33,500 nt of DNA from Streptacidiphilus anmyonensis. Lineage in GTDB: Bacteria > Actinomycetota > Actinomycetes > Streptomycetales > Streptomycetaceae. Position 1 is the stretch's first letter. Each line of letters begins with the position of its first letter. Position numbers and translations under genes: made by a program. The stretch covers positions 1 to 33,500 of the forward strand of contig NZ_BBPQ01000084.1 in assembly GCF_000787855.1 (NCBI RefSeq), read 5' to 3'. The notes beneath the pieces were generated by a model. That model did not search any database, was not told where the DNA came from, and saw nothing but the letters and a program-made list of their open reading frames with translations. Of this stretch, positions 1 to 33,500 are shown piece after piece.

Positions 1-1247
1 GTCAGGGCTTCGCCGGCGGCGCGGCCAACGGCGGGCAGGCCGCGTCCGCGCAGTCGCTCGCGGCGCGGGCGGCCATGCTCGGGGGCGGGGGCGGGGACGG
101 CGGCTGGAGCAAGATGTTCGGCTCGGCGATCGCGTCCCAGACCGGCTGGCTCTACCCGCTCGGGGCGATCTCCTTCGTCTGCGGCATCGCCTGGCGCCGA
201 CGTCGGCCGCGCACCGACCGGCTGCGTGCGGGCTACCTCATGTGGGGGAGCTGGCTCGCCGTCTTCTTCCTCGCCTTCAGCGCCGGAAGCGTGGGCGGAC
301 ACAGCTACTACATGGGGATGATCGCCACGCCGCTCGCGGCGCTGAGCGGCGCGGGTCTGGTCGGCATGTGGCGTGCGTACCGGTCCGGCGGACGCCAGGC
401 GCTGGTCCTGCCGGTCGCGATCGCGGCGACCGCGGCGTGGGCGGTCTGGCTGGCGAACCCGTTCCCGACCTTCCGTCCGTGGGCCGCGCCGGTCGCGATC
501 GGCGCGTCGGCTGTCGCCGTCGCGCTCCTGGTGCTCGGCCGCGTCCCGCGCCTGGCGCGCCCGCGCCTCGCCGCGGTCGGCCTGGCGGCCGGTCTGCTCG
601 GCGTGGTCGTCACCCCTGCGGCGTGGGCCACGTCGGTGCTGTCCACCGGCGCGGGCGGCGGCATGGCCTCGATGATGGGCTCGGTCGGCCCGAGCAGCGG
701 CCACGGCGGGCGCGGCGGGTTCGCCGGTCTCGCGGGCGCGACACGCGGCGGCACGGGCCACCGCGAGGGCGGCGGCTTCGGCGGCGGCCGTGGAGGCGGG
801 GCCGGCGGTGGCGGAGGCTTCGGCGGGTTCAGCGGCACCACGACGCTGTCCGCCTCGCAGCAGCAGCTCTTCTCGTACGTGACCTCCCACGACGGGGGCG
901 CCCGCTACGTGATGGCGACCTCCAGTTGGAGCTCCGCCTCGCCGTTCATCCTGGCCACCGGCAGGGAGGTCCTCCCGATGGGCGGCTTCACCGGCGCGGT
1001 GCCGAGCCCGACGCTGAGTCAGTTCCAGCAGCTGGTCTCCACGCACCAGCTCCGCTTCGTCCTGCTGGGCGGCGGCGGGATGGGGACGTCGCAGAGCAGC
1101 CCGGTGCAGTCGTGGGTGCGGCAGGCCTGCTCGGTGGTCCCGCCGAGCGCCTACGGCGCGACCGCGTCGTCGCAGCAGAGCGGCCAGTCGCCCTTCGGCC
1201 GCGCGGCCGCGTCGCAGCAGCTGTACTCCTGCGGCGACGACGCGTGA
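1..1247 (+). CDS. Membrane glycosyltransferase (GT39/ArnT-like), C-terminal part
   Basis: The gene enters from the left edge; the frame is open from base 3 and no start is seen. The visible part has about five hydrophobic segments (around 140-200, 230-300, 320-370, 405-460 and 480-640). A glycine-rich loop follows (about 650-840), then a soluble domain of about 135 residues, probably outside the membrane, with the stretches RYVMATSSW and PMGGFTGAVPSP. Large actinobacterial GT39/ArnT-family mannosyltransferase-like proteins often have such a Gly-rich insert before a conserved C-terminal domain, so transfer of a sugar from a polyprenyl-phosphate donor is inferred. The catalytic N-terminal loops lie outside the window, so the substrate cannot be judged. 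The stop lies 18 bases from the stop of the convergent phosphatase gene. Confidence 0.72.
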   Translation, partial: QGFAGGAANGGQAASAQSLAARAAMLGGGGGDGGWSKMFGSAIASQTGWLYPLGAISFVCGIAWRRRRPRTDRLRAGYLMWGSWLAVFFLAFSAGSVGGHSYYMGMIATPLAALSGAGLVGMWRAYRSGGRQALVLPVAIAATAAWAVWLANPFPTFRPWAAPVAIGASAVAVALLVLGRVPRLARPRLAAVGLAAGLLGVVVTPAAWATSVLSTGAGGGMASMMGSVGPSSGHGGRGGFAGLAGATRGGTGHREGGGFGGGRGGGAGGGGGFGGFSGTTTLSASQQQLFSYVTSHDGGARYVMATSSWSSASPFILATGREVLPMGGFTGAVPSPTLSQFQQLVSTHQLRFVLLGGGGMGTSQSSPVQSWVRQACSVVPPSAYGATASSQQSGQSPFGRAAASQQLYSCGDDA

Positions 1248-1265
1248 GCGCAGCCGCCCGGGTGG

Positions 1266-1697
1266 TCACGGCGTGAACCGCTCCACGTAGCGGCGCTGCC
1301 AGGGCGTCTCCACGGCGTGGCGCGAGTAGTGCGCCCGCACGTAGGCGACGGCCTGGTGGGGCGGCACGCCGTCGAGCACGGCGACGCAGGCGAGGGCGGT
1401 CCCCGTCCGCCCTCGGCCTGCGGTGCACGCCACCTCGACCCGTTCGGCCGCCGCCCGTTCCCACGCCTCCAGCAGGGCGCGGGCGGCGGCGGACCGGTCG
1501 ACGGGGAGCCGGAAGTCCGGCCACCGCAGCCAGCGGGACTCCCACGCGGTCGCCGGGGGCTCCTCAGCTTGGAGGTACAGCCCGAAGTCGGGCGGCGGCC
1601 CGTCGGGGAGGGGATCGCGCAGCCCCCTCCCCCGCAGCGTCCGGCCCGACGGCAGCAGCAGCACACCGGCGGCGTCGGTCTCCCAGGTCGAAGGCAT
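1266..1697 (-). CDS. Small protein-tyrosine phosphatase family protein
   Basis: This 143-residue cytoplasmic protein has both hallmarks of the cysteine phosphatase fold. A WPD triplet lies at residues 59-61 (D61 the likely general acid). A CX5R P-loop spans C91 to R97 (CTAGRGRTG), giving the thiol nucleophile and phosphate-binding arginine. The residue before the cysteine is Ala instead of the usual His. The length matches single-domain dual-specificity-like phosphatases of actinobacteria; the substrate is unknown. ATG at 1697 is chosen because a TAGCGT hexamer (1704-1709, minus strand) ends 6 bases upstream and no ribosome-binding site is visible, which suggests a leaderless mRNA. The gene stands alone between convergent and divergent neighbours. 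Confidence 0.8.
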   Translation of the reverse strand: MPSTWETDAAGVLLLPSGRTLRGRGLRDPLPDGPPPDFGLYLQAEEPPATAWESRWLRWPDFRLPVDRSAAARALLEAWERAAAERVEVACTAGRGRTGTALACVAVLDGVPPHQAVAYVRAHYSRHAVETPWQRRYVERFTP

Positions 1698-1770
1698 CCC
1701 GCCACGCTATCGCCCGGTGCCGACCGCCGGCGCCCGGCGCCGCGTCCACGGGGCGGATATCCCCGAGCGG

Positions 1771-1791
1771 ATTGCAGGTGCTATCTGCAAT
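1771..1791. promoter_or_regulatory. Perfect inverted repeat upstream of MFS gene
   Basis: ATTGCAG (1771-1777) and CTGCAAT (1785-1791) are perfect 7-bp arms around a 7-base spacer. The repeat lies 22 bases before the MFS start at 1814 and between two divergent genes, where an operator is expected. No regulator gene is adjacent, so the binding protein is unknown. Confidence 0.45.
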
Positions 1792-1813
1792 GATCCGGTC
1801 GGAGGGATAACCC

Positions 1814-3178
1814 ATGCACCGTCTGTTCGGTCCTTACCGATCCGTCTTCGCCATCCAGGGCAGCCGAGCTCTGTTCGTCGTCGCGCTTCTCGCCCGGGTC
1901 CCGGGCACCGCCAAGGGCATGCTGCTCACGCTGCACGTCGTCCTCGACCAGCAGCGCGGCTACGGCGCCGCCGGCGTGGTGGCGATGGCCCTGACCCTGG
2001 GCTTCGCGATCGGTTCGCCGATCGCCGGTCGGCTGGTGGACCGTCACGGGCTGCGGCCCGTGCTGCTGGTGACCGGTGTCGCCGAGGCGCTGTACTGGGT
2101 GATCGCCCCGTCGCTGCCCTATCCCGCGCTGGTCGCGGCGACGTTCGCGGGCGGGGTGGTCTCGGTGCCGGTGTTCCCGGTGATCCGGCAGGCGGTGGCC
2201 GCGCACGTGCCCGGCGAGCTGCGACGGCAGGCCTTCGCGTTGGACTCGATGATCGTCGAGCTCGCCTACATGGTCGGCCCGGCCGTCGCCGTCGTCGCCG
2301 TGACCGGGCTGCACACCGCGACGCCGTCGATGTTCGCCACCGCCGTGCTGACCCTCGCCAGCGTGCTCGGCCTGTGGCCGCTGGGCCGGATCCTGGTGTC
2401 GCAGCGCCGGGTCGACCCCTCGGGGCGGCAGGACGCGCCGGACAGGCCAGCCAGGCTGCCGCGCGGCACCTGGCTGAACCCGACGCTGCTGCTGGTTCTG
2501 GCCATGTGCACGGCCGCGAACCTGACGCTGTCCGGCACCGAGGTCTCCGTGGTCGCGAGCCTGCGCGAGCACGGGCAGACGCAGTGGGCCGGGCTGACGA
2601 TCATCGCCTGGTGCTGCGCCTCCCTGGTCGGCGGCTTCTGGCACGGCTCGACTCCCCGGCCTCGCCGGCTACCGCTGCTGATGCTGCTGCTCGGGCTCGG
2701 CACGATCCCGGTCGGGATCGTCGGCGGGCTGGGCTGGCAGTGGATCTGCCTCGCCCTGATCCCCGCCGGGTTCGTCTGCGCGCCGACCATCGCCTCCACC
2801 GCCGAGGCGATCAGCGCGGCCGTCCCCGCCTCCGCGCGCGGCCAGGCGATGGGGCTTCAGGCGGCGGCGCTGACGCTCGGCGGCTCGCTCGGCGCGCCGC
2901 TGGCCGGCTCAGTGATCGACCGCTTCTCGCCGGTCTGGGGCTTCGCCGTCTCGGGCGTGATCGGCACGCTGCTGGCCGCGCTCGCGCTCGGCCACGGGCG
3001 GTGGACGGCGGCCCGCATGCCCGCAGGCGCGGCAGCTGGTGCGGGCGCGGTCGTGAGCGTGCCCGTGATCCCGGCCCAGGGCGTCTCGCCGACTCAGGAG
3101 TTGTCGCCTTCGGCGCGGGAGTCGGCCGAGGCGCGGGCGTCGGCGGACGCGCCGGTGAGGATGTCCGCCAAGTCGTAG
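1814..3178 (+). CDS. MFS transporter
   Basis: This 454-residue protein has about 12 hydrophobic segments. The MFS loop-2/3 signature is recognisable as GRLVDRHGLRPVLL (about residues 73-86). The second half begins near residue 220 after a charged central loop. The family exports small molecules by proton antiport; the substrate is not readable. GGAGGG (1801-1806) sits 7 bases before the ATG. The last 50 or so residues after the final membrane segment are Ala/Ser-rich and run 85 bases into the convergent ligase gene, so the tail may be a loosely constrained extension. A perfect inverted repeat just upstream (1771-1791) may be its operator. Confidence 0.85.
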   Translation: MHRLFGPYRSVFAIQGSRALFVVALLARVPGTAKGMLLTLHVVLDQQRGYGAAGVVAMALTLGFAIGSPIAGRLVDRHGLRPVLLVTGVAEALYWVIAPSLPYPALVAATFAGGVVSVPVFPVIRQAVAAHVPGELRRQAFALDSMIVELAYMVGPAVAVVAVTGLHTATPSMFATAVLTLASVLGLWPLGRILVSQRRVDPSGRQDAPDRPARLPRGTWLNPTLLLVLAMCTAANLTLSGTEVSVVASLREHGQTQWAGLTIIAWCCASLVGGFWHGSTPRPRRLPLLMLLLGLGTIPVGIVGGLGWQWICLALIPAGFVCAPTIASTAEAISAAVPASARGQAMGLQAAALTLGGSLGAPLAGSVIDRFSPVWGFAVSGVIGTLLAALALGHGRWTAARMPAGAAAGAGAVVSVPVIPAQGVSPTQELSPSARESAEARASADAPVRMSAKS

Positions 3179-4209
3179 CGGACGGGCTCGTCCAGCTGGG
3201 CGTAGGTGCAGCTCGACGGCTCGCGGTCCGGACGCCAGCGGCGGAACTGGGTCGTGTGGCGGAACCGGTCGCCCTGCATGTGGTCGTACGCCACCTCGAT
3301 GACCCGTTCCGGGCGCAGCGGCACCCAGGACAGGTCCTTGGTGCCCGTCCAGCGGCTGGTCGCGCCCGGCATCCGGGAGCCCGCCTGCGCCTCCTCGTCC
3401 GCCCAGTCGGCCCAGGGGTGTCCGGCGACGGGATCCATCCGCAGCGGCGCGAGCTCGGCCACCAGCTCCTCGCGCCGCTTCATCGGGAAGGACGCGCAGA
3501 CGCCCACGTGCTGGAGGCGGCCGCCCGCGTCGTAGAGGCCGAGCAGCAGCGAGCCGACGACCGGTCCGCTCTTGTGCTCGCGGTAGCCGGCGACGACGCA
3601 GTCGGCGGTGCGCTCGTGCTTGATCTTGTACATCACCCGCTGGTCCGGCGCGTAGCCGAGGTCCAGCGGCTTGGCGACGACGCCGTCCAGTCCGGCGCCC
3701 TCGAACTGGTCGAACCAGCGCCGGGCCTCCTCGGCGTCGAGCGTGGCGGGCGCGAGATGGAGCGGCGGCTCGACGGTCTCCAGGATCTCCTCCAGCGCGG
3801 TGCGGCGTTCGCGCTGCGGCACCGGCATCAGGTCGAGGTCGCCGAGGGAGAGCAGGTCGAAGGCGACGAAGGAGGCGGGGGTCTGCTCGGCGAGCAGCCG
3901 CACGCGCGAGGCGGCCGGGTGGATCCGCTCGGTCAGCGCGTCGAAGTCGAGGTGGTCGCCGCGGATCAGGATGATCTCACCGTCCACCACGCAGCGCTGC
4001 GGCAGTTGCCGCTCCAGCTGGGCGACCAGCTCCGGGAAGTAGCGCGTCAGGGGCTTGCCGGTGCGGCTGCCGATGACCGTCTCGTCGCCGTCGCGGTGGA
4101 CCACCGCGCGGAAGCCGTCCCACTTGGCCTCGTAGAGCATCCCGGGCGGGATCCTGGCCACGGACTTGGCGAGCATCGGCTTGACGGGCGGCATGACGGG
4201 CAGGTCCAT
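3094..4209 (-). CDS. ligC: ATP-dependent DNA ligase, LigC type
   Basis: This 371-residue ligase has the adenylation motif EAKWDGFR with K29 as the AMP-accepting lysine. Further nucleotidyltransferase motifs follow: VVDGEI (motif III), LDGVVAKP (motif IV) and MYKIKHERTADCVVAGY (motif V). The last 120 or so residues fit the OB-fold. The length matches mycobacterial LigC rather than the multidomain LigD. It diverges from a polymerase-domain gene with only 75 bases between the starts, the arrangement of LigC and Prim-PolC in mycobacteria, a pair studied in Ku-independent base-excision and gap repair. ATG 4209 is chosen; ATG 4194 is possible and neither has a strong ribosome-binding site. The Ala/Ser/Asp-rich tail overlaps the convergent MFS gene by 85 bases. 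Confidence 0.9.
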   Translation of the reverse strand: MDLPVMPPVKPMLAKSVARIPPGMLYEAKWDGFRAVVHRDGDETVIGSRTGKPLTRYFPELVAQLERQLPQRCVVDGEIILIRGDHLDFDALTERIHPAASRVRLLAEQTPASFVAFDLLSLGDLDLMPVPQRERRTALEEILETVEPPLHLAPATLDAEEARRWFDQFEGAGLDGVVAKPLDLGYAPDQRVMYKIKHERTADCVVAGYREHKSGPVVGSLLLGLYDAGGRLQHVGVCASFPMKRREELVAELAPLRMDPVAGHPWADWADEEAQAGSRMPGATSRWTGTKDLSWVPLRPERVIEVAYDHMQGDRFRHTTQFRRWRPDREPSSCTYAQLDEPVRYDLADILTGASADARASADSRAEGDNS

Positions 4210-4284
4210 GCAGCCGATTCTGCGTCCCGCCGACGCGGTGCGCCCGACGGGCGCGCCGCCGGGGTCCGTCCTACGGTGAGGACC

Positions 4285-5325
4285 ATGGGCGAGGCGACGG
4301 AGCTTGAGATCGGCGGGCGCGCGGTGCGCGTCACCAACCCGGACAAGATCTACTTCCCGGACGCCGGCTTCCGCAAGATCGACATCGCGCGCTACTTCGA
4401 AGCCGTCGCCCCCGGCGCACTGCGTGCGCTGCGGGACCGGCCGACGACACTGCAACGCTTCGTCGACGGCATCGGCGGTGAGGCGTTCTACCAGAAGCGC
4501 GCCCCGCGTGACATGCCCGACTGGATCCCCACCGCCCGCATCGCGTTCCCCAGCGGCCGGTTCGCCGACGAGATGTGCCCGACGGAGGAGGCCGCCGTCC
4601 TGTGGGCAGTCAACCGGGGCTGCCTCACCTTCCACCCCTGGCCGGTCCGCCGCGAGGACACCGACCACCCCGACGAGCTGCGCATCGACCTCGACCCGCA
4701 GCCCGGCACGGACTTCTCCGACGCGGTGCGGGCCGCGCTGGAGCTGCGCGGCCTGCTCGAGGAGCTGGGCCTGCACGGCTGGCCGAAGACCTCCGGCGGC
4801 CGCGGCCTGCACATCTTCGTGCCGATCCAGCCCCGCTGGACCTTCACCGAGGTCCGACGGTGCGTCATCGCGATCGGCCGCGAGCTGGAGCGGCGCATGC
4901 CGGGCCGGGTCACCACGGCCTGGTGGAAGGAGGAGCGGGGCGAGCGGATCTTCGTGGACTACAACCAGATGGCCCGCGACCGCACCATCGCCTCGGCGTA
5001 CTCCGTCAGGCCGTTCCCCAACGCCCCCGTCTCCGCGCCGCTGCACTGGGACGAGGTGGACCAGGTCCGTCCGGACCAGTTCGACATCACCACGATGCCC
5101 GCCCGCTACGCCGAGCTCGGCGACGTCCACGCCGACATGGACGCGAAGCGCCACGACCTCACGGCCGCCCTGGCCCTGGCGGACGCGCACGAGAACGACC
5201 ACGGACTCGGCGACATGCCCTACCCGCCCGAGTACCCGAAGATGCCGGGCGAACCCAAGCGCGTCCAGCCCAGCCGGGCCCGCCACGAGAGCGACTCCGA
5301 GGCGGACCCCGAAAAGCCCTCCTGA
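4285..5325 (+). CDS. Stand-alone LigD-like polymerase domain (archaeo-eukaryotic primase family)
   Basis: This 346-residue protein matches the LigD polymerase-domain family. The metal-binding DLD triad is D135-L136-D137 (RIDLDPQPG). The nucleotide-binding SGGRGLH runs from S170 to H176. The third carboxylate is D225 in IFVDYNQ, followed by RDRTIASAYSVRP. Such enzymes add short stretches of ribo- or deoxynucleotides at gaps and breaks for a partner ligase to seal. No ligase or nuclease domain is fused and no Ku gene is nearby. The divergent LigC gene is the obvious partner, so a Prim-PolC-like gap-repair role is inferred. GTGAGG lies 3-8 bases before ATG 4285. The C-terminus is short, charged and probably disordered. 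Confidence 0.88.
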   Translation: MGEATELEIGGRAVRVTNPDKIYFPDAGFRKIDIARYFEAVAPGALRALRDRPTTLQRFVDGIGGEAFYQKRAPRDMPDWIPTARIAFPSGRFADEMCPTEEAAVLWAVNRGCLTFHPWPVRREDTDHPDELRIDLDPQPGTDFSDAVRAALELRGLLEELGLHGWPKTSGGRGLHIFVPIQPRWTFTEVRRCVIAIGRELERRMPGRVTTAWWKEERGERIFVDYNQMARDRTIASAYSVRPFPNAPVSAPLHWDEVDQVRPDQFDITTMPARYAELGDVHADMDAKRHDLTAALALADAHENDHGLGDMPYPPEYPKMPGEPKRVQPSRARHESDSEADPEKPS

Positions 5326-5409
5326 GGACTGGACTCGGTGATTCGGTCCCCTCGTTGATCCGGGACAATGATCGAGCGCACTCCGGGCGATGAGGAGGGG
5401 AAGACCCGC

Positions 5410-6300
5410 ATGCTGTCGCTGGAAGCAGTGAGCAAACGATACGGACGTGGTCGCCCGGTACTGATCGACATCGACTTCCGCACGCGGCCGGGCGCGGTCC
5501 AGGCCGTCACCGGCGGCAACGGCTCGGGCAAGTCGACACTGCTCCGGGTCCTGGCGGGGGTGTCCCGTCCGTCGTCCGGCACGCGCTCCGGCGACCCTGG
5601 GGTCATCGGGTACGTCCCGGACCGCTTCCCGGCGAACACCCGCCTGTCCGCCCGCTCGTACCTGGCGCACATGGGACGCATCAAGGGCCTGAGCACCCAG
5701 CAGGCGGCGGCCCGCGCCACGGATCTGCTGACCCGTCTCGACCTGGTCGGCGGGTGCTACACCCCGATTCGCGACCTGTCCAAGGGCAACGCCCAGAAGG
5801 TCGCCGTGGCTCAGGCCCTGATGGTCCGACCCCGGCTGCTGATCCTGGACGAACCGTGGTCGGGCCTGGACGCCTCCGCGCACGGCGTGCTGGCGTCGAT
5901 CATCGAGGAACTGGCCTCCGGCAACGGAACGGTGGTCTTCACCGATCACCGCGAGGCGGTGACCGGGGCCGTCGCGACCGAGGTGTACCGCATCGAGTCC
6001 GGCCGGCTCAGCGGCAGTTCGCCCGGCGCGGGCGTGGCCGCGGGCAGGTCGGCCGGGCTTTCGGAGGTTGTGCTGCGGACGCCGTTCCACGACCCGGCCT
6101 TACCACTGGGAGAGGAGCTGAGCGGCTGGGACGGCGTGCAGGCCACGTCGGCCGCCGGGCCCGGGCGGGTCCGAGTCCTGGTGCTGCGCAGCCTGTGCGA
6201 CCGACTCCTGCTGACGGCACTCCAGCGGGGATGGTCCGTCGACGGACTCCGACACGACGTCAGCGTCCCCAGCCAGGTGAGCGGGTGGAACGCCCGATGA
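5410..6300 (+). CDS. ABC transporter ATP-binding protein
   Basis: This 296-residue ATPase subunit has Walker A GGNGSGKST (35-43, K41), Walker B LLILDEP (143-149, E148), a D-loop SGLDAS and the switch histidine H180. The signature is LSKGN (123-127) instead of LSGGQ, a variant common in antibiotic and lantibiotic ABC exporters. About 90 residues follow the ATPase core and resemble no domain I can name. The ATG at 5410 is preferred over one 14 codons upstream because GAGGAGGGG (5392-5400) is correctly spaced before it. The stop overlaps the next start as ATGA, so the membrane subunit downstream is translationally coupled. It probably powers a small exporter; the substrate is unknown. Confidence 0.85.
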   Translation: MLSLEAVSKRYGRGRPVLIDIDFRTRPGAVQAVTGGNGSGKSTLLRVLAGVSRPSSGTRSGDPGVIGYVPDRFPANTRLSARSYLAHMGRIKGLSTQQAAARATDLLTRLDLVGGCYTPIRDLSKGNAQKVAVAQALMVRPRLLILDEPWSGLDASAHGVLASIIEELASGNGTVVFTDHREAVTGAVATEVYRIESGRLSGSSPGAGVAAGRSAGLSEVVLRTPFHDPALPLGEELSGWDGVQATSAAGPGRVRVLVLRSLCDRLLLTALQRGWSVDGLRHDVSVPSQVSGWNAR

Positions 6301-6953
6301 CCGCCCTCTACCGCTACAGCCTGGCCACCACGCTGCACTCCCAGCGCTACGTGGCGCCCATGGTGTTCTTCCTCGGCCTGCTGGCCGTCCTCACCAGCGG
6401 CGACAGCGGTCCCCTGCTCGGTGTCTACCCGGCCGCCGCGGGCGCGCTCCTCGCCTGTGCGACGTGGGTCGCCGCGTCCGTGGTCAACGTCCAGGAGCCC
6501 GTCGGGCGCGCTGTCCTGGTGGTGAACGCGCGGCGCTCACGTGACGTGCTGATCGCCGACATCGCCGTCTCAGCGACGCTGTGCTCGGGCATGACCGTGG
6601 TCGGGCTGTTCTATCCGATCCTGACGGGTTCGCACGTCGTCACCTGGCAGGCGGTGGGCATCGGCGCGCTCGCCGAGCTGACCTGCGCCTGCGTCGGCAT
6701 CGGTCTGGGGCTGCTGTGCTCGCGGCTGGTGATCGGGCGGCCAGGCTACTCGGTGGTCGTGGGACTCGGGCTCGTGCTCGCGGTGGTCCTCGCGAAGCCG
6801 CTGCCGCCGGTCTATCCGATGCTGTTCGCCCTGAACAGCGGCCGCACGCCCACGGAGCTGTTCCTGCCGTTTCTCGGCTACACGGCCACCGGGCTGTGCG
6901 TACTGGCCGCGACCGCGGCTGCGGCCCAGTACCTCGCCACCCGAACGGACTGA
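6297..6953 (+). CDS. ABC transporter membrane subunit (putative)
   Basis: This 218-residue protein is mostly hydrophobic, with about six likely membrane segments (around residues 19-35, 42-62, 81-103, 111-135, 143-165 and 188-210). It starts inside the ATGA overlap with the ATPase gene, so the two are translated together and probably form one transporter. No family name is secure from sequence; the assignment as permease rests on hydrophobicity and operon position. It is short for a permease, so a homodimer is likely. Confidence 0.7.
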   Translation: MTALYRYSLATTLHSQRYVAPMVFFLGLLAVLTSGDSGPLLGVYPAAAGALLACATWVAASVVNVQEPVGRAVLVVNARRSRDVLIADIAVSATLCSGMTVVGLFYPILTGSHVVTWQAVGIGALAELTCACVGIGLGLLCSRLVIGRPGYSVVVGLGLVLAVVLAKPLPPVYPMLFALNSGRTPTELFLPFLGYTATGLCVLAATAAAAQYLATRTD

Positions 6954-6986
6954 ACACGACGCGTGGGGCTCCGGGGCCGTCCGGGT

Positions 6987-7373
6987 TCAACTCAGGCGTT
7001 CCAGGAGGACCGCCGCGTGGCTGCGCTCGGGGTGCTTGGAGGCCGTCAGCAAGGTGACCGGGCCGGCCGCGACCTTGGCGCGCAGCGCGTCGAGGGCGGT
7101 CGCGGGCTCGGGTTCCGCGAGCTCCGCGAGGTAGCGCTCGCGGAACTCGGCGAAGGCGGCGTCGCCCTCGTCGGTCGCGTGGTACCAGCGGCGCAGCTCG
7201 GTCGACGGCGTGACGGCCTTGGGCCAGTCGTCCAGTTCCGCCTCCTCCTTGGACAGGCCGCGCGGCCAGAGGCGGTCGACCAGGACGCGTGCGCCGTCGT
7301 CCGGTTCCGGTACGTCGTAGACGCGGCGGACGCGCGGGTGGTGACGGGCTGCGGCGGCGGATGCGGCGCTCAT
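6987..7373 (-). CDS. DUF488 family protein
   Basis: This 128-residue soluble protein carries the DUF488 pattern: RVYD near the start, then VLVDRLWPRGLSKEEAELDDW, a central ELRRWYH and the ending TLLTASK.PERSHA. The biochemical role of DUF488 is not established. ATG 7373 is used because the conserved domain begins a few residues later; an upstream in-frame start at 7457 would add 28 residues of low-complexity sequence. The gene converges on the ABC operon and is divergent from the drug exporter gene at 7508. Confidence 0.78.
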   Translation of the reverse strand: MSAASAAAARHHPRVRRVYDVPEPDDGARVLVDRLWPRGLSKEEAELDDWPKAVTPSTELRRWYHATDEGDAAFAEFRERYLAELAEPEPATALDALRAKVAAGPVTLLTASKHPERSHAAVLLERLS

Positions 7374-7507
7374 GCGCCAAGTCTCGCCGAGGCGGCACGT
7401 GTCAGCCCGCAGGCACGCCCGTCGGGCGCGGAGCTGCGGCTCCCAGCGGGTAGTCATCGAGTGCTAGGGTCTGCGCGCCGAACGACATATCCAGGGGGAA
7501 ATCCGGC

Positions 7508-9124
7508 ATGAGTGCCAGTACCGGCATAGCATCTGACGCAGGGTCGTCGGCAGGGGGGCGCAAGGGTCTCGTCCTCGCCGCGATGATCTGCGCCGTGGCG
7601 ATGACCTTCATCGACCAGACCATCGTCTCGATCGCCGCACCCAAGATCCAGAGCGAGCTGAACCTCAGCGGGACCGGCGTGCAGTGGGCGGTCAACGCCT
7701 ACCTGCTGGCCCTGGCCGCATTCTTCGCGCTCGGCGGCCGCCTCTCCGACACCCTCGGGCACACCCGGATGGTCGTGATCGGCGTCATCGTCTTCGCCGG
7801 CGCCTCCGGGCTGTGCGGGCTCACCCCGACCGGCTCGGCCGCGCAGGCGTGGATCATCGTGTTCCGCGCGGTGCAGGGGCTCGGCGGCGCGCTGATGTAC
7901 CCCGCCGCGCTCGCGATCGTCGTCAACACCTACGACCTGCGCTCGCGCGGCCGCGCGCTCGCGCTCTTCTTCGGCATCGCCGGCGGCCTGACCGCCGTCG
8001 GCCCGGTGCTGGGCGGCTACCTGACGGAGTGGACCTGGCGCGGCATCTTCTGGGTCAACATCCCGGTGGCCCTCGTCGCGCTGCTGCTGATCGCGATCTC
8101 CAAGCCGAAGACGCAGTTCCGCCCGGCGCCGATCGACTGGGTCGGCGTGGTGCTGATCGCCGCGGGCGTCGCGCTCAGCGTCTTCGGTTTCCAGCAGTCC
8201 CACGTCTGGGGCTGGCACAACCCGCTCATCGGACTCTCCATCGCCGTGGGCGCGGCGCTGCTGGTGGTCTTCTACCGCTACGAGCGACGGCGGTCCGCCC
8301 CGCTGATCGACGTGTCGATCTTCGGCGACCGCGCCTTCCTGGTGCAGTGCGTCATCCTGGCCATCGCGATGGCGGTCTTCCTGCCGATGTTCTTCTTCGC
8401 GAGTGAGTACGCGGCCGTCTCGCTCGGGCAGAACACCCAGAAGTCCGGCATCACACTGCTCTACTTCTTCATCGGGTTCGTGGTGACCGCGCAGATCGGC
8501 GGCCGGATGCTGGACCGGGCCGGAGCCAAGCGCCCGGTCCTCATCGGCTCGGTCATCGCGGCGGTGGGCTTCTACCTCTGGGCCAGCAAGGTCACCTCGC
8601 TCGACATGAACCAGCTCACCTGGGCGATCATCGTCTCCGGCGCGGGCATGGGCATGATGGTCGGCCCGTCGAACACCGACGCCGTCAACCGCGCCTCCAG
8701 CGTCTCCTACGGCGAGGCCACCGGTATCACCCAGACCGTCCGCAACTACGCCTCCAGCCTGAGCTTCGCCGTGCTGGGCACGGTGATGATCTCGGTGTTC
8801 CAGTCCCGGATCGCCGACTCGCTCGTCCACGACGAGCACATGTCCCGCGCGGCCGCGAACGCGGCGGCCGAGGCGTCCACCCACGGCGCGTTCGGCGGCG
8901 GCTCGGGCGGTTCGGGCGGTTCGGGCGGCTCCGCGGCCGCCATCCCGCACTTCGTCCGCTACGACTTCGCCCAGGGCGTCCAGTACGTCTTCTACGTCAT
9001 GGCGGGCCTGATGGCCCTCAGCGCGGTCGTCGCCCTGTTCGGCCTGCGCGGCGGCGTGCAGACCGCTCCGGCCGCGGACGCCGAGGCCGAGAGCGCGACC
9101 GTCGCGGGCGGCTCCGCGGCCTGA
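7508..9124 (+). CDS. DHA2-family MFS drug exporter (EmrB/QacA type)
   Basis: This 538-residue protein has about 14 hydrophobic segments and opens with the DHA2 pattern MTFIDQTIVSIAAPKIQ (about residues 34-50), whose FxDxTIV motif is diagnostic of multidrug antiporters such as EmrB, QacA and LfrA. ALGGRLSDTLGHTRM is the loop-2/3 motif, and QGLGGALMYPAALAIV is a typical helix-4/5 motif. The last loop contains GSGGSGGSGGS from a 9-bp tandem repeat near 8895-8930, probably a flexible linker. AGGGGG (7493-7498) precedes the ATG at good spacing and TAGGGT (7465-7470) is a plausible -10. A strong terminator follows at 9160-9196. No regulator is adjacent. Confidence 0.92.
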   Translation: MSASTGIASDAGSSAGGRKGLVLAAMICAVAMTFIDQTIVSIAAPKIQSELNLSGTGVQWAVNAYLLALAAFFALGGRLSDTLGHTRMVVIGVIVFAGASGLCGLTPTGSAAQAWIIVFRAVQGLGGALMYPAALAIVVNTYDLRSRGRALALFFGIAGGLTAVGPVLGGYLTEWTWRGIFWVNIPVALVALLLIAISKPKTQFRPAPIDWVGVVLIAAGVALSVFGFQQSHVWGWHNPLIGLSIAVGAALLVVFYRYERRRSAPLIDVSIFGDRAFLVQCVILAIAMAVFLPMFFFASEYAAVSLGQNTQKSGITLLYFFIGFVVTAQIGGRMLDRAGAKRPVLIGSVIAAVGFYLWASKVTSLDMNQLTWAIIVSGAGMGMMVGPSNTDAVNRASSVSYGEATGITQTVRNYASSLSFAVLGTVMISVFQSRIADSLVHDEHMSRAAANAAAEASTHGAFGGGSGGSGGSGGSAAAIPHFVRYDFAQGVQYVFYVMAGLMALSAVVALFGLRGGVQTAPAADAEAESATVAGGSAA

Positions 9125-9159
9125 GCGGCCGTCAACCGGCAACCACCAACAGGCAGCCG

Positions 9160-9196
9160 CTGAGGGCACCACGTCGACCGGACGTGGTGCCCTCAG
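9160..9196. terminator. Strong hairpin terminator after the DHA2 exporter gene
   Basis: A perfect 16-bp stem (CTGAGGGCACCACGTC at 9160-9175 with its complement at 9181-9196) and a 5-base loop lie 36 bases after the exporter stop. There is no long T-run, which is normal for Streptomyces terminators. Confidence 0.88.
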
Positions 9197-9325
9197 CGCG
9201 TCTCCGGGCCACCGGGCGGTGCCGCTGGAACGGTCGGCTCTCCAGAGGCTGCTGACGCGACGGACCGCATCGGCGTCACTTCCGCGCGACACGGCCGCGG
9301 GAGCCGACGGGTTCCTGACCGCCGG

Positions 9326-10105
9326 TCATCCGCCCGACGACAGTGCCGATGCCGCGGCGCGAGCGAAGCCGTCGGGGTTGTCGAGCATGATGTTGTGGCC
9401 GCAGGCGGGGACCGCGAGGAGCCGGACCCCGGCGGCGACCAGCTCGGCCGCCCCCCGGGGCGCGCCATCGGCCTCGGGGTAGAGGCAGGCACGCGGCATC
9501 TCGAGCCCCAGCAGCAGCTCGCGCATGACCGGATCGCTCCCCCGGGCCAGGTGCGCAGCGCTTCGGTGCAGCGCCGTGAGGCCCGCCAGACGCATCGTGG
9601 ACCACCAGTGCGGACCGACGTGGTCCCGGACCTCCTGCCAGCCGCCGTCAAGGAACTCCTGCTCCTCGTACGAGGCGATCCCGCTGGAGCCGGCCCGGCC
9701 GCGCACGACGTGCTGCGCGTCGAGGTTGGCGTCGACCAGCACCAACCGGGCCACCAGCGACGGATGACGGCTCGCCAGGACGATCGCGACCGCGCCGCCC
9801 ATGCTGTGGGCGAGAATGTCGGCGTCCCGGACGCCGGCCGCGGTCAGCGCCGTGGCCAGCGCGTCCGCGTGAGCCTCCAGCGTGTACGGGAAGTCCTCGG
9901 GCCGGTCGCTGAAGCCGAAGCCGAGGAGGTCGACCAGCAGTGAGCGACGCCCCTCGAGCGCCGGGTGGACGGCCGCCGCGGCGAAGTACGGAGCGGCGGA
10001 GGCGCCCAGACCGTGCAGGTAGACCCGTGGGCGCCCGTCCTGCGCCCCCGGGAACTCGATCCAGCGGATCCGGTCGCCCGCCGCGGTCACCTGGGCGTCG
10101 TGCAT
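9326..10105 (-). CDS. Alpha/beta-fold hydrolase
   Basis: This 259-residue protein has the oxyanion-hole motif HGLG (31-34), the nucleophile elbow HSMGG with S101, and a late catalytic histidine in GHN (H237). The strand-turn pattern LLVDLLGFGFSDRP is typical of the esterase/haloperoxidase branch. No signal peptide is seen, so it acts in the cytoplasm. The reaction and substrate are unknown. GGGGGAGG ends 3 bases before the ATG. It is divergent from a PadR regulator whose palindrome (10159-10180) lies 54 bases upstream, so repression by PadR and induction by a small molecule the hydrolase may act on is a reasonable inference. Confidence 0.87.
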   Translation of the reverse strand: MHDAQVTAAGDRIRWIEFPGAQDGRPRVYLHGLGASAAPYFAAAAVHPALEGRRSLLVDLLGFGFSDRPEDFPYTLEAHADALATALTAAGVRDADILAHSMGGAVAIVLASRHPSLVARLVLVDANLDAQHVVRGRAGSSGIASYEEQEFLDGGWQEVRDHVGPHWWSTMRLAGLTALHRSAAHLARGSDPVMRELLLGLEMPRACLYPEADGAPRGAAELVAAGVRLLAVPACGHNIMLDNPDGFARAAASALSSGG

Positions 10106-10158
10106 GGGTCCTCCCCCGTCGTCGGCTCAGCGCTGAGCTCGCAATGCCTCGTTCCAAC

Positions 10159-10180
10159 TATACATCGGTGCCGATATATC
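10159..10180. promoter_or_regulatory. Probable PadR operator
   Basis: TATACATCGG (10159-10168) and CCGATATATC (10171-10180) form a palindrome matching at 8 of 10 positions with a 2-bp centre. It is AT-rich in GC-rich DNA and lies between the divergent hydrolase and PadR genes. It overlaps the expected -35 zone of the PadR promoter (CAGAAT, 10192-10197), which fits autorepression. Confidence 0.6.
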
Positions 10181-10203
10181 GCGCCGTGCGGCAGAATACT
10201 GCC

Positions 10204-10737
10204 GTGCTGGAGTTGGCGATCCTGGGTTTCCTCTACGAGCAGCCGCTGCACGGCTACGAGCTGAAGCGGCGCGTCGCGCAGCTGACCGGACATGTCCGGC
10301 CGATCGCGGACGGGACGCTCTACCCCGCCATCAAGCGCCTGGAGAAGGCCGGTTGGCTCACCCGCCAGACCCAGCCCGGCACCCGCGCCGCACCCCGACA
10401 CACCCTCACCCTCACCGACGAGGGCCGCCGGGAGCTGCGCCGCCGCCTGCGTGAGGCCGACGGCGTGGAGATCAGCGACGAGAACCACTGGTTCACTGTG
10501 CTGGCCTTCCTGCGGCACCTCGACTCCCCGGCCGAGCAGGCCGCCGTGCTGGGCCGCCGTCTGGCCTTCCTCCGCGAGCCCAGCAGTTTCTTCTACGACG
10601 GGGAGCGCCCGCTCGAAGCCGAGGAGTTCGACGATCCCTTTCGTCAGGGTCTGCTCACCATCGCCCGCGCGACCGGCGTGGCCGAGCTCGCCTGGCTCGA
10701 CGCGACACTCGCACGGCTGGACGGGCCCGCCACCTGA
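10204..10737 (+). CDS. PadR-family transcriptional repressor
   Basis: This 177-residue protein opens with the classic PadR N-terminus (LELAILGFLYEQPLHGYELKRRV), then the wing DGTLYPAIKRLEKAGWL and TLTDEGRREL. The C-terminal part (about 90-177) is the helical dimerisation region of the PadR/VirR class. GTG 10204 is chosen because it starts directly at the conserved helix and follows CAGAAT (10192-10197) by 6 bases, as in leaderless mRNAs. ATG 10144 would add 20 residues and place the palindrome inside the coding region. It probably represses itself and the divergent hydrolase gene; the ligand is unknown. Confidence 0.88.
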   Translation: MLELAILGFLYEQPLHGYELKRRVAQLTGHVRPIADGTLYPAIKRLEKAGWLTRQTQPGTRAAPRHTLTLTDEGRRELRRRLREADGVEISDENHWFTVLAFLRHLDSPAEQAAVLGRRLAFLREPSSFFYDGERPLEAEEFDDPFRQGLLTIARATGVAELAWLDATLARLDGPAT

Positions 10738-10841
10738 CGCGCTCGACCGACCCGCGCGTCATGCCCGCGTGCTCGCTCCGGGTCGTCGTCGTACGGGTCG
10801 GCGGTGTGCCCTGGGCCGGAACGGCGCCGCCCCCGGAGGGG

Positions 10842-11312
10842 TCAGGCGAGTCGGGCGGGGAACCCGCCGGTGGCGATCGGGCTCCAGCGGTCGGGCGTGA
10901 CCCGCACCAGCGCCTTGCCCTGCTTGACCATCGCGTCGCGGTACTCCGCCCAGTCAGGGTGCTCGCCGGAGATGTTGCGGAAGTACTCGACGAAGGCGTC
11001 GAGCGCGGACGGACCATCGGCCGCTTCGAGCACCTCGGCATGGCCGTCGACCTGCACCCAGGCGCCGTCCCACTCGTCGGACAGCACCAGCACGCTGACC
11101 TCGGGCCGCTGTCGGGCGTTGCGGGTCTTGGCGCGCTCGGGATAGCTGGAGACGACGATCCGGCCGGAGTCGTCCACCCCGCCGGTCACCGGGGACGCCT
11201 GCGGCGACCCGTCGGCGCGTCGGGTGATCAGGATCATCCGGTGACGCGGGCGGATGAAATCCAGCAGCTCGTCACGCTCGACCTTCGTGTTGGTTGCGAT
11301 GGTTCGCGCCAT
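10842..11312 (-). CDS. PPOX-class F420-dependent oxidoreductase (split-barrel fold)
   Basis: This 156-residue protein fits the pyridoxamine-5'-phosphate-oxidase-like split barrel of actinobacteria. It starts LLDFIRPRHRMILITRRADGSPQASPV, has VVSSYPERAKTRNARQRPEVSVLVL (cofactor phosphate region), and ends VRVTPDRWSPIATGGFP. Family members use F420 or a flavin to reduce small substrates; the F420 call comes from resemblance to the actinobacterial subfamily. It has the usual family length. GAGGAG ends about 6 bases before ATG 11312. It converges on padR with about 100 bases between the stops. Confidence 0.85.
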   Translation of the reverse strand: MARTIATNTKVERDELLDFIRPRHRMILITRRADGSPQASPVTGGVDDSGRIVVSSYPERAKTRNARQRPEVSVLVLSDEWDGAWVQVDGHAEVLEAADGPSALDAFVEYFRNISGEHPDWAEYRDAMVKQGKALVRVTPDRWSPIATGGFPARLA

Positions 11313-11608
11313 CAGTTCCTCTCCTCACCACGGCCTTCGGCCACCCTATGCCCGACCCGCGCTCCGCTCGCTGTCACACACGCCTGCCATGCTGCGTTCC
11401 ATGCAGGTCGACCTCACCGAGCTCACCGCAACGAGGTCCTCATGCTCCTGGCTCCGCCCTGAGTGGTCGGGGGGACATGCCGCCACCCGCCGGTGGGTTC
11501 CGAGCCGGAGCGGCACGCTGCGGCTAGGGTCGTGCTACGCACAGGGAGCGCGCGCGGCATGCAGTCAGCCGCGACGTGGAGTCAGCGGAGTCAGAGGAGT
11601 GAGCCGCC
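11313..11608. other. Divergent intergenic region between PPOX and DinB genes
   Basis: These 296 bases hold the promoters of both flanking genes. TAGGGT at 11525-11530 is a plausible -10 for the DinB gene. No -35 matches well and I see no convincing gene or long hairpin. Confidence 0.4.
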
Positions 11609-12118
11609 ATGACCATCGCCACCGACCTGCTCACCGACGCCTTCGGCCGGATCAGGGAGGTCGTCCACGACTCGGTCGCCGACCTGACGCCCGACCAGCT
11701 GGCCTTCCGGCCCGAGTCGGAGGGCAACTCGATCGGCTGGCTCGTCTGGCATCTGACCCGCATCGAGGACGACCACGTCAGCGATCTCGCCGACCAGCCG
11801 CAGGCGTGGACCGAGCTCGGCTGGCACGAGCGCTTCGACCTGCCCTTCGGTCCCGGCGCCACCGGCTACGGCCACAGCTCGCGGCAGGTCGCGTCGCTCA
11901 GCGGCATCGACGCGCAGCGCCTGCTCGGTTACCACGACGACGTGCACGACCGGACCGTCGCCTTCCTCGCCGGACCGGGCATCCACCACCTCGACCGGAT
12001 CGTCGACTCCAACTGGGTCCCGCCCGTCACCGCGGCGGTCCGGCTGATCAGCGTCGTCTCCGACGCCCTTCAGCACGCCGGGCAGGCCGCCTACGTCCGC
12101 GGCCTCCTCCCCCGCTGA
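11609..12118 (+). CDS. DinB-like protein (DUF664, mycothiol-dependent superfamily)
   Basis: This 169-residue helical-bundle protein has the DinB/DUF664 pattern IGWLVWHLTRIEDDHV with H48, and a second metal-type histidine H156 in DALQHAGQAAYVRGL. The family includes metal-dependent thiol transferases and mycothiol-dependent enzymes; in actinobacteria members with this HxxxxxxH spacing are usually annotated as mycothiol transferases. The exact substrate is unknown. GAGGAGTGAG precedes ATG 11609 at good spacing, with a TAGGGT -10 about 80 bases upstream. Confidence 0.83.
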   Translation: MTIATDLLTDAFGRIREVVHDSVADLTPDQLAFRPESEGNSIGWLVWHLTRIEDDHVSDLADQPQAWTELGWHERFDLPFGPGATGYGHSSRQVASLSGIDAQRLLGYHDDVHDRTVAFLAGPGIHHLDRIVDSNWVPPVTAAVRLISVVSDALQHAGQAAYVRGLLPR

Positions 12119-12139
12119 GCGCGGACGCCGCCGCGCCCC

Positions 12140-12167
12140 CGCCGGCACCGCTCCCGCCGGGCCGGCG
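12140..12167. terminator. Possible bidirectional terminator between DinB and lacI-type genes
   Basis: CGCCGGC (12140-12146) and GCCGGCG (12161-12167) form a 7-bp stem around a 14-base loop between two convergent stops. The loop is long and the surroundings are all G/C, so it could be chance. Confidence 0.35.
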
Positions 12168-12173
12168 CTCGGC

Positions 12174-13163
12174 TCATGCGGACTGTCGCACCACCAGCTG
12201 AGTGCCCATCACCACGCGCTCGGTGGCCGCGCCGCCGCCCACCAGCTCGGACACGACGCGCGCGCCCATCTCCTCGACCGGCTGGCGCACCGTCGTCAGG
12301 CGGGGCGAGGTGCGGCGGGCCAGTGCGTCGTCGTCGAAGCCGATCAGCGCGACGTCGTCCGGCACGCGCACGCCCGCGCGCGCCAGGGCCCGCAGCGCGC
12401 CGGCGGCCATCGGGTCGGAGGCGGCGAAGACGGCGTCCAGACCCGGGCAGCGGTCCAACAGCCGCAGCATCGCCGTCTCTCCGGAGGCGACCGTGAAGTC
12501 GCCGTGGGCCACGATCTCCCGGGCCGTGCCCGCGAGGCGCACCGCCCGGCGGTAGCCGGTCAGGCGGTCGACGCCCACGGACATGTCCGCCGGTCCGGCG
12601 ATGGTGGCGATGCGGTGGCGGCCCCGCCGCTGGAGGTACCGGACCGCGCCCGCGGCTCCGCCGACGTTGTCGGCGTCGACGAACGGGATCTCCGCGCCGC
12701 CCGGCGGCCTCCCCATCGACACGACGGGGACGTCGGCCGCCCGCAGCAGCCGCGGCAGGGTGTCGTCCCCCCGCAGGCCGACCAGCACCACGCCGTCGAC
12801 GTGGCCGCCGCCCAGGAAGCGCAGCAGGGAGGGACGGGACGTGTGGCGCAGCGCCGTCAGCACCAGCAACTCGCGCTGCTGCGGCACGAGTGCGCGCTCG
12901 ATCGCGACGAGCAGGCGGGTGTAGAACAGATCGGACTGGTAGTGGAGCATGTCCTCGCAGACCACCACCGCCACCGCGCCGGTGTCGCGGGCGCCCGCGC
13001 GCGGGGCCCGGTGCCGGACGTAGCCGAGCTCCGCGACGGCCTGCTCGACGGCGCTGCGCGCCGCGTGGCTGACCCGGGCGGACCGGCTGAGCGCGCGGGA
13101 CGCGGTGGCGGTGGACACGCCGGCGCGCAGGGCGACCTCGGCGAGCGTCGGCTTGGCGGTCAC
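12174..13163 (-). CDS. LacI-family transcriptional regulator of the cellulase locus
   Basis: This 329-residue regulator has the LacI HTH at residues 5-27 (PTLAEVALRAGVSTATASRAL) and a periplasmic-binding-protein-like sensor from about 60 to 329, ending TSPRLTTVRQPVEEMG, a typical family C-terminus. GTG 13163 is chosen because GAGGAGGGGGG lies directly upstream. A 13/14 CebR-type box (13213-13226) lies 50 bases upstream and two more lie by the nearby cellulase genes, so a role in sugar-induced cellulase control is inferred. Two cautions: the recognition helix (STATASR) differs from what I recall for CebR, and in the hinge (RHRAPRAGAR) Ala replaces the leucine that inserts into the operator centre of LacI-type proteins, with a Pro close by. 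Binding to these boxes is therefore unproven. Confidence 0.86.
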   Translation of the reverse strand: MTAKPTLAEVALRAGVSTATASRALSRSARVSHAARSAVEQAVAELGYVRHRAPRAGARDTGAVAVVVCEDMLHYQSDLFYTRLLVAIERALVPQQRELLVLTALRHTSRPSLLRFLGGGHVDGVVLVGLRGDDTLPRLLRAADVPVVSMGRPPGGAEIPFVDADNVGGAAGAVRYLQRRGRHRIATIAGPADMSVGVDRLTGYRRAVRLAGTAREIVAHGDFTVASGETAMLRLLDRCPGLDAVFAASDPMAAGALRALARAGVRVPDDVALIGFDDDALARRTSPRLTTVRQPVEEMGARVVSELVGGGAATERVVMGTQLVVRQSA

Positions 13164-13212
13164 GGTTCCCCCCTCCTCGCGCTCCTTGAGTTCTCGACAT
13201 GGTCCGCACAAC

Positions 13213-13226
13213 TGGGAGCGCTCCCG
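13213..13226. promoter_or_regulatory. CebR-type operator, lacI-type gene promoter
   Basis: The sequence matches the known Streptomyces CebR palindrome TGGGAGCGCTCCCA at 13 of 14 positions (final A is G). On the minus strand a TTGACG -35 (13252-13257) and a weak TCCATA -10 (13228-13233) precede it, so the box covers the likely transcription start of the regulator gene. Confidence 0.75.
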
Positions 13227-13253
13227 ATATGGAGCCAGGAACCCAAGAGGCCG

Positions 13254-14213
13254 TCAAGGGCTGACACTGCGTTCGATACTTGAACTCACATCAGCACCCG
13301 GCGCGTCGGCGGCTCCGGGCGTGCCGGGCGTGCCGAGCAGAGCCAACTCCTCGTCGGTCAGGCGCAGGGAACCGGCGGCGATGTTCTGCGACAGGTGGGC
13401 CGGGTCGGTGGTTCCCGGGATCGCCAGCACGTGCGGTCCCCGGTGCAGCGTCCAGGCCAGCCGTACCTGGGCGGGCGTCACTCCCCGCGAGTCGGCGACC
13501 GCACGGACGCGCGCCTCCGGCTCCTGACCCGGGGCCGCCTCGCGCCGCAGGCCGGAGACGGCGAAGTAGGGAACGAAGGCGATGCCCTGCTCCCGGCACA
13601 GGTCCACCAGGCCGCTCTCGTCGGCGCGGCGCCAGTCCAGGCTGTACGAGTTCTGCACGCAGACCACCGGGGCGATGGCCTGGGCCTCGACCAGGTGCTC
13701 CGGCCGGACGTTGGAGAGCCCGAGGTGCCGGATCAGACCGGCCTCGCGCAGCTCGGCCAGCGCCCCGAAGTGCTCGGCCACGGAGGCCATGCCGGGGCCG
13801 TTGCGACGCAGGTTGACCACGTCGAGGTGGTCGCGGCCCAGCTGCCGCAGATTCTCCTCGACCTGGCCGCGCAGCCGGTCCGGGCGGGCCATCGTCGACC
13901 ACTCGCCGGACGGATCGCGTCCCGGGCCGACCTTGGTCACCACGACCACGTCGTCGCGCCAGGAGGTGAGCGCCCGGTTGATCAGCTCGTTCGCCGACCG
14001 GAGCGGCGAGAAGTAGAAGGAGGCCGTGTCGATGTGGTTGACGCCCTGCTCGACCGCGTCCCGCAGCAGCCGGACCGCGACGTACCGGTCGATCGGGGGC
14101 CCGTCCGAGTTGCCCGCCATGCCGTTGCCGGTCAGCCGCATCGCGCCGTAACCGACACGGTTCACCTCCAGGTCCCCGAGCCTCCAGGTCCCCGCCCCCA
14201 CTGTCGCGCTCAC
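13254..14213 (-). CDS. Aldo/keto reductase
   Basis: This 319-residue protein has the AKR TIM-barrel signatures: the GYGAMRLTG start, NHIDTASFYF (D62, Y67), VVVTKVG (K94) and the NADPH-binding IPGTTDPAHLSQNI near the C-terminus. The fourth catalytic residue, normally His in a LDxxxLH pattern, is Arg here (LDVVNLR, R136), as in some actinobacterial AKRs I recall, so turnover of ordinary aldehydes may be altered. GTG 14213 is chosen because GGAAGGGGA lies just upstream; GTG 14234 lies before that site. It is transcribed towards the LacI-type gene, whose TTGACG -35 overlaps its stop. The substrate is unknown. Confidence 0.88.
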   Translation of the reverse strand: MSATVGAGTWRLGDLEVNRVGYGAMRLTGNGMAGNSDGPPIDRYVAVRLLRDAVEQGVNHIDTASFYFSPLRSANELINRALTSWRDDVVVVTKVGPGRDPSGEWSTMARPDRLRGQVEENLRQLGRDHLDVVNLRRNGPGMASVAEHFGALAELREAGLIRHLGLSNVRPEHLVEAQAIAPVVCVQNSYSLDWRRADESGLVDLCREQGIAFVPYFAVSGLRREAAPGQEPEARVRAVADSRGVTPAQVRLAWTLHRGPHVLAIPGTTDPAHLSQNIAAGSLRLTDEELALLGTPGTPGAADAPGADVSSSIERSVSP

Positions 14214-14309
14214 TGCGCTCCCCTTCCGTCGCACCCGTCCGGCCCGTCAGGTTGTGAAGTATGCGCTGGTCAAAGCCGGTTCCGACAGCCCGCAGGGGTG
14301 GGCGGAAGG

Positions 14310-15224
14310 TCACACCCGGATCGGGAACGAACCGTCGTCGTCCGCCCGTTGGACCTGCTGGGAACGTTCGCTCGACGCAGTGGCCACGGGGATCCGTGAC
14401 AGGGCCTCAGCCAGCGGTTCCAGCACGGCGGGCGTGTAGGGCGGCGTCAGGTACACGATCGCGAGCTGTGCGCCCTCGGCGGCGAACGCGGCCGCGGTCG
14501 CGGCGGTCGCCGGGGCGTCGCCGGTGTGCCGGATCTGGCAGGAGAGGCGGATCCCGGCCGGGTCGCGGCCGAGGTCCGCGCAGTGGGCGTGCAGGACGTC
14601 GCGGGCGCGGCGGAAGCCGTCGAGGGGGCCGAGGTCGTAGTTCCAGTGCTGGGCGTAGCGGGCGGCGGTGCGCAGCGTGCGCTTCTCCCCGTTGCCGCCG
14701 ACGCAGAGCGGCGGGTGCGGGCACTGCAGGGGCTTCGGCTCGCAGCGGGCGTCGGTGAGCCGGTAGTGGGCGCCGTGGAAGGTCGTGGTCGGCTGCGGTG
14801 AGAGCAGCGAGGTCAGCACCTGGCAGGCCTCCTCGAACCGGTCGCTGCGCTCCTTGGGGGTTCCCAGCTCGATCCCGTAGGCGCGGGACTCCTCCGCGTT
14901 CCAGCCCGCACCGACGCCGAGTTCGAGGCGTCCGCCGGACAGGACGTCCACGGTCGCGGCCATCTTGGCCAGGACGGCCGGGTGCCGGTAGTGGATGCCG
15001 GTGACGAGCGTGCCGAGCCGCAGGCGTCGCGTGGCCTGGGCCAGGGCGGCCAGGGTCGTCCACGCCTCCAGGCGCGGCGTCGCGGGCTCGGCGGCGTGGG
15101 TGGCGTGGAAGTGGTCCGAGGTCCAGCCCGACTCGAACAACTCGATCCCGTCGGCGGCCTGCCAGACGGCGAGGAGCTCGGGCCAGGTGGTGTCCTGCGG
15201 TGATGTCTTGAAGGCGAAGCGCAT
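14310..15224 (-). CDS. LLM-class F420-dependent oxidoreductase
   Basis: This 304-residue protein matches the luciferase-like fold: WTSDHFHA (substrate/cofactor pocket), TRRLRLGTLVTGIHYRHPAVLAKMAATVDVLSGGRLELGVGAGWNAEE (the strongly conserved core), and the CVGGNGEKRTLRTAARYAQHWN segment. Such enzymes in actinobacteria usually transfer hydride from F420H2. The length is normal. ATG 15224 starts directly at the first beta strand; no clear ribosome-binding site is seen. It lies downstream of the GH6 gene on the same strand, but a strong hairpin at 15251-15282 separates them, so co-transcription is unlikely. Confidence 0.86.
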   Translation of the reverse strand: MRFAFKTSPQDTTWPELLAVWQAADGIELFESGWTSDHFHATHAAEPATPRLEAWTTLAALAQATRRLRLGTLVTGIHYRHPAVLAKMAATVDVLSGGRLELGVGAGWNAEESRAYGIELGTPKERSDRFEEACQVLTSLLSPQPTTTFHGAHYRLTDARCEPKPLQCPHPPLCVGGNGEKRTLRTAARYAQHWNYDLGPLDGFRRARDVLHAHCADLGRDPAGIRLSCQIRHTGDAPATAATAAAFAAEGAQLAIVYLTPPYTPAVLEPLAEALSRIPVATASSERSQQVQRADDDGSFPIRV

Positions 15225-15250
15225 GGGACGGGCCTACCCGCGGACCGGAC

Positions 15251-15282
15251 ACGGGACCCGCCACCTCCGCGGCGGGTCCCGT
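15251..15282. terminator. Terminator after the GH6 cellulase gene
   Basis: ACGGGACCCGCC (15251-15262) pairs perfectly with GGCGGGTCCCGT (15271-15282) around an 8-base loop, 21 bases after the GH6 stop on the minus strand. It separates the cellulase from the LLM gene. Confidence 0.85.
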
Positions 15283-15303
15283 CGTCCGTGCGCCGCCGAC
15301 TCG

Positions 15304-17313
15304 TCAGGAGGCGGTGCAGGTGAGCGTCGGCACGGCGTTGCTGCCGCTGTACGTCGCCCCGAAGCCGAAGCTGGTGTTGCCTCCGGCCGCTATCGCCCCG
15401 TTGTAGGACATGTTGGCGGCGGTCACGCTCGCGCCGCTCTGGGTGGAGGAGGCGTTCCACATGTTCGAGACCGCCTGGTTGCCGCCGAAGGTCCAGGTGA
15501 CCTTCCAGCCCGTGGTCGTCGCCGTCCCGGTGTTGGTGACGGTGACGTTGGCGTTGAAGCCGCTGCCCCAGTCGCTGCTCACCGTGTAGCTCGCGGTGCA
15601 GCCTTGGCCGCCTCCGGTGCCGCCGCCCGTACCGCCCCCGGAGGCGGACGTCGTCGCGGTCACGGCCGTCGAGGCGGCCGAGACGTTGCCCGCCGCGTCC
15701 TGCGCGGTGACCGTGTAGCTGTAGCCGGTCGAGGCCGTCAGGCCGGTGTCCGTGTAGGTGGTGCCGCTGGTCACCGTGGCGATCTTGGCGCCGCCGCGGT
15801 AGACGTTGTAGGCGGTCACGCCGACGTTGTCGGTGGAGGCGGTCCAGGAGAGCGAGACGCTGCTGCTGCTGGTGCCGGTGACGGTCAGTCCGGTGGGCGT
15901 GCTGGGCGGCGTGGTGTCGCCGCCGCTGGACGCGCCGAGGCTCGGGTAGGCGTTCGTCACCAGTTGCTGGAACTGGGCGGCGAACCACTGGCCGGCCGGG
16001 ATGTCGTAGCCGGGGATGGCGTCGGTCGGGTAGGTGCCGCCGTTGCCGTCGGTCTGGGTGCCGTTGGGGTCGCAGTGCGGATCGCCGTGCGCGTGCGTGG
16101 CGGTCGGGTAGTCCCCGTCGGACTCGCCGGGCGGCTTGACCCAGACGAAGGCGATGATCGGGTCGCTGCTCCCGTAGGGCTGGGCCTGCGGGCGCGCGCC
16201 GATGCCCGCGCCGTTGACGTTGCACCAGTCGCCGCGGAACGGCCGCTGGTCGACCTTGTTCGCGGCCACGTACGCGTTGACGGTGGTGGGCGTGGAGTTG
16301 AGCGCGGTGGGCCGGGCCGAGCCGCCCCAGCCGTTGCGCGAGGTGTCGACGATCATGCCGACGCTGCTCGGGAACCCTGCGGAGACCAGGGCGGCGTGCA
16401 TGTCCTCGTCGTAGTGGTGCTCGTCGAACTCGGGGTTCCACTGGTAGAACGAGGCCGAGTCGAGCGGCTGGCCGCCCACCTGGAGCGTGGAGTTGGGCAG
16501 GAACGGCTCGTCGAGCGGGGTGGTGTTGGCGGTGTCGCTGATGAACCCGTCGACGCTGGCGACCCCGGCCGTGGTGGCCTTGGCGACCTTGGCGAACTCC
16601 TGCGCGGCGGGCGTCATGTTGCTGGACCAGCCGAGCCAGCCGGAGTGGCCGATGTCCAGGTAGTCGTAGACGTTCGCGATGGCGTGCAGCTTGTTGAGCG
16701 CGTACTCGACGCCGCTCTCGTAGTAGGGCGTGGCCGTCGCGCAGGCGGACTTGCTCTGGTTGGTGACGGCGTTGGGCAGCGAGTCCGGCTCGATGATCGC
16801 GGCGATGCGGATGCCCGCGTACTTGCTGTTGCCGAGGATCGACGCGATGGGGTCGATGTACTGCGACTCGTACTCGGTGAGACCGGCGGCGGTCGCCGGG
16901 ATCTCGCCGTTGGAGGCCAGCGCGGCGCAGTCGCGTCCGGGAAGGTCGTAGACGACGACCTCGAACAGGTTGTCCCCGTCGGCCACGGCGTTGTCGAGCT
17001 GGGCCTGGAGGCCCAGGTGGGTGCTGTCGCCGGCGATGGCGCCGATGTGGTCCATCCAGATCGCCGTCTGGTAGCCGGCGACCTTGCTCTCGGCCGCGCC
17101 GAGCGTCCCGCCGTCGGCGCCGGCCTGGGCGGTGACCTCGCCCACGTAGTCGGGGTTGAGGTACGGGGTGGCTCCGACGAACGGGTTCGCCAGATGGGTC
17201 ACGGCGGCGTGGGCGGACGGTGCGGTCGCGAGCGGGACGACCAGCCAGGCCATGCCCAGCGTCGCGGCCACGGCCGCGATCCGACGGCGTCTGCGCAGGG
17301 GTGGATGCGCCAC
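15304..17313 (-). CDS. Secreted GH6 cellulase with FnIII and CBM2
   Basis: This 669-residue secreted enzyme has a signal peptide (1-36, Arg-rich start, cleavage after AHA), a GH6 domain (about 42-455), a fibronectin type III domain (about 470-555), a Gly/Thr linker and a C-terminal cellulose-binding CBM2 (about 569-669, paired Cys near its ends). GH6 signatures are VVYDLPGRDCAALASNGE (D123 and D128) and IIEPDSLPN (D177); the YDLPGRDC Asp is the likely proton donor. The large insertions suggest an exo-acting cellobiohydrolase. GTG 17313 is chosen because AAAGG precedes it and the signal peptide begins there. A TTGACG/AACGAT promoter with a perfect CebR-type box lies upstream and a second box sits in the leader. 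Confidence 0.93.
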   Translation of the reverse strand: MAHPPLRRRRRIAAVAATLGMAWLVVPLATAPSAHAAVTHLANPFVGATPYLNPDYVGEVTAQAGADGGTLGAAESKVAGYQTAIWMDHIGAIAGDSTHLGLQAQLDNAVADGDNLFEVVVYDLPGRDCAALASNGEIPATAAGLTEYESQYIDPIASILGNSKYAGIRIAAIIEPDSLPNAVTNQSKSACATATPYYESGVEYALNKLHAIANVYDYLDIGHSGWLGWSSNMTPAAQEFAKVAKATTAGVASVDGFISDTANTTPLDEPFLPNSTLQVGGQPLDSASFYQWNPEFDEHHYDEDMHAALVSAGFPSSVGMIVDTSRNGWGGSARPTALNSTPTTVNAYVAANKVDQRPFRGDWCNVNGAGIGARPQAQPYGSSDPIIAFVWVKPPGESDGDYPTATHAHGDPHCDPNGTQTDGNGGTYPTDAIPGYDIPAGQWFAAQFQQLVTNAYPSLGASSGGDTTPPSTPTGLTVTGTSSSSVSLSWTASTDNVGVTAYNVYRGGAKIATVTSGTTYTDTGLTASTGYSYTVTAQDAAGNVSAASTAVTATTSASGGGTGGGTGGGQGCTASYTVSSDWGSGFNANVTVTNTGTATTTGWKVTWTFGGNQAVSNMWNASSTQSGASVTAANMSYNGAIAAGGNTSFGFGATYSGSNAVPTLTCTAS

Positions 17314-17333
17314 GGTGGATGCCTTTCTCTGTC

Positions 17334-17347
17334 TGGGAGCGATCCCA
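17334..17347. promoter_or_regulatory. CebR-type operator in GH6 leader
   Basis: TGGGAGCGATCCCA matches the CebR palindrome at 13 of 14 positions (A for C at position 9). It lies 20 bases upstream of the GH6 start codon, in the transcribed leader, where a bound repressor could block elongation. Confidence 0.72.
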
Positions 17348-17421
17348 GATCCGACGGGGGTGTTCGCCCTCAGGGCACCCGCCGGGCAAGCGCGAGCACA
17401 CCTGAAGGGCCGGGCAGCGAA

Positions 17422-17435
17422 TGGGAGCGCTCCCA
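17422..17435. promoter_or_regulatory. Perfect CebR operator
   Basis: TGGGAGCGCTCCCA is a perfect 14-bp palindrome identical to the CebR site known from Streptomyces cellulose regulons. It abuts the GH6 -10 (17436-17441), so it covers the likely transcription start. It may also affect the GH5 gene starting 186 bases to the right. Confidence 0.85.
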
Positions 17436-17464
17436 ATCGTTGGCAGCGGCTGACGCAACGTCAA
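17436..17464 (-). promoter_or_regulatory. GH6 promoter
   Basis: On the minus strand TTGACG (17459-17464), a 17-base spacer and AACGAT (17436-17441) form a sigma-70-like promoter. The CebR box begins at the next base, an arrangement repeated at the LacI-type gene. Confidence 0.55.
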
Positions 17465-17620
17465 GTGCCTTGTCGGTGTTCAGGAAAATTCCACCGCGAG
17501 TCGGGCGGTGGGACTGTCGGCGCGCGGCGGGCTCCGCTACGGTGGGCGACCGCGCCGGGCAGCGCAGGGAGCACTCCTTCTCCTCTCCGGAACCACCCAC
17601 CGTCAAGGAGCGTGCCTTCC

Positions 17621-19171
17621 ATGCGCCCTCGCGCCATGCATCCTCGCGCCCGACTTGCGGCGGTCGCCGCCGCACTCGGCGGCTTCACCGCCGCCCTCGT
17701 CCCCCTCACCGCCACCGCCGCGACGTCCGCGCCCGCCGGCACCACCGCCGGCGCCTCGGCGACCTGCAGCGTCGCTTACACCGTCAGCAACGACTGGGGT
17801 ACCGGCTTCACCGCCGCGATCACCATCACGGACACCGGCGCCACCCCGCTGGCCTCCTGGACCCTCGGCTACGCCTACGGCGGCAACCAGACGCTCCAGT
17901 CCGGCTGGAACGGAACCTGGAGCCAGTCCGGCAGCGCCGTGACGGTGACCGCGCCCAGCTGGGCCACCACGATCGCCCCCGGCGCCTCGTACACGACGGA
18001 CGCCAACTTCGGCTATTCGGGCACGAACACGGCGCCGACGGCCTTCACCGTCAACGGCGTCGCCTGCGGCGACAGTACCTCGCCCAGCGCCTCGCCGAGC
18101 GCGTCCGCGAGCGCGAGCCCGTCGGCCAGCCCCTCCTCCAGCCCGACCGGGACACCGGGCGCCGCACCGGCCCTGCACGTGTCCGGCAACCACCTGGTCG
18201 ACGCGAACGGACACACCGTCACCCTGCACGGGGTCGACCGGTCCGGCACCGAGTTCGCCTGCGTCCAGAACACCGGCGTCTTCGACGGACCCGCCGACCA
18301 GGCGTCCGTCTCGGCGATGACCTCATGGCGCATCAACGCCGTCCGGGTGCCGCTCAACGAGGACTGCTGGCTCGGCGCCAACGGCGTCAACCCCGCCTAC
18401 GCCGGGGCGAACTACATCGCGGCGGTCAAGGCCTACGTCTCCCTGCTGGAGCAGAACGGTCTGAACGTCATCCTCGACCTGCACTGGACCGACGGCGCCT
18501 ACACCGGCAACTCCTCCGGCTGCTCCGGCGCGACGGCGGTCTGCCAGAAGCCCATGCCCGACGCGGCGGGCGCGGTGCCGTTCTGGACCTCCGTCGCCAC
18601 GACCTTCAAGGGCGACGACGCCGTCGTCTTCGACCTGTTCAACGAGCCCTACCCCGACCGGGCCACCGGCAGCGAGACCAGCGCCTGGGAGTGCTGGCTG
18701 AACGGCGGCACCTGCCCGGGCATCGGCTACACCGTCGCCGGCATGCAGTCCCTCGACAACGCCGTGCGCGGCACCGGCGCGACCAACGTGGTCATGCTGG
18801 GCGGGCTGGCCTACTCCAACGACCTCACCCAGTGGCTGGCCTACGAGCCCCACGACCCGACCGGGAACGTGGCGGCGTCGTGGCACTCGTACAACTTCAA
18901 CGCCTGCAGCTCCAGCTCCTGCTGGAACGCGCAGATCGCGCCCGTGGCGGCCAAGGTGCCGCTGGTCACCGGCGAGCTGGGCGAGAACGACTGCGCCCAC
19001 GGCTACCTGGACTCCGTGCTGCCGTGGCTGGACAGCATCGGCGCCTCCTACCTCGCCTGGACCTGGAACACCTGGGACTGCGCCAGCGGCCCGGCCCTGA
19101 TCAGCTCCTACGACGGGACGCCGACCGGTTTCGGCGCCGGCTACAAGGCGCATCTGGCCACGCTCGGCTGA
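17621..19171 (+). CDS. Secreted CBM2-GH5 cellulase
   Basis: This 516-residue protein starts with a signal peptide (about 1-33, cleavage near TATA-ATSAPA). A CBM2 follows (about 47-147, WGTGF and LGYAYGGNQ patterns), then a Ser/Pro/Ala linker (about 148-173) and a GH5 domain (about 175-516). The GH5 acid/base is E342 in FDLFNEP and the nucleophile is E452 in VTGELGEN. Its retaining endoglucanase activity would complement the divergent GH6 enzyme. GGAG in AAGGAG (17605-17610) precedes ATG 17621. The -10 candidate TACGGT lies at 17537, with the perfect CebR box over 100 bases further upstream. GH5 covers several beta-mannan and beta-glucan activities, so endoglucanase rather than mannanase is an inference from CBM2 and context. 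Confidence 0.91.
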   Translation: MRPRAMHPRARLAAVAAALGGFTAALVPLTATAATSAPAGTTAGASATCSVAYTVSNDWGTGFTAAITITDTGATPLASWTLGYAYGGNQTLQSGWNGTWSQSGSAVTVTAPSWATTIAPGASYTTDANFGYSGTNTAPTAFTVNGVACGDSTSPSASPSASASASPSASPSSSPTGTPGAAPALHVSGNHLVDANGHTVTLHGVDRSGTEFACVQNTGVFDGPADQASVSAMTSWRINAVRVPLNEDCWLGANGVNPAYAGANYIAAVKAYVSLLEQNGLNVILDLHWTDGAYTGNSSGCSGATAVCQKPMPDAAGAVPFWTSVATTFKGDDAVVFDLFNEPYPDRATGSETSAWECWLNGGTCPGIGYTVAGMQSLDNAVRGTGATNVVMLGGLAYSNDLTQWLAYEPHDPTGNVAASWHSYNFNACSSSSCWNAQIAPVAAKVPLVTGELGENDCAHGYLDSVLPWLDSIGASYLAWTWNTWDCASGPALISSYDGTPTGFGAGYKAHLATLG

Positions 19172-19190
19172 GCTGGCGTCAGGCGGTCCG

Positions 19191-19242
19191 CCGATCCACC
19201 GGCCGATCCACCGGCCGCACCGCCCGCCGGACCGCCCGCCGG
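19191..19242 (+). repeat. Two adjacent 12-bp tandem duplications
   Basis: CCGATCCACCGG occurs at 19191-19202 and 19203-19214. ACCGCCCGCCGG occurs at 19219-19230 and 19231-19242. All copies are perfect and lie between the convergent GH5 and HAD stops. They probably arose by replication slippage. Confidence 0.8.
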
Positions 19243-19258
19243 TCGACGACCCGGGCCC

Positions 19259-19927
19259 TCAGCCGATCAGCAGCGCCAACGAGCCGTCACGTTCGACCAG
19301 GGGGCGGACCTGGGAGAGATCGGTGATCATGACGTCCGCCTCCAGGTCGGCGGGTTCGTGGCTGGTCGCGAGGGCGAGGGTGCGCATGCCGGCGGCGCGG
19401 CCCGCGGCCAGGCCCGCGGGGGCGTCCTCGACGACCAGGCAACGGGCGGGCTCCACCCCCAGGCGGTCCGCGGCGGTCAGGAAGGCCTCCGGGTCGGGGT
19501 GGCCGCGACGGACGTCCTCCGCGCCGACCAGCATCGGCACGGTCAGCCCCAGCGTGGAGAAGCGGCGCAGGGCCAGCGTCCTGGTCGTGGCGGTGACCAC
19601 CGCCCAGCGGTCCCTGGGCAGGGCCGAGAGCAGCTCCTCGGCGCCCGGGAGCAGCCTGCTGTTCGGGGCGTCGGCCAGCTCCAGCTGCTGGACCCGCGCT
19701 GCGGCGGCCGCCACCTGCGCCTCGGGAAGGAGTTCGCCGATCACCTCGTGGACCCGTCGACCGAGGTAGCCCACCTCGTCGAGCCGCTCCGGAGCCAGAC
19801 CGGCCTCCTCGGCCCACCGGGCCCAGGAACGACGGACCGAACTCACCGAGTCGATCAGGGTGCCGTCATTGTCGAAGAGGACGGCGTCGACGGTGAGCAC
19901 GGCGGGTGCGGAGGAGTGTGCGGTCAC
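19259..19927 (-). CDS. HAD-superfamily phosphatase (beta-phosphoglucomutase/G3P-phosphatase-like)
   Basis: This 222-residue HAD hydrolase has motif I FDNDGTL (D19 nucleophile, D21), motif II VTATT (T112) and motif IV VVEDAPAG (E167, D168). Motif III, normally Lys in GKPDPE, reads RGHPDPEAF with His143 in the lysine position, which may weaken phosphate binding or mark a subgroup. The size and helical cap (about 30-95) fit the HAD-IA sugar- or glycerol-phosphate phosphatases. GTG 19927 is used; the ribosome-binding site GGAGGG is rather far upstream. It converges on the GH5 gene, but nothing links it to cellulose use. Confidence 0.87.
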   Translation of the reverse strand: MTAHSSAPAVLTVDAVLFDNDGTLIDSVSSVRRSWARWAEEAGLAPERLDEVGYLGRRVHEVIGELLPEAQVAAAAARVQQLELADAPNSRLLPGAEELLSALPRDRWAVVTATTRTLALRRFSTLGLTVPMLVGAEDVRRGHPDPEAFLTAADRLGVEPARCLVVEDAPAGLAAGRAAGMRTLALATSHEPADLEADVMITDLSQVRPLVERDGSLALLIG

Positions 19928-20119
19928 GGAAGGGGATCGTCCCTCCTATCCGGGGAGCGGCCCCGTTCCTCGGCAGGGCCCTGTACCTCTCCAGCCTCTC
20001 CGGCCGCGGCCGTTCCTCCAAGAGGCGAAGGTCCCGCAAGGGTCGAAAGTCCCTCGAGTCGCACGGTCCGCCTGGTCCATGAGGACCACGGGGGCCGTGC
20101 GGCGGACGGGGGACGCCCG

Positions 20120-20878
20120 TCAGCCGTGACCGTACATCAGCGAGCCAGGGGTGGTCAGCACCTCGCCCGTCTCGAGCCAGGTCTTCAGGCCCGACAATAT
20201 CATCGGCCAGCCGCCGTACAACTGGTCGTTGGCGCCCTCGCGGAGCTGGTCGTGGGTGACGGTGAGCCGGCAGGAATCGCCGACGGGCTCGATCTCCCAG
20301 GTGACCCGGGACGTGCCCTCGGCCTTGACCTCGTCGCTCCACAGCGCCGTCATGGTCTGGACCAGACGACGCGGCGGATCCACCTCCAGAGTGACGCCCT
20401 CACCGAGGGACGTGGGCGCGCCGGGCGACGACATGGTGAACGGGGCGCCGGGCTCGAGCTCCCCGATCATGCCCGCGCCGAAGTTGTACTTGGCGCGGAT
20501 CGCCGGATCCGTGATCGCCTGCCAGAGCCGCTCCGGGCTGGTGCGGATGTAGATCTCGAAGACCTTCTCCATGGTGGACTCCAGATCGCGCTTGAGGCCG
20601 CTGAGCGCAGCCGCCCAGGGCTCGGCGTACTTGCTGACCCAACGGTCGTGGACCAACCGGATCGGGACGGGGTTCAGAAAGTGCAGCTTCTCCCGGCCCT
20701 GGCGTCGGGTGACGACCAGGCCGGCCTCTTCCAATTGCCTGAGGTGCTTCATCACGGCGAAGCGACTCGTCTCGAACCGTGCTTCCAACGCACTGAGCGT
20801 CTGACCGTCCCGCTCGTACAGCGCGTCGAGAAGGGCGCGCCGGGTGGGATCGGCCAGGGCCTTGAAGACCTCGTCCAC
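20120..20878 (-). CDS. ArsR-type HTH fused to SRPBCC (AHSA1-like) domain
   Basis: This 252-residue protein has an ArsR winged helix (1-~75: FKALADPTRRALLDAL, SRFAVMKHLRQLEEAGLV) and a C-terminal SRPBCC/AHSA1 domain (about 102-252: IYIRTSPERLWQAITDP). SRPBCC folds bind hydrophobic ligands, so a one-component ligand-responsive repressor is inferred; fused proteins of this kind are known in actinobacteria. GTG 20878 is chosen over GTG 20908 because a perfect TTGACA -35 and TATTTT -10 end 7 bases before it, giving a leaderless mRNA; the longer start would lie inside the promoter spacer. A perfect palindrome fills that spacer, which suggests tight autorepression. The divergent protease gene is a possible second target. 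Confidence 0.87.
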   Translation of the reverse strand: MDEVFKALADPTRRALLDALYERDGQTLSALEARFETSRFAVMKHLRQLEEAGLVVTRRQGREKLHFLNPVPIRLVHDRWVSKYAEPWAAALSGLKRDLESTMEKVFEIYIRTSPERLWQAITDPAIRAKYNFGAGMIGELEPGAPFTMSSPGAPTSLGEGVTLEVDPPRRLVQTMTALWSDEVKAEGTSRVTWEIEPVGDSCRLTVTHDQLREGANDQLYGGWPMILSGLKTWLETGEVLTTPGSLMYGHG

Positions 20879-20885
20879 ACCCGCA

Positions 20886-20915
20886 AAAATAGGTGACCTT
20901 TCGGTCACATGTCAA
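20886..20915 (-). promoter_or_regulatory. Leaderless promoter with operator in the spacer
   Basis: On the minus strand TTGACA (20910-20915), an 18-base spacer and TATTTT (20886-20891) lie 7 bases from the GTG. The spacer holds the perfect palindrome GTGACC-GAAA-GGTCAC (20893-20908). A protein bound there would directly block RNA polymerase. Confidence 0.8.
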
Positions 20916-20959
20916 GCCGTCCCTTAAATTCCCGCCGGTGCACCTTGTGACCAGCGGCG

Positions 20960-21859
20960 ATGTCAGGGCAGCATGTGCCCAACCCCCCTTCGCACTGCGA
21001 GGTCCCGCTGATCCCCGCACCGCACCCCGCAGAGGACGCCGCCCCCGACGGCGCTCCTCCCGCCGCCCCGCTCGACGGGGCGGAGCCCCCGGCGCCGCGT
21101 CGACGTCCCACCGTCGCGGCCGTGGCCTGGCTGGTGGCCCTGGCCCTGGCCGGCGCGACCGGCGCAGCCTCCCCCTCCGGGGAGCTCGGCACCTCCCACC
21201 TCGCCTCCGCCGACCGCGTCAGCGACCGGGTGGGAGCCGTCTTCACCGGCGGCCTCGGCGGCACCCATTACTGCACGGCCAGCGTCATCGACAGCCCCAA
21301 GGGCAACATGATCGTCACTGCCGCGCACTGCCTCAGCGGCGACGACGGCGACAAGGTCTTCATCCCGGGCTACCGCGACGGCACGGCCCCGCACGGCGTG
21401 TGGCCGATCACCCGCACCTTCGAGGACCCCGCCTGGACCACCGGCGGCGACCCCGACCTGGACGTCGCCTTCGCCCTCGTCGCGCCCGTGAACGGCCGCA
21501 CCGTCGAGCAGACGCTGGGGGCGAACCGGCTCGCCGTCGACGAGGGTTTCGACCACGTCGTCACCATGACGGGCTATCCGGGCTCGACGGATCTGCCGAT
21601 CACCTGCTCGGACCTGGTCGACCGTTTCAGCGCCTCGCAGATGCGGATCGACTGCACGGGTTACAGCGACGGCACCAGCGGCAGCCCGTGGCTGATCCCG
21701 GGCCAGGGCGGGCCGACCCACGACGAGGGCACCGTCATCGGCGTGATCGGCGGTTTCGAGACCGGCGGGTACACCGACGACATCTCGTACAGCTCGTACT
21801 TCGGCGACCGCGTCGGCGATCTCTACCGCGAAGCGGTGGCGCAGGACGCGAAGGACTGA
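20960..21859 (+). CDS. Membrane-anchored trypsin-like serine protease
   Basis: This 299-residue protein has a Pro/Ala-rich N-terminal tail (1-50), a basic RRRP and a single membrane segment (about 52-70). The protease domain lies outside the membrane. The triad is H123 (VTAAHC), D168 (DLDVAF) and S240 (GTSGSP), with cysteines C105/C124 and C216/C232 placed for disulfides. No lipobox or clear cleavage site is seen, so it is probably anchored by an uncleaved signal. The lipoprotein protease at 24749-25756 is a clear paralog. ATG 20960 is uncertain; GTG 20975 has a better ribosome-binding-like AGGGCA. The target is unknown. The divergent ArsR-SRPBCC promoter lies next to its own. Confidence 0.86.
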   Translation: MSGQHVPNPPSHCEVPLIPAPHPAEDAAPDGAPPAAPLDGAEPPAPRRRPTVAAVAWLVALALAGATGAASPSGELGTSHLASADRVSDRVGAVFTGGLGGTHYCTASVIDSPKGNMIVTAAHCLSGDDGDKVFIPGYRDGTAPHGVWPITRTFEDPAWTTGGDPDLDVAFALVAPVNGRTVEQTLGANRLAVDEGFDHVVTMTGYPGSTDLPITCSDLVDRFSASQMRIDCTGYSDGTSGSPWLIPGQGGPTHDEGTVIGVIGGFETGGYTDDISYSSYFGDRVGDLYREAVAQDAKD

Positions 21860-21948
21860 AAGCGCGAAGCACATTTAACAAGCGCGGAAACACCAGGCGA
21901 AACCCGACTGCTTCCACACACGGGGTGAAGACCCTGAAATCGGTCACA

Positions 21949-21964
21949 CGCCGTGAACACGGCG
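21949..21964. terminator. Small hairpin between convergent genes
   Basis: CGCCGTG-AA-CACGGCG gives a perfect 7-bp arm palindrome just before the stop of the minus-strand gene at 21975. It may be a weak terminator or an operator-like palindrome. Confidence 0.35.
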
Positions 21965-21974
21965 AAGGCTCCGG

Positions 21975-22271
21975 TCAGGAATTGCCGCTCCCCGGATACC
22001 AGGCGAGGGCGTGGGCCTCCGCGAGGGTGTCGCGGACCTGGTTGCGGTAGCGGACGGCCTGCTGGGGATCGCTTTCCGCCAGGGCCGCCGCCGCGAGCGC
22101 CGCGGCCGAGGTCGACCAGGCCAGGAGTCGTACCGCGTCCTGGGCGGACGCGTCGAGCAGGCGTTCGTCGGGCAGTTCCGCCGCGTGTCTCGCAAGGAGG
22201 GTGGAGAGCACCCGCAGATGGGTGCGGGTCACCGCCGGAGGCGGCAATGGTTCGTTCGCGTGACGTCCCAC
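21975..22271 (-). CDS. Small helical protein of unknown function
   Basis: The frame gives a 98-residue, Ala/Leu-rich soluble protein with predicted helices. Examples are THLRVLSTLLARHAAEL, AQDAVRLLAWSTSAAALAAAAL and the C-terminal AVRYRNQVRDTLAEAHAL. It ends WYPGSGNS. GTG 22271 is chosen because GGAG lies 8 bases upstream; the frame also opens at 22364 but with atypical residues. The codon pattern looks coding from about 22240 on. I recognise no family. A perfect 10-bp inverted repeat (22340-22362) lies upstream, between it and the acyl-CoA synthetase gene. Confidence 0.55.
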   Translation of the reverse strand: MGRHANEPLPPPAVTRTHLRVLSTLLARHAAELPDERLLDASAQDAVRLLAWSTSAAALAAAALAESDPQQAVRYRNQVRDTLAEAHALAWYPGSGNS

Positions 22272-22339
22272 GTCGTCGGCTCCATGAAGAGGGCGAGGAT
22301 TCGTGGACCCATCATGGCGCAAATGCCACTGACATGTAC

Positions 22340-22362
22340 GCGTATTCGTCCAACGAATACGC
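22340..22362. promoter_or_regulatory. Perfect 10-bp inverted repeat, operator-like
   Basis: GCGTATTCGT (22340-22349) and ACGAATACGC (22353-22362) are perfect arms around CCA. The region is AT-richer than its surroundings and lies between two divergent genes, about 57 bases upstream of the synthetase -35. This resembles a TetR-type operator, but no regulator gene is adjacent. Confidence 0.6.
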
Positions 22363-22418
22363 ACACATTCCGCATATCTTGATCACGGACCGCGCCGCAC
22401 GCTTCCGGTGTGGAACCG

Positions 22419-22447
22419 TCGACACCAACTCACCACTCCCCTAGGCT
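22419..22447 (+). promoter_or_regulatory. Promoter of the acyl-CoA synthetase gene
   Basis: TCGACA (22419-22424), a 17-base spacer and TAGGCT (22442-22447) match a Streptomyces HrdB-type promoter. The start codon is 41 bases after the -10. Confidence 0.6.
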
Positions 22448-22488
22448 CCGAGCCATCAAACCCCGTCGTGAACAGGGAGCCCTCGCCC

Positions 22489-24129
22489 ATGTCCGTCGAG
22501 CTCGATCCGGGTCTCTCGCACCGCCGAGGCACGTCCGTGCCACCGCTTCCCGAGGCCACCGTGAGCGCCGACCTCGCCCGCACCGCGCGTGCGTTTCCCG
22601 CCAACGACGCGCTCGTGGAACGCGCCACCGGGCGCCGCTGGACCTACGCCGAGTTCGACGCCGCCGTGGACGAGCTGGCCCGGGGGCTGCTGGCCGCCGG
22701 GATCGAGGCCGGCGACCGGGTCGGCATCTGGTCGCCGAACTGCGCGGAGTGGGTGGTGACCCAGTACGCGGCCGCGCGCGCCGGGGCGATCCTGGTCAAC
22801 CTCAACCCCGCCTACCGCCGCCACGAGATAGCCTACGCGCTGCAGCAGTCCGGCACCAAGCTGCTGGTCTCGGCCACACGCGTGAAGACCAGCGACTACG
22901 TCGCGCTGGTGCAGGCCGTCCGCGAGGAGTGCCCGGAGCTGGAGCGGGTGGTGTTCATCGGCACTCCCGACTGGGACGCCCTGGTCGAGGGCGGCGCCGC
23001 CGTTCCGCTGTCCGCGCTGCGCGAGCGCGAGGCGGGCCTGTCCCCGGACGACGCGGCCAACATCCAGTACACCTCCGGGACGACGGGCCGCCCCAAGGGC
23101 GCGACGCTGTCCCACCGCAACATCCTCGGCAACGGCTTCCAGGTGGCCGAGGTGCAGGGCTGGACGGAGCGGGACCGCGTCTGCGTGCCGGTGCCCTTCT
23201 ACCACTGCTTCGGCATGGTGATGGCCAACCTGGGCGCCACCTCGCACGGTTCGTGCATCGTCGTCCCCGGCGCGCTCTTCGACCCGGTGGACGCGCTGGA
23301 CGCGGTCGAGGCGGAGCGCTGCACCGTGCTGTACGGCGTGCCGACGATGTTCATCGCCGAACTCGCCCAGTTGGAGGCCCACCCGGACCGCTGGGACCTG
23401 TCCACGCTGCGCACCGGCGTGATGGCCGGCTCGCCGTGCCCGGTGGAGGTGATGAAGCGGGTGATGGCCGAGATGGGCATGGCGGAGGTGACCATCGCCT
23501 ACGGCATGACCGAGACCTCCCCGGTCTCCACGCAGACCCGCCCCGACGACTCGCTGGAGCACCGCGTCGCAACCGTGGGCCGGGTCCACCCGCACGTCGA
23601 GGTCAAGGTCGTCGACCCGGAGTCCGGCGCGACCGTCCCGGTCGGCGCGCCCGGCGAACTGTGCACACGCGGGTACTCGGTGATGATCGGTTACTGGAAC
23701 GAGCCGGAGCGCACCGCGGAGGCCGTCGACGAGGACGGCTGGATGCACACCGGGGACCTGGCCGAGATGGCGGCGGACGGCTACGTCTCGATCGTCGGCC
23801 GGATCAAGGACATGGTGATCCGCGGCGGCGAGAACGTCTACCCCCGCGAGGTCGAGGAGTTCCTCTACACCCACCCGGACATCGAGGACGTCCAGGTGAT
23901 CGGCGTCCCCGACGAGCGGTACGGCGAGGAGCTCATGGCCTGGGTCAAACTCCGTCCCGGAGCGGCGGAGCTGACGGCGGAGCACGTGCGCGGGTTCTGC
24001 GCGGGCAAGCTCGCCCACTACAAGATCCCGCGTTACGTGCATCTGGTGGACGCCTTCCCGATGACCGTCACCGGCAAGGTCCGCAAGGTCGAGATGCGTG
24101 AGGAGTCCCGCAGGCTGCTGGGGCTGTAG
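22489..24129 (+). CDS. Acyl-CoA synthetase (AMP-binding, FadD-like)
   Basis: This 546-residue adenylate-forming enzyme has the P-loop [11 protein letters not shown] (194-204), the second motif YGMTETSP (A5), [49 protein letters not shown] (A7/A8, with the hinge) and the C-terminal catalytic lysine in TGKVRK. It converts a fatty acid, ATP and CoA into acyl-CoA. The FYHCFGM motif and length suggest medium- to long-chain substrates, but specificity is not readable. GGGAG precedes ATG 22489. No other beta-oxidation gene is adjacent. The promoter at 22419-22447 is good, and a palindrome farther upstream may bind a regulator. Confidence 0.92.
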
Positions 24130-24139
24130 GCGTCCGGCC

Positions 24140-24223
24140 GGCCTCCGGGTGGGACCGGCGGGCCTCCGGGTGGGACCGGCGGGCCTCCGGGTGGGACCGG
24201 CGGGCGTCCGGGTGGGCGCCGTC
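24140..24223 (+). repeat. Tandem 21-bp repeat, three perfect copies and a partial one
   Basis: Three perfect copies of a 21-bp unit beginning GGCCTCCGGGTGGG start at 24140, 24161 and 24182. A fourth copy (24203-24223) matches for about 14 bases, with one change, then diverges. The array follows the synthetase stop and precedes the CMD gene. Its GC-rich units could fold and act as a terminator, but no clear stem is unique. Confidence 0.9.
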
Positions 24224-24337
24224 GGCATGCGCCCCACCCGGAATGCACCTAGCTTCGAAGGGGCAAGCCGCCGACCCGCTGAGCGACGAGCGCCCCTGCG
24301 GTCCGTGCGGTCGGCCACGCACCTACCGGAGGCACGC

Positions 24338-24664
24338 ATGACCACTGCATCATCTGACACCCCCGTCCTCGACACCCTGGCCGCCATGACGGTCGACTCG
24401 CTCGAGCGCTGCGGCCTGGACGCCAAGACGCTCATGTGCACCCGCATCGCCGCGCTCGCGGCGATGGACGCGCCGGCGATCTCCTACCTGGCCCACATGG
24501 GCCCGGCCATGGACGCCGGCATGACGGCCGCCGAGCTTCAGGACGTGCTCGTCGCCGTCGCCCCGATCATCGGCACCGCCCGGGTCATGGCCGCGGCGGG
24601 CCACATCACCCAGGCGCTCGGCATCGCCATCGCCGTCTCCGACGCCGAGATGCCGACCCCGTAA
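24338..24664 (+). CDS. Carboxymuconolactone decarboxylase (CMD) family protein
   Basis: This 108-residue helical protein matches the AhpD-like CMD family: DAKTLMCTRIAALAAMDAPAISYLAHMG, then LQDVLVAVAPIIGTARVMAAAGHI. The AhpD redox CxxC is absent; only C34 remains, so a peroxidase role is unlikely and the function is unknown. GGAGG ends 5 bases before ATG 24338. The frame is open further upstream through the 21-bp repeats, but there is no ribosome-binding site for that start. A strong terminator follows at 24692-24726. Confidence 0.78.
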   Translation: MTTASSDTPVLDTLAAMTVDSLERCGLDAKTLMCTRIAALAAMDAPAISYLAHMGPAMDAGMTAAELQDVLVAVAPIIGTARVMAAAGHITQALGIAIAVSDAEMPTP

Positions 24665-24691
24665 GGCGACGGCCCGGCAGCCGGCAGCCGC

Positions 24692-24726
24692 AGCCCCCGA
24701 CGCTCGACAGGAGAGCGTCGGGGGCT
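24692..24726. terminator. Strong terminator between CMD and protease genes
   Basis: AGCCCCCGACGCTC (24692-24705) and its perfect 14-bp complement (24713-24726) flank a 7-base loop. It lies between the two convergent stops and can act in both directions. Confidence 0.88.
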
Positions 24727-24748
24727 CTGCGCGCCGGCACGGGCCCGA

Positions 24749-25756
24749 TCAACCGCCTTCCGCGACGGCCCGGTTGTAGAGGGCGAGCACGTCGTCGTCG
24801 AAGTACGGGCTGTAGGAGACGTCCGGGGTGTCCCCGCCCTGCTGGTAGCCGCCGATGACCCCGATGACCGTGCCGGTGCGCGTGTGCCGGTCGAAGCCGG
24901 TGAGCCAGGGACTGCCGCTGGTGCCCCCGGGGAAGGAGGGGCAGGAGATCTTCATCTGGAAGGCGCTCTGCTGCGTCGTGGTGTTGAAGCACGCGATCGG
25001 CTCGCCCGCGTTCGCGGGGTAGCCGGTGAGCGCGACGGTGCGTCCGAAGCCGGCGTTGACGCCGAGCTTGTTGCCTCCGAGCACCGAGGCGATGGTCTTC
25101 CCGTCGACGGCGCCCAGCACCAGGAACGCCACGTCCAGGTCCGGGTCGGTGGAGTCGATCCAGCGCTGGTCGACCACGATGCTGCGGATCGGCCACTCGC
25201 CCTGCGGCTCGACGCCGTCGCGGTAGCCGGGCACGAAGACGATGTCGGTGTTGTAGCTCCCGCCCTTGCCGCCGTGGACGCAGTGCGCGGCCGTCACCAC
25301 CATGCTCTGGCCCTGGCTCTGCACGACGCTGCCGGTGCAGAAGTGGTCGCCGGTGCCGCTGTGCGCGAAGATCGCGCCGACGCGCGCGGTGACCTGGTTG
25401 GCGGGGGCCGTGGCCGTCTTCCCGCCGTGGGCGGAGACGGCCCGCGTGAGCCGCTCCTGCCTCCACGCCGAGGGCGACGGAAGCGACCGGACGACGGCTT
25501 CGCCGGAGCTTCCGTGCGTCGCGGCGCCGAGCCCGGTCCCGCTGGGAGCCGCGGCCGCGGCCGCCCCCGAGGCCCCGGGGCTCCCGGACGCCGGCGTGCT
25601 GGACGCGGCGGTGCTCCCGCTCCCGCACGCCGCCATCAGCGCGGCGGCCAACGCGACCGCGGCCCCGGTCATGAGCCGGACCCGGGCGACGCTCCGCCGC
25701 GCGGGCCAGGCCCGTCGCTCCCTCAACCGCTCCCGCAGCCGTTCCCGCACACCCAT
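24749..25756 (-). CDS. Lipoprotein trypsin-like serine protease
   Basis: This 335-residue protein begins with an Arg-rich N-region, including RRSVARVRL, and a hydrophobic stretch ending LMAAC, with C44 as the likely lipidated residue. A flexible Ala/Ser/Gly linker follows (45-125). The triad is H158 (VTAAHC), D208 (DLDVAF) and S280 (GTSGSP). It shares long runs with the anchored protease at 20960-21859, for example PGYRDG and the region before the catalytic serine, so the two are paralogs within 4 kb. GGAGGGG lies 8-9 bases before ATG 25756. It would act on the outer face of the membrane. The substrate is unknown. Confidence 0.87.
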   Translation of the reverse strand: MGVRERLRERLRERRAWPARRSVARVRLMTGAAVALAAALMAACGSGSTAASSTPASGSPGASGAAAAAAPSGTGLGAATHGSSGEAVVRSLPSPSAWRQERLTRAVSAHGGKTATAPANQVTARVGAIFAHSGTGDHFCTGSVVQSQGQSMVVTAAHCVHGGKGGSYNTDIVFVPGYRDGVEPQGEWPIRSIVVDQRWIDSTDPDLDVAFLVLGAVDGKTIASVLGGNKLGVNAGFGRTVALTGYPANAGEPIACFNTTTQQSAFQMKISCPSFPGGTSGSPWLTGFDRHTRTGTVIGVIGGYQQGGDTPDVSYSPYFDDDVLALYNRAVAEGG

Positions 25757-25826
25757 GCGCCGCGCCCCTCCGTGGGATCCGCATCACCGCTCGCTCGGTC
25801 CGTTCGGGCTCCATCCTGGGACGCGA

Positions 25827-25860
25827 CGTGGACCGACGCATGACGGCGCGCCGGTCCACG
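25827..25860. terminator. Hairpin after the DMT transporter gene
   Basis: CGTGGACCG (25827-25835) and CGGTCCACG (25852-25860) are perfect 9-bp arms around a 16-base loop. The hairpin lies 28 bases after the transporter stop and upstream of the protease gene on the same strand. It could be a terminator or a protease operator. Confidence 0.5.
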
Positions 25861-25888
25861 CGGGTGCTCCCGAACCGCCCGGGAGGCG

Positions 25889-26881
25889 TCAGCGCCTCGC
25901 GCGGGACGACCGTGCCGGGACGACGAGGAACGCCAGCGCGACGGCCAGCACCACCAGGCCGCACCAGGAGACCCACGGCAGCCGCTCACCCAGCACGACG
26001 ACCCCGAGCACGGCCGCGACCGCCGGCTCGGCCAGCGTCAGGGTCGTGGCCACCTGCGCGCTGGTCCGCCGCAGGCCGTAGCCGAAGAGCCGGTAGGCGA
26101 GGAAGGTGGTGATCACCGCGAGGTGCAGCACCACCGCCGCGCCGCGCGGCGTCGCCAGCCAGGCGAAGCCGCTGCCCAGCAGGACGGGCAGCACCAGCAG
26201 CGCCGCGGCGCCGAACATCGTGCCGAGCACGGCGCCCGAGGCGTGGCCGTGCGCGATGAGCCTGCCGCCGACCAGTGTGTAGACCGCGTACGACAGCCCG
26301 GAGACGGTGGCGAGCGCGACGCCCGGCAGGTCGACGGGCGCGGTGCCGGACGCGAGGTCGGGCCCGAGGACGAGGACCGCGCAGCCGAGGACGGCCGCGG
26401 CCGTGGCGAGCCCCCAGCGGGCGGTCGGCCGCGCCTGACCGGTCAGCCACGCCAGCAGGCCGGTGAAGACCGGCGCGCTGCCGAGGGCGACCACCGTCGA
26501 GACGGCCACGCCGGAGCGCGCCACCGCCGGGTAGAAGCTGAGCGGGTAGCCGACGACGGCGACCGCGCCGAGGGCCAGCAGCCGGCGTTCCGCCCGGGTG
26601 CAGTGACGCGGGAGCGTCCGCGCGCCGCGGCTGGACAGCAGGAGCAGCAACCCGCCCAGCACCAGCCCCGCCGCCCCGACGGCGACGGGGGACGCGCCCG
26701 CGGGCGCGAAGGACGCCACCGTCCCGGTCGTGCCCCACAGTACGGAGGTGACGAGGATCGGCGCGGGCCCGCGCAGCAGGTCGGGCCCGCTCGCGTGCGG
26801 GTGGGGGCGGGGGTGGGCGGTGGTCGAGACCGCCGGACGGGAGGTGGGGTCGAGCGGAGAAGGAGTCGTGCGATTCGGCAC
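25889..26881 (-). CDS. EamA/DMT-family transporter
   Basis: This 330-residue protein has about ten hydrophobic segments arranged as two EamA repeats. The pattern begins VTSVLWGTTGTVASFAPAGASPVAVG and the second repeat begins near residue 180 (LPGVALATVSGLSYAVYTLVGGRLI). The family exports small metabolites such as amino acids or drugs; the substrate is not readable. The N-terminal 33 residues are Pro/His/Thr-rich and probably cytoplasmic. GTG 26881 is used, with a distant GGAAG. Upstream, on the same strand, lies a candidate 14-codon leader peptide and competing stem-loops (26929-27058). Its expression may therefore be controlled by translation of the leader. Confidence 0.87.
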   Translation of the reverse strand: MPNRTTPSPLDPTSRPAVSTTAHPRPHPHASGPDLLRGPAPILVTSVLWGTTGTVASFAPAGASPVAVGAAGLVLGGLLLLLSSRGARTLPRHCTRAERRLLALGAVAVVGYPLSFYPAVARSGVAVSTVVALGSAPVFTGLLAWLTGQARPTARWGLATAAAVLGCAVLVLGPDLASGTAPVDLPGVALATVSGLSYAVYTLVGGRLIAHGHASGAVLGTMFGAAALLVLPVLLGSGFAWLATPRGAAVVLHLAVITTFLAYRLFGYGLRRTSAQVATTLTLAEPAVAAVLGVVVLGERLPWVSWCGLVVLAVALAFLVVPARSSRARR

Positions 26882-26928
26882 AGTCGTGGACTTCCGTTGT
26901 CGAGAACCGTTCGGGGAAGCGGATTCGC

Positions 26929-27010
26929 AACGGGCGCACGCCAGGGAACCCGGTCTTCGCCGGGTGTGCTTCGAGTCAGACCGTCAGCAGGTGCGCCCGT
27001 TCAGGCGCAC
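26929..27010 (-). promoter_or_regulatory. Candidate attenuator: mutually exclusive stem-loops
   Basis: Read on the minus strand, segment 1 (27010-27004, GTGCGCC, the last leader codons) can pair with segment 2 (26997-26991, GGCGCAC). Segment 2 extended (27001-26991, AACGGGCGCAC) can instead pair with segment 3 (26939-26929, GTGCGCCCGTT), 11 perfect pairs. A third hairpin ACCCGG/CCGGGT lies between (26965-26948). Sharing of segment 2 is the logic of a leader-peptide attenuator. No T-run follows segment 3, so the output mechanism is open. Confidence 0.5.
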
Positions 27011-27045
27011 AGCGGGGGCAGGACGGCGTGCCAGTAGAGGTCCAC
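27001..27045 (-). CDS. Candidate 14-residue leader peptide of the DMT transporter
   Basis: The short frame GTG to TGA encodes MDLYWHAVLPPLCA. A TAGGGT -10 (27053-27058) ends 7 bases before the GTG, the spacing of leaderless Streptomyces promoters, so the frame would begin at the mRNA end. The peptide has Tyr-Trp-His early and a Pro-Pro pair, both plausible ribosome-slowing features. The stop overlaps pairing segments of a stem-loop region leading to the transporter gene about 120 bases downstream. A frame this short can arise by chance; promoter spacing and structure are the support. Confidence 0.5.
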   Translation of the reverse strand: MDLYWHAVLPPLCA

Positions 27046-27052
27046 GGGAGCG

Positions 27053-27058
27053 ACCCTA
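27053..27058 (-). promoter_or_regulatory. -10 element of leader transcript
   Basis: TAGGGT on the minus strand fits the Streptomyces -10 pattern TAnnnT. Seven bases separate it from the GTG of the candidate leader peptide. The -35 region is poor. Confidence 0.5.
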
Positions 27059-27123
27059 CCCGACCCGGGCTCCGGGACGGCAGGGAAAACGGGATCACGA
27101 AGACGGCAGCAGGTCATCTGCAA

Positions 27124-27145
27124 AGGGCCGTCGGCATCAGGCCCT
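27124..27145 (-). terminator. Terminator after the molbindin gene
   Basis: On the minus strand AGGGCC pairs with GGCCCT around a 10-base loop, followed by TTTGC. It starts 5 bases after the molbindin stop. A 12-bp direct repeat (27131-27142 and 27145-27156) overlaps it. Confidence 0.5.
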
Positions 27146-27150
27146 CGGCA

Positions 27151-27570
27151 TCAGGCGGTGGCCAGGGCGACCTCGGTGGACTTGATGAGCGCCACGACGG
27201 AGGAGCCGACCGCGAGGCCGAGGTCGGTGGCGGCGTCCTTGGTGATGGCGGCGGTGAGCTCGCCGCCCTGCACCGAGAGCTTGACGGTCGCCATCGCGTT
27301 GCCGGTCGCGACGTCGGTGACCGTGCCGGGGATCTGGTTGCGGATGCTGACGCCGGTCACCGGCCCGGTGGCGAGGGAGACCTCGGTGGACTTGACCATC
27401 ACGCGCACGGCGCTCCCCTCGGCCAGCCCGAGGTCCTTCACCGCGTCGACCGTGACGGCGGCGGTGATGTCCTGACCTCCGTCGAGCCGCGCCTTCACGG
27501 TCGCCATGGCCTCTCCGGGCGTGACGGACGTGACGGTGCCCGGCAGCTGGTTGCGGATGCTCAGAGTCAT
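27151..27570 (-). CDS. Tandem-Mop molbindin (molybdate-binding protein)
   Basis: This 139-residue protein is two Mop/TOBE domains in tandem: about 1-68 (MTLSIRNQLPGTVTSV ending VMVKSTEVSLA) and about 72-138 (VSIRNQIPGTVTDV ending LIKSTEVALA). Each repeat has the SIRNQxPGTV and KSTEV motifs of molybdate-binding Mop folds, so it likely binds molybdate or tungstate and may store or buffer the ion. ATG 27570 is chosen because GAGG lies upstream and the first repeat begins there. A TATTTT -10 lies at 27588-27593. It neighbours two molybdate-binding-protein genes, which supports the role. Confidence 0.9.
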   Translation of the reverse strand: MTLSIRNQLPGTVTSVTPGEAMATVKARLDGGQDITAAVTVDAVKDLGLAEGSAVRVMVKSTEVSLATGPVTGVSIRNQIPGTVTDVATGNAMATVKLSVQGGELTAAITKDAATDLGLAVGSSVVALIKSTEVALATA

Positions 27571-27876
27571 GACGGACGACCTCGCAAAAAATAGGATCGG
27601 AATTTCCCGGCCTTTCACCGATTACTCTACCGACCCGCTCCGGCCACGGCTTCCAAAACGGCATTCGCCAGGAAACGACGGAGCGTCCCCCAGCAATTCC
27701 CAGACAATTCCTGCTTTCCCCTGGCAGGTGCGAGCCCCCTTCTCGAAGGCCTGGCAGATGCGAGGGAGCGGCGTCATTCAGCTGGGCTAATGCAAGGCTG
27801 ATGTCCCGTGTCGCCTGGCATGCTCCGTTCTAGGCTGGACGACTACGACACCCCCTTGCGACAGGAAGAACCGAAC
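27571..27876. other. Divergent region between molbindin and orphan modA
   Basis: These 306 bases are relatively AT-rich. They hold a TATTTT -10 for molbindin (27588-27593, minus strand), three CCTGGCA copies (27720, 27750 and 27814) and a TAGGCT -10 (27831-27836) for modA. No gene is seen. Confidence 0.6.
27720..27820 (+). repeat. Repeated CCTGGCA motif upstream of orphan modA
   Basis: CCTGGCAGGTGCGAG (27720-27734) recurs as CCTGGCAGATGCGAG (27750-27764), 14 of 15 identical. CCTGGCA appears once more at 27814-27820, within the promoter zone. They may be regulator-binding repeats. Confidence 0.5.
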
Positions 27877-28719
27877 GTGAGTCGCCCCACCACCGCAGGC
27901 GTCATCGCCGCCGCACTCCTGGCGCTCAGCGCCTGCTCCTCCAGCAGTTCGAACAGTTCATCGGCAAACCAGTCCGCCTCGGCTTCGCCGTCCGTGACGG
28001 GAACAGTCACGGTTTTCGCCGCCGCCTCACTGCAACAGACCTTCACCCAACTGGGGAAGATGTTCGAAACCGCTCATCCCGGCACCCATGTCGTCTTCAA
28101 CTTCGGCGGCAGTGACACCCTCGCGGCCAGCATCGTCAACGGGGCGCCGGCCGACGTCTTCGCGTCCGCCAGCCCGGCGACCATGAAGACGGTCACCGAC
28201 AAGGGGGATGCCGCGAGCACCCCGGTCACCTTCGTCAGCAACGAGCTGGAGATCGCCGTCGAGCCCGGCAATCCGATGAACGTCACCACGCTGCAGGATC
28301 TGTCCAAGTCCTCGCTCAAGGTCGTGCTCTGCGCCAAGACCGTGCCCTGCGGCGCGGCCGCCCAGAAGGCGTTGTCCACCGGACATGTGACGGTCACGCC
28401 CGTCAGCTACGAGCAGGACGTCACCGCGGTGCTCACCAAGGTCGAACTGAAGGAGGCCGACGCCGGGCTGGTCTACCAGACGGACGTCAAAGGCTCCGGC
28501 GGCAAGGTCACCGGCGTCAACTTCCCCGAGGCCGCTTCGGCGATCAACGACTACCCGATCGCCACCCTCACCCACGCCCCCAACCCCACCGGGGCCCAGC
28601 AGTTCGTCGCGCTCGTCGAGTCACCCGAAGGACAGAAGGTCCTCACCGACGCCGGCTTCCAGAAGCCCACGGCGTCGTCCTCGTCGCCGTCCTCGTCGCC
28701 GTCCCCGACGTCCTCCTAG
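27877..28719 (+). CDS. modA: ModA-like molybdate-binding lipoprotein (orphan)
   Basis: This 280-residue lipoprotein has a signal ending LSAC, a Ser/Ala-rich linker (about 20-45) and the ModA pattern VTVFAAASLQQTFTQLGKMFE, NFGGSDTLAASIVNGAPADVFASAS and EADAGLVYQTDV. It would capture molybdate outside the cell and hand it to ModB. GTG 27877 is chosen because AGGAAG lies upstream and the signal begins there. TAGGCT (27831-27836) is its -10. The C-terminus has a Ser/Pro tail (TASSSSPSSSPSPTSS) absent from the operon copy. No permease gene follows; it converges on modC with 3 bases between stops, so it may share ModBC. Confidence 0.91.
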   Translation: MSRPTTAGVIAAALLALSACSSSSSNSSSANQSASASPSVTGTVTVFAAASLQQTFTQLGKMFETAHPGTHVVFNFGGSDTLAASIVNGAPADVFASASPATMKTVTDKGDAASTPVTFVSNELEIAVEPGNPMNVTTLQDLSKSSLKVVLCAKTVPCGAAAQKALSTGHVTVTPVSYEQDVTAVLTKVELKEADAGLVYQTDVKGSGGKVTGVNFPEAASAINDYPIATLTHAPNPTGAQQFVALVESPEGQKVLTDAGFQKPTASSSSPSSSPSPTSS

Positions 28720-28722
28720 TCG

Positions 28723-30225
28723 TCATGCCGGGTAGGCGCGGGTCTGGGAGGCCTTGACGGCGGCCCAGACCTCGCTGCCCTCGTGGAGGCCGAGCTCGGC
28801 GACGGAGGCCGGGGTGAGGTCGGCGGTCAGACGCAGCGGGCCGAGGAGGTCGAGGCGGACCTGGTCGCCGTGGCGTTCCATGCCGACGACGGTCACCGGC
28901 CACTGGTTGCGCGCGCTGGTGTCCGGACGGGCACGGTGGACCGTGACCGCGGCCGGGGGGAACGCCGCGAAGACGGGGCCGTCGGCGGCGTCCGCGACGG
29001 CGAGGGACGGACCCGCGTCGAGGGCGACGTCGTGCCCTGCGGCGGTGCCGCGGAAAAGGTTGAGGCCGACCAGCCGGGCGATGTAGTCGCTGCGCGGGTG
29101 CCGGGCGATGTCCGCGGGCGCGCCCTCCTGGACGGCACGACCGTCCTCCAGCACGACCAGACGGTCCGCCAGGACCATGGCGTCGAGCGGGTCGTGGGTG
29201 ACCAGGACCGCGACCGCCTCGAACGCGGCCAGGTGGCGGCGCAGCGTCGTGCGGACCTCCAGCCGGGTGCGGGCGTCGAGCGCGGCCATGGGCTCGTCGA
29301 GCAGCAGCAGGCGCGGCCGGGGCGCGAGGGCCCGCGCGAGGGCGACGCGCTGGGCCTGGCCGCCCGAGAGGGCGCGCGGGCGCGAGCGGGCGAGGTCGGC
29401 GAGGCCGACGCGCTCCAGCCACTCGTACGCGTGGGCCCGGGCCTCGGCCTTGGCCTGCCCGCGGGCGCGCAGGCCGAAGGCGACGTTGTCGAGCGCGGAC
29501 AGATGCGGGAAGAGCAGGTAGTCCTGGAACACGACGCCGACAGGCCGCCGCTCGGTGGGCACGCACACGCGGACCGCCGGGTCCTCCAGGAGCGTGCCGT
29601 CGAGGCGCAGGTGACCGCCGGTCAGGCGGGTGAGGCCGGCCAGGGCGCGCAACGCGGTCGTCTTTCCGGCGCCGTTCGGGCCGAGCAGCGCGACGACCTC
29701 ACCGGACGCGGCGGTGAGCGCGAGGTCGAGCGAGAAGACGCCGCGGTCCACGACCAGCCGCGCGTCCAGCGCGGGAGCGGCACGCAACCCGCCCTCGGCG
29801 TCAGCGCCCGGCCGTGACGAGTGCTCCAACCCTCCGGCCTCCCCCGACCCGGCAGGCCCGGACGCGGCCACGCGCGACGACTCGGAGTCACCCACGGGAA
29901 CGTCGGGCCCGGCCGCGTGGACACCAGCCGCGGCATCAGCGCCCGGCCGTGACGGGTGCCCCGGCCCCCCGGCCTCCCCTGACCCGGCAGCCCCGGACGC
30001 GGCCACACGCGGCGGCTCGGAGTCACCCACGGGCACGTCGGGCCTGGCCGCGTCAGCGGCCGGTCGTGACGGGTGCCCCGGCCTGTCGGTCGTGCCCGAC
30101 GCGTCGGGCCCGGGGGCGGCCGCGCGCGTCCGCTGCTCCGGGTTCGGTGCGGGGTCGCCCGACACCCCAGCCGCGCCCTGCGCGTCAGCGGCGGGCGATG
30201 TGGAGTCCGGCGGAGGGGTCGTCAT
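28723..30225 (-). CDS. modC: ModC-like molybdate ABC ATPase with repeat-bearing N-terminal extension
   Basis: This 500-residue protein has an ATPase core (about 154-385): Walker A LLGPNGAGKTT (K188), the Q-loop VFQDYLLFP, signature LSGGQ (286-290) and Walker B LLLLDEP (306-312). A TOBE domain fits the last 70 or so residues (molybdate sensing). It powers molybdate import. The first 153 residues are an unusual Pro/Ala/Gly-rich, probably disordered extension made of diverged repeats (DNA 29801-30082). The start ATG 30225 is well supported: it overlaps the modB stop as ATGA. The frame is intact and in the same operon, so the extension is likely real. Its role is unknown. Confidence 0.9.
   Translation of the reverse strand: MTTPPPDSTSPAADAQGAAGVSGDPAPNPEQRTRAAAPGPDASGTTDRPGHPSRPAADAARPDVPVGDSEPPRVAASGAAGSGEAGGPGHPSRPGADAAAGVHAAGPDVPVGDSESSRVAASGPAGSGEAGGLEHSSRPGADAEGGLRAAPALDARLVVDRGVFSLDLALTAASGEVVALLGPNGAGKTTALRALAGLTRLTGGHLRLDGTLLEDPAVRVCVPTERRPVGVVFQDYLLFPHLSALDNVAFGLRARGQAKAEARAHAYEWLERVGLADLARSRPRALSGGQAQRVALARALAPRPRLLLLDEPMAALDARTRLEVRTTLRRHLAAFEAVAVLVTHDPLDAMVLADRLVVLEDGRAVQEGAPADIARHPRSDYIARLVGLNLFRGTAAGHDVALDAGPSLAVADAADGPVFAAFPPAAVTVHRARPDTSARNQWPVTVVGMERHGDQVRLDLLGPLRLTADLTPASVAELGLHEGSEVWAAVKASQTRAYPA
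29801..30082 (-). repeat. Coding tandem repeat within modC
   Basis: Units begin at 29801, 29936 and 30053, with periods of 135 and 117 bp. They encode related blocks of the type HPSRPGADA...PDVPVGDSE..RVAASG.AGSGEAG. Period lengths are multiples of three, so the frame is kept. The third unit is partial. Confidence 0.85.
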
Positions 30226-31187
30226 GCCTGGGCTCCCGTCGTCCAGCGGCCGCGCAGGGCCAGGAGGACCGCGAGGGAGACCGCGAGGAGTACGAGGCTC
30301 AGAGCGACGGCGGCGTCCGGACTGTCCTGGAGTTCGAGGTAGACCGCGAGCGGCAGCGTCTGCGTGGTGCCGGGGAAGTTGCCGGCGAAGGTGATGGTCG
30401 CGCCGAACTCGCCCAGCGCGCGGGCCCAGGCCAGGACCGCGCCCGCGCCGACGCCGGGCGCGATCAGCGGCAGGGTGACCCGGCGGAAGACCTCGAAGCG
30501 GGACGCGCCGAGCGTCAACGCGGCCTCCTCGTAGCGGGTGTCGGCTCCGCGCAGCGCGCCCTCGACGCTGAGGACCAGGAAGGGCATGGCCACGAACGCC
30601 TCCGCCACGACGACGCCCGCCGTGGTGAACGGCAGCGTGATGCCGAAGGCGCTGTCGAGCCAGCGGCCGATGATGCCGTTGCGGCCCAGCACCAGCAGCA
30701 GGGCGACGCCGCCGACGACGGGCGGCATCACCAGCGGGAGGGTGACCAGCGTGCGGGCGAGCCGCCGTCCGGGGAAGTCGGTGCGGGCGAGCAGCCAGGC
30801 CAGTGGCACGCCGAGCACCAGGGAGACGGCGGTCGCGGCCGTCGCCGTGGTGAGCGAGAGCCTCAGCGCCGGCCAGACGACGTCGCCGCTGAGCAGCTCC
30901 GGCATCGACCGCCAGGGCGCGCGGACGAGCAGGCCGACGAACGGCAGCACCAGGAAGGCGAGGCCGATGACGGCGGGCACGAACAGCGCCCACGGCCGCC
31001 CGCTCCCGCCCGACGCCACACGAGTCCCTCCCGCGGGAGCCCCCGTCGCGTGTTCCGCGCCGCGCCCCCCGCGCGCGGCGCGGAACACGCGGGCGGCCCG
31101 GAACCGGCGCGGTCCGCCGGTCAGCACCTCGACCGGCGACGACTTCTCGTCGCCGTCACCGGTCTTGGCGTCGTGCTCGTCCGTCAC
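30222..31187 (-). CDS. modB: ModB-like molybdate ABC permease
   Basis: This 321-residue permease has a charged N-terminal tail (1-65) and about six hydrophobic segments. It carries the EAA loop EEAALTLGASRFEVFRRVTLPLI, which contacts the ATPase, and the ModB-typical ALGEFGATITFAGN. It forms the channel for molybdate. GTG 31187 lies 4 bases after the modA stop, and its own stop overlaps the modC start as ATGA, so modABC are translated in step. The long tail is unusual and low-complexity. Confidence 0.92.
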   Translation of the reverse strand: MTDEHDAKTGDGDEKSSPVEVLTGGPRRFRAARVFRAARGGRGAEHATGAPAGGTRVASGGSGRPWALFVPAVIGLAFLVLPFVGLLVRAPWRSMPELLSGDVVWPALRLSLTTATAATAVSLVLGVPLAWLLARTDFPGRRLARTLVTLPLVMPPVVGGVALLLVLGRNGIIGRWLDSAFGITLPFTTAGVVVAEAFVAMPFLVLSVEGALRGADTRYEEAALTLGASRFEVFRRVTLPLIAPGVGAGAVLAWARALGEFGATITFAGNFPGTTQTLPLAVYLELQDSPDAAVALSLVLLAVSLAVLLALRGRWTTGAQA

Positions 31188-31191
31188 GGCG

Positions 31192-32031
31192 TCACGGAGC
31201 CTGGAAGCCCGCCGCGGCGAGGACCTGCTCGCCCTGCGAGGAGGCCACGAAGGCCGCGAAGGCGGCCGCGGCGGCGGCGTTGCCGCTGCCCTTGAGGGCG
31301 GCGATCGGGTAGGTGGTGATGGCCTTGGCGGCCTCGGGGAAGTCCACCCCGGTGACCTTGCCCTTGGCGCCCTGCACGTCCGTCTTGTAGACGAGCGCGG
31401 CGTCCACCTCGCCCAGCTCGACCTTGTTGAGCGCCGAGGTGACGTCCTGCTCGAGCGTGACGGGGGTGAGCTTGACCCCGCTCGCCGCCAGAGCCTTGAC
31501 CGCCGCCGCGCCGCAGGGGACGGTCTTGGCGCACAGCGCCACCTTGACGCCGGAACCGGTGAGGCCCGCGAGGGTGGTCAGGTGCTTGGGGTTGCCGGGG
31601 GCGACGGCGATCTCCAGCTCGTTCTTGGCGAAGTCGACGGGCGCGCCGACCGCGTCGCCCTTGGAGGCGACGGTCTGCATGGTCGTGGTGCTCGCGGCGG
31701 CGAAGACGTCGGCGGGGGCGCCGGAGACGATCGAGGCGGCCAGGGTGTCACTGCCGCCGAAGTTGAAGGTGACCGTGGTGCCCGGGTGGGCGGCCTCGAA
31801 CTCCTTGCCGAGCTCGGTGAAGGTGTTCTTCAGCGACGCCGCGGCGAAGACCGTGATCTTGCCGCTGACGGCCGCGCCGGAGGCGGTGGAGGACGCAGAG
31901 GCCGAGGCCGACGAGCCGGAGGAGCCCGCAGTGGAGGACGAGGAGCTGCAGGCGGCGAGCCCGAGCAGGGCGAGCGCGGCGGTGGCGGCGACGGCGGTGC
32001 GGCGCAGGCGCGGCACGGAGCGAGTGGTCAT
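31192..32031 (-). CDS. modA: ModA molybdate-binding lipoprotein (operon copy)
   Basis: This 279-residue protein has a lipoprotein signal ending GLAAC, a Ser/Ala-rich linker and the ModA fold: ITVFAAASLKNTFTELGKEFE, NFGGSDTLAASIVSGAPADVFAAAS, LCAKTVPCGAAA and DAALVYKTDV. It is a close paralog of the orphan copy at 27877-28719. It binds molybdate for ModBC. GGGGG lies about 7 bases before ATG 32031. It follows the HTH-Mop gene by 74 bases and is followed by modB after 4 bases, so the four genes probably form an operon controlled by that regulator. Confidence 0.93.
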   Translation of the reverse strand: MTTRSVPRLRRTAVAATAALALLGLAACSSSSSTAGSSGSSASASASSTASGAAVSGKITVFAAASLKNTFTELGKEFEAAHPGTTVTFNFGGSDTLAASIVSGAPADVFAAASTTTMQTVASKGDAVGAPVDFAKNELEIAVAPGNPKHLTTLAGLTGSGVKVALCAKTVPCGAAAVKALAASGVKLTPVTLEQDVTSALNKVELGEVDAALVYKTDVQGAKGKVTGVDFPEAAKAITTYPIAALKGSGNAAAAAAFAAFVASSQGEQVLAAAGFQAP

Positions 32032-32105
32032 ACGGGAACCCCCAAGGTTCTTCGGCTGTAAGGCTCTACGGAGGATGGGAACGTCGGCTCCGGACGGACC
32101 GCGGC

Positions 32106-32498
32106 TCAGGTCCGTTCGACGACGACGTTGGTCGACTTGATCACAGCCACGGCCGGCACGCCGGGCTCCAGGCCCAGTTCCTCAGCGGACTCCCTGCTGA
32201 TCAGCGAGACCACGCGGAACGGCCCCGCCTGGATCTCCACCTGCGCGGCGACGTCCCCGAGGATCACCTCGGTGACGATGCCGCGGAAGCGGTTGCGCGC
32301 CGAGGAGGGCATACCCTCCTCGGACGTCTCCGACCGCGCGAGTTCGCGGGCGAAGGCGGCGAGTTCGGGGCCCGGCACGATGCGGTGACCGTGTTCGTCC
32401 CGCTGCGCGCAGAGCCGGCCCGCGTCGACCCAGCGGCGCATGGTGTCCGCGCTGACGCCGAGCAGAGCGGCGGCCTCGCCGATCCGATAGCTGTTCAC
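32106..32498 (-). CDS. HTH-Mop molybdate-responsive regulator
   Basis: This 130-residue protein joins a MerR/excisionase-type helix-turn-helix (3-50: YRIGEAAALLGVSADTMRRWVDAGRL) to one Mop domain (about 65-130: RNRFRGIVTEV ending VAVIKSTNVVVE). It is a ModE-like combination with a different HTH. It probably senses molybdate and controls modABC. GTG 32498 is chosen because AGGA lies upstream; 32546 would add 16 odd residues. It is the first gene of the putative operon. Its own operator is not clear. Confidence 0.87.
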   Translation of the reverse strand: MNSYRIGEAAALLGVSADTMRRWVDAGRLCAQRDEHGHRIVPGPELAAFARELARSETSEEGMPSSARNRFRGIVTEVILGDVAAQVEIQAGPFRVVSLISRESAEELGLEPGVPAVAVIKSTNVVVERT

Positions 32499-32677
32499 GT
32501 GCCGATCATCCTGTCGCACCTGCCGCCCCTTCGTCACTCGTAGCATGGCACAAGCGAGGCGTATGGCGAACTTCCTCTCGCATGTGCGGGCCTCCAGTGA
32601 TCATCACACCGGTTCGTGCGTCCTCCGCACGCGGTCCGCATGCTGACCGATCGGGTCCCGGAAGCGGAATCCGCCCT

Positions 32678-32683
32678 TAGGAT
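32678..32683 (+). promoter_or_regulatory. Possible -10 of the edge MFS gene
   Basis: TAGGAT fits the TAnnnT pattern and lies 39 bases before ATG 32723. No good -35 is seen. Confidence 0.4.
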
Positions 32684-32722
32684 CTTGGTACGGACCATCG
32701 GTGCATCGATGCTGGGGGCGGC

Positions 32723-33500
32723 ATGGGGAGTGGACAGGACGGCCAGGAGACGCGGACGCTGCGCCGGGCCCGGACCTCGGTCGCGGCGGTCTTCGCGATC
32801 CATGGCGCGGCGGCGGGCAGCTTCGCCACCCGGATCCCCTGGATCAAGGACCACCTCCACCTCTCCGCGGGCCAGTTGGGCCTCGCCCTGGTCGCGCCCG
32901 CGATCGGCTCGTTCACCTCGATGCCGCTCGCGGGGCGGGTGCTGCACGCACGCGGGCACCGCGCCGGGAACCGGCTGCTGATCTGCCTCTACGCCGCCGC
33001 GCTCGCGCTGCCCGCACTGGCGCCGAACCTGCCGCTGCTGGTCCTCGCGCTGTTCGCCTACGGCGCGACGGCGGGGGTCGCGGACGTGGCGATGAACGCC
33101 CAGGCCGTGGAGGTGGAGGCACGGCTCGGCCGGTCCGTCATGTCGGGGCTGCACGGGATGTGGAGCGTCGGCGGCCTGCTGGCCTCCGGCGTCGGCATCG
33201 CGGCGGCCGCTCTCGCCCTGCCCGGCTCCGTCCACCTGCCGGTCATGGCCGCCTGCCTGGTACTGCTCGCGCTGCCGGCCTGCCGCGGCCTGCTGGACGT
33301 GCGGCCGGAGCCGGAGGAGGAGGCGCCGCCGCGGTTCGCCCTGCCGCCGCGTTCGGCGTTCGCGATCGGCCTGGTGGGCTTCTGCGCCGTCTTCGCCGAG
33401 GGCGCGGGCGGCGACTGGAGCGGGGTGTACCTGCGCTCCGTCGCGGGAGCGGCTCCGGCCGTGGCGGCGGCGAGCTACACCGCGTTCGCGGGCACCATGG
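32723..33500 (+). CDS. MFS transporter, N-terminal part (YbjJ/FucP-like)
   Basis: The gene is cut by the right edge; 259 residues are visible. It starts MGSGQDGQETRTLRRARTSV, then FAIHGAAAGSFATRIPWIKDHLHLSAGQLGLALVAPAIGSFTSMPLAGRVLHARGHR (broken here by the membrane segments), the pattern of YbjJ-like MFS proteins whose first loop is RIPWIK. About seven hydrophobic segments are seen before the edge, including MSGLHGMWSVGGLLASGVG. The substrate is unknown. ATG 32723 follows GGGGGCGG directly, and a TAGGAT -10 lies upstream. No operon partner is visible. Confidence 0.82.
   Translation, partial: MGSGQDGQETRTLRRARTSVAAVFAIHGAAAGSFATRIPWIKDHLHLSAGQLGLALVAPAIGSFTSMPLAGRVLHARGHRAGNRLLICLYAAALALPALAPNLPLLVLALFAYGATAGVADVAMNAQAVEVEARLGRSVMSGLHGMWSVGGLLASGVGIAAAALALPGSVHLPVMAACLVLLALPACRGLLDVRPEPEEEAPPRFALPPRSAFAIGLVGFCAVFAEGAGGDWSGVYLRSVAGAAPAVAAASYTAFAGTM

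Follow-up and report, generated by a model that had tools for sequence, protein, structure and literature searches.

The window analyzed here, a stretch of 33,500 nucleotides from Streptacidiphilus anmyonensis, carries on its minus strand (27058-26879) an element that is probably a translational attenuator in which a Pro-Pro arrest leader controls an EamA transporter gene. The preliminary description of this region had suggested ribosome-mediated attenuation, perhaps in answer to an amino acid or a ribosome-targeting drug. The frame and the arms proved to be conserved before EamA genes, and the proposal is refined here to control that is most likely translational, with support that is uneven from one helix to the next. 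The parts follow one another as TAGGGT, 7 nt, the leader ORF, a shared arm past the stop, an 11-bp partner 52 nt further on, and EamA. The hexamer 7 bases before a GTG that opens a 14-codon frame, the pairing of the end of this frame with the sequence past the stop (GUGCGCC/GGCGCAC), and the perfect 11-bp pairing with a further segment upstream of EamA were all found on the minus strand as that description had placed them; the pairing of arm 3 with the Shine-Dalgarno sequence is an addition to its picture. The features are as follows.

27053-27058, minus strand: -10 hexamer TAGGGT, read from the sequence, 7 nt from the leader start codon
27001-27045, minus strand: leader ORF MDLYWHAVLPPLCA, start GTG at 27045, 14 codons plus TGA (27003-27001)
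27013-27018, minus strand: codons CCC CCG for Pro10-Pro11, the presumed stall site, from the spacing to the stop
27004-27010, minus strand: segment 1, ORF end GUGCGCC, pairing with GGCGCAC (26997-26991) of segment 2 in the minimum-energy and centroid folds
26991-27001, minus strand: segment 2, shared arm AACGGGCGCAC, perfect 11 bp with segment 3
26948-26965, minus strand: small hairpin ACCCGG-CGAAGA-CCGGGU between segments 2 and 3, from the folds
26925-26939, minus strand: segment 3, of which GTGCGCCCGTT (26939-26929) pairs with segment 2 and the 3' part CCGTTGCGA (26933-26925) with segment 4
26891-26903, minus strand: segment 4 with the EamA Shine-Dalgarno sequence GGAAG (26895-26891), pairing with segment 3 in the predicted fold
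25889-26881, minus strand: EamA/DMT transporter gene, 330 amino acids, start GTG at 26881 (PF00892, E = 2.6e-29)

On erm leaders, ribosomes stall in the presence of macrolides, and the genes that follow encode rRNA methylases; in these systems the stalled ribosome frees segment 2, the 2:3 helix forms, and the Shine-Dalgarno sequence is released. The same four-segment logic is proposed here, with Pro-Pro and a transporter instead. In the proposed mechanism, the transcript would start at the leader start codon and the leader would be translated at once. When the leader is finished quickly, segments 1 and 2 and segments 3 and 4 would pair, so that the Shine-Dalgarno sequence would be covered and EamA would be off. 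A ribosome stalled at Pro-Pro(-Pro) would cover segment 1 to 1 nt past the stop, leaving segment 2 free; 2:3 would then form, the Shine-Dalgarno sequence would be released, and the transporter would be made. Sequence comparison supports the peptide, the near-fixed spacing from Pro-Pro to the stop, the 2:3 helix, and the 3:4 helix that shares its arm; the transcript start, the stall itself, and a trigger in the form of a compound or translation stress that is relieved by EamA export are inferred. The stall may be set by a ribosome-acting compound, by EF-P, or by how tRNA-Pro is charged or modified.

The comparison with relatives proposed in the preliminary description bore it out: frame, shared arm, and partner were conserved before orthologous EamA genes (about 60 to 89% identical to the window protein) and before distantly related ones. 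When 600 nt before Streptomyces-type EamA genes were scanned, a short ORF with Pro-Pro(-Pro) 1 to 3 residues before its stop was found in 78 of the best 80 of at least 468 loci. By title, 69 of these 80 loci belong to Streptomyces, 5 to Kitasatospora, 2 to Streptantibioticus, and 1 each to Actinacidiphila, Frankia, Microtetraspora, and Saccharothrix. The search pattern was present in 79 of the 80, of which L124 was not counted (its ORF continues 13 residues past PPP). The remaining locus, L136 (2171-2500), has no recognized leader ORF and yet retains an arm-3-like GTCGCTGCCCG upstream of EamA, which gives the impression of a leader in decay. Among 29 EamA loci from relatives, TANNNT followed by a 4-to-11-nt spacer and a short Pro-Pro ORF occurred in 25, the other four being L013, L014, L015, and L030. 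Pro-Pro was the search criterion in these EamA-based sets but not in the covariance-model matches described below, and it was also present in all 14 class-scan model matches that have an ORF. A chance control over 958,380 strand-nt around the loci, which took in loci L138 to L161 and hence real copies of the element, gave 6 ORFs with PP in the last 7 residues, of which 5 were real copies and 1 was due to chance. The occurrence of the leader before EamA is not a matter of chance. It is also selective: 25 EamA-domain matches in the window's own genome were grouped manually into 14 places, and the leader was found only at the one in the window, the 13 others being without it. Across the class, a leader was present in 4 of the 23 loci inspected, and many EamA genes of the class go without one.

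The leaders fall into several types. The window subtype, with the consensus M[DN]xxWHx[VA]LPPLxA (L003 to L009, L139, and L140), comprises the window, six relatives (L004 to L009), and two genomes of another family in the class, with leaders MNYHWHKVLPPLSA (L139) and MNYYWHKVLPPLHA (L140). The Streptomyces-type leader is mostly M(H)xTVLPPPAA, ending in VLPPPAA, and further types are represented by MHRLFPVTPPPSS, MHRTFPITPPPAF, MTLIVSPPPAR, MTFTALAPPAA, and MSFPAVLSPPVR. Both Tyr-Trp-His and Pro-Pro had been put forward as stall points. Pro-Pro near the stop is the conserved candidate. Trp-His occurs in 9 of 9 loci of the window subtype, a group that is partly defined by it; it is absent from the leader of L010, which has an EamA of about 60% identity, and the Tyr is incompletely conserved.

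Variation within the Streptomyces-type leader points to selection on the peptide, since in the V-L-P-P-P codons it is almost confined to wobble positions: across 69 equally spaced leaders, the entropy was 0 to 0.26 bits at codon positions 1 and 2 and 0.95 to 1.77 bits at position 3. Start and stop of the leader are conserved, and translation itself is predicted. The leader stops in these 69 loci were TAG in 34, TGA in 25, and TAA in 10. The wobble choice is unusual. With the EamA genes of the 78 Streptomyces-type loci as the codon reference, GTT was used in 33 of 69 leaders versus 1.8%, CTT in 39 of 69 versus 1.6%, and CCT for the second Pro in 38 of 69 versus 4.7%, an overuse of about 12- to 35-fold in V-L-P-P relative to the EamA genes of the same loci (L058 to L137). 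The window leader, with GTC CTG CCC CCG, is without this bias toward U-ending codons. The odd wobble choice may reflect either slower decoding or the RNA fold.

Covariance-model searches reached the window leader from outside its own type. A model built from 35 Streptomyces-type leaders, none of them of the window type, placed the window leader first in a scan of the window (20.0 bits; E = 0.0034), the next match scoring 11.4 bits. With the Streptomyces-type model, matches were found in 16 of 148 genomes of the class, and in a scan of the order in 65 of 99 genomes at E ≤ 0.01, all within the 83 genomes of one genus; 62 of the 65 had a single match and three had weak second matches, and the best 30 of the 68 matches became loci. 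EamA lay downstream on the same strand in 40 of the 42 model matches taken as loci, the EamA match starting about 140 to 270 nt downstream of the element's first base in 39 of the 40 and further off in L170. The two loci with no EamA downstream, L177 and L178, had the two lowest scores of the class scan. At genome scale the Streptomyces-type model (R1) missed the window's own genome, though the leader was found in the window alone. A model of the window's own type (R2), which is in effect a sequence model (its base pairs are one column off), gave strong matches in G000, G087, and G148 only. Six of its 24 weaker matches were inspected (L182 to L187); five were without a PP ORF, and L183 had an unrelated 30-residue ORF off the match.

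The RNA arms were evaluated helix by helix. From 109 leader loci, a gene-start rule dropped seven (L011, L017, L020, L021, L024, L027, and L139), leaving 102, in some of which the gene start is doubtful; of these, 101 entered the analysis of ungapped helices, 83 that of gapped duplexes, and 81 that of masking energies. The Streptomyces-type alignment comprises 64 leaders. Folded from the leader GTG, the window forms the 1:2 hairpin and the 3:4 helix together (-70.2 kcal/mol; z = -2.47; reached by 2 of 200 shuffles), and this is both the minimum-energy and the centroid structure. When the part that a ribosome stalled at Pro-Pro would cover was removed, 2:3 formed instead in the prediction, and this shorter fold was no better than shuffles (z = -0.34). 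Gapped-duplex energies separated real from shuffled sequences poorly in this GC-rich sequence (below the shuffle mean in 62 of 83 for 2:3, 61 for 3:4, and 76 for 1:2) and were replaced by arm swaps (see below) and by an ungapped-helix test, in which 20 of 101 sequences beat all 50 shuffles and 51 of 101 had a P value of ≤0.1.

Arms 2 and 3 change together between clades, as in the pairs CGGGCGCAC/GUGCGCCCG, GCGGGCGGC/GCUGCCCGC, GAAGCGGGGU/ACCCCGCUUC, CCGGGCGCGA/UCGCGCCCGG, and AGCGGGGCGCGU/GCGUGUCCCGCU. Over 16 arm types, the mean energy with the own partner was -20.56 kcal/mol versus -17.32 kcal/mol for permuted partners (standard deviation, 0.86; simple stacking), and 8 of 20,000 permutations were as good in an arm-swap test whose types are partly nonindependent and in which the downstream stretches vary in length between loci; for 4 of the 16 types, at least 10 of the 15 foreign partners pair equally well. 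Among Streptomyces-type sequences, the core of 2:3 (84.8% of cells paired) is nearly invariant and did not covary, and 28 further loci (87% paired) again gave no covariation. The 1:2 hairpin had no covariation support in the 64 leaders of this type, where 78.3% of cells were paired and 257 of 500 shuffles reached that value. The sequence CGTGCGCCCGTT of segment 3 is invariant across the eight sequences L003 to L010.

The 3:4 helix of the Streptomyces type had 72.8% of cells paired, a value matched by 0 of 500 shuffles, and sliding the helix gave no more than 46.2%. The 28 loci outside the alignment, for which 33 of the 42 model matches were entered and three without a Shine-Dalgarno pattern and two duplicates were left out, gave 89% paired cells (2 of 1,000 shuffles as good; slid versions at 47% or below), and about half of them carry the helix in the form CCGCAGA/UCUGCGG. 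Changes on both sides of 3:4 occurred in 11 cells, no more than the slid control gave (17 at +1 and 29 at +2). In the window, where the Shine-Dalgarno region of EamA is CAACGGAAG, the helix is formed by CCGUUG-CGA (26933-26925) with UCG-A-CAACGG (26903-26894) and contains one bulge. In the Streptomyces type, 2:3 and 3:4 draw on one CCCGC in arm 3, and 3:4 ends in the Shine-Dalgarno sequence. Two conserved pairings therefore compete for arm 3, one of them covering the Shine-Dalgarno sequence; they are thus predicted to be mutually exclusive, with covariation support that is uneven. A further candidate helix, joining the spacer that follows segment 2 to the stretch just ahead of the Shine-Dalgarno sequence (A4 columns 112-121 with 263-313), had 28 both-side changes in the 64 Streptomyces-type leaders (0 of 500 shuffles as good; above all slid versions) and was rejected on the 28 other loci, where it was 59% paired with 968 of 1,000 shuffles as high; it is regarded either as restricted to a subclade or as a chance result of post hoc selection. 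A candidate direct pairing of the leader CCUCCC with the Shine-Dalgarno sequence (1:4) was considered by column counts only.

Stall geometry agreed with the proposed switch in most sequences, and the energy effect was weak over the whole set. With the second Pro codon in the P site and the toeprint distance of 16 nt added, 71 of 81 sequences have the predicted ribosome edge 1 nt beyond the stop, 7 have it at +4, and 3 at -2. Masking of segment 1 lowered the predicted energy for opening the window's Shine-Dalgarno sequence from 5.4 to 1.0 kcal/mol. The predicted energy fell in all eight of L003 to L010, beyond shuffled spacers in seven, with means going from about 4.6 to 1.5 kcal/mol, compared with about 3.3 to 3.0 kcal/mol for shuffled spacers. 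Over all 81 sequences, the gain was 2.29 kcal/mol versus 1.63 kcal/mol for shuffles. It surpassed the shuffled spacers in 49 sequences and had a negative value in 19, among them L018 and L026, the two of the TPPP type that were tested.

A leaderless transcript that begins at the leader start codon is what the -10 hexamer and its spacing suggest. Because a simple scan requiring both hexamers gave no two-hexamer promoter at the window element, the -10 assignment is made from the hexamer and the spacing. Among 78 Streptomyces-type leaders, for which TANNNT was a search criterion, the spacer to the leader was 7 nt in 63, 6 nt in 11, and 8 nt in 4. In 66 of these 78 loci, a long upstream ORF terminates at the TAG or TAA of the -10 itself, and the conservation of the -10 therefore has in part another cause. 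At L059, L061, L067, and L096, this upstream ORF is another EamA gene, so that promoter box and stop are overlaid. Leaderless transcripts make up 17% in Streptomyces lividans (PMC8079986).

Three other explanations were weighed against translational attenuation. A stall in the leader might instead alter termination before EamA, either by transcription attenuation or through Rho, and this appears unlikely. Proline-motif leaders with reported transcription control exist in CruR (PMC9426467) and mgtL/mgtP (PMC6460261), and the Streptomyces-type leader ORF is pyrimidine rich; against this, the Shine-Dalgarno sequence lies at the end of the second helix, and a search of the window at 26800-27200 for terminator-like stems followed by T runs gave none. 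Because no such site was found, control is most likely translational, by sequestration of the Shine-Dalgarno sequence.

The short ORF might also have no sensing role, its translation keeping the 5' region open by coupling or reinitiation so that EamA would track growth or translation activity. In the window, about 120 nt separate the leader stop from EamA, and translation of leaderless mRNAs occurs commonly in this group (PMC8079986), both of which would suit such a role; we consider it improbable, as it leaves unexplained the near-fixed distance from Pro-Pro to the stop and the restriction to one EamA gene. That the ORF is incidental to a small-molecule riboswitch or a protein-bound RNA is hardly credible: the conserved arms and the candidate extra helix would speak for an RNA of that kind, whereas the almost wobble-only variation, the conserved stops, the lack of an Rfam match, and the failure of the extra helix to recur in the 28 other loci argue against it.

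The element had not been recognized as a described leader, and the searches agree: no Rfam family matched at its gathering score in the window or in seven loci, or at E ≤ 1 in 26860-27100, and this leader did not turn up in searches of one open paper library or in pertinent passages of its most relevant papers, preprints and supplements lying outside that search. Of the systems compared, the CutF uORF of Rhodobacter capsulatus has, like the leader here, a proline-rich C terminus and a downstream stem-loop over the next Shine-Dalgarno sequence, and slowed translation was proposed to open the stem-loop; the proline end alone gave no stall in a fusion test, and CutF, unlike the leader here, is exported and carries both a Sec signal and a CxxxC copper site (PMC9973294). 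The leaders described here differ in their length of about 10 to 20 residues, in the lack of a signal or metal site as judged by reading, in their predicted position at the very start of the mRNA, and in standing before EamA in actinobacteria. Of the CutF/CruR copper-uORF features, the leader peptides that were read share the proline-rich end only, with no signal and no Cys metal motif. In Salmonella, proline codons in the short leader of mgtL/mgtP slow ribosomes and transporter mRNA goes up, in an EF-P-responsive manner; these leaders differ in acting on transcription elongation, in the interspersed prolines of mgtL, and in bacteria and genes (PMC6460261). The RAPP-type group (ApdA, ApcA, ApdP, and the RQH group) carries Pro-Pro or Pro-Gly near the uORF C terminus, and ApcA and ApdA are actinobacterial; their R-A-P-P-like motifs lie upstream of secA, secDF, or yidC, whereas V-L-P-P-[PL] and similar motifs precede EamA here (PMC10987492). 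Neither an R-A-P-P- or R-A-G-P-like motif nor a sec or yidC gene was found at these loci, where the motifs are VLPPP, VLPPL, VSPPP, TPPP, and the like. Attenuators of Streptomyces and other Actinobacteria also use short leader peptides, leaderless in S. lividans, as with LeuL and TrpL, but they carry cognate codons before biosynthesis, synthetase, and methionine-import genes, and the main texts of the two papers mention neither proline nor EamA (PMC8079986, PMC1262725). The leaders here contain two or three Pro codons. CutF, mgtL/mgtP, and the erm-type leaders come closest in mechanism. By these comparisons, the leader is outside the CutF and RAPP groups and would resemble the mgtL/mgtP and erm-type systems in action without being one of them.

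A wider reading, which we hold tentatively and at somewhat less than an even chance, is that these leaders form an undescribed family of minimal arrest leaders in several actinobacterial families, with Pro-Pro-(Pro) before the stop on a leaderless mRNA, in which a small molecule or the state of proline translation (EF-P or tRNA-Pro) sets the stall and a dedicated EamA exporter answers by removing the compound. The rare U-ending stall codons of the Streptomyces type would then be part of the sensor. If the attenuator reading is right, a widespread leader-peptide switch would operate in a group important for antibiotics (69 of 80 loci titled Streptomyces), one that is easily missed because its gene has only 10 to 20 codons; one EamA of about 14 in the window's own genome would be singled out as regulated by translation itself. 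It would also give a handle on the cargo of orphan DMT transporters and on Pro-Pro stalling as a sensor in actinobacteria.

The transporter family models TIGR00950, RhtA, YedA, and YddG matched the window EamA below their cutoffs, a sequence search gave no solved structure as a relative, and the gene neighborhoods of the loci examined revealed no substrate. EamA follows another EamA gene in four Streptomyces loci examined (L059, L061, L067, and L096). Pyridoxamine-phosphate-oxidase-like genes lie behind EamA on the other strand at L059, L061, L096, and L100, an FMN-binding gene lies behind it at L059 and L096, and a GntR-aminotransferase regulator does so at L075; the neighborhoods of L060, L088, and L098 differ from these. 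Vitamin B6-like compounds are therefore one cheap guess. In the window, the leader-EamA unit adjoins a gene with two TOBE domains (molybdopterin-binding-like; 27154-27573, minus strand) and a gene for a solute-binding protein (SBP_bac_11; 27877-28716, plus strand), surroundings unlike the EamA/FMN-binding ones of several Streptomyces loci. Downstream of EamA lies a gene for a trypsin-like serine protease (24752-25756, minus strand; PF00089, E = 4.4e-7).
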